NCBI GenBank assembly: GCA_963575645.1
Contig: OY754466.1
Location: 2,954,001-3,018,000 of the forward strand
Reading direction: 5' to 3'
Origin: Xanthostigma xanthostigma
Taxonomy: Eukaryota; Arthropoda; Insecta; Raphidioptera; Raphidiidae
DNA: 64,000 nucleotides
A program made the position numbers and the translations under genes. The notes beneath the pieces were generated by a model that ran no database searches, was not told the DNA's origin, and saw nothing but the letters and a program-made list of their open reading frames with translations. Position 1 is the stretch's first letter, and each line of letters begins with the position of its first letter. Shown in pieces: positions 1 to 64,000 of the stretch.

Positions 1-345
1 CGGACACTTATCCATCACGATTAATTATAAACAACAATATTCACATGAATACACGAATAAAAACATGTAAACACTGTACAGCACTTGCCCGCATGACAGA
101 CTGACTATGTGTTATACATACTACACGGTTAGCTGATGCTAACCATGGGCACCGCCATATTGGCCTTGGCTGCTCTACCGAGCGCCTACTCCGAACGCCT
201 TTCACTTTACCCCTACTCCGCGGCCGCCTGTAATGCGACATGCAACAGACGGCCAGAAAAATTCGGGGCGATAGAATAAAAGTTTCACTTTAAAAAAGTA
301 GCCAATAGTGATTTAAACATTAGATTACATTAAAAATCATTTCAG
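1..345. other. Unassigned 5' flank of the THAP gene
   Basis: The stretch is GC-richer than average around 150-260 and contains short open frames on both strands, none with a recognisable domain. A C-x3-C pair can be read on the plus strand near 229-245, but a stop follows before any splice site that would join it to the THAP exon at 346. The missing first THAP exon is therefore either here in a form I cannot define or, more likely, left of the window. Confidence 0.4.
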
Positions 346-587
346 ATTTCCAAAACATGAACAAAGCAGGAAAATATGGGCTGATATTTTGGAAGTGGAC
401 TTTAACAAAATCACAGACCATACTCGTGTTTGTTCTCTCCATTTCAAAGAGGAGAATATCGACAAAAGTGGCACTTCATGCAGATTGCTCCCAAATTCCT
501 TGCCAAAAACGAGACAAGAAATTATAGAGTTGTCCAGTGATGAGTATTCATGCGAAGACACCTGCTCCAGTATTTCTTCAAGTAATG
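346..587 (+). CDS. THAP-domain protein, internal exon (C-terminal half of zinc finger)
   Basis: The exon opens after a TTTCAG acceptor and ends at AATG|GTATGT. It is open throughout (1 + 80 codons + 1 base). The protein begins FPKHEQSRKIWADIL, then RVCSLHF, which supplies the C-x2-H half of a C2CH THAP zinc finger, followed by LLPNSLPKT in the place of the AVPTF box. THAP fingers bind DNA, and proteins carrying them include transcription regulators and domesticated P-type transposases. The first two zinc-binding cysteines must come from an upstream exon, because the start is phase 2 and the split codon would become Arg if that exon ends in AG. An acidic, Ser- and Cys-containing linker follows the finger. 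The exon is joined in phase to the one at 1356. I infer a host gene because frame and splice sites are intact, but a transposon origin cannot be excluded. Confidence 0.82.
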
Positions 588-1355
588 GTATGTATAGTAT
601 TGTTGTATTAAAAAAAATTGGTTGTCTGTAAAGTCGGTTTACGGACGATAGTTATACGTGATAACGTATTCCGTAATACATAACCTAAATTTATATAATA
701 ATTATAATAATTCGAATCTATGATATTGCATCTTTTGCTTCAAATTTAGGCTAATTTTATTTATTAAAATTACTCACCACCTATAATATAATTGTTTTTT
801 TTAACTTTCTTTCTTTCGTATTTATTTTAAGTCTCAAAGATTAACTGTCATAATATTTTGAAAACAATTGTTTCATTGTTTATATAAAATTCCAAAACCT
901 ACTTACAATATTTAAGTATTTTCATACGTCAAAAAATTGATTTTTATAATGATAAAATTTGTATGAAAACGATTTTTTCGAGAGATGAGACCTAGCTAAA
1001 ACGATTTTTTGCCCCTCAAAATCTCTTTTCAGTAAATTTCATCCAAATCGTTAGGGCCGATCATTCTGAAAATTTTCATAACGCCATAATTTTTCATTGT
1101 GAACAACACTTTTCTTAGTGACACTTTTGCGTACTATGAACGGAAAAGGTACTTTACCTGAAACGAAAAGAGGTTTTGCTCAACTGTAAAGGCCTACTTG
1201 ATTTAAAAAAATCGAAAGTAAACTAAAAATAAGTTTCAGACCAAGCAGGGCGGAATCCCAAAATATGAAATTCCAATTCGAAAATTTTTGGTCAATCTCA
1301 CCTATTGTGAACTCAATCCTGGGACATACTGTATATGTAATAAATATTTTTATAG
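588..1355 (+). other. Intron of the THAP gene
   Basis: The intron runs from GTATGT to a TTTTTATAG acceptor. It is AT-rich. It contains a partial MITE A (618-692) 30 bases after the donor, and a stretch around 920-1260 of AT-rich low-copy-looking sequence with no features I can name. Confidence 0.6.
618..692 (+). repeat. MITE A, partial copy (left end only)
   Basis: The segment shares ATTGGTTGTCTGTAAAGTCG and the following TTTACGGACGATAG...ACGTGATAACGT block with copies at 1643, 3482 and 43508. It also shares the ATTCCG...ATACATAACCTAAAT interior of the 3482 copy. The right end is missing. Confidence 0.8.
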
Positions 1356-1621
1356 TGGAACCAATGGCTGTACAAATGGATGATACAAATTTTTCATCAA
1401 TGTCAGAAGGAAGAAGGGATCAGGCTGTCCAAACTTCACCTATACATGTTCCAAAAGAGGACAAGTCCACGATGGTCTCAGAGTTCTTAATTTATCATTC
1501 ACCTGAGAAAGAGAGGCTCAGGAAGAGAATCGCATACCTCGAAGAGGAACACCGAAAAAAAATGAAAGCTGCCAATCAAACGATTCGACGACTAAAAGAA
1601 AAAATTGACTCATGCACATGA
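1356..1621 (+). CDS. THAP-domain protein, last coding exon (coiled coil)
   Basis: The first two bases join the single base left by the exon at 346-587 to give GTG GAA CCA, and the frame stays open for 88 codons to TGA. The product has a polar region and then a heptad-like charged helix (around EKERLRKRIAYLEEEHRKKM) near the C-terminus. THAP proteins often carry such a coiled coil after the finger for dimerisation. An open frame continues upstream to 1265, but the acceptor at 1355 and the phase match argue that this part is intron. A MITE A copy begins about 20 bases after the stop, so the 3' UTR probably contains transposon sequence. No relative is named because the finger alone does not identify the paralogue. 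Confidence 0.75.
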
Positions 1622-1642
1622 CTGCATTCCACATGAAAAAAA

Positions 1643-1880
1643 ATTGGTTGTCTGTAAAGTCGGTTTACGGACGATAGTTTTACGTGATAACGTCATAAAG
1701 AAACATTGATGAACGCTCTGACGTCACGCGAGAAGAGAGAGAAATGCGTACAAGCCGACGCTTGGGCCGATCGTGCCTCTATCGCTTATACCGCGCTCTC
1801 GCTTGCACGCTCAGGCGGAACGTGACACTTTTTCGTGCATGCAGCCAGTGTTTCATCAATTTATAAGACGTTATCACGCC
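1643..1880 (+). repeat. MITE A, full-length short variant
   Basis: It starts ATTGGTTGTCTGTAAAGTCG and carries imperfect inverted ends (ACGTGATAACGTC near the left, GACGTTATCACG at the right end). The interior is GC-richer, with a TGACGTCA octamer at 1719. It lies directly downstream of the THAP stop codon. The superfamily is unknown. Confidence 0.8.
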
Positions 1881-1985
1881 AAAAGATTACTGCATTTTTT
1901 CACAAGGTTAATTATAAATAATTATTATTTATCAAAAATCAAATTCCCCATTTGGTTACATGCATTCGATGCTAAAAATCATATT

Positions 1986-2486
1986 TTTAACCGACTTCAA
2001 CAAAAAGGAGGAGGTTCTGTGTTCGTCTGTATATATATATATTTTTTTTTTTTTATGTACACCGATTTCTCCGTCAATTATGGACCAATTTTCAAATATT
2101 TTTTTTATTCGAAAGAGTGCACTTCCGAGGTGGTCCCATCGGAACCAAGTCAGGATCTGATGGTGGATCCCGGAGAAATCGAGAGAACTCTCAAATTTCA
2201 AAGGCATGCATAATGTTTTTTTATGTATGTTCACTGATTTTTAGTGTTAGATTAACACTAAAAAGAGAAAAATAAAATATTTTTAACAAAAAAATTGAAC
2301 CGACTTCAAAAAAGGCACTAAAAAGTAAAAAATAATTGCGTATTGAAATGTTTTGGAGTCGGTGTCAGCCAAAATGAAATCTATTCCGAGAACTACACCG
2401 ACTCCAAAACATTTCAATACGCAATTATTTTTTACTTTTTAGTGCCTTTTTTGAAGTCGGTTCAATTTTTTTGTTAAAAATATTTT
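1986..2486. repeat. CCGACTTC-type repeat with nested foldback
   Basis: The segment opens with AACCGACTTCAACAAAAAGG, a pattern common in insect interspersed repeats. Positions 2274-2486 form a near-perfect foldback: arms of about 91 bases (2274-2364 and 2394-2486) around a loop of about 29 bases, with CCGACTTCAAAAAAGGCAC in the left arm and its complement in the right. Confidence 0.8.
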
Positions 2487-3481
2487 CTAATATTAATTAA
2501 TAAAAATTTTTAATGTTACAGTACTATAACTACATTCATCAGTGCTTTACTTTAATAAAAAATGTATTTCAATGAATGTTTACAACAAATTAAAAAAAAA
2601 AACTTCTTTTTCTATTTGAATTTTACCCGCGCTGAACGTACGCAGTGCGTCGGCCAATCAAAAGCTGGCACTCGTTACTTCGTCGCGTCCCGCAAATCGG
2701 CTTCACCCTTGTCTAAAACCCCAGTTCATGCTCCGTCACTATCTATGTCCATGCCGATAAACCCTAACTCGTACGGCAGTACAGATTGATTCCTACAAGC
2801 TCTACAAGTACAAAATTGATGAGATAATTGTGTCCGTGAACGAAAGATAGCAGCATGAGTTTTCTGATTTGAACCTTAGATAAAACATGATAATTTTTTT
2901 TTACCTTGGAGTGTGCATTCTCAAAGTGTATGTTCTCTGATCTGTATCTATTACCGTTTCGGAGATAGGGCCACAAAGTGAATTTATGTAGTTCTAAATG
3001 AGCGACATCGTACGGAATTTCTTAGAAGCTATCAGTTTAAACTTTTCTGCGCTTCAGTCGTTTTTCATAGACATGTCTTGAATGAAATACATTGCACAAA
3101 AATGTGCAGTGTCAAAAAAAATGTGCCCTGTAACGGCCGGATCTTTTGTTTTTTAGACATTTGATTTTTTCACAGCTCCAGGCATAGGCGTAGCAACGAT
3201 TTGATCTCAGTGGGGCAATTTTCAACTCTACCTATCATTACCAGCTGCCACTTACACATAATTTGAAAGTTGTTCATAGTAGCGAAATCGATCAACACGA
3301 CTTTCTGGGGAAATTTTACGACAAAGAAAATATGTAGATTTATCTTGTTACTTGTATGTGAACAATTAATATTCTAAGGTGGGCCCCCCTCTTGCTACGC
3401 CAATGGCTCCAAGATTATTGCAGAACTGCGTATTTGATATTAATTTCAACTTGATACCTCCACGCGCTCCTGAAAAAAAAA
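2487..3481. other. Unassigned AT-rich intergenic sequence
   Basis: No gene or RNA gene is seen. There are only short frames without recognisable domains. The block around 3180-3410 reads like an old dispersed repeat, but I cannot name it. Confidence 0.4.
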
Positions 3482-3867
3482 ATTGGTTGGTTGTAAAGTC
3501 GGTTTACGGACGATAGTTTTACGTGATAACGTATTCCGCTTGAATATTATTTAATAATACATAACCTAAATTTTAGTAGCTGTCAAACTATATTTTTACC
3601 GACTAATAATTTGATCAACCAAAGCAAAATACATATTTTTAAGTAATTATAAGACATTTAAAAGAATGTATATATATATTTGTTAACAAACCGTATAATT
3701 TATCTGGCCATCTGTCAGATGTAGCTTTTGCTGGAACAGCCGAAAAAAATGTTGAACGCACACTACTCTCTGATGTCACGCGAGAAGAGAGAGACTATCG
3801 CTTATATCGCGCTCTCGCTTGCGTGCAGCCGGTGTTTCATCAATTTATAAGACGTTATCACGTCAAA
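3482..3867 (+). repeat. MITE A, longest copy in the window
   Basis: It has the same ends as the 1643 copy but an extra AT-rich interior of about 200 bases. The 618 fragment shares part of this interior, so the shorter copies look like deletion forms of this type. The right end reads GACGTTATCACGTC. Confidence 0.8.
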
Positions 3868-4517
3868 AAGGTCTTGACAGATTGACGGACAATAATGAAG
3901 TAATCCTACAAGGGTTCCTTTTTTCGGTTTGAGGTACAGAACCCAAAAAAGACACACATTTACTGAATATATTTATTAATTTTATTGTATTGTGAACATC
4001 AACTTTATTTATTACAATAATATAATGTGTAATATATACAATGAATTATTAAGCACTTTCAAGGACGGGTGTATCTTCCTTCCTCTTCTAGTGATTCACT
4101 CATTATTTTACATAATTTGTCTTGTATGGAGAATTAATAAAAAGTTATTCAAATAAAATGAGATTTCTAGTCATAAAATATTAACGCTAGAATGCCATTA
4201 TTGTTATTTTAAAACCTTAACTTATCTATGAAAACGAACATTTTTACGATAAAATATAAAATAGAAAACAATAATCTATACGTATGGGCCAGTACATTAC
4301 AAAATTCTAAATTTTCATATCTTTATTTTACAATAAAACATAAAGAGTATCGTTTGATAAGGGCTTAACTAACAATTACAGACTTTTGGTTTTGATTGGA
4401 AGCCGAATTTGATACTGATTTTTGATCGGTCAATATAGCAATTATTGTTTTAAACAAAAGGTAATATGGCAAAGTCGATTTTCGGACATTCGATTTCGCT
4501 GAATTTCAAATCTCGAC
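3868..4517. other. Unassigned AT-rich intergenic sequence
   Basis: No coding or RNA feature was found. Confidence 0.4.
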
Positions 4518-5021
4518 AATAGGTCATATGCATGATTTTTTTTTATATTTTTAATAGATTATTTAGTCAACCATAATACGGAAAAAAATTGATAATCATT
4601 TAAAAATGTAATATTATCATAAGAAAAAAAATATTAAATTCCACATTCAAAAATAGACAGTTTAAACAATCGGCCATGTTCGCGGGCTTATGTGACGTCA
4701 TGATATACGATGCATGCCAACCTTGATGTCAAATTGTCAATGTTCTAAATGAAGTTTATTTGTTGTTTTCTCTAAATACTGACATAATCTTACTGTGAGA
4801 CGACACAGTCGTCATGAAAACTGTTGTTGATATATACTCTGACGTCACGATGCGTTTTGAGAATTCGAAAATAGCGCTTATTTTCTACATTTCTTTTTTA
4901 TTAGTTGTATTTTTTTCAGTGATTAGATTAATAAAATAACCATTACGTTATGATCTAGAACTAAAATATATTTCGAAATAAAAATGTTAACCAATTTGGA
5001 GTTTTATGCATATGACCTATT
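4518..5021. mobile_element. 504-bp TIR element, family C, copy 1
   Basis: The ends are exact inverted repeats, AATAGGTCATATGCAT and ATGCATATGACCTATT. It is nearly identical in length and sequence to the copy at 24779-25281. It has no coding capacity and contains two TGACGTCA octamers (4693 and 4840). The superfamily was not assigned. Confidence 0.88.
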
Positions 5022-5049
5022 CTGTGTTAACAGGTTTTATGGGTTATAC

Positions 5050-5377
5050 CAGGGGTCGGCAACCTTTTGAGACGGAAGAGCCAAAAGTTACAATTTACAA
5101 AATTTCCCAGTTTTTAAAGAGCCACTAAACATTTTCGTTTCAGTATTATAATATTCGCTTATATAGGTATAATATATATATATCCGAGGGCGACACGTCG
5201 CGACGGGGGCGGTGCGGGTGAGACGCGAGTGGAAATGGCTGACAGATAGACAAGATACTAAATCATGAATCGATTGGACGATTTTAAAGGGTTTATATAA
5301 TAAAATAATTATTTTTTGCGTATGGAACTGGAGATCCGCAACTTTACATCAAAACAGCCACAGGTTGCTGACCCCTG
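5050..5377. mobile_element. Non-autonomous hAT element
   Basis: The ends are CAGGGGTCGGCAACC and GGTTGCTGACCCCTG. The flanks GGTTATAC and GGTTAGAC match at 7 of 8 bases, the 8-bp duplication typical of hAT. The length is 328 bp and there is no transposase. Confidence 0.88.
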
Positions 5378-6406
5378 GGTTAGACACAATTTTGAGACTT
5401 TACGTCGATTACGATGAGGATAACTATAAAACAATAACCGATAGCAACATAAATCGTTTTTTTTTTTTCAAATGGCAACATGTAAGTGCGTATTTTATAT
5501 TGAATCAAAAGAAAAACAAAATATTTAAATTTCTTTTGTTTTAGTTACCGTATTCTTTTTATTTAAATTATGATTTTTGTGCACTACAGTATAAAATATT
5601 CATTATTTTCCATTTGAAAAAAGAAAATTTATATCGTTACGCTATCTCAAGCGACTATTTGTTTTACAATTTTGTCCAAAATCATAGTAAAAAGTTAACA
5701 TTAGTATGAAAACAGAAGTGTTACCAACTGTGAAAAAGTTAAAATTTAACTGACAAGTCAACCCATTTTTATTCGATTTTCAGTTGGAAGATTTAAATGT
5801 AATTGTACATTTTAACATGTAATGGCACCTTAATATACATTATATTTAAGTTGAATAAACCAACAAAATATAAAAATATAGTTACATTTGAGATTTTTGT
5901 GACCATACCTGATTCAATTTTAATATTATATGACTACTATTTGGCACAAAATATAAATATTTTATTGCTTAAAAATGTAATATTAAACTTTTTTCAAAAA
6001 CTTCAATTTTGATTTGTCCATTATTATCAAAACTAAATTAACACATATTATATATAAAACATAAATTAAGCAATAGACGATTTGAGTATAATTCATCTAA
6101 AACAAAAATTAAAAAAAAAAAAACTAGAACATCTACCTACACGATAATATGTTATTACTAACTAAGGCACATATTGTTGCACTACACATATTTTCATTTT
6201 TTTAAATTAAAATTTAATTTGTGTTTGGACGCCCATTTTATCTTAAAATTTATTGCACACACTAATATGAATCGAAATTTCAGGGGAATTGTACTTTATT
6301 CAATTTGTGTGTAGTAGCAATATTAAAAAAATTCCCAAATTTGTAAAATGACAATCAATATAATATTGTCAGTTTGATTAAAATAGTACATTACTTACAC
6401 CACAAG
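5378..6406. other. Unassigned, very AT-rich intergenic sequence
   Basis: Nothing beyond short spurious frames. Confidence 0.4.
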
Positions 6407-6507
6407 GGCCGAAAGTATGATATCTTGCCCTGCGCGCCATGATGCCTGATGCGAAGGCATCATGAAGTACAGGGCAAGGTTATCACACCTTCGACCAGTG
6501 TGGTGTA
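6407..6507. repeat. Short foldback MITE (ACACCACAAGGG ends)
   Basis: It begins ACACCACAAGGGCCGAAAG and ends with an imperfect complement. The centre holds a palindrome, CATGATGCCT...AGGCATCATG. The same end sequence bounds the 2.3-kb segment 37605-39919. Confidence 0.7.
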
Positions 6508-6522
6508 TACTATTTTCTTCAT

Positions 6523-6758
6523 ACCTCGGTCGTAAGCACGCTTATTAATTAAATACATTAATTAATTTTAATTTTAGCTGTTCGAAATTATTAGCTAAAA
6601 TGTGATAGGGTTGCTATGGAAACGACATCTAAACAACAGTTGATTGTTTTTGCTTTACGACCGCCCGAACGCACGAACTTTCCGCATTTGGGCGTAAATG
6701 TTAGACTTCTGTCTTACAATCGGCGCCGAAAGTTGGCACTTTCGATCGAGGTATGAAA
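6523..6758. repeat. TIR repeat with TTCATACCTCG ends
   Basis: TTCATACCTCGGTCG at the left and CGATCGAGGTATGAA at the right are inverted copies with one mismatch. The element is about 236 bp, non-coding, and abuts the foldback at 6407. Confidence 0.6.
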
Positions 6759-6865
6759 AAAATAAAATTTATTCATAAAAACCGGCTTTGAAAAAAGCAC
6801 AGTACGTGAAATTCTCGCATATAATTGAAATTAAAAATACACATCAAAAACATAAAAAAAAAAGG

Positions 6866-7104
6866 TTTGCACTCCGGGAGTGCTAGCTGAAGTGAAAACT
6901 TGAATATTAACCGTCTTACGAATTTTCGATCAAAATGGTTTGTATCATAGATTGCATTTTTTTATGCACGATATTTCAACGCTAGATGTCTAACGTTGTA
7001 TAAATTATAGTTCAGGTCACGTGTCCTGACGCCTGACGCGAGTTTAAGATTTTTTACCCATTACAAAAAAAGTGTTCAACGCCGCTAAAGAAGTTTTCAC
7101 TTCA
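6866..7104. repeat. Repeat H, copy 1
   Basis: It begins GCACTCCGGGAGTGC with GAAGTGAAAACTT just inside, and ends AAGTTTTCACTTC. The copy at 27592-27829 is highly similar. Confidence 0.8.
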
Positions 7105-8378
7105 AAAAAATGAATTATACACCTTCACGATTGTGATTTCTGGAAATATATAGCTCTATTATAAGAAGTATCCCGAACACTTCCAAAATGACACAAAGAA
7201 TGGGGTGTGCAAATATGCATTAATTTGAACTCTTCAATGTCACAGTAATATAAAATTACGTTAAACAATTTAAATGAAAAACAATAGATAATACAGAATG
7301 AGTTAATAAAACACGAAATTTTATCGTATCGGACATCCGCTAAACTAAACGATAATTAACAGGAGCATTTCAAGGCTGGGGCAATATTAAAGATAAGACA
7401 TAGTTTATCGATATCAAATATAAATCGATATCAATATGATGTATAATCGTTCTGTTATATATTCATGATAGGTACATAGTGTTGACGAGCGTCTATAATC
7501 TACAATATCTATCGACAAGTGCGTTGATAATTATTCAAATTAGATCGTCGTTTGAACTGTAAACGAACAAATTGGGGGTATATAATTTAATCCCAAGCTT
7601 TTATTTCTGAATTTATACATTTAGACAGTACACATACTACTAAAGTGTAAAAAGAGTTTAAAATTATGACGGACTAGTAGAATAATTATCGTTGTTTCAT
7701 ACTCTCGCTAGTCACAATATCAAATATGGTTTCCCGATACGAGATTTTGTGACGACAGAGGCTGTAGCAACACATTAAGTAAGTAGGCTATCAAATATAA
7801 TGTGGAGGCCCGTTAATCTGATCCCATATTCGTATAGGCTGTGTGCATGAAGCCTACTAGCACCTCTAGTGGGCAATAGGGAATTATTGAACTCACTTTT
7901 TATGGAAATCGCGACGTGTTTCTAAGGTGACAAGTCAAAAACTTTAGTTGGCCATGATGTGCCGATTTGTAAACCATTTTATAAATAGCATAACATAAAA
8001 GGTACGTGAGAATTATTTATTTGACAATTATGACGTACAATATATAAAATATTAATTTGTTTACACTGACAGCGTAACGTCAAATTATGGCGCCAATGAT
8101 CTTTATTTTACTTAAATCGCCATCAGCGCAACAGCCAGGAAAACAACAAGCATATCCAGATCGCCTAGTTTTGTCCATGTTTTCTTTGTAATTAAAAAAC
8201 TTTATAAAATTATAACTATTTTCACTTTTAATAAGGAGTGCTTACTGATATATACGGAAAATTTGAGTTCTAAGTTTCCCCTAGTGCTCACCACAAACGC
8301 TCGCATCGCTAAATTTATAACTCCGCCTCCTTGCACATAGCCCATAGTCCGATCCTATTGTTAGGTACCAATAGACGG
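7105..8378. other. Unassigned intergenic sequence
   Basis: No gene was found. Dispersed-repeat character is likely around 7800-8340, but its ends could not be defined. Confidence 0.4.
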
Positions 8379-9052
8379 AGAGCTGGCTACGGAGAATATG
8401 GGTGACTCGGGGCAGAGCTGAAAATTTGCAAAATAATAGGAGATAGTACAAGTAAGTAGGGAAAAAATTGCCAGAAGGCTAGGCGGAAGATAAAGAGCCG
8501 CCAGAAGGCGCTAATGTTGCGAAAAATCAGTGCACTTCTGGCAATTTCTATACTTATTCTGTAATTCAAAACTAGATTATATATTATACATTATATAGTT
8601 ATAAGGGCATACTGAAAATTCAAACATGATATAATAATTACATTCGACAAATATTCAAAATTATTAACGACATTTTGATAGAAATAAAATTAATCGTCAT
8701 ATATTTTCATTAATAAAATTAAACAACGTAACTTTATTTAATTTTATTTCTATCAAAATGGCATTAATAATTTTGAATATTTGTCGAATGTAATTGTTAT
8801 ATCATGTTTGAATTTTCAGTAGGCCCTTATAACTATATAATGTATAATATATAATCTAGTTTTGAATTACAGAATAAGTATAGAAATTGCCAGAAGTGCA
8901 CTGATTTTTCGCAACGTTAGCGCCTTCTGGCGGCTCTTTATCTTCCGCCTAGCCTTCTTGCAATTTTTTCCCTACTTACTTATACTATCTCCTATTATTC
9001 TGCAAATTTTCAGCTCTGCACCGAGTCACCCATTTTCTCCGTAGCCAGCTCT
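8379..9052. repeat. Large near-perfect inverted repeat (about 316-bp arms)
   Basis: The left arm 8379-8694 and right arm 8736-9052 are complementary with only scattered mismatches; the loop is about 41 bases. The outer ends read AGAGCTGGCTAC and GTAGCCAGCTCT. Because the arms mirror one another, each encodes almost the same 60-residue open frame on opposite strands; I regard these frames as by-products. The structure is probably a foldback element. Confidence 0.93.
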
Positions 9053-9845
9053 TAGACCACAAGGAGACATCGTGTCTAGAAAGTGGCTACTATGCCGTCA
9101 TAATTTTCGACTCGAATTTTTTCTTGAGTTATGACACTACACGAGACACGTGTTTTTCAGATTTATTAACAAGAACCGCTCAGAACTAACCAATATGTGT
9201 AACCACAACATAATAAAAAACTTACATATAGATAAACTCGATATACTAATCACATCTGCTATAAGTACGGTTTCTAGATCTTGTCTAAGTACTTATTATT
9301 AAAAATTTTAAACAAAAATAAATCAATAACAATATTTTTCAAAATAAAACACTGTCAAATAATATCAACAAAATATAGATCTATATTGGTTTATTGCACA
9401 ATACTGCTATTAAGAAAACTTTAAAAAGTGCACAAGTATTACGATTTATAAATAACAATATAATAATTATGATGATTCATGACGTTATATTCATTAAAAA
9501 ATAATATTAATAATTATTATGAGGGCGTCCATAAATTATTACAATAAGTTAATATCAAGGTAAAAATTGTACCTTCGAAATCCTAATTAACTACACAAAC
9601 TCTGACTTAATTCATTTTCTTTTATATATTAAAAAAAAAAACAATGAAGCATCGACATTCGACAGACTCAGGACTTTAAAGCTGAAACAACTGACAGTCG
9701 TTATATGATAATTGGAGTCGAAATATAAAAATTATTAATTATCTCGTTCTCAAACGTTTTTATTAATCAAGTCAGAATTTTAATATTTTCTCGAACAAAA
9801 TATTAACCGATTTTTAAAATATTTAATATATAATGTGTTATACAT
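9053..9845. other. Unassigned AT-rich intergenic sequence
   Basis: No feature was recognised. Confidence 0.4.
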
Positions 9846-10097
9846 TAGTGATGCAATGCGTACGATAATTCCTTATGTATTCGCCGAATAAACGAATATT
9901 TGTGTTCACCGAACGGAATAGCATTTAACTTGCTTGAATTAACCAGCGACGCGTTTAATTGGTTTTCACAGCCGCACCGTAATCTACGGACGGGGATTTC
10001 CCTCTTTTGTCTCCTACTAATTTACAATTATTCAGATTTTCAAACAAAAATTTATTGAATGTTCATTTCGATTGATCAAATTATCATTGCATCACTG
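9846..10097. mobile_element. Non-autonomous hAT-like element
   Basis: The inverted ends are TAGTGATGCAATG and CATTGCATCACTG. The flanks TTATACAT and GTATACAT agree at 7 of 8 bases. The 252-bp element has no coding sequence. Confidence 0.75.
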
Positions 10098-12336
10098 GTA
10101 TACATATTTTTTTTGTTTTATATACGTGTTTACTTTCTATAATATATTATGTAAGTATAATATACAACAAAAAAGAAAAATTAAATAAAACTATAATACA
10201 ATATTATTATATAGAACTTGTTTATAACAAATAAAGAGATTCTTTTTTTTTCGAGTATAATAATAAAATCTACGAAACTACATTAATAACAAAGAAATCG
10301 GTAATAATTAATAAGTTATTTATGCAAAATTAAACAATGAAAAACATTATTTTAATCAGTCCTTCCTTCGTCAAGTAGAAAAAAGAATTTAATTTAAATA
10401 ATGTGAAATTTTGATTTTTTTACGTGAATAAATAACTTATTAAAGCCCTAAAATCCTGAAAAGGTAGGAAAACTATAAAAAATATTACTGATAATAAAAT
10501 ATAATCTTATTTTTTTATATATATTTTAAAAAACTCAGTTGATTCTATTTTTAAGGTGTAAACAATCTTACATCTCTTAAATTTTAAATTGAAAATAGAA
10601 TCACAGTGGATTAATAATTATATTAAGATATTCTGCCAAAAATCGTTACTACCCCGCATTGATACACTGAAAACAATAATAAATGGAATGGGGACAGAGG
10701 AATGAGTAATTGGGTATTGTAAATAATTATAATTGAACAAATCCTCAACCCCTAACTTCTATTATCTATTTATAAATCGGAACACGCAACAGGCTATCTA
10801 GAATAACAGAAGAGATGGCAAATACGCGACCTTGAATGACATTAAAATTTATAAGAATTGATCAGATCGTTTTCACGCGCATGCGCCATGGTAACGGTAT
10901 TTAAAAGTTTCGGGCACTTTTTGACGCAATCGCTGAGCCAGTACGGTTTTTCAATGTTAATTTATATGAAAATATTATTGGCGACGCAAAATTAGTGCAC
11001 AAAACAGTAGAAGAATACACTTATGCTCAACTGATACGGTGGTCGAAGTGCCACGATCGGGATAAACTGGTTGAAAGGTTCCGTAATTAGTTTCATTTTT
11101 CTTCAAAAGTAGTGAAATATTTTCTCTAGAGTCTAGGGTGTTGCATTTTTTCTTATTTTATTGCTATTTACTTTTTTCAAAATCAATCACTTTTCCCCAG
11201 TTAAAATGAAAAGTGCCCGAAAAATATGGCGGAAGTTGAGGCATGCGCACAAAAAATGTTCAACTGTGAACAGGTCCATTAATTGTATTCTTTTTGAGAA
11301 ATATGTAGTTGTACTATTTTCTACAGATCTCTCAAAAAAAAGAGCATTTATCTGCAATTGTATAGAAGAAATCTTATAGATTTTAAACTCAACATAGACC
11401 TTAAAACAATATAGAGCGTACTGCCATCTCGTGACAGAACTATAAATTGATGTTATCCGTTTCTTTAAACGAAACTTAATTTACTATTAGACAGCCTGTT
11501 TTAAAGAAACTCAAGAATAAATGAGTCCATGACTATGGTAAAATTATTTTTTTAAAAAAGCATGATCCCCACCACTGCACTTACATACTTTGCCACTTTT
11601 TTTATACAAAACAATTTGTACGTATTCTTTTAAATAATTAATTCCTAAGCACAATTCTCTAAATAAATGAAAAAAAACCTGCAAATACGAAGAATACTAC
11701 CTATATGTCATAAGGTATTTTGAAACGAATTTATTGAGGTTATGTTTGCACTGACAGCCAATAACATAATCGGCGATATGCACATAAAGTTGTTTTTAAA
11801 GTCTGTTTTTATCATCCGCCATAAGATTAAACAAAAAGTGAGCACATTCGCGTTGTCCAAATTAAAAAATATTTTTACGTTTGCAATATTATCTGTGCAT
11901 ATTAACGCGAAGACTATAGTTATACTACTAACAAGATGTGTGTTAACGAGGCAAAATGTTGGGTATCGAATTATTGGTAACTCTTTCCGTATCATCAAAC
12001 AGACATTTTTTAAACTCCGTTTCTTATGTAACATTAAAATTAACTACGTCATTCTCAATATTCAAGTAATAAGAAGAGCTCTTTTCAATGCAGCGAAAAA
12101 CGAATTGATTTAATCATTAATTAATTTTAATTTACCAAAAACTTGATATAAGCCGTTTTGCCATACGACAACACTCCACGTAAAAAGTCGGTACGATAGG
12201 TACCTGTAAAATTTAACAAATGTAACACCATTCCTGTCCATATTTATTATCAGAACCGTGTTTTAATTTATATAATGATTTTTATCACGTTCTTGTTAAA
12301 AAAATAAATAGAAGAAGAGGTACTTATTTTTATATG
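10098..12336. other. Unassigned intergenic sequence with small foldbacks
   Basis: A short foldback lies near 10541-10605 (TTGATTCTATTTT...AAAATAGAATCA). The open frames of 108 and 123 codons at 11708-12113 overlap on opposite strands and show no domain. No gene call is justified. Confidence 0.4.
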
Positions 12337-12433
12337 AAATCATAATACACTTTTCTCAAAATTTGACATGTAGGTAGTGCACTTTTGATACAGATTCTAG
12401 AGAACAGATATTAAACACCCATTTTTTGTTATA
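12337..12433 (+). repeat. Direct repeat flanking a mariner-type element, left copy
   Basis: AAATCATAATACACTTTTCT and the following bases up to ACACCCATTTTTTGTTATA recur at 13001-13081 in the same orientation. The left copy has about 15 extra bases. Confidence 0.85.
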
Positions 12434-12996
12434 CAGTATGTAAACGTGAAAGGTGCACATAGGGAAATTAGCATTGGGAAAAAATACTTGGATCAGAGTT
12501 AGCCATGACTGCATGAATTGTTATTTCTATTGAATTATCGTGGTAATCTTGAGGATTTCTATTTTATTTTGATTTTACTTGGCTTTTTTAATAATAAAAA
12601 GCTCTTATAAATCATTATTTTAATTTTTTTGTACAAAAATAAAACAAAAAAACAACTCCGTCTGTTTGGAAACATTTCATTCAAAAATTGTCTGACTGGT
12701 ATGACGTATGCGCGTTGGTAAATCAGTGACCCAAAGTCTTTAGGTTCAACACGAATAGGCGGAGATATTTGATCTCGCACCATATTTAAGTATTTTTGGG
12801 AATTTAATGTCCCATTAATAAAAAAAGTCCGATTATGTTGTAATCATTTGAATATTTTCTTCGGTAGTATACACATTCATTTTGCAAAAGAAAATTATCT
12901 GTCAAATTGAAAAACAAGATTTCAAGGCTCACTCTGATCCAGTCATTTTTTTCCAATGTTAATTTCTCTATGTGCACCTTACGTGTTTACATACTG
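12434..12996. mobile_element. Tc1/mariner-type element, degenerate
   Basis: The terminal inverted repeats are about 65 bases long (CAGTATGTAAACGTG at the left, its complement at the right) and the element is flanked by TA on both sides. A minus-strand frame at 12559-12783 includes PKDFGSLIYQRAYVIPVR, which resembles the region after the last catalytic aspartate of mariner-like transposases (DFF..G......VY..PVR). That resemblance is tentative. The 563-bp length means most of the transposase is gone. Confidence 0.72.
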
Positions 12997-13000
12997 TATA

Positions 13001-13081
13001 AAATCATAATACACTTTTCTCAAAATTTGACATAATAGGTAGTGCATTTTTGATACATTAAACACCCATTTTTGTTATATA
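13001..13081 (+). repeat. Direct repeat flanking a mariner-type element, right copy
   Basis: It is the partner of 12337-12433. Confidence 0.85.
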
Positions 13082-13205
13082 CTTATTTCTGTTATATATA
13101 TATAATAAGGCAAAGCATGTAAGTTGGAGTAGCGGACAAACTGTTATACAAACTACACGTGTGTCAGTTAGGTTAGATAAAACAATCAATCAATCAACGT
13201 GAGGT

Positions 13206-13228
13206 GAAATAAGGTTAGGTTAGGTTAG
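13206..13228 (+). repeat. Short run of TTAGG-type units
   Basis: AGGTTAGGTTAGGTTAG is three units of the insect telomeric pentamer, with further GTTAG words at 13165-13180. It is too short to call an interstitial telomere. Confidence 0.6.
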
Positions 13229-13229
13229 A

Positions 13230-13560
13230 CGTGTGTGGTGTGTGTGTGTGTTTTGTATAGGAGGTACTTGTGACTTGTTATTAGAGACGTACCGCTAACC
13301 CAGGCATCAGAACAGTGGTAGTGCAGTAGTGATGGTAGTATTGGCGCGCCGATGTTGGTTAGTTTCGCATTGCAGTCAAGATGGTTGTAGTAGAGGCGTT
13401 TTTTTCAGTTCGTTAACACGGGGGCACTGTAGTCAGTTAGAAGACACGCACGCACTCAAGCCTTAGGATTGTGATCAGGCGTTCAGGCGAACGTGGCTGG
13501 TCGTTCGAACATTCATAGTGTCGCCAACCAACGAACGAGTTAACAAGAAAAGAAAAGAAA
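13230..13560. promoter_or_regulatory. GC-richer island, promoter or UTR candidate
   Basis: This segment is clearly GC-richer and less repetitive than its flanks. On the plus strand it contains several arthropod initiator-like words (TTTCAGTTCG near 13406, GTAGTCAGTTAG near 13432). On the minus strand it contains ACTAAC and CTAAC words that resemble the HOW/QKI response element, which would fit a distal how 3' UTR. Neither reading is proven. Confidence 0.3.
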
Positions 13561-14564
13561 AAAACAGTTTGTTAGTATTCGATGTACCACCATCAACATG
13601 ATCATATTAATTTTATTAATCGATACTGTTTTTCTTTTTTTTTTGGTTTCAAATTTATTAATACGATTACATTAATTTACAAATCGGTTTTATTATGCAC
13701 AATGCGTCGCCAGCCAAATGCTTTTTTTAATTCAGAAGCGAAATTTTTATCGGTCGTAAGCGAATAGAATTTTTACATGCGGATTCGAACCAATTATTGT
13801 TTGTTTTTGTTATGACGTTAAATAATATAAAACATTCAAGGGAAATGAATGTCAAATACATGCAGCAATATATTGTTGCTATTTATTTTTTATTTGTCGG
13901 GTTCTATAATTTAAAATCTTAGCTCTGTGCCGATAAATATCTGTTAGTTAAAGCATTCAAACTAATAAAAACAAATTATAAGATTAAATTTACGGTTCAA
14001 TATATTTTTGTTATCAAAAATCGCTTCATAACAGAAATATAAAATACTAAAAAAAACACGCATAATTATCTTGTGAATAAAATGTAGAAAAAAGCATTGG
14101 CTGCTAATGCAGTGAAAATAATAAAATTTCAACAACCAAAGTGTCAGTAAATAAGGACAAAATTTGAATAGTGCAACTGTTAAAAAGATAATTGTATTAT
14201 GAATGGTTTACAAATATATGAATTATAAATAATATAATAAAAATACATATATATGGGCAATCTGACACTAAGGTGGTTAGTATTAAAAGCTTCCTTTTAT
14301 TAATGATAATAAATAAATATATATATCTGCCATTTACTAATTAGACTAATTTAAAATTTGTTTGTAATAATAGAAATAATGTGAATTGAATTGTAATTAA
14401 AAATTAATTCATCAATCATTTTTATACAGTGTCCATCTTAGGCCGCTAGTAATAAAGCAGAAATATAACAAAAAATTTAATATGAATGACATTTCAAATT
14501 TAATCGGCCCCCAAACTTCTATCTCGAAAAAGTTTTAAAAAATAAATCATAAGTAATTATTTTT
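13561..14564. other. Unassigned AT-rich intergenic sequence
   Basis: A possible splice donor (GTC|GTAAGC) near 13756 would suit a 5' UTR exon starting in the 13.4-kb island, but nothing else supports it. Low-complexity A/T tracts dominate. Confidence 0.35.
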
Positions 14565-15066
14565 ATTCAACACGCGTGAGTAATATATAATTTCGGGGCT
14601 CTGCTAAATTCGGGAGAAATAATAAATTACTTCATGTTGACGCGTAGAGTGCTAATTATGAGCCGAAACTGTATGATAATGTATTACTGCATAGTTTCTG
14701 GACCAATAGGAACGCGGTAGCGAGCCGAAAGTGTACGGTAATGAATTATTACTGTATAGTTTCTGGACCAATAGGAACGCGGTAGCAATTTGTATATATG
14801 AAAACAGCATCGCAATTCAGCGAAAGTCAGGGCCATCTTGTGTGCATCGAGGGCGGTGGGTACGTCAATCAATGAAGTGATTTATTATTTCTCCCTCTTT
14901 TATCAGGGCCCCGATTACATATTACTCGTGCTAAAGTATTATGTGCGACCATTGAATGAAGGAGAATATTCCACTCGCGTGTTACCGCACTCGCTACGCT
15001 CGTGCGGCAAATTTCACGCTCATGAAATCTTCTCCTTCTCTCACTAGTCGCACAATATACTATTAT
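14565..15066 (+). repeat. Dispersed repeat G, copy 1
   Basis: It starts ATTCAACACGCGTGAGTAAT and ends ACTAGTCGCACAATATACTA. The copy at 37120-37606 is very similar. Copy 1 contains an internal tandem duplication of about 65 bases (TTTCTGGACCAATAGGAACG, twice, near 14694 and 14759). The GC-rich block near 14985-15020 can fold (CGCACTCGCTACGCTCGTGCG). The class is unknown. Confidence 0.8.
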
Positions 15067-16507
15067 TACATAATTTTAGTAGTTTTTAAATATATTTTTT
15101 CTGATTGAACTATACGAAAAGAAAGCCCTGTGTTAGTGAATATTGAAAAAACATAATTTTTTATATATTTCTGTTTTAACACATTTCTTTTTATTTTAAT
15201 TTAATTTGCACAATGACCTGCAAAAAATGTAGGTATGTTATTTTTATACATAAAAATTCCGAACAAGTCTTAGCCACAAAATAGTACAATAATTTATTGT
15301 GCCATATAAAAATGAGTGTGAATATTATTAACCAAATGATTTTTAGTCAGTTAATTTCAATGTTAACTTATATATTATACCGTTTAAATATATAAAAAAA
15401 CATTTACTTAATAGAACTAGAGACTATAAATTGTTAGCACAAAACTATGAACTTCAGTAATTGACAGACATTACAAATATTTGAATATTCCCGCCACACA
15501 TACACGACAATCACTCCACCCAGGTAGACAATAATTATTTCTACTTCAAAAATGCATACTGTTAGTCAACTTGCCAATGTGGTCGAATTGCTTATTATTG
15601 TTAGAAATGACAAAAAAGAAAAAATATATATAAATTAATTAGAATTGTTAATTTGTCAAGGATTTATTTAATACAACAAAATTAAAAAAAATACCTAAAA
15701 TTATTATAGATGTTAAAGTAATATAAAATAGTTACTGAACGGATAATAAAAGGTGCGACTGCTTAAATTTCTTTTTTGAAAAAAAGAAGAAAATCCGGAT
15801 ATTGAACTTCTGTTAAAATAAAAAATAAATAAAACATGACGATTCTTTTACACAGAAATTTATTTTTCAAATATTTATCTGTGATGACATTATATTTTTA
15901 ATACTACTGACAGTACATAATAGCTTGCAAAAATTGAAAATATATATAAATATTTTATTCCACATTGGCTTAAGTTAACAAAATATTTGATACACAACAA
16001 AATAATAGAACACTTAAACTATATGTAAACGAAGAACTCGTAAAACGTTTATCATATTTTAAATATGAAAACATTTCTAATTTGGAAAGAAGGACATTTT
16101 CATTTTAAATATTGTCCATATAAGATCTTATTATTCACAAATTCAAAAATCTTAACATTTACATGGCAAAGAATAATAAAATACAATATAAAAATATAAA
16201 AAATCTGTATAAAAAATAATATTGAAACGCAGGTAGAAAATCAGACTAGCAAATGCACAACACGCAGAAAAGAAAAAGACAACTTAAGGGACTACTTGAC
16301 GTTAACAGTGTAAAAATATTACACTACAACATTACGATGTAAATTGTTACAGATGTCCTCCTTCCCACTATACCATTATATTACGCAGAAATATACAAAA
16401 AGAAACAAATGAAACGCGAACCGGTTCCACACAATATCGTAAGCAGTCCGTACGAATTATGAATATTCACAAGCGGAGACATTCGTAAATAATCCGGAAC
16501 TCATATA
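15067..16507. other. Unassigned, very AT-rich intergenic sequence
   Basis: No coding or RNA feature was found. Confidence 0.4.
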
Positions 16508-17310
16508 CAGTGTAACCTCTCATAACGGACACCTCTAATGAGCGGACAGCTCTATTAGGCGGACACTATGTGATAGTCCGGAATGAAGTACAAGAGAATT
16601 CCATAAGACATAATCTCTCTTGAGCGGACTCTCTCTTGGGCGGACGCGGACGCAATATTTAAGTACAAAACTTGTAAAATTCTCTCTTAAACGGACACAA
16701 AATTAAAAATGTTGCAACACGTTGTACTATAAAAAATGATTTAGGCGAATTCATTACCATCGATAAAAACTTATTAGTAGAAGATGATGATGACACCTCT
16801 TTTAACAAAATTGTAAAAAAAGGCGACAACCTGACGTTAGTTGAATCTGACGAATCCGATGAAGAAATAACCATAACTGATCAATCTAATGCTATAAGTT
16901 ATCAGCAGACCATTGGTATGTTGAAAACAATTACAGAATTTGCCAAAACTAAAGGAGATTCAACAGCAATGCAGATGTTATCTGACTTGGAATTACATTT
17001 TCAAGACAACGTGCTTAAAACTAATACGCGTCAAACTACCATAATTGATTTTTTCAAGCCAACTAAGTTATACTTTTTATGTTTGATTTTTTGATTTCAT
17101 ACGTAGGTATGCATATTAATGTATATGAGAAAACAATAAAATTCTACCCCATTATGTAAATAAAAAATATGTATGTACATATTATGTAGTATGTATGTAT
17201 CTACATACATAATAATATGTGTTTTTTATTTTTTCCCATACGCGGACACCTCTCTTAGGCGGACATATTTTAATAGTCCCGAAGGTGTCCGCTTAAGAGA
17301 GATGTCACTG
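16508..17310 (+). mobile_element. pogo/Tigger-type DNA transposon, internally deleted
   Basis: The left end is CAGTGTAACCTCTCATAACG, and the right end is its imperfect complement ending TCTCACTG-like (ATGTCACTG). Both ends are flanked by TA. GCGGACACCTCT-type words are repeated inside both ends. The 803-bp element keeps only the transposase C-terminus. Confidence 0.9.
16708..17094 (+). pseudogene. pogo/Tigger transposase C-terminal fragment
   Basis: The frame is open for 128 codons to TGA. It contains an acidic stretch (LVEDDDDTSFNKI, VESDESDEEITI), then a helical segment with MLKTITEFAK and MLSDLELHF, and ends with RQTTIIDFFKP. The last motif fits the PCNA-interacting box Q-x-x-I-x-x-F-F, which pogo transposase is known to carry at its C-terminus. 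The helix-turn-helix DNA-binding region and the DDE catalytic core are absent, lost in the internal deletion. It cannot be functional as a transposase, although the surviving tail is uninterrupted. Confidence 0.82.
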
Positions 17311-18799
17311 TACTTATGATCATCTCCTCGGGGGGAACATTCAAACGTTTTTTTGGGAATTAGCGCTCCTAGAAACCCGAGCTCGTACCAGTCGGTCTGT
17401 GTATGTTGACTGGCAGATTCTTTAAGACACACATAGACGCCGATGATCTCAACTGTTAAGCGTCTATAATCTACAATCTCTCTCTTTCTTATGATCGTAC
17501 TCGTACAGAATCGCACTAGTGTGTGGAACCAGCTATTATCGATATATTTGAGTGCAGAAACGAAACCGGAGATTAAAGAGTAAATAGTATTTTTTTTTTC
17601 AAAACAAATGAATGTTTTGATGAACATTTTTTATGAGAATGAATAGCAAAAAGGTCTGAATATCGGAAGGCCTGCCATTTAACCCAGGCTTGTTGCTCTA
17701 TCTAATTGAAATCGAATTAAGGTTATACGCCCGATAGAGCAATGTATAGATAATACGCTGAAATTTTAATATGTTAATTATGGATATCTCATACATTCAA
17801 CTGCATTTTTTAAAAAACATTGACCGTCTAGTTTTCAAGTTATTAATTATTAAAAATGCGATTTTTAACACAGTGATAAATGAGAAGACTGACCGGAAGT
17901 GTATATAAAAATAAGATTAAACCAAATTGGCTATAGACAAATTTTTAAAAAACTGATTATTCGAAAGTTTGACTCCTTTAGATAACGTAAAAATTTAAAA
18001 AACTATACTTTCCCGTGCAGTTTTGGAGAAATATTAATTAAAAATTTTCGAAACATCTCTCAAAATCTCTATTTTCTAGATTTGAATTATGTCACCATGA
18101 AAACCAGATTACACGAAAAGTTTTTCATAAATTTTGTTTTTATTAAACAATTTTTTTGACGTAGCTAATAACTAAAACTTGAAAATTGGATATTTTCTCA
18201 TTTACCAAGTATTAAAAACTGCATTTAATATCCAATAACTCAAAAACTATACGTCTAACGGTTCAAAGGTTTTTAAAACCAAAACGTACGATAAAATCAT
18301 TCGTGTACACTGGACTTAATTAAATATACTGCTTAAGTCACAACTTTATGATATTATGTCAAATGTTTAAATATTATTTCTTAAATATTAAAAAATAAAG
18401 CTATGATCAACAGGATATAATATTTCCATAAGAAATAATAAATTTACCAAGTCATATAACATTTTTTTGTTACAACAAAATACGGACGCAGTTTTTACTG
18501 ATACGGTCGAGAGCGTATAACCTTAAGACGGAAGAACTATTTGGGCAACTTTGTTATAAAAAAGTCGATCGTCCAGTTATACTTAATGTTTCGATTTGTA
18601 CACAGTCTGCTTATAGATTTCTAAAAATGAAGTTTCATTACAAAACAACAAAGTCTTAAAATAGAAAATATGTAACGTATTTTGGAACATGTAAAAAATA
18701 TAATTTATAGATCAATACTCCAAATCCATTCACACTGCTCGAATCAAAGACGCTAAAAATTACAAATATAAATCGAACAACTGAGAATAAACAACTAAC
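17311..18799. other. Flank downstream of the distal how exon
   Basis: If the distal exon is terminal, this holds its 3' UTR. The closest minus-strand AATAAA I noticed is at 18139-18144, about 660 bases past the stop. The open frame at 17226-17627 on the minus strand shows no domain and overlaps the pogo right end. Confidence 0.35.
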
Positions 18800-18878
18800 C
18801 TTCATGAAAGAGCACCTGCTCTTTGATATGGGTGCTCCCGCATCTGGGTCAAATGCCGTCTCTGTTTTGCCGCAGCTC
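18800..18878 (-). CDS. how: how distal C-terminal exon, STAR nuclear-localisation isoform
   Basis: After a TAATGTACAG acceptor, the exon supplies GA to the single G left by the alternative donor at 28085 and reads G-AAAKQRRHLTQMREHPYQRAGALS then TGA at 18802-18804. It corresponds to the GAIKQQRR...REHPYQRA tail of Drosophila HOW and the RRHDMRVHPYQR tail of vertebrate QKI-5. There, HPYQR is part of the nuclear-localisation signal of STAR proteins. Inference: splicing to this exon gives the nuclear isoform, while read-through at 28065 gives a form without this signal. Two 3' boundaries are possible: GAAG|GTTAGT at 18800, after the stop, or GCAG|GTGCTC at 18816, before the stop, which would extend the protein into an exon I have not found. 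The exon lies 9.2 kb from its neighbour. Confidence 0.9.
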
Positions 18879-19098
18879 CTGTACATTAGGCAAGCAATTG
18901 AATTCACATAAATGATAAATATAACATTAATTAAAGAGTATAAATTAATATAATATGTCAAGATTTGTTCTCATGTCCATAAAAAAATAATCGTTATAGG
19001 TTAGGTTCATTCCAACGACTCTAGCGCTACACGTATTGAATAATGCGCTTAAGCTTTTTTGTAGCGACTAACTAAGCGCTTTATACTTTATGCTAGAA

Positions 19099-19578
19099 TA
19101 TACAGATTGCATCAAATAGGACATTCTATGTGTAAGACAGAGACGATATATAAAGATCTAAAGCAGTAAGTAAGAATGAGATAAATGATCGCTAATATAG
19201 TTACTGTGGTTACGTAAATAAATAATTACGTACACTGTAAATCTTTTTACCAATTTATCAATTAAAACAACTACAAATAAATTTATTATGTTGGCGGTTG
19301 AATTACCGCCATAAAATCATTTAATTATTTGGATTTTTTCCCGAACAGTATAAATAGTCATTTTATCAATAATTTCACTAGTGAATACTGACATTTGATA
19401 AAATTGTGATTTTTACTGTAGAAAACAAAGACGATACTATCAGATTGTATAACCACAGTAACTATTAGCGATCATTTATCTTATTCTTACTTACTGCTTT
19501 AGTGCTTTATATAATATCGTCTCTGTCTTACACACAGAATGTTCTATGGACTGTTTTGATTTGATACAATCTGTATAA
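19099..19578. repeat. Foldback MITE with arms of about 120 bp
   Basis: Left arm 19099-19214 and right arm 19447-19578 are inverted copies (AGACAGAGACGATAT... and ...ATATCGTCTCTGTCTTAC; AGATAAATGATCGCTAA is paired as well). The interior is AT-rich. Confidence 0.85.
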
Positions 19579-19609
19579 CTACAAATTAACTGGACAAAGA
19601 CAATATTGT

Positions 19610-19760
19610 AGCTCTGTTCCAACCTCTCTGCAAACGGTAATATTATCGTCTCAGTCTTGCGCAGTAGCTAAAACGAAACTGTTGATATCGGTCTTGAAGC
19701 TACTACGCAAAACTGCGACGACAATATTACAGTTCGCAGAGAAATTAGTGGAACAGAGCT
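19610..19760. repeat. Palindromic MITE (GCTCTGTTCCAAC ends)
   Basis: AGCTCTGTTCCAACCTCTCTG at the left pairs with the right end, GCAGAGAAATTAGTGGAACAG. Inner CGTC...GACG blocks also pair. A related half copy lies at 48041-48115. Confidence 0.82.
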
Positions 19761-21958
19761 TGCAAGTAATATTTTTACAATCAGGTAGCCGGCGCTACCA
19801 TTTGTATTTAAAAGCGCTGTCATTGAATGTACCCTGATCTCTAAAAAGACAACTTCATTAAGTTCTGGACTATTTTAGATAAAACGACAAATCAAATTTT
19901 CTAAATATTTACAATTGGAAATTTACAATTTGCATTCTTTCATTCATTTAAAATTGAGTACTTTTCAGATGAAATCATACTTTGAATAAATGATTATGCA
20001 ATTAAAAATTAAATATAATAATAATATTTCATATCTAATAAATTCTTTATACAATATTTTTGTACCGTAGAGTGTAGATAACACAAAGCACTTAAAAAAA
20101 AATGGCGACTACGGTAAGAGCTGCATTTTTAAAATACAGAATTATAGTTAAAAGATTAAAAGTAGCGTAACAGAATATTGAACTAAATATGTTAAATGAG
20201 GAATTTTATTGACTTGGTCCCTTCCTCTAACGGATGTTATTTCGTTTAGTTAAATTTATTTTCATGTAAGAACTACCGATCTGATATAATATGGTATCGA
20301 ATGGATCTCGGCGAATACGCATGAAAAATTTGAAATCATACAATTTAACAAAGCTTTTGTTTTAATCGGTAAAGTGTTCCATTTATAAAATTATAAATAT
20401 AATCGGATAAATAGATATTTTAGATTCCGGAAGCTCAGAAAATATAAACGGTTTGATAGAAAATTATATCGACTTTTTGTGTACGCAAAACAAAAGCGTA
20501 ACAAATTAAGCAAGCCTGAATAATCATTACAAAAGAAAAAAACATTCGCATTTTTGTATATTTTCAAATTTACGATGAAATTACACGAGTTAATAATAAA
20601 ATCAAATATCGGTTTCGCCCAATAATCGAAATGGGATATTAGTACTGGTAGTATCGGTTACACATATTAAGTATTATTAATTTTCCAATGCCAGTATCAA
20701 ATATTTGTTGGCGTACAGACGACTTCAATTCTTTTAAAACAAAAGAAGTCCGAAAACTGATCAATGACCAATACAACTAACAAACGAATCAGATTTTTCC
20801 TATTAATTTGTTTCACTTTATTTCAACACGCGTCTTTTAAAATTTTATATATCGTATGCATTTCTAGTTTCGTATCCTTTTTTCCATAGAATAAACTCAG
20901 TTAGTAAACTTAACCTCAATTGCGGTATTATTTGTTTATTTACCCTGTTCCTGATCCTGTTTTTACGGTTTACTTAAGTGAACTATCAAACAATAAGACG
21001 ATTTTACTAATAAGTTTTCTGAATATATGGTTAATAAAATTGTATATATTTTGGAGCGGTAAGCGAAAATAATAACTTCACTACCTTTTGTACTAGCGGC
21101 ATCTAATAGACTTTCTTATTTAGCATTCAATTGCTGTCACTTTATTTTAATAATGGTTATTTTAAAACGAAACATAAGAAATTCGCGGGGCACACAGGCA
21201 ATGCTTGGTTCAACACTTCATATATGAAAAAGTCCAGCCATTAGCACATAAAAAAACAGAAACCATACTTATTAAAAGGAAGAAGTGACTTTTAGAAGTC
21301 GCAAAAGACTCGAAACATCGAATCTATTCGCGTGTAAAACATAACCCCGTTTTTGTTGTCGCGCAGTCGGATAAAAAGGAAAAACGTCGCTTTAAATATT
21401 GAAAACTGACATCGGTTTCATTAATAACACTTTTTAAATTAAACGGGACCTACATATTTACAAATTAAAGAATATTTTAACTTTTGGAATGAATTTACTG
21501 ATTATATTAGAGAAAAACGATTTTAGGTCTGAATTATAAGAAATTTCCAACTATTAAAATATAAAATAATAAATACCCGCGATAAAAAAGCATAACAATT
21601 AAGTAGATAAAATTACTAACAAATATTTTGAAATAGTAAACAGAACTGCATTTCCCACACACCTATTTTAAAGGTAATAAAAAAAAAGTAACCAACCACC
21701 TGAATTATTTTAAAAGCATTTGAGGCATCGACCCTAATAGAATTAATTAAATATATATTTTTACCGACTATCAATCTTAAATTAAATACATTTAAAACAA
21801 AAAATGCAAGTCACACGCTATAAAAATAAAGCAAACGCGTTAATAAATACAATATGATTTAATAACTAATATTGACAGTGCTATTTTAATACGAAATTAC
21901 GTAACGGAACGATCTGGTCATACGGAGCTATTAATTATGTAAGTGGTATCATATATAT

Positions 21959-23343
21959 TTTTTAGAAAAAACCTCACAATTTCTCCACATAAATTATGTA
22001 TCATTTTACAGATAACTGCTTGCTCTACTGACATCAACAACTAAAAAATTTATTATTGCTTTTGTTTTTGTAAATTAATTAAAATACAGCAACGCTGAAC
22101 AACGTCTGCCATCTGACGGCTTTAATTTTGAAACAGCGAGCAACGCTGAACAACGTCACAGCAATGCTGCATGATGCCATCTGATGGCTTAGCTCAACGC
22201 TTTTGCTACTTGCGCCTCTATATGACAATTTTAGTAAAATATTTCTTCGATCTGTCATCTGAGCTTCATATTGTAATTAGTGATGGGAATATCTCGAAAT
22301 AAAATACAGAATCATTCGATTATTAAAATATCTCGAGATATCTCGAGAGGTTATTAAAAATCACTCGAATGATTTTTAGTAAGTATATACTAAGTAGTAA
22401 CATCTTTTATCTGCCTCTGTTCTATGAAGCACTGCATCCAGGCTACTCTATTGTATTAGCTATTAAAGTCTAAAGAATCGAAACCTCTAAGTCGAGATGA
22501 ATGCAAACTTCATTCAGAATGTGTTTATACTGCGAATGAATTCAATCGAACCTCGATGCCTCAAACTAATATTTTAGGTCGAATGAAGTTTCATTTTGTA
22601 TATTTTGTCTTCACTGCTCACGGCTAGCTTGCGGTAACCAGTAACATCGTTCGAGAACGTCCTAAACCACTCGAAATATACCTTTCGAGATATACAATGA
22701 GTGAATTCTGTCCGCGAGAGAATTTTGTCCAATCTCTCAATTGGTTTTATTGCAGTGTTTTGCGTAATGCGTTTACGACTACCAGAAATAGATGTACACA
22801 CTACACAGTACCACACTACATTTTATAGTTTATACTTTTATAGTTTATTAATTATTTAGTAAAAATAAAAATATAGTACCTATAAATTGAAAGATTGCTA
22901 TTGAAATGGAATAATTTGTTTTATATAATATATATTATTATGTATTTCTTCCAGTTAATTATTTTTGCTAATGAAATAAAAGTTTTGTGTTTTAATGTGT
23001 GCTGTAATATATTAGTATTAAGGTGGGTAAGTAGTAACTACCTATAGTAAACTAAATACTACGAGAATATTTGTTATACTCATTATAATGAAACATCTCG
23101 AAGGTAACATTTCGAATGAATCATTCGATTATCAAAATCATTCGAGTAGCAACCTTTCGATTATTAAAATCATTCGATTATTCCCATCACTAATTGTAAT
23201 ACAACAAAAAGAAGAACGTTATAAGCAGCGTGCAAAATTAGAAACGAATTGAATACCTGCAATCATATTTAAAAAATAATTTTGTAAAGTGATAATAATT
23301 ATTATACTTATTTAGTGCGAATAATTCGCACAGGTCACACTAG
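21959..23343 (+). mobile_element. Helitron-like element E, copy 1, split by a hAT insertion
   Basis: The right end has the hairpin GTGCGAATAATTCGCAC about ten bases before CTAG, followed by T: the layout of a Helitron 3' end. Without the hAT insertion at 22278-23192 it is about 462 bp and aligns with 39347-39865. The interior repeats the words CAACGCTGAACAACGTC and TGCCATCTGA. I do not see a standard TC 5' end, so it may be 5' truncated. Confidence 0.72.
22278..23192. mobile_element. hAT-type element inserted in Helitron-like E
   Basis: The ends are TAGTGATGGGAAT and ATTCCCATCACTA. It is flanked on both sides by the exact 8-bp duplication ATTGTAAT (22270-22277 and 23193-23200). The copy of E at 39347-39865 has a single ATTGTAAT at this point, i.e. 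an unoccupied site. Subterminal CATTCGATTAT words repeat in both ends. The 80-codon minus-strand frame at 22574-22816 has no domain I recognise, so the element is taken as non-autonomous. Confidence 0.92.
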
Positions 23344-23367
23344 TCTATCATAATGTATATAGTAGTG

Positions 23368-23470
23368 TTGATCCAATAGAAAGAATGTCACGAAAAGGAG
23401 GGTTTGGTTTTTATTCGCTAGTGGCCAACGTTTCGAAAAATGTATCTTCATCTTCAGGGCCTCAAGCTGG
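23368..23470 (-). repeat. Penelope-type fragment with hammerhead-like motif, copy 1
   Basis: On the minus strand, 23462-23416 reads CCCTGAAGATGAAG...TTCGAAACGTTGG. This has the CUGAnGA and GAAA blocks of a hammerhead ribozyme core, separated by a short stem that could form GAAGA/UUUUC. Penelope-like elements are known to carry such ribozymes in their terminal repeats. The copy at 56323-56450 shares this block and the words GTAGTGTTGATCCAA. Confidence 0.5.
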
Positions 23471-23670
23471 TCAAATGGTGGTAAATTGTTCTATCATAAT
23501 GTTGAGAAAAGGGCACTTTAACGAATATTCTCAATACTAGATAACAATTTTTTTTTTCAAATCCTAAACAATTCCTTTACTAACAGTTTTTCTTTGTAGT
23601 CTAAAGCGACCCATCCCTGTTTCAACTGGATGCGATAGATATATTTTTAGTTATCGGAAAATTCTACAAT

Positions 23671-24060
23671 AGTATATTGTGCAACTAGTGCGACAATGCC
23701 GCACGAGTTGCACATACTATTTTTTATTACGAATTAAATTAAATTAAAATTTTATTACGAATTAAAAAAAGAAATTAGAAGTAATAAAAATTAAAATTAA
23801 ATCATTAAAAAGTTGAAAATTCAGTTAAAACTGTCAAGAAAAGTCCATAATCGAAAATTTTAACCTCAAATCTGCGTAAAATGACAGTTTGTTTCGTTGA
23901 CATTAACACCGTTATTATTTTGTTTTTTTTCTCTGAATTTGCGTGCGGCAAACAATAATTTCAGTGCGACAAATAAAGTTTCCGCACGCAAATGAAAATA
24001 GCTACTTTTCAACCGTAACAGCGTGCGTAAACATACCACTTTTCCCGCACGAGTAATAAA
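23671..24060. repeat. Dispersed repeat Y, copy 1
   Basis: Starting near TATTGTGCAACTAGTGCG, it is about 390 bp and nearly identical to 35027-35413. An inner block of about 100 bases (AAATCATTAAAAAGTTGAAA...) also occurs in the TTAA-ended elements at 43466 and 44942. Confidence 0.85.
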
Positions 24061-24778
24061 AAAATGTATTTCGTTTGCGGCGCGGCTACTGAACTAATAG
24101 CTTTGAGCAAATTCTGCCAGATTGATTAAAATAGCACTAAATCAATATTAAAATAGATTGAACAATGTAATAAACTATTTTTGAAATTTTGTTGGTTTTT
24201 TAATAATTGCAGAACTATAATGTCAAGCGCGTTGTTTATTTAAGGGAAAGTGATGTTTATTTAAATCCGCAACAATTAGAAATAAGTGTATCCGTTTGTT
24301 ATGTAAAAATAGCATGTAACTGTTCAGCGCGATGTATAAACAATGGAAAATACTAGCTACCTAATTTAAATTTTCTACATCCAATATACAAAATACTTAA
24401 AATAATAATGTGATGTTTTTTCAATGAGATGATATTTTATTATATCGACTTTTTATAAGGACTAGCAGCAATTAAAATGATTCCGTTTATTTAATAAACT
24501 TAAAATCACTGGCGAAAAATATGATTTATATTTACTGGGAAAAGACTCCAAATAGCACCAAGTATTCACGATTAATTATAATAAAAAATAGTCTAAAAAT
24601 ATATATTAACTCTGCATTACCACAGTTCAGAACCGAATGACAAATATTCATCAATCCCAGTTAAATTTAAACAAACTAAAAAGTCAGTAAGATACAAAAA
24701 AGGGTAATAACTTTGCAGTGGGTTCAAGACTACCGTATTTTCGAATTACGTAGCTACATGAAGCGCCAAAATTCTTTT

Positions 24779-25281
24779 AATAGGTCATATGCATGTATTT
24801 TTTTTATATTTTTAATAGATTATTTAGTCAACCATAATACGGAAAAAAATTGCTAATCATTTAAAAATGTAATATTATCATAAGAAAAAAATATTAAATT
24901 TCACATTCAAAATTAGACAGTTTAAACAATCGGCTATATTGGCGGGCTTATGTGACGTCATGATATATGATGCATGTCAACCTTGATGTCAAATTGTTAA
25001 TGTTCTAAATGAAGTTTATTTGTTGTTTTCTCTGAATACTGACATAATCTTACTGTGAGACGACACAGTCGTCATGGAAACTGTTGTTGATATATACTCT
25101 GACGTCACGCTGCGTTTTGAAAATTCGAAAATAGCGCATATTTTCTACATTTCTTTTTTATTATTTATATTTTTTTCAGTGATTAGATTAATAAAATATC
25201 CATTACGATAGAATCAGGAACTAAAATATATTTCGAAATAAAAATTTAAACCAATTTTGAGTCTCATGCATATGACCTATT
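24779..25281. mobile_element. 504-bp-class TIR element, family C, copy 2
   Basis: It has the same ends and interior as 4518-5021, in the same orientation, with TGACGTCA at 24953 and 25100. Divergence is low across the full length. Confidence 0.88.
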
Positions 25282-26183
25282 GTTGAAGTATGTTCTTGCT
25301 AACATCGGCTATCATATCATCGGCACCAAGAGTAAGAATATGCCAGAAAAACAAAATTCAAGGGAAAAACAAAAGGAATTTAATTATTTAATGCGGGGAA
25401 ACACGAGACTTATAACCTGACTAAATTGTGAAGACTATAGCTGCCGGGAAGCCATATCGGTTATGTGTTCATCTTTAGTGTTCCGTGCAAAACGGAACAC
25501 ATATTATGGAATCACTCCGGTGTCCGTCCGTTCGTCTGGGATATTTATTGATGTAAACATTTGAAATTTGGCACAGAGGTAGAGTAAGATGGTCCAAACA
25601 CAGACGTGAAATAGAAATAATTGAATTTTAATTTTCTCTGAAATAACTTACCAGGAATAAACAAAGCTGACTTGAATTTAGTGTGATAGGTAGACCGGTA
25701 GCGACGCCTATGATTACGTATTTGAACTAAACTTACATTTAACTGGGTTTGGTGAATAATAAGCTCGAGTCACTTTTATTTCGCAAATACGAATAGAATT
25801 TTGACAACCCGACGAGAAAAAGGAATTTTTTGATTTCCAAATGAAGTGATGTCATTTTATAGAATTTAATGACAATTTATTTTGCGAATTTCTTTAACGT
25901 GTGGCAATTTCGAATAACAAAAAAAAAACGCTTTACTGTATAATGAAAACCCACATAAAAATTTAAAAATTAACAGGTCTATTATTTTTAAAAATAAATC
26001 TAACACTAATAAATTTTTTTTAAAGCATATTTCCAAGCATTTACGTTGAGGTAAAAAAAGATAGCAACAAACAAGCATATACAGGCATTCAGTATGAAAA
26101 TAGGCATTTTTTTAATATTCTTCTTATCGATATTCTTACAGAGACCATCCTGAGTAAGCAGTAGGTATATTAATAAATGAGCA

Positions 26184-26354
26184 TTTTGGTTCAATTGTTT
26201 TAAATTGCACTGCCGACTGTCATTTCTTTCTGTGTATTAGAAAAAAAATGTAATCTACTTTTTTATAATTTTGGTTCAATTGTTTTAAATTGCACTGACG
26301 ACCGTCATTTCTTTCTGTGTATTAGAAAAAAATATACCTTATCTATTTTTTTAT
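26184..26354 (+). repeat. Tandem duplication, 85-bp unit
   Basis: Two head-to-tail units begin TTTTGGTTCAATTGTTTTAA, at 26184 and 26269. They differ by a few substitutions and small length changes in A/T runs. Confidence 0.9.
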
Positions 26355-27591
26355 AATAAAGTTGGCAGTAGTATCATACTGTTGGTCCGATTGCAAATAA
26401 TAACTAAAATTTCACACCTACAACACCAAAATATATTTACGTAAAATTTTGAAAAGTAAAGTTTTCTTATGAACTGTACTATTTGTTTGAGGCAAAAAGG
26501 ACTTCAACAAAAAACTACTGATTTTAGAAATCGGAATTTTGGTTATTTTTCATTTTCTCTCGACATGCTCATATTTCTACACGTGAAGTTTTTTGTGTTT
26601 GTAATTGGATATATATAATATTTTACTGCATATATTTAATATTCGAGAGACAAGGCAAAAAGTTGATCTATCGCAATTACCTCGATCCAATAACACAAAT
26701 TATTTTACTCGAATAATCGTTCTCTGCAAGCTTGTTAAGTTTTTTGTTTAATTAAACAAATGATCTAATTTCATACTGTTTTTGTTTTTTGTATATATAA
26801 ACACGGATGCCTGTACGTTTTCCAAATTAAAAAAAGTACTACAATATGGACCATGGATCCAAAAATGTGCTATATCAATTTTTCTAAGACTAAAAAAATG
26901 ACTTATCTAAAATGATTTTAGAGTGGTAACGATGTGAATGAAAATTGCTAAATGCATGATCTTATAACAAAATATAGAGATATATAAATGGTAAAAATAA
27001 TATAAAACAAATATATTACTTTAATCTTACTACAATAATATAAATACTGAATAATATAGTGTATGTAAAAATTTGCAGTTTTCTGTTATTTCAAATAATC
27101 AAATCTGGAACCTATTTTTTTCTGTTTTTGTAAACTATGAAATCAAATTATTTGCATTGTATCAAAATGAATTTTGCGAAATGGAAAAACAGTTCGTCGA
27201 AAATCATATTATGTATTAATAATACATAAATTTGAAGCACAATATCACAGTAAAATACCTAGAGATATATATAATATATAATTTTTACAGTATGTGAAAT
27301 AATTAAATAATAATAAATTGCTATTTTACATAAACTTTATAAAATATGTAAAAATTTAAATTAATTAAAGAGAGACGTTTTAATTCTTCTAATTTAAAAT
27401 AATAATTAATAACTCTGTAATTTGCTTTTTTTTACTCACGTAAAATACACAACAAAGTCTACCCGTTAACAGAATTTAATTATCAAAAAAAAAAAAAATG
27501 CACGTTAACTGCAAATGCCCTCAGTGTCCTTATCAAAGATTAATACAACAGGCCTTGTCGAGTAATGAAGGCTCAAAAAAAAAAAAACCCC
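26355..27591. other. Unassigned AT-rich intron sequence
   Basis: No feature was recognised. Confidence 0.4.
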
Positions 27592-27829
27592 CTTTGCACT
27601 CCGGGAGTGCCTGCCGAAGTGAAAACTTGAATATTAACGTCTTACGAATTTTCGATCAAAATGGTTTGTATCATAGATTGCATTTTTATGTACGATATTT
27701 CAACGCTAGATGTCTAACGTTGTATAAATAAAAATTGTCGATCAGGTCACGTGTCCTGACGCGAGTTTTACATTTTTTACCCATTATACAAAAAAAGTGT
27801 ACAACGCCGCTAAAGAAGTTTTCACTTCA
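27592..27829. repeat. Repeat H, copy 2
   Basis: It matches 6866-7104 almost throughout, same orientation, starting at TTTGCACTCCGGGAGTGC and ending at AAGTTTTCACTTC. Confidence 0.8.
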
Positions 27830-28064
27830 AAAACTTTAAAGTAAATTCGTAACAAAAGTCAATTGGTTTATCGAAACAGAGAAACGTTTAAATGGGAACA
27901 TTAACTAATTTGAACAGACATTAAAAATGCATCCAGCCGATGGGGCTACCGGATGCCAAAGATGACGTCATTGAAACAGAAGAAGGCGACGACGAATTAT
28001 AAACTCTAAAGGCCTGCGCAGGCGCATTGGGATAATGCAAGGACACGGAGGTGGGGGCGTTATG

Positions 28065-28396
28065 TCAGCGTGCAAACAACCCACCCGAATGATCTGCCGT
28101 GGCGTATTCGGCGGTGAGAAGAGGTGATGCCGCCGCCAGAGCCGCGTAGTTGGCGTAGTCTGCGTACGGCGTGTATATCAGGCCGTGAGGATCCGTCGGA
28201 CACGTCGCTCCGCTCAATAAGCTGGCGGCCGTCGTCGGAACCGACATCCTCGGCGACAGGATCAACGGTGCTCCGAGCGGCGTCGCGGGCGTCCTCAAAG
28301 GCGTCGCGGCTAATCCGGGCATCGACGCTGGCGACAGTAATCTCTGCGTTTCGGCCGCAGCTGCAACTGCGACGCGACGCCATTCTTCATCGCAAG
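28065..28396 (-). CDS. how: how C-terminal region exon with read-through stop (short isoform)
   Basis: The TTTATTCGTAG acceptor at 28397 adds CT to the single G of the upstream exon, giving A-CDEEWRRVAVAAAAETQRLL. This and the later APLILSPRMSVPTTAASLL and GLIYTPYADYANYAAL blocks are diagnostic of insect HOW, the Quaking orthologue. The proline- and alanine-rich segment is the STAR-protein tail after QUA2. Read straight through, it ends ADHSG-GLFAR and TGA at 28065-28067. An internal donor, TCGG|GTGGGT after base 28085, has exactly the phase needed to join the exon at 18800-18878, replacing GLFAR by the nuclear-localisation tail. HOW/QKI control splicing, export and stability of mRNAs with ACUAA elements; in flies they act in muscle, tendon and glia. 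GC content is much higher than in the surrounding intron. Confidence 0.96.
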
Positions 28397-28525
28397 CTAC
28401 GAATAAACAAAAATAGATTAATAATCGACTTGTATTAGATATCGTGTCTATCGTGACAATAATAAGGAATTCAAATCTTTGATAATTTTATTTTTTGAAT
28501 AATAAGAAATATTCGTAGGTGTGTG

Positions 28526-28804
28526 CAAGGTCAGTAGATCATAGAGGTTGCCTCGTTCCGTGAGGGGATGACGTCATCCGGCGGACCTGTCAATTGATTG
28601 CGCGGGCAACGGCTGTTGTTTATAAACTTTAATAGCAGTATTTTACAAATGTCAAAGCAGTATTGATACTATTTGCAATGAATTGAAATTTTTGATATTG
28701 TCAGTACAGGTTAATAAAAATACGGTCCGCCAGCTGATGTCATTCCCGCGTTCACGTTGATTGGTCAGATGAAACGAGGCAGCCTCTGTATTCTACTAAC
28801 CTTG
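28526..28804. repeat. TIR MITE 130 bp upstream of the how C-terminal exon
   Basis: CAAGGTCAGTAGATCATAGA and TCTACTAACCTTG mark the inverted ends, and GAGGTTGCCTCGTT pairs with its counterpart. It contains TGACGTCA at 28569. An outer inverted pair (AAGAAATATTCGTAGGT at 28504, ACCTACGAATATTTCTT near 28924) encloses it, suggesting insertion into an older palindrome. Confidence 0.8.
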
Positions 28805-29052
28805 ATAGTTAGTCATTAATGTTGATATTTATTGTTATTATTTTGAAGTACGTAAATAAAGTCTAAATATATAAATGAATTAAATAAATTACAACAGTAA
28901 TTATATATTTTTTTGTTCTCATACCTACGAATATTTCTTAATAATCAAAATAGCTTCGCAAATTACTACTTATTTTTAATCAAATTTTTGGAAGATACAA
29001 ATAGTTACAGTGGGTATCCTTCGAAGATAGACATATGCTATCGCGGACTTTT

Positions 29053-29781
29053 TTAATGAGCCTTTTTCCTGAGAATAGTGCAGCGAAAGTGTCACGAGAG
29101 GCAGCACTAGTAGTAGGGACAAACATAAAATATTTACATGCCAACCAATGTTATTTACGTGATATTATTTTATGATTTAAAAATATAAATCTGAAATAAA
29201 AAAAATGTTGAACTGATAAACTTATCACTGAGAGTCATCATTTACATATGTTATCGAAATTATTTTTAAAATTAATTAAATGAATAAAAAATGAATAGTA
29301 AATTTTTGACAGTTTATTACCATTGATTAGAATGAGATATAACCTCAATCTTTTATTAAATTATATTCATTTATTATATTTAATTTAATTTATTTTATTA
29401 CCATATATTTTTGATTCATATTTCATTTGGAAATAAATCTGAAATTCATAATTATTTTCAATTTCTCTTATTACAGTTTGAATTTATCGCTAATATTTTA
29501 CTAGAGTCTGCATAGGTACTAACCTGTCTATTAATTCATTTTTTTTTCCAGATACTTTTAAATTACGACACGCAAGCCAACGTTTTAACGTTACTACATT
29601 GTTATCTTTTACAGTTGCAAATTTTAGTTTTGCTCCAAGAACATCATCTTCTGTTAAAAACATTTTTCTTCAAGTACACTTTAATGTGTGTTTATATGGG
29701 GATTTGACAATGTTTGTCCCTACCAAACTACTAGCGCTACTAGTGAGTGATTTTTCGTACTTCATGAAAAAGGCTCATTAA
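29053..29781. repeat. TIR element with TTAATGAGCC ends
   Basis: TTAATGAGCCTTTTTC at the left pairs with GAAAAAGGCTCATTAA at the right. GTAGGGACAAACAT (left) and ATGTTTGTCCCTAC (right) pair further in. It is 729 bp, and the interior is AT-rich without a recognised protein. TTAA at both ends could be a piggyBac-like target, but the TIR does not decide it. Confidence 0.75.
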
Positions 29782-30043
29782 TATCTGTAGTACATTAATT
29801 TTATGTGTCTCTTATCTCAGCGTAAGCAATGTAAGCGACCCAAAAAGCTTCTTTTTACGACATGATTACTAAACATCTGATTTCTTCATCATCTTCAAAT
29901 TTAATATGCATCAGTTATAAAAACCTTCTGGAAGAAATTCTCTAAGCAATAGTGAAAACCACATTCATTGTGTAGTTTGAAAGAACTAAGCGAACAAACA
30001 GACAGACGCGGATAGCCAAAATTTAGCCAGAAAATTAACAAAA

Positions 30044-30300
30044 TACAGAGTGTTTCAAAAATCTCGGAACGGCTGAATATCTAAGAGATCAAATTTTTTT
30101 AAAAAATGTTGCGAATGAAAGTTGCTCAACTCGTAATGTATTTTTCGGTCCCAAGGGGGTGCCTCCGCGAGAGAGCGGGGGGGGGGGGACCGAAAAATAC
30201 ATTAGAACGAGTTGAGCAACTTTCATTCGCAAAATTTTTCAAAAAAACTTAATCTCTCCGAGATATTCAGCTGTTCCGGGATTTTTGAAACACCCGGTAT
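30044..30300. repeat. Foldback MITE with GTGTTTCAAAAATC ends
   Basis: The arms of about 110 bases are nearly complementary from GTGTTTCAAAAATCTCGGAA inward through GAGTTGAGCAACTTTC. The centre carries a long G run (30179-30189). Confidence 0.88.
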
Positions 30301-31267
30301 AAAATTTACTCGGCGCCGTCTACACTCGTGTTTTTGGCAGAAATAAAAATACTCTATATTTCAAGTTTTGGCATATTATACGTACATGAATTTAGGTACC
30401 AGCAGACATTGTTGAAATTTTCATCAAAATCAGTCCAGCCGTTCTCGTATGATGCTGGTATAGACAGACAAAAATTTCAGAAACATGTTTTCCCGTGTAG
30501 GTGTCATACAAAATACTCAGAAACCTCGCAAAAAGAAACAGACAGCGGACCCATTACTACTTTATGTATTAGTGTATTAGTTTTACATGGAGTTCATTCA
30601 AGGTCGATTTAGCGTCTCCATAGGCCCTAAACTAGATTCTTTACAAATCAAGAACTGCGTATGCCAGTTAAAAGAGTTTATTCAACTCATGCGCGTTATT
30701 CATGTTTTATGATGCCTAAAAACCGAACCCTAAATAGCCATTTACCGACTGGTGACAATTACTTGTCATAACTCAATGAAGATTCCTACTAGCTCGGCCA
30801 TTGTGGAGTAATGAAAATAAACGTAACTATTTTCTGAGTCGTAACGAAATAGTAGGTAACAACAACTCCGTTGTTACCCATTGAGACTAAAATTGAGAGG
30901 CCGAATGTTTTCGACATGGAGTTTATTCATAACCGGCTAACCTCAAACCAAAACATTGAATCGTGCTGTTTGGTGCTGTTAGTATTGACAGTTTTTTTAT
31001 AAAGAAATAAATAGATATTAACAACATCTCATTATAATTAAAACATGAATAACGCGCAATTGTTGAATAAAATTATGGGCGCAACTTGTAGGCTAGGTCA
31101 TGACCTGTCAGCGCGATGAATGACTTAGACTACTAGTTACGCCAATAACTATTCTCTGCACAGAAGTCTGGAGAAAAAGGTCTGCAATTCGCAGAAAGTT
31201 GACGAGCTGAAGGCAGCAATATTATTATTCAACATATTTCACTGATTACCCTTCAAAAGGTCTTCGG

Positions 31268-31488
31268 CAATATGAAATCCAATGGAATAGTGAGACCTCT
31301 GGTGAGAAATGCGCTGAACTGTCCTAAGGGGGGTTTTTGACAGGTAAACTATGGAGGCATAAGGTAAGAGGCTAGGTTAGCCTCCATCATGCTTTTCTAA
31401 ATCAATGTTTATCTGTCAAAAACTCCCATTAGGACAGTTCGGCGCATTTCTCACCATAGGTCTCACCATTCCTTTGGGTTCCGAATTG
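31268..31488. repeat. Foldback MITE F, copy 1 (3' of the QUA2 exon)
   Basis: GAATAGTGAGACCTCTGGTG and its complement form the ends, with GACAGGTAAAC/GTTTATCTGTC inside. Copies: 32487-32687 and half of one at 42355-42488. Confidence 0.88.
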
Positions 31489-31863
31489 TAGACATTTCCA
31501 AACAAGTGCACATCAACTTTTAGGACACAGATTACTGGGTCCTGTTCGATAACTCGATGTGCCCAAATTTTGACTTTCTTTTTAAGTCATAGAACTCGCT
31601 AAATTTTGACGTTCCAAAAAAAAAAGCTGCGGATTATTCACAAATTGCCTCAAAAATACGTAAAAACATTTCGTCTTTCACTGTCATTTTTTTTAATCTA
31701 ACCAATCAGAAATACATGTCATAGCAACTACTGTAGAATTACTGTACAGATGAAATCGACCCTGAGTGCACCATAAACCCGGAAATTCGCTTATCTGATT
31801 TGATTCAGATTAGCGTCACCCTAGCGTATGTTCGGATTTAATTGAAGTGAAAGAAATTATTAC

Positions 31864-31966
31864 CTGCAGCTGCAGCTGCTTTTGCACTGGAATCTCTGTA
31901 TGTTCCATTTATAATGGCTAATTCCATCAATTGGCGTTTCTTTAATTCATCTTCACCATCAGCTTG
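31864..31966 (-). CDS. how: how exon encoding the QUA2 region
   Basis: Acceptor TTATTATAG at 31967, donor GCAG|GTAATA at 31863; 34 codons plus one base, phase 0 to phase 1. It reads [20 protein letters not shown] then [14 protein letters not shown]. The [19 protein letters not shown] block is the QUA2 segment of STAR proteins, which packs on the KH domain and reads the 3' part of the RNA site, and is almost unchanged from fly HOW and vertebrate QKI. The alanine-rich end replaces the more variable residues after QUA2. It is only 243 bases from the next upstream exon. Confidence 0.97.
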
Positions 31967-32209
31967 CTATAATAAAAAAAAAGTTAAGTAATGTCAATTA
32001 CCATTAACGATGTTATGTGGGTCTAGAACCAATTCGTATTTCTCAATTTATTGAAACATAAGCAAATAGTTGAGAAAATGTATCTTGTTTATTACATAAT
32101 TTTATTTATCCACCAGTTGGTTCCCGAAAATAAATACGTAAAGATGTACTTTCAATGAAGCTATTATACAAAATATTATTAGTAACGTTAATAACTTATC
32201 AATACTTAC
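31967..32209 (-). other. how: how intron (243 bp)
   Basis: Short GT-AG intron, AT-rich, no features. Confidence 0.95.
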
Positions 32210-32350
32210 TGGCACTAAAAGTTTCTTGACTTCATCTACAGCTCTCTGTAATTTAACTTTAGCTCGGTTTTCTGTATCTTCTACTGTTAATAAAACGTGT
32301 AATTCATCTGTGAGATGTTCCCAGTTGGGTTTTCCTCGATTCTGATCCTC
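32210..32350 (-). CDS. how: how exon encoding the C-terminal part of KH
   Basis: Acceptor TTAACAG at 32351, donor CCA|GTAAGT at 32209; 47 codons, phase 0 on both sides. It reads [20 protein letters not shown] then [20 protein letters not shown] and VKKLLVP, the last strands and helix of the maxi-KH domain. [10 protein letters not shown] and HVL(L/I)TVED are hallmarks of the HOW/QKI/GLD-1 group. It is joined in phase to the KH core exon at 33391. Confidence 0.97.
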
Positions 32351-33390
32351 CTGTTAATTCAATCTTGCATTAATACTTAAATTTTTTAGCATATTTATAT
32401 AACAAAGTTACAACAACAAAAATACGTAACACATTCCGGGTATCTATTTAGATTTTAGACTATATTATATTGCACATAGATTTTATTCAGAATCCAAAAG
32501 AATGGTGAGACCTCTGGTGACAAATGCGTCGAACTGTCCTAAGGGAGGTTTTTGACAGATAAACTATGGAGGCATAAGGCAAAAATTGATTTAGAAAAGC
32601 ATGATGGAGGCTAGGTTAGCCTCCGTCAATGTTTACCTGTCAAAAACCCCCCAGTTCGGCGCTCACCATTTCTTTGGGTTCCGAATAACCACGTTCGTGA
32701 AATTCTATTTCCTCCGGGCACGGGTCAACTGTTTTGCAATTTGAGCTTCAAACCGGTTCAGGACATTTCGTATGTCAGAAATAGAACAACGGTTCATGGT
32801 GGAAGGGTCCAAGCTCTATAGTCTAAAGCTAGGAATCTAGGACCCTTCCATCTAGCAGTTCTAGGTTTAGAGTCTCGAACTGCTAGAATCAAGTTCAAAT
32901 AGTAAGAAGGGTCCTGAATTGCCAGAAGTTACCAACCGACATACGACACTTATGTACAACTACTTTTTAAAAAAATACTTACATGATGATAATCATTCCT
33001 ACAGGCTGCTAAGCATATTATATTAGATTTTTGTTAGTAGTGCTTTAAGAAATAAGTTTGGAAGATTTACAGTTCATTATCTTCACAAAAATTTACATTT
33101 TTTCAACATCCCAACAATAAAAATGAATTATTCAACTTGTGCATTGTAGAAAAATTGCAATTTTGATTGTTTGCAGTCAAAAACTCAACAGTTGCAATAT
33201 TCAGTTTTGTAAAAAAATTATAGGTTATATTATTGTACTATCTAATGAACTGAATATTGTAGCAAGTGAGACAAAAATGCAAACGTTTATAGGTAACAAG
33301 AAATTACATATTTTAGTTTCTACGTTGAGTAAATGTGACTTTTAGAAAAGTTAATATACGTATTAGGATTTAATTGTATACGAAATTTAC
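32351..33390 (-). other. how: how intron (1.0 kb)
   Basis: It contains MITE F copy 2 (32487-32687). A GC-richer block with short inverted words (GGAAGGGTCC near 32800 and GGACCCTTCC near 32850) at 32735-32945 may be another short repeat. The 68-codon plus-strand frame at 33139-33345 shows no domain. Confidence 0.85.
32487..32687. repeat. Foldback MITE F, copy 2 (5' of the KH-end exon)
   Basis: It has the same ends and interior as 31268-31488 (AGAATGGTGAGACCTCTGG...). Together the two copies bracket the exons 31864-31966 and 32210-32350. Confidence 0.88.
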
Positions 33391-33507
33391 CTTCTTTTTG
33401 TCTCTCATCGAACCTTTGCCTCGAACCATTATTTTACAGCCTGTTTCTTGTTCTAACTGTTTCGCCGTCATTCCTCTAGGACCCAATATACGTCCCACGA
33501 AATTGAA
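33391..33507 (-). CDS. how: how exon encoding the KH core (GPRG loop)
   Basis: Acceptor TTGTTTCAG at 33508, donor AAG|GTAAAT at 33390; 39 codons in phase 0. It reads [20 protein letters not shown] then [23 protein letters not shown] is the GxxG loop that contacts RNA backbone in KH domains, and [19 protein letters not shown] is the most conserved segment of the STAR family. This exon is separated from the next upstream exon by 25.6 kb. Confidence 0.98.
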
Positions 33508-34530
33508 CTGAAACAAGAAGAAAGACGAATATTATTACACATCAAAGCTGCACTTTAAGATCACCAGTTCATAAATCTTATGTAGAAAGTGGTTTTCAAA
33601 TTTATTTTAAACTGTTGTTTCCGCAAATATGCAAAGATATTTACTTTAAAAAAATTTCTTCTTCAAAGAAATCTTTAGTCAAACATAAAAATCCATCGTC
33701 CCGTATATTTACATTGATCTTTGATTACATTTTTTTATTTACATTTCTAAATATTAATAGCAACAATTATATATTACAAAAATTGCGTTAGTTAATAATT
33801 CTAAAAATAATAGCAATCATCTAAGACTATTTATAGGCCTTACGTCAATTTCCGTTACATTTTAATAGGTACGTTGGTAATTATTAATAACATTCTAACT
33901 GTGTAAGTGCATTTATTTGTATCTGTGAGGAAATCAGCACAAACAAGAAGACATGAGATAATAATAAAATACGTGGATAGCTGGATGCACAGAGAAAAAA
34001 AATGTAAGTCGTTCTACTAAATAAGCTAGTAACTCGGGTTAGTGAAAAACCTCCATAAGCGGAAAAGAGATCGCGGTCTCTTGAACTCTTGCTTATCCAG
34101 GTTTCACTGTTACCAAAGATTACTTGTAAAAACAACACTGTCAATTTTAAATAAAAATCCGCCTTTACAAAGTTTTTTTCAACATAAAAACACGTGTAAT
34201 TACGTAAGTAATATCAACATTGAAAATATCGCGCAGGAAACATAAAATATCATTACACTTCCTTTCGATGTGTAATTCACAGTAGGTAAAGTTGAAAGGT
34301 CAAAATTTAAAATAATGATTGGGTTGATAATTAGTACTACCTATATTTGGCAATCACGCGCACATTGAGTCAAAAAAGTAGGTAACAACATCGATAATGG
34401 TCATACCATTTTCTGCCAATAACTTTTCTCATTTCAAATTTCTTTTGATACGTAAAAAATATGTAAAAACGTTTTGTCTGTTAATAAATATGTTGAATAA
34501 AATAATAATAATTAATTGTTACAAACTAGC

Positions 34531-34763
34531 GCCCCACGTTGGGCGCCAGTTTGTAACAATTATTATTATTTTATTCAACATATTTATTAACGTAAGTTTG
34601 TAACATGAATATTATTTAATTCAACACATTTATTAATTTAAGTTTTTTAACATGAACACTACTTCCTAGTTCATACGCTCCGCTGCCATCTTGCCTCTGT
34701 TTCTCTACATGAACACCAGGGTACACCAGTGGCGGCGTGGCTTTTTTAAGACGTGGTGTTACA
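34531..34763 (-). mobile_element. Fossil LTR with adjoining tRNA-Lys primer site
   Basis: Read on the minus strand, a 212-bp LTR-like unit (34763 to 34552) starts TGTAACA and ends TGTTACA, and holds AATAAA-type words. Three bases later, 34548-34531 matches an 18-base primer-binding site complementary to the 3' end of tRNA-Lys. The internal region of the element is not present beyond that, so this is a broken remnant: one LTR plus primer site. Age was not estimated. Confidence 0.65.
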
Positions 34764-35026
34764 TAATTAATATTTAATTAATAAAGTGATAACGTTTTTC
34801 TCGAATATTTTCTTATGTAACCTTGTGAAAATTTTATATGAATTTTTAGTGAAAAATGGAAATTTCAAAAATGTAATATAAAATATATGATGCCAGTTGG
34901 AAAAAAACTGCATGTACCCTTCCGGTTAGAGTTGGAAATACAAAAAAATATACCTCGACAGTTTACGATAGTAAATCTCGAGTTGAACAAAAAGCTGTTT
35001 AAACTTTTATATAGGTTACAATAATA

Positions 35027-35413
35027 CATTGTGCAACTAGTGCGACAATGCTGCACGAGTTGCACATACTATTTTTTATTACGAATTAAATTAAATTAAA
35101 ATTTTATTACGAATTAAAAAAAGAAATTAGAAGTAATAAAAATTAAAATTAAATCATTAAAAAGTTGAAAATTCAGTTAAAATTGTCAAGAATAAAAGTC
35201 CATAATCGAAAATTTTAACCTCAAAATCTGCTTCAAATGACAGTTTGTTTCGTTGACATTAACACCGTTATTATTTTGTTTTTTCTCTGAATTTGCGTGC
35301 GGCAAACAATAATTTCAGTGCGACAAATAAAGTTTCCGCACGCAAATGAAAATAGCTACTTTTCAACCGTAACAGCGTGCGTAAACATGCCACTTTTCCA
35401 GCATGAGTAATAA
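35027..35413. repeat. Dispersed repeat Y, copy 2
   Basis: It matches 23671-24060 over its full length with few differences and in the same orientation. Confidence 0.85.
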
Positions 35414-35783
35414 AAAAAATAATTAATCACTGTTACTACTTTCGGTGAACACGTGGTATAGGAAATCCGACGGTCGACTCTGAGACTAATAAATAACTAA
35501 AACGAACAGTAATAGAATTAAATAGGGGCAGATTATAATAAATGGTACACACATACTGTTGCTACAAAGAGAGAAATGGCACGCGTCACGAATGACACGC
35601 GTCCATTGTAAGACCGACTGATGTATGATGAGGTGATGAGGGTCCCTCATCATACGCAAGTATAGACACATCAATGCACAGCATCCATTCTAAAGGTCTA
35701 AAGGTCGCTGCACACGCACACGGCTGCGGTTTTGCCGCTGGATTCGCTGCTGGAACTTGTGCAAGGATGGAAATGACGTCATA

Positions 35784-36381
35784 TCTATACTAATATATAA
35801 AGCTGAAGAGTTTGTTTGTTTGAACGCGCTAATCTCAGGAACTACTGGTTCAAATTGAATAAATTTTTTTTGTTGGATAGCCCATTTACCGAGGAAGACT
35901 ATAAGCTATATAATATTACGCTACGACCATTAGGAGCGGAGCTTTAATGAAAAATGTTGCAAAAAGTATCTCAAAAATAAGCTTCTATTCATGTGAAATG
36001 CAGTAACTAGATATACTCATATTAGTGATGAAAGAAGACTACCTCAGGTAGATCAATCGGTAGCGCATGCGACTGTCAATATCAGGGTCGTGGGTTCGAG
36101 CCCCACGTTGGGTGAATATTTTTTTATTTTTTACATTGCTTTCTTCTAAGGCTTACATTTAAATTTATTTTAATTTTATTTAATTCATTTAAAAAAAATT
36201 ATTAGTTAAAAATGTTTAAATACTGCTCTTTATCGTCAAAAACTTTTGAACGGTAACTCCGATCATCATGAAATTTGAACACAACATTCATCTTGGTAAA
36301 CTAAGATGAATGTGTGTACTCATGTCCCTTCCTTCCCCATTCATTCTTTTGCACCCGGGTGAAACCGGGCGGAACCGCTAG
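35784..36381 (+). mobile_element. Helitron family R, copy 1, with tRNA-like insert
   Basis: It starts TCTATACTAATATATAAAGC after A and ends CTAG before T, with hairpin CCCGGGTGAAACCGGG just upstream of the end. TC start, CTRR end, terminal hairpin and A/T target with no duplication are the Helitron signature. It is non-autonomous and about 598 bp. Family landmarks include AACGCGCTAATCTCAGGAAC and AACTCCGATCATCATGAAAT. Confidence 0.9.
36041..36113 (+). repeat. tRNA-like segment inside Helitron R copy 1
   Basis: ATCAATCGGTAGCGC resembles a tRNA D arm (A box), GACTGTCAATA an anticodon loop, and GGGTTCGAGCCCC is a good T arm (B box). The pieces are ordered and spaced as in a tRNA gene, but the anticodon stem does not pair well. 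It resembles tRNA-Asn/Asp heads of SINEs, and is taken as a captured tRNA-derived sequence, not a working tRNA. Confidence 0.7.
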
Positions 36382-37119
36382 TATTTAATAACCCTCTATA
36401 TGCTAGCAAAGATCGGGAGAAAGACTTAAACACTACGGTGCTGACATATATAAACGTCTGTCTCAGTTATTATATTCCGAGTCTCATGCGCATGTCCGTG
36501 AATGGATGCGCTATTCCAGTTACTAATTGCCCCACTACAGACGCGACACTTGCGCACAACGGGTCAAGTAAAAAGAAAGAGATAGAAAAAACAGTCATTT
36601 GCTGTCTCACTTCATGGGCCACGCTACAAAAGTTATTAAATATATGAGTATAGCAAGTTTCACAAAATCGGTCCAGCTGTTCTCGGCTGATCCTGGTACA
36701 GATATGTTTTCCTGCTTAAAATTGTCAAAAAATACAGTTTTTTTAAACTGTTAGAACGAATTAAACGCTTCATCGCCTAAACGTCAATTGTCGAACCTAT
36801 AATTATTAACAATTAAAAATGCGTCTTTGCAGCGGAAATGAATAATTGCTTTTTACTTAAAACTGATATTTTTTTATGTATTAAATATGAATGTAATAAT
36901 TAAATAATTACGCAAGCAACAAATAAATTATAACCGGTGTTTAGCAGACGTCGCTCATTACGATAATGATTTCCTTGTTAAATAAATCATTGTAGGCAAT
37001 AAACTTGAACCAAAAAAAAAAATAAGTAATATGAAGTATTTATAATTTGACTTCAGTAATACGGTGCGGCGCTTAATAATAAATAATAAATCTTCGAAAC
37101 GAAGAAAAAATATTATATT

Positions 37120-37606
37120 ATTCAACACGCGTGAGTAATATATAATTTCGGGGCCCTGCTAAATTCGGGAGAAATAATAAATTACTTCATGTTGACGCGT
37201 ACAGTACTAATAATGAGCCGTACTGTACAATAATAAATTTTCTAGACCAATAGGAATGCAGTAGCGAGCGGAAGCGTACAATAATGAATAATAACTGGAC
37301 CAATAGGAACGCGGTAGCGATTTGTATATATGAAAACAGCATCGCAATTCAGCGAAAGTCAGGGCCATCTTGTGTGCATCGCGGGCGGTGGGTACGTCAA
37401 TCAATGAAGTGATTTATTATTTTTCCCTCTTTTATTAGGGCCCCGATTAAATATTACTCGTGCTAGTTGAATAAAATATTATGTGCGACCATTGATCGAA
37501 GGAGAATATTCCATCCGCGTGTTACCGCACTCGCTAAGCTCGTGCGGCGAATTTCACGCTCATGGACTCTTCTCCTTCTCTCACTAGTCGCACAATATAC
37601 TATTAC
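37120..37606 (+). repeat. Dispersed repeat G, copy 2
   Basis: It matches 14565-15066, lacking part of the internal duplication. It abuts the ACACCACAAGGG end at 37605. Confidence 0.8.
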
Positions 37607-39919
37607 ACCACAAGGGCCGAAAGAGCGATATTCTTGTCCTGCGCGCCATGATGCCTGAGGCGAAGCAATCCTTTCTGCAACTGAGCATAATTCTCACCAA
37701 TGTTACGCCGGGGGTTAATAACATAAAAAATACACACCAACAATCTTGTTTGCCACTTCAACATTTACGAATGAGACATTACAAGTCCATAAAAGATTTT
37801 TTTAGTAGCATGCTTGAGTATTGTGTACTTATAGCGAAGATGAAACATTTTCAAGTGGTTATGTAAATAAGGAACTCGTCCTCTTAAAAAAACTTCTAAT
37901 ATCTGTCAAGTTGGAATATATAAGACAGCGTTATTTATTTTTTATACAATTGTCAGCATTGCGTTAGCGTTGTACTAAAACTGTACTATATTGAAACGAT
38001 TTTTCTCTCGAATCTCGTCTAATGTTTCGATCACGAACCGATTACAATAACTGTTAAAATTATCCCTTTCTCTCTTTTGCTTATGAGTGCCCGAATTTGA
38101 AGATTGCCATCGTTTTTTCATCGACTTAAATATGAAAATTGGTCTCCACGAAAAGCGCTTTTATTTTCACGCGATAACCTATGTCCATCCTGAAGGTCCA
38201 TTCTAAATATTAGTGAAAACATTTTTGTAATCGGATAAAGAGTTTCGGAGATTCCCTCCTACATCCAAACAAACAAACTTTACCTCCTTATAATGTTAAG
38301 TATAGATAATGCTGACAATAAGTTCAGAAGAAAGCATCAACTGTTAGAAATTATTATTATTGTTTATATTTTATTGAGTAAATATAAATTGCACGATTAC
38401 AAAATCGTGAAGTGACAATTTAAATGCAACAAAAGATGGAAATTGCAGAGATCTCTGATTTTATGAATCCGTTAAATAGTCACATTTACATAAATGCAGT
38501 CAAACGGAAACACTGAATATTCCACTTAAGACTTTACAAATATATATCTATAGAGAACTTGTCTGATAAATCGGCAAATCAAGCAAAAAAGAATTAATTT
38601 TTAGTCGTTACAGTAATTCTAAAAGTCCGCTATTAACTTCTTTAGTTTCGGAATTGATATCTGTTCCAAATTTCGGAATATGGTAAGCTCTACTGCTAAG
38701 ATATGGTTGGGCAGTTTTAAATTACTGTGAATTCGAACAAAACCTGCGCGACGCATTCGTAAAGACATGCTTGTGGGATCAATCGAGCTTTTGACGCATT
38801 TATTAGTCTCGTAGTTATTAGCGATTGAAACCTGACGGTATTTTGTAACACAAGGAAATTCGATCGGCTATCACTGTACTTAAAGAGCAAATAGACGGAT
38901 AACGTCAAAAAAAAAACTTACACCCCGTCGGTAAGGTAGTTGGTTATGAATACTCCTTAAAAAGTTACATTATTCTCATTTTCCTCATCACGTTTTTAAC
39001 AGACTTACAATAAATATAGAATTCATTACGATATGAATGTTTGCAAATATGCATAATGATGTTTGCTATATTATGAACATTTATTTTTCACGTTTCACAT
39101 AAAATTTAGAATAAATAAAAGGAAATATTTTAGTTTTACTTTTAAGTATCAGATTGTTTATGGCGGTGTAAAAACACCATTCTTCTCTTCATTTTGTGTT
39201 ATAAATGAGGTGTTAGGTAATAAACAAGACACAGTTCACGATTTATCTTCGCTGTCATTAAAAAACATAATTCATCGCGATTCTATTTCTTTATTGGCAT
39301 AAAATCAATAACAATCATACGTTAAGGTTAAAGATGTTTGCCTCCCTTTTTAGAAAAAACCTCACAATTTCTCCACATAAATTATCATCGACAACTAAAA
39401 AATTTATTATTGCTTTTGTTTTTGTAAATTAATTAAAATACAGCAACGCTGAACAACGTCTGCCATCTGACGGCTTTAATTTTGAAACAACGTCAACACT
39501 TCGATCTGTCATCTGACCTTCATATTGTAATACAACAGACACAATACTGCATACTGCCATCTGACGGCTGTAATTTTAAAACAGCGAGCAACGCTGAACA
39601 ACGTCACAGCAATGCTGCATGATGCCATCTGACGGCTTAGCTCAACGCTTTTGCTACTTGCGCCTCTATATGACAATTTTAGTAAAATATTTCTTCGATC
39701 TGTCATCTGAGCTTCATATTGTAATACAACAAAAAGAAGAACGTTATAAGCAGTGTGCAAAATTAGAAACGAATTGAATACCTGCAATCATATTTAAAAA
39801 ATAATTTTGTAAAGTGATAATTATTATACTTATTTAGTGCGAATAATTCGCACAGGTCACACTAGTAATTCATGATGCCCGAGGCGAGCGGAATATCAAA
39901 CTTTCGGCCCTTGTGGTGT
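37605..39919. mobile_element. 2.3-kb segment bounded by ACACCACAAGGG inverted ends
   Basis: ACACCACAAGGGCCGAAAG at the left has its exact complement at the right. ATGATGCC(T/C)GAGGCGA occurs just inside both ends. A Helitron-like E copy (39347-39865) is inserted near the right end. Whether the two ends belong to one element is inferred. No transposase was recognised between them. Confidence 0.5.
39347..39865 (+). mobile_element. Helitron-like element E, copy 2 (unoccupied by hAT)
   Basis: It ends with hairpin GTGCGAATAATTCGCAC and CTAG before T. ATTGTAAT occurs once where copy 1 has the hAT insertion. An extra duplicated block (CTGCCATCTGACGGCT, CATCTGACCTTCATATTGTA) makes it slightly longer than copy 1. 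Confidence 0.75.
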
Positions 39920-40554
39920 AATATACTATTGATAACCGATATCAATACCGATTTTTTGATACGAAAGATCGAGTATGTTTTGAACTATGCTATACTTGAT
40001 ACAAATCGTGAGAATATTTTAAAAGAAACACTCCAGCTGACTGCGAAAACAGCTTCAACTGTACGTGATACGAAGACAAAAAACGTGAAAACATGCGCTC
40101 AACCAGGTAAACGAAGTAAGCAATGCTTTAACATGCGATAACAAATGTTTCATTATAGTTATTTTATGTAAAGTTCATAGTTTTGCATTCTCGAACATTT
40201 TATGACAGATCAAAGATGTAAACCGCTTCTTGTTTATTAAATAGTGACATAAATAAAAATTAAAATGTAGTATAAACAAAAAGGTCAATATATGCAAATG
40301 ATATCATGAAGGCATTATCATACGTATATAGAATACGCTTTTATCTATGTCATAAAGTCATATTATTACGGGGATTTTTAAAGCATGTTCGGTTCAAACG
40401 AGGTGAGCTCTACAGAATTTGCTTTAGCCCTCGTTATTCTAATTATTATATATCAGGAGTTCGTGATACGATCCAGACTATTGAAGAGGTAGATCCAGAA
40501 TAAAAGGGAGCACAAAAATTCTTATATAGGATGACGTGTATTAACGGGCTATTA

Positions 40555-41330
40555 TAGGCCCCACTCACGATCAAACTTCATGCCACAGTTCAGTGTTCAG
40601 TGAAGTTGGACCGATTAATCGAAAGACTGACTGGCACCACACACAGTTCATGCAAACAGCTCATTTTTTAAAATTGTTTGTATTCAGTTTGGTTCAGTTG
40701 TTGGCATACACTCGTCGAGTATAGATATATAAAATATATATTATATACATACTATAATATTATACTATAGATAATTAATAAGAACTAAATGAGTTATTTA
40801 AATGGTGAGGATTGGCTGTTCATAGTTATGGCTTTGTATTTAAAACAGCGAAATAATAAAAAAAAGAAGAATATGGGTGAAAAATTGGTTAGAAATGCGT
40901 GATTCAAGAAGTCATGTTTATTTGATTAATGAATTATATCTTGAGCCGCTTGATTGGAATAATTATTTACGAATGGATGAATTAACAAGTATTTACTGGA
41001 ATTAGTTACCCCATTTATTGAGAAACAGGACACAGATATGCGAAAATCTATTTCTGCACAAGAAAGACTTGCAGCAACATTGAGATTTTTGGCTTCTGGT
41101 TGTACAAAACACAGAACTCCAAAAACTGAACTGAAAAAAACCCAACACACAGCAGTTTACTTGAACACTGAACACTGAAGTCGTTCAAAAATCAAGATGC
41201 ATTTGATGAGTTCATGCTTGACTTCAGTGTTGGTTTCAGTGTTTATTTGTCCCACACATTATCATGCTTCACTGAACTATAAGTTTGAACACTGAACTGT
41301 GGCATGAAGTTTGATCGTGAGTGGGGCCTA
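40555..41330 (+). mobile_element. PIF/Harbinger element, internally deleted
   Basis: TAGGCCCCACTCACGATCAA and the complementary right end form inverted repeats of more than 40 bases. TTA flanks the element on both sides (40552-40554, 41331-41333), the PIF/Harbinger target duplication. It is 776 bp. Confidence 0.93.
40874..41178 (+). pseudogene. PIF/Harbinger transposase N-terminal fragment
   Basis: The first frame reads WVKNWLEMRDSRSHVYLINE then LYLEPLDWNNYLRMDE and stops at 41003-41005. A one-frame shift then gives VTPFIEKQDTDMRKSISAQE followed by RLAATLRFLASG, which is the conserved N-terminal segment of Harbinger nucleases (FLRM..., IEKQDT.MR..I...ERLA.TLRFLA.G). The DDE catalytic part is deleted. 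The frame then runs on through the right inverted repeat to a stop at 41176-41178. Confidence 0.85.
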
Positions 41331-42354
41331 TTAGCCACAACCCCTAATTAATTCAAACATTTTACCGAGAGATTCGTGTAGTGATGAGTACTGGAATCGC
41401 ATTCGGAAGGTGCTGGGTTCCTACTCTGGCGGGAATAAATGTGGCATACTACTTTTTTCTATACTGCCTTTCGGCTTCCGGAGGGAGACGAACCTCCACG
41501 GTACGCAAGACAAAGCGTTCGGCACAAAAATCGGTATCTTTCGAAGTTTGAAAATGGGTCGTCGTCCGTCGATTGTGAATATTCGGAGAAAAAGTCGTGA
41601 TTTTTTGTGGAAAAGTCGGTAATCCTCGTCCGATTCATCAATAACCTCTGCATCATTTGAGTAAGCGGCATCAAAATGTAACGAAAATGCGGTTTAAAGA
41701 GGCTTTATTTGTACGGCGGACTCGCCGCTCAAAGCATGCCATTTGGCAATGCGCGGATCATCCTGTACATAGAGTACCAGCATAGCATACGTGTTGTGAC
41801 TTTGTAAAGAGTGATTATTGTTTTTAATTGTTGATTATAATTTGCATTAAAAGGCTTGTTTGTTTTATTAGTTTTTCTTTGTCAGAATTGATTTTTATTT
41901 ATTTAAATAAATATTTTCAAACGGTACTTTATGTAAAAATATTACATGCATTTTTATTCAAATTTAAAATGGTATCTAAACATCTATGACAGCCTGTACG
42001 AGATTTCCGATGCAAAGGTTCAGAGGTTCAGAGCTTCGTGAAGATTGAAGACCGCTGTTCTAGAATGTAGATGAACTAAATAATTTAAAGTGAGTTACTA
42101 CCCGCGAGTTAAATAACGAGGAAGTGCGCTCCTGCAAATGAGACACACGCTTGTCTGCAATCTTTATGTGGCATCGCGCGAGATCAAGTCTGTGAAGTGA
42201 GCCGCTATCAAGCTAAGCTCACTATTAATAAAGTGAGATTCACACTCGAGTCGCACAACTTATAAATAGGTCAATCATTTTGATCTTTATCCTTGATTCC
42301 TTTTCACTGATTCGTCTTCTTGTTTCAATTTTTTTCACCAAAGTTAACTTGATT

Positions 42355-42488
42355 AACATTGATTTAGAAAATTATGATGGAGCCTCCATCATGCTTTTCT
42401 AAATCAATGTTTACCTGTCAAAACCCCCCCGAGGACAGTTCGGCGTATTTCTCATCAGAGGTCTCACCATTCCTTTGGGTTCCGAATG
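42355..42488. repeat. Foldback MITE F, half copy
   Basis: Only the right half of the family is present (CATGCTTTTCTAAATCAATG to CACCATTCCTTTGGGTTCCG). The DNA following it to 42627 ends with GACCCCTGG, resembling a hAT terminus. Confidence 0.75.
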
Positions 42489-42775
42489 GTTAAATAATAA
42501 ATAAAAAATTGTCGTGGCTGTTTTTCACAACAAAAGTCAATAAAATCTATAATAAAAAAAAAATTGATATTCTTAGATTCTTCTGGGCCCGGATCCGGAC
42601 CGCGATCCGCCATTTGGTGACCCCTGGTCTATAACCTACAACGGCTACAACCTCCTTCTTCTATTTACGCAATAGGAATAGACTGTTAAAATTATAATCC
42701 GCCCTTTTGGCTTTTACGTAGCAGGATAAAAACGTAAGTACGTTAATAAATCATGGAATTTTTGAATCCTACTTT

Positions 42776-43175
42776 ATAATAATAATAATAATAAATTCCT
42801 TTAACTCCTAAGTTGAGCATAGGGCCTCTACGAAATTTTTAAATCTAGTCCTATCTTTTGCCATAATATGTTTGACTTGAAGCCAGGTAGTTCCTTGTTC
42901 CATAATTTCTTCACGAACAGTTCTTCTCCAGGATATTTTTGGTCTGCCTCTTTTCGGTATCCCTGTGGGTTCCAATCCTAGGCTCTCTTTGCTATGTCGT
43001 CATCTGTCTTTCGTAGCGTGTGTCCTATCCAATTCCATTTCCTACGTTTTATAGTTACACAGATTTGTTCAAGACATGCACGTTTCCAAAGTTCGTTGTT
43101 CGAGACGTGTTCGTACCATTTCACCTTGAGGATTGTTCTGAGACATTTGTTTATGAAGATTTGCAGTTTAGTTTA
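42776..43175 (-). pseudogene. LINE 3' end: ORF2 C-terminal fragment with trinucleotide tail
   Basis: On the minus strand it reads KLQIFINKCLRTILKVKWYE, then RKWNWIGHTLRKTDDDIAKR and, after a stop, DWNPQGYRKEADQK. This is the C-terminal region of insect and other metazoan non-LTR retrotransposon polymerases (typically RRWKWIGHTLR...WNPQGKRKRGRP). The element ends in an (AAT)n run at 42776-42794. A stop replaces the residue before DWNPQG and the later frame degrades. The clade (RTE-like is my guess) is not proven. Confidence 0.82.
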
Positions 43176-43465
43176 GAATCCTACTTTAGGATCTAAATAA
43201 TATATGCATATAGCATACATGTAACATTGTAACAGTTGTTATTTATTATATCTCCTGATTCCTTGCGCACATTTTAATTCGACTGTAGTTTCATGCTTAG
43301 TCTAGTGGAAGAAATTCCAACTCATCCAAGTGTCTGCTTGACAATTTCCATACCGCTTCGTGCACTGCACAATATGGAGGTACTTACGTACAGATCCATA
43401 ACTAATATAATAAATTAAATGATAACCAGGGTTGCCGCCGAGACAAGATCAACAATTTTTATCGT

Positions 43466-44378
43466 TTAAGGAGGTTGAGGCGTTAAACGAAGATAACGAA
43501 AAAAAAATGGTTGTCTGTAAAGTCGGTTTACGGACGATAGTTTTACGTGATAACGTCATAAAGAAACATTGAAATGCGTACAAGCCGACGCTTGGGCCGA
43601 TCGTGCCTCTCTATCGCTTATAGAGCGCTCTCGCTTGCACGCTCAGGCTCAGGCGGAACGTGACACTTTTTCGTGCGTGCAGCCGGTGTTTCATCAATTT
43701 ATAAGACGTTATCACGTCAAAATCTTAAATAAAGTTTTTTTAATAGTTTTTTTATGACAAAATTTCCTGTAAAAATCCAAAACCATTAGGAGATTTATAA
43801 AGTTAAAAATAAAAAAAAAAACTTTTACATGTGGTCTTATGGAAAATATGTCAACCTAACATGCAAACGGTACATTTTAATTTTTTGCAAATAACCAAAT
43901 AATGTCAGCAGTTCCGAAAACTAACTGGGGAAAGCTTCGATGTTCCAATTTAATTATGAGACTTTTAATCAATAAAAAAAATATTAAACCTTAGCACTTT
44001 TCGATTATGGACTTTTATTCTTGACAAATTTCACAACTTTAACTGAATTTTCAATTTTTTAATTATTTAATTTTAATTTTCATTACTTCCAATTTTTTTT
44101 TTAATTATTTACTGCAAAAAATATGTAAAATACAGATATTTACATAAATTTATTTTTCCTAACCTAACATCGTACAAAAAATTCAAAAATTAGTTCATTA
44201 AGTAAAATACTGAAATAATTAATTAATTAATAATAAAAACAAATAATTTATTTATGCCTTTATGACAATAATTTATTGGTATCATTTACTTATCTTTTGT
44301 AAAAATTTATTATGAAAAAGTTCCGATTTAGAATTCGATATACTTTTGATTGGGACTGTAACGCATCAACCTCCTTAA
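43466..44378. mobile_element. TTAA-ended TIR element K, copy 1, with MITE A inserted
   Basis: The ends are TTAAGGAGGTTGAGGCGTTA and TAACGCATCAACCTCCTTAA. MITE A (43508-43720) sits in the left end. Without it the element is about 700 bp, matching copy 2. TTAA at each end resembles a piggyBac target, but the TIR sequence GGAGG is unusual for that group. Confidence 0.8.
43508..43720 (+). repeat. MITE A, copy nested in element K
   Basis: It starts TGGTTGTCTGTAAAGTCGG and ends GACGTTATCACGTC. It interrupts the AACGAAGATAACGAAAAA / AATAAAG arm, which is continuous in copy 2 of K at 45600-45640. MITE A therefore moved after K. Confidence 0.85.
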
Positions 44379-44496
44379 ACCCTCCCTACACGCCAATTTA
44401 CATTCCCCCTACCACCAGAAATGGCTTAGAGGTGAGTGAATACCCACGATGGATGTAAACGTTGTAATTGAAAAACGATTAAATAAAATCTTAAAC

Positions 44497-44720
44497 CCCC
44501 CTGACTAAAATGAGTTAAGTAACCAAAGAAAATCCGTCGGGGGGTTGCCATTCGCTGCCATTAATTAAGAATATCAATTAAAGACTTCAATTATTTACGT
44601 ACCCGCAACCCGATTTCAATCAGTCACATACAAATTAAATATTTTAGTTCATTTTAGGGCAGGGAATGGCAACCCCCGACGAATTATCTTTGGTTCCTTA
44701 TCTCCTTTTAGTCGGGAGAT
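44497..44720. repeat. TIR MITE between the two K elements
   Basis: CCCCCCTGACTAAAATGAGT and the complementary ...CCTTTTAGTCGGGAG form its ends. CCGTCGGGGGGTTGCCATTC pairs with GAATGGCAACCCCCGACG inside. Confidence 0.82.
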
Positions 44721-44941
44721 TTTATAATTTTTCTCTTTTAGATAAATACTATTGAAATTGACAGTACCCACATTGATTGATCTTTGTTTGTTACAAGTAT
44801 ACCTACATAATTTCTTTAAAAAAAGAGATTGTATATTATAATGTTAAACGCGCTGACATTTTAATTCAGCTATTAACGATTTACGAGACAATAAATCTTG
44901 ATACATTTTACTTCACTTGCAGCGATCATAATTCACAAAAC

Positions 44942-45662
44942 TTAAGGAGGTTGATGCGTTACAGTCCCAATCAAAACTAAGTCGAATTCTAAATGGGAAC
45001 TTTTCCATAATAAATTTTTTCAAAAGGTTATAAGTCGATGATACCAATAAATTATTGTCATAAAGGCATAAATAAATAATTTTTTTTAATATTTATTAAT
45101 TATTTCAGTATTTTACTTAATGGACTAGTTTTTGAATTTTTTGTACAAAGTTAGGTTAAAAAAAATTAATTTATGTAAATATCTGTATTTTACATATTTT
45201 TTGCAGTAAATAATCAAAAAAAGAAATTAGAAGTAATTAAAATTAAAATTTAATCATTAAAAAGTTGAAAATTCACTTAAAATTGTTAAAATTGTCAAGA
45301 ATAAAAGTCCATAATCGAAAAATGCTAAGGTTTAATAATTTTTTTTTTATTGATTAAAAGTCTTCTAATTAAATTGAAAAAAATATTAAAATATGCGTAA
45401 GACATCGATGCTTTACATAGTTAGTTTTCGGAACTGCTGACATTATTTGGTTATTTGCAAAAAATTAAAATGTACCGTTTGCATGCTAGGTTGACATATT
45501 TTCCATAAGACTACATGTAAAAGTTTTTTTAAATTTTTAACTTTATAAATCTCCTAATGATTTTGGATTTTTTAGAGAAAATTTTGTCATAAAAAAGTCT
45601 ATTATAAAAACTTTATTTCGGATTTTTTTCATTATCTTCGTAAAACGGCTCAACCTCCTTAA
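44942..45662. mobile_element. TTAA-ended TIR element K, copy 2 (inverted to copy 1)
   Basis: The ends TTAAGGAGGTTGATGCGTTA and CGGCTCAACCTCCTTAA enclose 721 bp that is the reverse complement of copy 1 over most of its length. It also contains the repeat Y block AAATTAGAAGTAAT...AAAGTTGAAAATTCA near 45220-45320. With copy 1 it makes a giant inverted pair with a 0.56-kb spacer. Confidence 0.82.
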
Positions 45663-45853
45663 ATAGTAGATAATGTAAGTAATGCTTGGTGGCTGATATT
45701 AGACTATAATGTGACAATTTAATGTTAAAAACCAGTCGAGTGCAAAACGAACTCCCGCACCGAGAGTTCCGTGCAAACTTGTAAGTATGTAAACTGTAAC
45801 TGTAAAAATCCATCACGGGAATTTTCCCGCTTTTCCGTTGGAAAACTGTTGTT

Positions 45854-46255
45854 CCTATACATCGACAAAGTGTATAATTGCAATGAGTTCAGCGACTATA
45901 TCTGATAACCTAGCGGTCGTACCGTGCTGTATGCGAGAGTTCTCATAATTGTATTTTAATAATACATGTTCGAGTATACTACTGTATAAACGCACCGTTA
46001 GTTTTTTCTTCGCGTATTAATACGTAGATTAATTGTTATTCCATCCCTATACATCGACAAAGATCGCGATCAGTTTGCCAACTAAGTGTACAACTGCAAT
46101 GAGTTCAGCGGCTCTATATGATAACCTAGCGGCCGTACCGTGCTGTATGCGAGAGTTCTCATAATTGTATTTTAATAATACATGTTCGAGTATACTACTG
46201 TATAAATGCACCGTTAGTTTTTTCTTCACGTATTAATATATACATTAAGTGTTAT
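45854..46255 (+). repeat. Tandem duplication, 192-bp unit
   Basis: Units starting CCTATACATCGACAAAG at 45854 and 46046 share GATAACCTAGCGG(T/C)CGTACC and GAGTATACTACTGTATAAA. The second unit carries a short insertion after the start. The unit is preceded by GGAATTTTCCCGC, not part of the duplication. Confidence 0.9.
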
Positions 46256-46880
46256 TTAATGTCTTTTATTATCTAAAAATGTACTCTCAAAGCCTAATTT
46301 CCGTACTTATTTTCACTTGAAAACATAATACGTGTCATTTGCTATACAGCATATGTTTATAAATCATTTGGGAGAGGAGTTGCGTTTCCACACCCTTTGT
46401 ATATAAGCGTACCCCAATATTAAAACCACGTATAAGAGTACTCAAGTACAGGTCCACGCCCTGCGCGCTGCTGTTAGATATCCTTTATTAAGAGTTGAGG
46501 TGTATGACTGGTTCCCCATTAATTTTCAAGATGGCATCAAAGAGATTGCAAGATCAAAAATATTTTTTCCACTGCAGTAGGCATTTGGAAGTCTGTGGCT
46601 CGCATTAGAAGAATAGGTCTAGCACAAATAATTGAAAAAGACTTGTTAAAAAGCGTCAGTCAGTACTGTTGTTTCTCCATTCGCTAGGATAATACGCAGA
46701 AGGTTGCTGGTTCGATTCCGGTCAACGCTAGTATTGTAATTGTTTACTTAGTAGGAGCAGATTTTATTACAGCGGAAGAATTGCTCGCAGAGGGTGGAAG
46801 GTAGGTGAAAAGAGGAGGAATTCCTTAAAAATTGTTTCGATAGGGAAGAAAGAAAAATTGCCAAATTTCACCTAATTAAT

Positions 46881-47048
46881 TTATTCCAAACACATAGAGA
46901 CTGTTAACTTTGCCTGACGTTTTTTGCTATGCCAATATTTGTTTAGTATTTTATTGAGTATCTTATACATGACTTGGAATGTGGTGGAATCATCTTCATT
47001 AAAGAATAGGATATTTTCGGTAAGTTTGGCGGCATCAAGTGCTTGTTG
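46881..47048 (-). pseudogene. pogo-type transposase C-terminal fragment
   Basis: Fifty-five open codons to TAA read QQALDAAKLTENILFFNEDD then STTFQVMYKILNKIL and end KKRQAKLTVSMCLE. Position, acidic content and the final RQAKLT word recall the C-terminal tail and PCNA-box region of pogo-type transposases. The two aromatic residues of the box are absent here, unlike the copy at 16708. The assignment rests on the terminus as much as on the protein. Confidence 0.5.
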
Positions 47049-47241
47049 AATGGTTCAGAATCGTCCTCTTTACGTCTGTAAACATTTGCTGATGCCTAAA
47101 TATGAACATATCAATCTTCGTAATAGAGAATGGCTGTTGCGCTATAAAGAGGGTATTAATGTATGGGTTTTAAGGCAAACCAACCAAATTGTAAAAACGT
47201 CTACGTTATAGGGAGTTTTTCGTTATAAAGAGGTTACACTG
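46881..47241 (-). mobile_element. pogo-type remnant 2 with terminal CAGTGTAACCTC
   Basis: Read on the minus strand it begins CAGTGTAACCTCTTTATAAC after TA. The far end was not located. It contains the coding remnant at 46881-47048. Confidence 0.65.
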
Positions 47242-47699
47242 TAGTTTAGTGTCAACCTCCTTTCAAAAGTATATTTTATAAATTATTATAAAGACAAATG
47301 GCGGACACATGTCGCCTCTAGTCTCATGTTAAAGAGTCTTTAAGTGCAGTCATCTAACACTGCGTTTTATTCCCAAATCTGTTTCAACGGCAACAATGTG
47401 TTGTTTTCAAATGTGTTTCACTGCGCATGGCATGAACGCACACTCGAAAGGCTATTTACGTTTTCGGATAAAAATAGACCAGCGTTCGTCGTATTCGTAG
47501 GAACTTATGGCACGTGGCTCTGTGTGCATAAGAATTGGACGCAAGTTTCCTGATTTATTTTAAAGTACGATTCACATTCGAAATATTCGCGCTGCAGTAG
47601 GCACGTTATCTCAAAAAAATTGTTGTCTAGATTCTAGAGCAAGTTAGTAGTCTCTCGGCAGATAAAAATTAAAAAATTCTAGAACCGTTCTGATCTTGG

Positions 47700-48030
47700 T
47701 TTAGTGATGAGCAAAATGCTTGCTTTTTCGTAAGACAAGACCTCACTTAAGATTAAGACCAAGACTGAATAAGCAAGACCAAGACCGATACCAAGACTGT
47801 CTCTATCCTATCAATATTAATTGTAAATAATTTATAATTTATTCCTATAAAATACCTTGATGTTGATAGTATTTTGAAAAATTATAAAAAAGACGAAAGT
47901 ACCAGGTTAAATGAGCAGGATCAAGACTGAATACGCAAAACCAAGATCGAGACTTAATAAGCAAGACCAAGACTAGAAATATTTGAGCAAGAACAAGATA
48001 AGATCGAATAAGCCGAGATTATCTCAGTCT
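47700..48030 (+). repeat. Irregular CAAGAC-rich minisatellite-like segment
   Basis: Words of the type AAGCAAGACCAAGAC recur about ten times with variation between 47750 and 47990, interrupted by an AT-rich stretch (47820-47900). Confidence 0.65.
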
Positions 48031-48040
48031 TGGTTTTGGT

Positions 48041-48115
48041 TGGAACACGTTTTAGCTACTGCGCACGCCTGTGACGATAATAATATACCGTTTGCAGAGG
48101 GGTTGGAACAGAGTT
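48041..48115. repeat. Half copy of the 19610 palindromic MITE
   Basis: TGGAACACGTTTTAGCTACT and GGGGTTGGAACAGAGTT match the arms of 19610-19760. Confidence 0.7.
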
Positions 48116-48332
48116 AATAATAACTAACAAGCTTTAAAAAACAAATAAGCATATCGCCGGATATCCTCACTAACCACTGGTCACGGAGCGGTCAAGTGCA
48201 AAAGCGTCCAATCTCCGTATCTAGTTACTGTATCTAAACAATCGACGATCATTCAGCGTGCTCGATAATTATCGTTCGTCCACCGGCATAACAAAATTAT
48301 GTATGCAAAAGTTTATACGCATAGCAGTTGCG

Positions 48333-48785
48333 TTAGGCTTTTGAAATAAAAATAATTATCGATTTTTTTATTGTATTTTAAAACTTTATTATAAATAATA
48401 TTGATAATCGATGCGAAAAACTTTCAAAAAACTTTTTTTAAATTAATTATAAGCAATTTAAAATTGATAAAATATTTTAAAAAATCACGTGACTGCAAAC
48501 GCACTAAAATTGTTTTTGACAGTTGTGACGTCATAATGGTAAAATGTCCTATACGCAGTATACTATCAATGGCTTCTACATGTGTATTGACTAAAACATT
48601 ATGACGTCACATTATGTTCGGGAAATGTCGGCGCGTTCTCGGAACTGGGTACAAAAATTTATTTTTAATTTGATATAACTTTTGAATTATAACGAAAATA
48701 AAAAAAAGAAAAATAGTTTTGTTATAAAACTTATATACGATCTTTCCATTTATGACAAAAAAAAATTTCATTCAAAAGCCCAATT
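48333..48785. mobile_element. Family M MITE (deletion derivative of the THAP element)
   Basis: The ends are TTAGGCTTTTGAA and TTCAAAAGCCCAATT. Both flanks (about 200 bases each side) match the two ends of 51466-53344 in reverse orientation. Its middle is missing. TGACGTCA occurs at 48526 and 48602. Confidence 0.88.
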
Positions 48786-48786
48786 A

Positions 48787-49286
48787 CAGTGGAAACTCTA
48801 TATAGCGACACTCAAGGGACTGTGGTGTTATTGAGAGTTGTTAAAAGAAGAGAAGAAATAATCCATTAATATTTTTTTACTATAATATTCCAACATCACT
48901 TATCTTTTCTCCCGTCTCTATTGCGCGTAAAAACTTTTTCGTCAATACACAAAGATTTTCTTTTACTCGTCATGTTCACAGTTTGCAAGTTTGTGGGCAA
49001 CTAAGAATATGATAACTTATTGATAAGCGGCTGAGCGAAACATATGAAAGATAATCCCAACTAACAAAAGAACGAATTTCTTAGAATCTTCCGTACGCAT
49101 GATGCCGACAACAAAGCAACAAAATAACAAACAAGTACTGTTTATTGCTTAATGATGACGTATTGTTGCCGTTATTTAGAGTGTATTATTGTATGAGCAA
49201 CAAGGTAAGCCAACTAGAGTTAAGTAATTTCGACGTTTTAAGGAGTTTGTCGTCATATCGAATGACGTTAAATGGTGTTTACACTG
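48787..49286. mobile_element. pogo-type element 3, non-coding
   Basis: The left end CAGTGGAAACTCTATATAGC follows TA. The right end, read in reverse, is CAGTGTAAACACCATTTAAC. It is 500 bp with no transposase found. A fragment of the same family lies at 58390-58600 in reverse. Confidence 0.72.
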
Positions 49287-49288
49287 TG

Positions 49289-49366
49289 CCGATAGAAGTG
49301 AGATTCGAACCCATGACAGTCTGATTCAAAGGTCAGCACGTTGATCATTAGATCACACTCGTCCTC
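49289..49366 (-). repeat. tRNA-Gln-like pseudogene or SINE head
   Basis: The minus strand has GTGTGATCTAATGATCAACG in the place of the D arm, GCTGACCTTTGAATCAGA with a TTG anticodon in a 7-base loop, and GGGTTCGAATCTC as T arm/B box. It resembles tRNA-Gln(TTG), but the acceptor stem does not pair, so it is not a functional tRNA. It adjoins the pogo-type right end. Confidence 0.5.
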
Positions 49367-51036
49367 TAAATTTTTATCTTATGATTATATAAAATAAAAT
49401 TAGTAACATAAGAGATGACAAACTTTAATGTTGCTGACAAAAAAAAATAGTAGTGAAGTAACTGTTTAGAATAATGAGACATAACATAATATTATAGTAA
49501 AAGAAAAAAAACACTAGTTGATTATAATAATTATTATGAGTTTTGATTGATAGGTTTTGAAAATATTAATTAACTATTACCGCACAAAAACCTAAATGAT
49601 AAATGATAATATATCAGTTTTATATCATTAACTGCTCAAGTTTTTTATCACACCGTGACTTCACTATATTGTGCTCTAATGTTTAAGAAAGAATAATACT
49701 TCAAAATACAGTAAATGTAGCTTTTGACGATGCATTTCGTGCGGCAAATCATATTTGTGCATGCATTAGGAGGCATAAAAAAATCAAGCAGTTTTGGTTA
49801 TGCATCCTAAATCTAATATTAACACTATACGAGTTTGTTTCATTGCTTTGAAAGTGAATTTACTGCGTGCAGTGCTACATTTATTACAATAACAAAGAAT
49901 GCAAGGAAAGATGGTAGGTCCGTGAATTATTAAATTATTAAAAAATATTTAACTTCCTTTTTGAAGAAGATAGTCTATATTTCCCTGCAATTCTTGTAAG
50001 ACATCATATTAAAAAGCCGCAAACCTGATCCTGACAAGATGGAAAAAAGATGGATAGGCGGTGACCATCCGAAATGAAGAAGAAAAAAAATGCGTTTTAA
50101 TTGAAACACCTGGGGCTATAGCAAGTCAAAATTGTTCAAATTTAAATCTTTGTCGAAGTTACAAAAATAAATCGTTCTTGTTTTCATCTTCTAATCTTAA
50201 AACTTGGTCCTGATCTGGTCATTTATGTGGCTCTCCAAAGTCTGCTAGACGACCCCCCAAAGAAAAAAACGCGAGGATAAAACAAAAGATTGATTAGTTT
50301 GATGTCTTGTAGTCATTGTTATTCAGTATTGTCAGACCAATATTTAATGAACATTTATTGCAGTACATCAAAAAACAATATGGTTCTTTTAAGGTAGATG
50401 TATAATGTGATGGCTGAAATGTGGGTCGAATCATTGTCTGTTTTTTAAAGATATTTAATAGGCCATATTACAATTTTAAATATGCAAAAATTGAGTAGCG
50501 GTCAATGACCTTTTCTAATTGCAGCGACGTTAATGGCTGTTCCAAACATAAAAATACACACTGAAATGCATCCAACATGTGTTTTCTGATGGTTTTAATG
50601 GTAAAAGCAAGTCAACAAGAACTCTATTTTGAATATTAAAAATCTAGAACCTGGATGACATACAAAGTGACCCTTTGAGTGCCACGAAAAAAATGCAAGT
50701 GACCTATTCTTCCTGTTTGAGTCAACTGTCAAGTCGTTTCTAAATATTACATAAAAATTTTTTTCTTACCAATTGAAACGCAAATACTACTATTTTAAAA
50801 TCGAAAAAAATAAATCTAAACATTCGAATTAATGATATTCTCTAAAAATCCTTCTATATTCTGGAGCAAATTTCATTATAACTAAATATATTTTCACTGC
50901 TCTGGTCTCGTTGGGTATAATCTCACTTGAAAACTGTCTAGCGAGTCATCTTATACGCAAACTTTATAATAATAATAATAATAATAAATATATAGGCACA
51001 ATAATAATAACAATCTTTATTCATTTGTGACCCTCA

Positions 51037-51368
51037 TCTATTATATACTAATATATAAAAAGAGTTTGTTTGTTTGTTTGGTTGAACGCGCTAATCTCAG
51101 GAACTACTGGTTCGAATTGAAATTTTTTTTTGTTGGGTAGCCCATTTATCGATGAAGGCTATAGGCTATTATTAATAAGAATCGCAGGATTGTGGACAAT
51201 GCAAAATGTAACTCAAAATTTGTCCGTCCAACAAAAACTTTTGAACGGTAACTCCGATCATCATGAAATTTGGACACAACATTCATTTCGGTAAACTAAG
51301 ATGAATGTGCATACTCATGTGCCTCCCCTCATTCGTTCTTTTGCATCCGGGTGAAACCGGGCAGAAAA
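51037..51368 (+). mobile_element. Helitron family R, copy 2, 3' truncated
   Basis: It carries the family landmarks (AACGCGCTAATCTCAGGAAC, GGTAACTCCGATCATCATG) and the terminal hairpin CCGGGTGAAACCGG but loses the CTRR end in an A run. No tRNA-like insert. Confidence 0.8.
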
Positions 51369-51465
51369 AAAAATGGAAACTGAAAAGAAAATCCCTAAAG
51401 GTTGTATGAAGTACTTTTTTTTGGAAACTACATCAAAGTAATTATATGACATCATAATTGGGCTT

Positions 51466-53344
51466 TTGAATGAAATTTTTTTTTGTCATAAATGGAAAGA
51501 TCGTATATAAGTTTTATAACAAAACTATTTTTCTTTTTTTTATTTTCGTTATAATTCAAAAGTTATATCAAATTAAAAATAAATTTTTGTACCCAGTTCC
51601 GAGAACGAGCCGACATTTCCCGAGCGTAATGTGACGTCATAATGTAAATTTCTATTATCATCACATGCAATTGACACAGTGTTTTAACCTCTCATTGATT
51701 GAATACAGTCAATATATTAATAAATTTATCAAAAATGTCGAATCTTAAATGTTATCGTGCTTGCTTTGTACAAAGGTGTACGAATATTACATAAAAAACT
51801 CCCCACAAAATGTTTTTAAATGTGCCACAAGATGTTACACGTCGAAAACAATGATGTCAACATCATGAAACATCCATTTTTTTGTGTTGCAAGGATCATT
51901 TTGATGTAAGTATTTTAATATAATACTGTAATTAATAATAATTTATATCAACGTATAAATTTAAATATCTGGGTGACCGAACTTTGCTTGGAATAGTTCA
52001 ATAAACATATTATTAATTTGCTGTGATTTGTTGATTTTGTACAATTTTTTTTACGAAACGAATTAATTTCAATGTTATGTATTTTTTAAACGAGAAATCC
52101 AAGATTCAACTTTACCAACTATTTTTCTCTATAATAACAGTCGTTCCCTTTGTAAATATTATTTATGTAGGTCATTTTGAAATCTGCCGCCGTTATTTTA
52201 GATCCTTTAAAAATTGCCGTTTCGGATGTAATTTTACTCACCCATTGTCATTTCTCGGCACTCCTTTTTAAGAATAATATGGTATATCAATTTTATCGAT
52301 GTATTTTTCTTAGCAATGTCTTGTATAATATTTCAATCAATAATATTTGCTTTGCATAGGTCACAAAAAACTCACAAAAATCGATATTCAAGGAAATGTA
52401 GTACCTACATACATAATAATACTTAATATCTTTTAATAATAGACTAGTATGAGCTGTGTTTTTTTTCTCATATTAAGATAACAATTGAAAAAATTAGTAA
52501 CAATGTGACAACAATAAAAATTTTCAAACAATGAAATAAAATAGTGTATTTCAGTTAGATTATGATGTGCCAGAATTTTTTGAACCATAACTCGCATACA
52601 CAATACACATGACAAAAATGGTGTGTGGTACATACGATTAAGTATTTGCCAGGTGGTAAAGACTGTAAGTTAAGAACAGAGCGTCATTAAAAATATAAAC
52701 CGATTTTCATACTTAAAAGCCGCTGTGTATTTTAATAATGTAGTGAAAAGGTATGTTTCAACTAGAAATATAATCTTTATATAGGTATATCTTTCGAGTG
52801 ACACCCTACAAATAATAATAATAAATTAACTAATTATATTTAATGAAAAATATTTAGTTTCTCATAAAATATTACAGTCACATTATTATTTAAAAAAAAA
52901 AAACTTAGTCTCAGCTGAATTGAACCGAAAATGTATCATTTTTTTGAAAATCTGTGATCATAAATAATATCTACAGTAAGTATATTAGCAGAATTGGCTT
53001 TTATAAAAGCTTTGTCACACATTATTAAATGGAATTACTTGTCAACAATATTTTTTTATACTAAATTTAGAATAGTTTTAGTCAATACACAATATGTAGA
53101 AGCCATTGATAGACTGCTTATAATTATACATTTTAACAATATGACGTCACAACTGTCAAAAACAATTTTAGTGCGTTTACGGTCACGTGATTTTTTTTAA
53201 TATTTTATCAATTTTAAATTGCTTATAATTAATTTAAAAAAAGTTTTTTGAAAGTTTTTCGCATCGATTATCAATATTATTTATAATAAAGTTTTAAAAT
53301 ACAATAAAAAAATCGATAATTATTTTTTTTTCAAAAGCCTAATT
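51466..53344 (+). mobile_element. THAP-encoding TIR element, family M, long form
   Basis: It has TIRs AATTGGGCTTTTGAA and TTCAAAAGCCTAATT and is about 1.88 kb. The terminal 200 bases at each side are shared with the short form at 48333. Near the left end it encodes a THAP finger (51735-51905). The segment 52455-52640 recurs at 59795-59940, evidence for more copies. TGACGTCA occurs at 51632 and 53142. THAP domains occur in P-type transposases and some other eukaryotic transposons; the superfamily is not decided. Confidence 0.82.
51735..51905 (+). pseudogene. THAP zinc-finger exon of family M element
   Basis: ATG at 51735 opens MSNLKCYRACFVQRCTNIT, then KTPHKMFLNVPQDVTRRKQ and CQHHETSIFLCCKDHFD before a donor GAT|GTAAGT at 51905. 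The pattern C-x4-C...P..F..VP.D..RR..W...CC.DHF is a THAP finger. Two in-frame stops (after TNIT, and at the place of the conserved Trp after RRKQ) show that it is dead. The following exons were not identified. Confidence 0.82.
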
Positions 53345-53784
53345 GACGTTAAAATATAACGAGATTTAAAAAAAAAGATTGAGCGTCTATAACTTAGTCT
53401 CACTAATACTATATGAACAAATGCAGCGACATGGCACCTCTAAAACCCAATGCACCTTGAGTAAAAACCATTGGGAGCTGTTTATGTTTTCTATTTGCAG
53501 TGCTGCATACAAAATAAAAATACATTCAACTATTTATAAACAGTCCTATAAAAGCTTCTGAAGCTGTTCTAAAAATATAAAAAGTACATTTTTGTCACAT
53601 GTTCACTAGCTATGAGTGTTTAATGAAATGCCACTGTCCTATAACTGAAACAAACAATGATAGTGCATTATACAAATATTCATACAGTTGAATCTACGAA
53701 TTCGGTTATAAAAAATTCTGAAAATACGAATTGTATCACGAAGCAAGACTGACTTGTTTTTAATTACACTGAAAGTGTCTGAAG

Positions 53785-54384
53785 TAGTAATGTGTCCACA
53801 TGACTCTTTATTGGGAGCTGGTTCCGTGCGCTCAGCTCACTAAAAAGAGTCGCTCAGAGGAGCGACACTAGACAGTACACACTACACAAGAGTGCAGACT
53901 GCAGATGCGTGAACTGTCATCATGCATGCTCAGGAGTCACGTAGCATTGCACAGCACAATAAACACACTCAGCTCTGAGCTCCATTTTAATATGATTCTG
54001 ATCTTATATTATTTGCGTTTCGGATAAACTATGAAGTATATTATAAAAGCTTAACAATAATAATGTTTATTGTTACAATGTTATATCTTTGTCAACGACG
54101 TCAATGTGAATGGTTTAAGTCACTGTAAGCTTAGTACTATTACACTTACAGTGTGTCATTCAACATTAAACGACTCAGCAAAGATAACTCCGTACGTGCA
54201 AAGTTCACTAGTTGTGCCCTGTGCTGTGTGCGCTCTGCAAATGTGCGAATGCAACAGTACAGAATAGCTCAGCACAGAGCAATGGCGCTCGGTGTGCGTC
54301 ATTCACAAAAAAAGAGCGACTCGCTCCGCTCCGAGAAAGGAGTCGTTCATTATGAACGACTCGCTCAGGGGCGACACATCACTA
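53785..54384. mobile_element. Non-autonomous hAT element with perfect target duplication
   Basis: It is flanked by GTCTGAAG on both sides (53777-53784, 54385-54392). The ends are TAGTAATGTGTC and GACACATCACTA. Subterminal GAGTCG(C/T)TC words repeat at both ends. The open frame running out of it at 54153-54557 crosses the boundary and is not a gene. Confidence 0.9.
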
Positions 54385-54730
54385 GTCTGAAGCAGTTTCT
54401 TCTTTTTACTTTTGATGGGAGAAACAGCAACTTGAATGTAAATGCAATACGTCTAAACATCGAAATGTATTTAAAAAAAATAACTGGATTTGTTTGTACA
54501 ATGTGTTACCATTTCTACGGACCTTTTAATATAGTCTGTATAAATTATTTAAAATGAATTCTCTTTCCAACAACTTTTGAAACTTTCAAACAACGTTTGA
54601 AACTAGATTTAAATAAATTCCCTTCATTCTGATCTGCCCACGTTCGTATCTTGACGTATTTTTATACGCAAAGTGACAAAAAATCAATAGTTTCACTCCT
54701 CGAGGCCTTCTAAACAAGGGCACACATAAA

Positions 54731-55090
54731 TCTATACTAATATATAAAAGCTGAAGAGTTTGTTTGTTTGATTGATTGAACGCGCTAATCTCAGGAACTA
54801 CTGGTTCGAATTGAAAAAAAATTATTTTGTTGGATAGTCCGTTTTTCGAGGAAGGCTATAGGCTATATAATATCACGCCACACGACCAATAGGAGCGGAG
54901 CATCATTGAAAAATGTTGCAAGATGTAATTCAAAATTTGTCCGTCAGACAAAAACTTTTGAACGGTAACTCCGATCATCATGAAATTTGGACACAATATT
55001 CATCTCGGTAAATTAAGTTGAATGTGCGTACTCATGTGTCTCCCCCCATTCGTTCTTTTGCACCCGGGTGAAACCGGGCGGGACCGCTGG
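54731..55090 (+). mobile_element. Helitron family R, copy 3
   Basis: It starts TCTATACTAATATATAAAAG after A and ends GGGACCGCTGG before T, with the terminal hairpin intact; 360 bp. It lacks the tRNA-like insert seen in copies 1 and 5. Confidence 0.9.
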
Positions 55091-55392
55091 TTTTATATAA
55101 TATACAGTCGAGCAAGAATCTCTTTTTCTGTTTATGGACTTTTTTCAGCACGAGTTCCTAACTTATAGAGGTACAGGAGTGGCCTTTCTCACTTATAGAA
55201 GTCTATAAAAACTATACAAAAACAATGTTAGTTAGTTCAGCTCTTTATGACTCATTCTTAAATTTCGTGGAACTATTAATACGTTCGACTATCGCTTATA
55301 GAGGCACAGGCAAGTAGTAGTCTCAGTTATAGAGGTCTATGAGTGAAAAACATCTTTCTCGTTTCTGTTTCTCACTTATAGATGTTTTAGAG

Positions 55393-55624
55393 CAGGGGCG
55401 GGCAAATCTTTTGATCGTCGGGCCACATTGCTGATGAAAATTTGACCGTGGGCCAAAAATTTGAAGAGCAAAAAAAAAGGTCCTTTCATTTCCGCAACAA
55501 ATAGGTTGTGGCCCTTGCTATTTACTATTTTTCTAAAAAAATTTTTATGCACCAAATTATTTTGGCAAACTATTTTCGCTCTTAATAATAATTTATAAAA
55601 CGCTTCGCGGGCCGGACAAGCCTG
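55393..55624. mobile_element. Short hAT MITE with perfect target duplication
   Basis: It begins CAGGGGCGGGCAAATCTTTT and ends GGGCCGGACAAGCCTG, flanked by TTTTAGAG on both sides (55385-55392, 55625-55632). A relative in reverse lies at 56960-57233. Confidence 0.9.
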
Positions 55625-56322
55625 TTTTAGAGAGTTACAAAGACGATGCCTGGGCAATTACCCTCACTTAGAGAGTTTTCTCGCTTACCCAGTTCAGTTA
55701 TATTAGGAAGTTTTGTGTTGGCAGCAACAAAATGAGAATGTTTTTAAGCATCCGAATCGTCATTATTTTATTTTCCCTACTATACAGAGAGAATTATGTG
55801 TGATGTGTACCTATTATTTTTTAAGTAGGTATATCTATAGCAAATGCAAACTGGTTTTATTAGCTATATCTGCAAATGGTCACCTTACAACATGGTCCGA
55901 GTCACTACTGACCAGTTTTTTTTTTAGAATCGAGATCACTGTGATAATTCGTGTGAAGAACTCTTAAGTAGTCCAGTCGCTTTACAGACAAACAGACAGA
56001 CCTGCTCATTTTTTTTAGTACATAATGTACGCTGAGATTAGATTACCTATATTTTGCTAACACTGTTATTATTTTGCGGTTACTACTTATGTATCTATTA
56101 CTAAAGCGGGCTTGAACAATAAATTAATTAAACCAATGTCTAGGGTTATCAATTGGTGGTATAAATTTATCGTATTTTAAAGCAGTGGCGGGTTTACAGA
56201 TTTGCCGCCTGTAGGCTATTCAATTTTTGCCGCCTTTGAATTTTGATACCTTAGTCCACAATCATATCAATTACATTTTCTATCAATAAAATTCCAACTT
56301 TATGATTTGTCTTCAGTATAAA

Positions 56323-56450
56323 GTAGTGTTGATCCAACAGAATGTTAAGATGAAGGAAGGTTTTGGTTGAGGATCATAAAATAAGCTTTACCAGTGTTTC
56401 GCTAGTGGCCAACGTTTCGAAAAATTTATTTTCATCTTCAGGGTCTATGA
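56323..56450 (-). repeat. Penelope-type fragment with hammerhead-like motif, copy 2
   Basis: The minus strand at 56447-56401 reads CCTGAAGATGAAAATA...TCGAAACGTTGGCC, like 23416-23462. It is followed by a 35-base sequence, ending GGTTAGTATCATTGAGA, repeated in tandem (56481-56550). Confidence 0.5.
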
Positions 56451-56959
56451 ACATGATTTGTGTTCCATCATCCTCGTTACATCAACTTTTCCCGTATGGT
56501 TAGTATCATTGAGATCAACTTTTCCCGTATGGTTAGTATCATTGAGAACTAAGGTACCGTGTCAGATCCTCGATTATTTTGGTCAGTATTTTTTACGCAT
56601 AAAGAAATAATTTTCTGAAATTGAATTTGACAATTTGCAGCAGCAATCATGATTAGACCATCGATATTAGGTATATCAAGATTGAATTGTGTAAGCAGAT
56701 CTCAAAATAATTAGATACATGGAGAAAAAATTATAGTAATTATCAGTGAAGAAAATATGTAAAAATAACTAAATTTCGATTATAATATCGAATCGCTATT
56801 GCGATATTCTAAAAATTCATGATCATTAAAGGATATTGTACAAAGCGTTTAGCAATTGTTCATGTAGAGATGTTGAAATATTTAGTATTTAGCACTGTAT
56901 ATAGGACTATATTTCGATTTTTGTTAAATATTTTAATTTCTCTCCAATTTTAGAAATTC

Positions 56960-57233
56960 GGATCCGGCCCGCAGCAGAATTTTCTTCGGCCCGCAAATCA
57001 TTTAAATAAATAAATAAATGTGATTATTAAAAGCAAAAATATTACTGTTTGCCAATATAAATTGGCGCATAAAAATAATTTTAGAAAAATAGTAAATAGT
57101 GTTTAAAAACTTAAAATTGTCGTTTAAAAAAAAACTATACATAAAATTAGAAAAAGAAATTGTTTGGCCCACGGTCAAATTTTCATCCGTAATGTGGCCC
57201 GACGATCAAAAGATTTGCCCATCCCTGCTCTAG
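56960..57233 (-). mobile_element. hAT MITE, relative of 55393, no clear duplication
   Basis: The right end GATTTGCCCATCCCTG is the complement of the 55393 left end, and GGCCCACGGTCAAATTTTCA matches internally. The left boundary near GGATCCGGCCCGC is approximate. Confidence 0.75.
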
Positions 57234-57769
57234 GTATTGTTTTTTTTTTAGGGACCCCGCCTCTAAATAACTTTAAACATCAGAAACTTTATTGAAATGA
57301 GAGCGGAGCCTCTTTTTATAAAAATAACAATTATACAAGTTTGTTTTCGGGGAATATTCTTTCATACCGGTAGCTAGGTCGGTAGCTTGTAAATGTCAAA
57401 ACATTTGAAATAAAACAGATGCAAAGCGAACATGGAACATCTTTTGACATCAGAAAACGACGCTGATGAGATGGTTTTAGTAAGTTGTTTTAGAATTACG
57501 TCATATTTTTAGCTACACAGATGATTTTCTACACGCGATTTTCTATACGTATTTACATAATCTAAATAGTATCATTCCACTAAACGCGTACCTACTTTAC
57601 TGTTTTAGCGATGTTGTAATAGATATTCTGAACTTAAATGCTAAATACTAACTCCCGGAGTCGAGTCATTTTTCGTTTCATGGCTTCGCGAACTTACTCT
57701 AGCTATAGAAGTTTCACTTCCAAAGAGAAAAAATACAAATCTTTGATTAACGTCTAAATAGAACTCTTC

Positions 57770-57975
57770 AAATAAATAAAATTGTCGACCAATTATTTTC
57801 AGACTATATATTGACATAAAAATTAAAATTATAAATCAATACTACAAAAGATGACGTTTCGATCCGGATTTGGATCTTCATATTTCAGAAATAATCTTTT
57901 GTAATATTGATTTATAATTTTATTTTTTATGTCAATATATGGTCTGAAAAAAATTGGTCGACAATTTTATTTATT
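57770..57975. repeat. Inverted repeat with hammerhead-like centre
   Basis: Arms of about 80 bases (ATTGTCGACCAATT..., AATTGGTCGACAAT) flank 57850-57888. Its minus strand reads CTGAAATATGAAGATCC...GGATCGAAACGTC, aligning with the motifs at 23416 and 56401 and having a perfect GATCC/GGATC stem. Confidence 0.65.
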
Positions 57976-58042
57976 TGGAGAAAATATACAATTTTCCCTC
58001 TAAAAATACTGTTTTCAAAACATACTAGGCAACGGCCAAGGG

Positions 58043-58354
58043 CAGGGGTGTAGAGCCTATGGCACGCGTGCCACAGGTGACACACGACAGAATATTATGG
58101 ACACGACATTGATTGAGGTGCAAAATCGAAATAATTAAAAATATGCTAAACGTCGAAAATAATTGACTATCACCAAATAACAAATATGTGAAAAAGTTTC
58201 ATAGCGCTTGATGTATTATCATCCATTTCATCTATGTTTGATTAATTTTTTTGATAACTAAATTTCTTTAGCTGCTTGTCGAAACTTCATGGCTACGTTA
58301 AAATTTTTTGAAAAAAATTGGCACGTTAATGTAGAAAGGTTCGCCCCACCCCTG
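58043..58354. mobile_element. hAT-like MITE
   Basis: CAGGGGTG...CACCCCTG ends are flanked by GCCAAGGG and GCCTGGGG (6 of 8). The interior has GGCACGCGTGCC, a perfect palindrome near the left end. Confidence 0.65.
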
Positions 58355-58389
58355 GCCTGGGGCACAACCACAGAGCGGGCATGGTAAAA

Positions 58390-58600
58390 TTAAACTCCAT
58401 TTAACGTCACTCCTTAAAACGTCGAAATTACTTAGCTCCAGTTGGTTTACCTTGTTGCTCATAGAATGATACTCTCTAAATAACGACAACAATACGTCAT
58501 CATTAAGCAATAAACAGTACTTGTTTGTTATTTGATTGCTTTGTTGTCGGCACCACGCGTACCGCAGAATATAAAATATTCGTTCTTTTGTTTGTTGGGA
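58390..58600 (-). repeat. Fragment of pogo-type element 3 family
   Basis: The reverse complement matches 49090-49285 (GCAACAAGGTAA..CCAACT, AGTAATTTCGACGTTTTAAG). It is truncated by Helitron R copy 4. Confidence 0.75.
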
Positions 58601-58604
58601 TTAC

Positions 58605-58877
58605 CTTTCTCAGGAGCTACTGGTTTAAATTGAAAAAAAAATTTTTTTGTTGGATAGCCCATTGATCGAGGAAGGCTATAGGCTATATAATATCACGCTA
58701 CGACCAATAGGAGCGGAGCATCAATAAAAAATGTTGCAAAATGTAACTCAAAATTGTCCGTCCGAAAAAAACTTTTGATCATCATGAAATTTGGACACAA
58801 CCATCATCTCGGTAAACTAAGATGAATGTGCGTATTCATGTCTCTCCTTTCCCCATTCGTTCTTTTGCGCCCGCTAG
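58605..58877 (+). mobile_element. Helitron family R, copy 4, 5' truncated
   Basis: It enters at TTTCTCAGGAGCTACTGGTT and ends CCCGCTAG before T. The terminal hairpin is deleted. Confidence 0.8.
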
Positions 58878-59133
58878 TAGAATATAAAGCTTTCATATTT
58901 CAACAGAGTAACTTTGAATATTACAATTGATATTATAATTTTGAAAATCAAGGCACGACTCGCAAATTAAAATAAGAATAAAGTAACTTCGCAGTTCCAC
59001 AAACACAATGATATAATTAACATACTCAATATACAAAAAGCCGGAGATTGCGGAGTGCAGACTACGCGGTGGCCCAGTTGTATCTTTATACAAGTAGAAC
59101 AATAATATAATATGTAATTGGCAAAATACTTAC

Positions 59134-59267
59134 ATCTGGATGTTCTTTGACAGGTACATAAACCTTTTCTGTGAGTGTTGTGACAGGGCCATCTGCTTCA
59201 GGTAGCACCAGTGGCTCTTTTTTCACTCCATTTATTTGAAACAAACTTGCGCGAACTTTGGCTATTT
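59134..59267 (-). CDS. how: how exon spanning the QUA1-KH linker and start of KH
   Basis: Acceptor TTTCAG at 59268, donor CCAGAT|GTAAGT at 59133. Two bases complete a Glu codon from the upstream exon, then 44 codons follow: IAKVRASLFQINGVKKEPLV, LPEADGPVTTLTEKVYVPVK, EHPD. EIA(K/R)VRASLFQINGVKKEPL is practically identical to fly HOW and specific to insect HOW among STAR proteins, and EKVYVPV(K/R)EHPD starts the KH domain. It is joined in phase 0 to [12 protein letters not shown] at 33391. The QUA1 dimerisation exon and start codon must lie above base 64000. Confidence 0.97.
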
Positions 59268-60884
59268 CTGAAACAAAAAATACACATAAATAATTAAATT
59301 ATTAATCGATTGGAAGCAAACCTTACGTAAATAGATCATTCGTTATTTCGTAAAGCAAAACTCAGTGACACTATTAAAATCAATATAGGTACATAAAATA
59401 AGTTTAAAAGCTCTATCAAGTAGTATAAATAAGCTACTTTTGGATCGTAGAAGGCAATAAGGTGATTAACCAATCTTAGGTTCTTTGAATCAATTTTTTA
59501 CTGGTTTGTTTTAAAATATTGTAAACTTGTTTGTGAATGTTATAGGACAGATGGAAGAACAAACACACGTTTGAATTCTGTGCCTTTTGCTTATTGAGCA
59601 ATAAACATATATTTATTTATTTATTTAAAACTGCCCCTCCTCCAACATTTAATTCCGGTCGCTAATATACAAAGATCAATTTATCCATAACAAGCTGACC
59701 CGGCGTACTTCATAACCGCCTAACAGTCAAAGAATGTCGTGGACTCGTGTTAACTTTTAGCTAAACTTACTTTAGGATTTTAATAACGTAATTTGTTTTT
59801 TTTTCTCAAATCCAAATAACAATTGAAAAAATTTGTAACAATGTGCCAACAAATAGAAAAATTCCAAACAACGAAAAAAATAATGTTAATGTATTTCAGT
59901 TACAGTTTGATGATACCAGAATTTTTTGTGTCGCTATACATTTCTCTATTTTGATCACTTTCAAAACAGTGTTCTGTTTTAGAAAAGTATGAATTTGACG
60001 AGCTATAATAGCGCATCTATTATATAATAAATTGTCAAGTTCAAGGTTTCAACTGTATATATGTGGCTTAATATATGGACGACACATGTCGACTGAAGCA
60101 GTCCCGTTAATCCAATTCAATATAGTTATTTAATACAACTCGAAGACAAGTTGATTGTCACTTCGTTTCATATTTTAATGTCACAATGTGTGTACTAAAC
60201 TCGTTAACGGTAATTGTGTCAAGTGGACTATGACAAACAAATCATTTGATGGTGGAGAAAATAGCTGTTTATATTATTATTTTACTATTGTTCGTTATTG
60301 TTATTACACGCAGAGTTGGGAATAATCGAACGGTTTTAATAATCGATAGGCTGCTATTCGAACGACGTTGATAATCGAATGATTAATTCGAAATTACTCT
60401 TTCGCATATCACTACATATTGTAACAAAACTGAGTGTTGCGTGCCCTCTGTTGGGACGACTATGGCTTCTGTAGAATCTTATAAAACAAAGTCTCACCGC
60501 CGCGTCTGTCTGTCTAAACGCGATAAACTCAAAAACTACTGAACGAATTTCATTACAATTTCCACCAATGGACGGAGTGATTCAAGAGAAAGGTTTATGT
60601 GTATAATTCGTTAATGGTTTGTGTAAATTGGTTGAAAATAAGTTTGCTCTGTTTCCTTTGATATTGTACATACTTATAGAAAAAGTTATTCTATATATCT
60701 ATTCTGACCATTCGCAACCTTGTATCTCTTTTAGTTTCGAGATATAGCCGATTTTAGCTATTTAAATTTTAATTCATTTTAAACCGTCATAGAGTCTAAA
60801 CTAATCGAGATACGACTTTGTGCTTAGGCCTAATCGATTTAGCGTACTATTTTCTATAAAACAGTATAGTATATAATATGAAAT

Positions 60885-61468
60885 CTGACATTTAAACGGG
60901 TATTGAGTGTTATAAAATGAGCAAAACTAGTTTTGCGCATTTTCAATTGGTCAAATCTGGTTCTGTCCATTTTTGAATGGATAGTACTAGTTCTGCTTGT
61001 TTCATTCAATCAACGTTCGAACCCGAACAAAAGTAGGGTTATGTTCTTGTTTACCTATTGAATTGTTCTCCTGAATGTTATAATTAATATAATTGTGGGA
61101 TATATTCAGTGCAATAATTAAGTAAAAATGCAAGATGAATTCGAATCTCAACTAGTTCGCCTATTGTAGGCTTCTGAAACATAATTTTATGACGAAACAT
61201 AATTACCTTACTACACTAAGTGAGGTTAAGAAATCAAATTTATTGAAAGCTGAATTAAAACTTGTCTGCTAAACAATACAGAAGAATAAATCGCTTTGAT
61301 ATAATAAGTATCATTGATGTGGAAAAGTTAATTAAAAAACGCAAAGAAGATTCCGATGCCATACTAGTACTGTCCGTTCAAAAATGGACAGAACTGTCCA
61401 ATTGAAAATGCGCAAAACTAGTTTTGCTCATTTTATAACACTCAATATCCGTTTAAATGTAAGATTTC
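60885..61468. repeat. Foldback element with repeated AAAACTAGTTTTG words
   Basis: Left arm 60885-60995 and right arm 61365-61468 are inverted copies (ACTCAATA(T)CCGTTTAAATG at the right; CATTTAAACGGGTATTGAGT at the left). AAAACTAGTTTTGC(G/T)CATTT is present in each arm and again at 61497. Confidence 0.82.
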
Positions 61469-62298
61469 GGGTTTGGTAAATATATTCGTTGGTCAAAACT
61501 AGTTTTGCGCATTTATTTCGGTCATTGACCGAATTCGGGTATAGACCGTAACATATTATATGCATAAACCCTGTGATACTGACCAACCTTACAACCTGCT
61601 TATATTTCTGAGTACTGATCAAAGTTTCATGGAACTGGCAGGGTTGCCACAAAACATGTTTTTTGATCACCTGTCTGTAAGAAATACAATTTTTGTCGAA
61701 TTGTTGTGCCCAACTAAACTTTGTTTAAGAATACTCAGTTTTTGAATCGTCTGCTTGTACTTTGCAAAATGAAAAGAAGGTTGTTTAGATGCTCGGTCGG
61801 TAACAATGAGTCACAATGATTTAATAATATATGTATGTAGGTAGGGACAGACTAGAGCGATTGTTTCAAGAAAAGGACAAGACGCATACATATCACGTAT
61901 ACAAAATACTAATGAGGTAAATGTCTTTATATCGCATGGTTATGTGACAGGATAGCCATTATCTATTGATACAGCAATAACAGCAGAACATTACAGATGT
62001 CGCTAATCTTGGCCGACTTTGCAAGTAATTATAGTGTCCAAGCGGTAAACGTTAAAAAATTGTTGCGATTTTATAGAGGACTACCGGCCAGTGCCGGATT
62101 AATCATTAGGCAGAGTAGGCACGCACCAAGAAAAAAAACTTTTCATTGAACGAAAATTTTATTTGAAAATTTGTATGAAATTTCCCAACAACAATATTAT
62201 TTTCATTCGTTGTTTATTGTAATTTATTGCATTTAACAAGATAAAATTTAAAACAACGTCTCATTTCTCTTTCATGACCCATCAAAAAACCTGGATCA

Positions 62299-62646
62299 TC
62301 AATTATCTATAACCTATCCATTAAGACCATTTCAATAAAGCTAACGAGTCAGGTAAGGCGATGCTGCAGCATCTAGTCAAAGTAATCATGTTGTTACAAT
62401 ATCACATAAGACATTGAAGTAACAGGATGCCTGGAGCCGATCATCTGGAAGTTACTCGCATCCCTTCATCAACTTGAAAAGACCTGATTGCATTGCCTAG
62501 GAGCCCGGACAGGATTAATCTGACCCTGGTCACTGCGCTCAACTATTTGTCAATTATCTATAACCTATCCATTAAGACCATTTCAATAAAGCTAACGAGT
62601 CAGGTAAGGCGATGATGCAGTATCTAGTCAAAGTAATCAAGTTGTT
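62299..62646 (+). repeat. Direct repeat of about 100 bp, period 248
   Basis: Units 62299-62397 and 62547-62646 begin CAATTATCTATAACCTATCC and are nearly identical; the 149-base spacer is present once. CGAGTCAGGTAAGGCGATG is in both. Confidence 0.88.
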
Positions 62647-62809
62647 ACACGCAACCCTGCAAGAGTCTGAGCCGATAGCGGGGAACCCTTCTGGGATTCC
62701 TTTTGCTGTAGTTACTAAAGAAAGAGCTTTTAAATTTATTAGTCGTTAAGGACTTTTTAGGAGTAGCAGTCCTCAGTTGAAATTGAGTTGCCATTGTTTG
62801 ATCATTATA

Positions 62810-63410
62810 TCTATACTAATATATAAAGTTGAAGAGTTTGTTTGTTTGTTTGTTTGAACGCGCTAATCTCAGGAACTACTGGTTCAAGTTGAAAAAAATT
62901 TTTTTTGTTGGATAGCTCATTTATCGAGGAAGGCTATAGGCTATATAAAATCAGGCTACGACCATTAGGAGCGGAGCATTAATGAAAAATGTTCCAAATG
63001 TATCTAAAAAATTAGCTTCTATTCAGGTGAAATGCACTAACTAAGTATACTCATATTAGCGATGTAAGAGTACAACGCCGGCTAGCGCAATCGGTACAGC
63101 ACAAGACTGTCAATACCAGGGTCGTGGGTTCGAGCCCTACGTTGGGCGAATGCATTTTTATTTTTTTTTATTTTCTACATTGCTTTCTTCTAAGGCTTAC
63201 ATTAAAATTTATTTAAATTTTATTTAATTAATTAAAAAAATTTATTAGTTACTGCTTTTTATCGACAAAAAATTTTGAACGGTAACTCCGATCATCATGA
63301 AATTTGGACACAACATTCATCTCGGTAAACTAATATGAATGTGTGTACTCATGTTCCTCCCTTCCCCATTCGTTCTTTTACACCCGGCTGAAACCGAACG
63401 GGACCGCTAG
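62810..63410 (+). mobile_element. Helitron family R, copy 5, with tRNA-like insert
   Basis: It starts TCTATACTAATATATAAAGT after A and ends GGGACCGCTAG before T; 601 bp. It is collinear with 35784-36381, including the tRNA-like block. Confidence 0.9.
63077..63148 (+). repeat. tRNA-like segment inside Helitron R copy 5
   Basis: GCCGGCTAGCGCAATCGGTA, then AAGACTGTCAATACC, then GGGTTCGAGCCCTACG: a 72-base tRNA-like layout with A and B boxes. GCC...GGC(G) can pair partly at the ends. It is better preserved than the copy at 36041. The anticodon position reads GTC; the D arm recalls tRNA-Asn. Confidence 0.72.
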
Positions 63411-63837
63411 TAAGAATATAACCGTATATATTCCGCTTTTAGTTTCAGAGATACAATCGCGTTTATATATTTTCTTATAAACGCCCTAACTTCTAAACTA
63501 ATAAAGGTAGTGAGGTGGGAGTAGTCGGAATCGATTCATCGCGACATTTTCTAAACCTCAGTTGTAAGTCATAACAAATCAGCATTGTTTTAACGGTCTG
63601 ATTATAAGAACTATATGCTTGAAATAATCCACTAATGCAAGCCAATGTCAATAAAGCGGTCAGAATGTTGGTCGGCTGCCCGAATGAATTAAAACTAAAT
63701 CACCTATGCAGAGGACATCGAACAAATACACGGGTACAGAAATAAACTGAACTGCATGCATGTCGGCAAGGGATGACCAATCTCGTATGACCAGTACAAG
63801 ATGATAAACAGTTTTGTTACTTTCATACATATATTTT

Positions 63838-64000
63838 TATAGCGGTTCCGCCCGGTTACACCCGAGTGCAAAAGAACGAATGGGGGCATGAGTACGCACA
63901 TTCATCTTAGTTTGCCAAGATGAATGATGTGTCCAAATTTCATGATGATCGGAGTTACCGTTCAAAAGTTTTTGTCGGACGGACAAAGTTTGAGTTACAT
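63838..64000 (-). mobile_element. Helitron family R, copy 6, cut by the window edge
   Basis: The reverse complement has GGTAACTCCGATCATCATGA and CGGGTGTAACCGGGCGGAAC, ending in CTAT in place of CTRR. It is the only copy in this orientation. Confidence 0.82.

Follow-up and report, generated by a model that had tools for sequence, protein, structure and literature searches.

Where in the large gene how of Xanthostigma xanthostigma does the coding sequence for a nuclear tail reside, and does the same gene also encode an end that would leave the protein outside the nucleus? In Drosophila, according to the accessible passages of PMC12107169, PMC12868882, and PMC3315481, how produces a nuclear L form and a cytoplasmic S form that differ at the C terminus. 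Here we consider a stretch of 64 kb (the window; C3:2954001-3018000, on contig OY754466.1), the minus strand of which carries six exons of a single gene, exons 2-7 of the insect orthologue of how/quaking. On the strength of the sequence, we place a probability of about 0.82 on the reading that the gene is how, that its distal exon 7 is a real exon, and that exon 7 encodes a nuclear tail.

The identity of the gene, which the initial annotation had given as how, is borne out by domain content and by structural relatives alike. The coding parts of the seven exons (133 nt for exon 1, counted from the ATG, then 134, 117, 141, 103, 312, and 79 nt for exons 2-7) join into a predicted long HOW protein of 338 aa, MSENNGNN...HPYQRAGALS. 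Within this protein, Pfam recognizes QUA1 (STAR_dimer, 96.1 bits against a cut-off of 26.3) and the KH domain, the latter both as KH-I_KHDC4-BBP (PF22675; 66.2 bits, cut-off 30) and as KH_1 (26.5 bits, cut-off 21.5), while QUA2 is present in the alignment to the PDB entry 4jvh, which runs through residue 207. Of 18 PDB sequences with a listed E value of 1e-10 or lower, Protein quaking (4jvh) is the best match, at E 9.2e-86, followed by GLD-1 (4jvy) at 6e-78. Exon 6 taken alone has no Pfam match; the phases, together with what we take to be a likeness to HOW, fix the frame in which it is read. At least 11 places in the genome match the HOW protein, seven of which are this locus; the other four listed, two on C10, one on C8, and one at a distant site on C3, are 36-51% identical. 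As judged from these comparisons, the genome appears to have a single orthologue of quaking (how in flies), namely this locus. No retrocopy that would reveal the spliced mRNA appears among the genome matches listed, and no relative of the 338-aa protein was confirmed in viral contigs (0 of 4 pattern stretches) or in prokaryote genome contigs (0 of 36).

The seven exons follow one another in order on one strand, a single frame is kept across every junction, and all introns are GT-AG (Table 1). Exon 1 lies outside the window, at C3:3148128-3148260, 130 kb past its end, and the gene spans about 175 kb from the ATG to the stop of the L form. Introns 1-6 measure 134.9 kb, 25.6 kb, 1.0 kb, 243 nt, 3.5 kb, and 9.2 kb. 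The first of them occupies C3:3013268-3148127, that is, from window position 59268 to beyond the end of the window.

Table 1. Parts of how within the window, by window position
Feature	Position	Strand	Sequence details and basis
Exon 2 (QUA1 end, linker to KH)	59134..59267	-	phase 1 to 0, ttttttgtttcag/.../gtaagt; STAR_dimer match extends to residue 62
Exon 3 (KH domain)	33391..33507	-	phase 0 to 0; KH Pfam matches; PDB Quaking alignment
Exon 4 (KH end)	32210..32350	-	phase 0 to 0; best PDB match of the exon peptide is Protein quaking, E 8.3e-21
Exon 5 (QUA2)	31864..31966	-	phase 0 to 1; aligns to QKI in 4jvh
Exon 6 (common C-terminal region, end ADHS-G)	28085..28396	-	phase 1 to 1; acceptor ttgtttattcgtag, donor CGG/GTGGGT at 28084
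Possible read-through tail, (G)GLFAR + TGA 28067-28065	28065..28084	-	sequence; short form inferred
Intron 6, 9206 nt	18879..28084	-	exon chain
Exon 7 (putative nuclear-signal tail GAAAKQRRHLTQMREHPYQRAGALS, TGA 18804-18802)	18800..18878	-	phase fit, QKI-5 tail match, G+C 0.53
Donor GTTAGT immediately past the L stop; points to an intron in the 3' UTR	18794..18799	-	4.5 bits vs -0.5 for GTGCTC at 18815

Exon 7 has a stop-to-stop frame of its own of 27 codons, and the initial annotation had singled it out for a phase that fits exon 6 and for a motif shared with QKI-5 and nuclear HOW. Both observations hold. With its acceptor at 18879/18878, exon 7 joins exon 6 in phase (1 to 1); the translation across the junction is ...ADHSGAAAKQRRHLTQMREHPYQRAGALS, and the long protein ends SGAAAKQRRHLTQMREHPYQRAGALS. 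The exact motif HPYQR occurs once in the six frames of the surrounding 324 kb, namely in exon 7, so that no other exon bearing it lies in that region; order-2 Markov nulls yielded one match in 30 copies of 324 kb.

Further comparisons bear on whether the interval 18800-18878 might be a chance open frame outside how, which we consider extremely improbable. Using as query the QKI-5 tail, in the form of an antibody peptide printed in an excerpt of PMC8139980, a phmmer search of all frames of at least 15 residues in 324 kb (14,986 frames) returned exon 7 as the best match, at 15.2 bits and E 0.013, with the next frame at 7.0 bits. The aligned residues are GA-A-K-RRH--MR-HPYQR. Against this gapped score, the best matches in 10 null sequences reached 6.7-10.3 bits, which argues against chance, as does the joint fit of phase, acceptor, and gene order. 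The G+C content argues in the same direction, changing from 0.24 before the exon to 0.53 inside it and 0.29 after it, and therefore both borders look real. The acceptor has pyrimidines at 10 of 18 positions, compared with 6 of 18 for the acceptor of how exon 4. A presumed tail sequence of fly HOW(L) also matches exon 7 when used as a query (E 5.9e-5).

Other comparisons were more favorable to a chance frame. In an ungapped comparison with QKI-5, exon 7 scored 40, a value equaled or passed by 7 of 20 nulls; this score is unremarkable because RRH and MR are set two residues further apart in the exon-7 tail. The Pfam model Quaking_NLS matched the 25-aa tail at 20.6 bits (E 3.4e-4), under its curated cut-off of 22.9 bits, and the 129-aa C terminus at E 0.0076, likewise under the curated cut-off, and a scan of the complete 338-aa protein at E up to 0.01 did not list it. 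Two scans of the whole genome (623 Mb, 28 contigs) missed exon 7 as well: that with Quaking_NLS listed two other places, at 16.4-16.7 bits, and that with the QKI-5 tail returned no matches. It was also expected that a longer open frame in another phase would cover the exon, and such a frame is found at 18656-18961 (101 aa). Annotation could miss exon 7, in which case the species would appear to be without nuclear HOW. More generally, exon 7 as read here illustrates that, in a large insect gene, the exon for the nuclear tail of how/quaking can stand by itself, separated by 9.2 kb from the other coding sequence upstream.

With exon 7 taken as part of how, we propose that the donor of exon 6 at 28084 is spliced to the exon-7 acceptor at 18879, which would give the protein a basic tail ending MREHPYQRAGALS. 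By analogy with QKI-5 and HOW(L), this tail should direct the protein to the nucleus. The TGA of exon 7 lies two bases short of the exon end, such that translation would finish inside the exon, and the transcript probably splices onward from 18799 into exons of the 3' UTR. Two possible distal donors had been named for this exon, and both are present: AAG/GTTAGT at 18799 scores 4.5 bits, within the range of the other how donors (3.15-7.51), and beats CAG/GTGCTC at 18815, which scores -0.5 bits. Since the donor at 18799 follows the stop codon, the predicted tail ends AGALS and the next exon would be untranslated. An intron in this position has a parallel in the fly: the methods of PMC12107169 describe amplifying the how(L) 3' UTR "in two parts ... 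(to exclude the intron)".

Where the splice from exon 6 to exon 7 is not made, the protein would lack the nuclear signal and be cytoplasmic, like HOW(S). The initial annotation had described the exon-6 donor, GTGGGT, as weak. Our donor scores are rough, being built on textbook frequencies. On a uniform background, CGG/GTGGGT scores 3.15 bits, the lowest of the seven how donors, with those of exons 4 and 5 close by at 3.51, whereas against the AT-rich composition of its surroundings only one of the other six scores higher, and it belongs to the top 0.13% of GTs. Its rank therefore flips with the background, and a weak donor is not established.

The simplest candidate for the ending of a short form is obtained by reading on past exon 6. 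Beyond the donor at 28084, the frame continues as GGLFAR and closes with a TGA (28067-28065) whose last base lies 20 nt beyond the donor, the position at which the initial annotation had put the in-frame stop after GLFAR. Such a stop is a common occurrence: 5696 of 18017 GTs on that strand in 324 kb (32%) are followed by one in that phase within 20 nt, and read-through stops come 21-108 nt beyond the six other how donors. The GGLFAR stop alone is therefore weak evidence for a short form. Past this stop, the first AATAAA is 2183 nt away and the first ATTAAA 584 nt, with the weaker poly(A) variants GATAAA and CATAAA at 192 and 374 nt. The distant AATAAA counts against the short form; the how(S) 3' UTRs of the fly are described as much shorter than those of how(L), with none shared between the two (PMC12107169). 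Of the original claim that how makes two C-termini, the long splice chain and its tail stood up well, whereas the read-through short form fared less well, its stop being commonplace and its AATAAA 2183 nt off.

As a cytoplasmic HOW(S) is established in Drosophila, we nonetheless think it likely, by analogy, that a second C terminus of how, cytoplasmic like HOW(S), exists in Xanthostigma xanthostigma; that it arises by reading on past exon 6 is a fair guess. The nuclear exon may be right while the short form ends in a terminal exon of its own within the 9.2-kb intron 6, in the manner of mammalian QKI-6 and QKI-7, or does not exist; GGLFAR would then be intron sequence. We see in this a real possibility, though one we are inclined to doubt. 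It gains from the frequency of in-phase stops after GTs and after the other how donors, from the absence of AATAAA over the 2183 nt past the GGLFAR stop, and from the exon-6 donor itself, whose nine positions are all able to pair with U1, three as wobble pairs. Mammalian qkI, moreover, has separate exons 7a, 7b, and 7c, as stated in the available portion of PMC5548867. Set against this, the G+C content stays exon-like (0.4-0.6, in 30-nt bins) past the donor to about 27911 and then drops to 0.27, as if the exon went on, and no other terminal exon is known in intron 6.

A further open frame follows the short-form stop. On the minus strand at 27921-28064, the same frame stays open for 47 codons after the TGA (context TGA-C), reading HNAPTSV...GSPIGWMHF up to a TAA at 27923-27921, and it is near this stop that the G+C ceases to be exon-like. 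It is very improbable, in our estimation, that the TGA is sometimes read through, which would add a longer non-nuclear C terminus to the two proposed for how. Such an extension would be open with a probability of 0.31 given the local dinucleotides and of 0.053 for the wider region, and 1161 of 8180 G+C-rich windows (14%) are open. Its codon score of -19.5 exceeds those of the other two forward frames but is negative; two of the three frames on the opposite strand score above it (-12.1 and -15.5), and 398 of 3000 open nulls match it. Apart from the G+C step, stop read-through over these 47 codons finds no support.

The proposed choice between exon 7 and reading on could itself be subject to control by HOW. 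In this scheme, nuclear HOW would set its own tail choice by binding the candidate element CCTAACCTATAAC, which precedes the exon-7 acceptor by about 125 nt and holds a degenerate CTAAC..TAAY pair at 19005. Autoregulation of this kind is possible, but we rate it as unlikely. Precedents are provided by mouse QKI-5, which regulates splicing of the tail exons of its own transcript (PMC5548867, in part), and by QKI, which represses exons from upstream sites (an excerpt of PMC13004596). NCTAAY..TAAY pairs are also somewhat denser in intron 6 (7 in 9206 nt, 0.760 per kb) than around it (0.546 and 0.494). Conversely, a CTAAC..TAAY pair is present in about 2% of 150-nt windows, and strict sites are rarer in intron 6 than around it, at 0.109 vs 0.235 per kb for ACTAAC and 0.217 vs 0.602 per kb for CTAAC. 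Strict ACTAAY is likewise absent from the 300 nt on each side of exon 7 and from the first 300 nt beyond exon 6.

Comparison with known systems places this locus on familiar ground. It resembles Drosophila HOW(L)/HOW(S) in having a candidate long form with a nuclear signal and a predicted intron in the 3' UTR, both read here from the sequence. With vertebrate QKI-5/6/7 it shares the STAR domain (4jvh, E 9e-86) and, in the tail, a QKI-5-like MR-x-HPYQR; it departs from QKI-5, however, in having two more residues that separate RRH from MR and a short stretch after HPYQR. The short tails of mammals come from separate exons, 7a and 7b (PMC5548867, accessible text), whereas here the short tail would perhaps come from reading on. 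C. elegans GLD-1 has the same QUA1-KH-QUA2 region with a weaker match (4jvy, E 6e-78) and is described, in part of PMC12868882, as a single cytoplasmic isoform. Because a pair of nuclear and cytoplasmic HOW forms is known in Drosophila, such a pair is not new, and the how locus is ordinary: flies and mammals alike have a gene of this kind with both protein ends, and nothing new is learned here about the biology of the Drosophila HOW(L)/HOW(S) switch. Among the titles and abstract openings that our literature searches listed, none dealt with this tail exon in any non-Drosophila insect; PMC3654919, on butterfly oogenesis, contains the phrase "held out wings".

Elsewhere in the window and the genome, several other features were recorded. 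A plus-strand frame at window positions 317-628 carries a THAP domain (35.6 bits, cut-off 23.9), and a longer frame with no Pfam match follows it at 1202-1618; the THAP-domain frame could be transposon-derived or a THAP gene. Another plus-strand frame, at 16678-17091, encodes an acidic product of 138 aa in which Pfam recognizes nothing at E up to 0.01; the TTIIDFFKPTK near its end we take to resemble the end of pogo/Tigger-type transposases. On the mitochondrial contig, C28, tRNA-Gln and tRNA-Met (the latter identified by eye) stand just before nad2, followed by cox1. In our judgment this contig and the HOW protein are those of an insect. The gene arrangement is not the lepidopteran one, but a search with the 30K-lipoprotein family PF03260, a lepidopteran family, gave one partial match above its cut-off (28.5 bits, cut-off 25; positions 121-187 of 231), a result that favors the opposite conclusion. 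Finally, cox1-like pieces occur at C6:1195571-1196020, with three TGA and two TAA codons, and on C2, with one TGA, and these may be nuclear copies of mitochondrial DNA.
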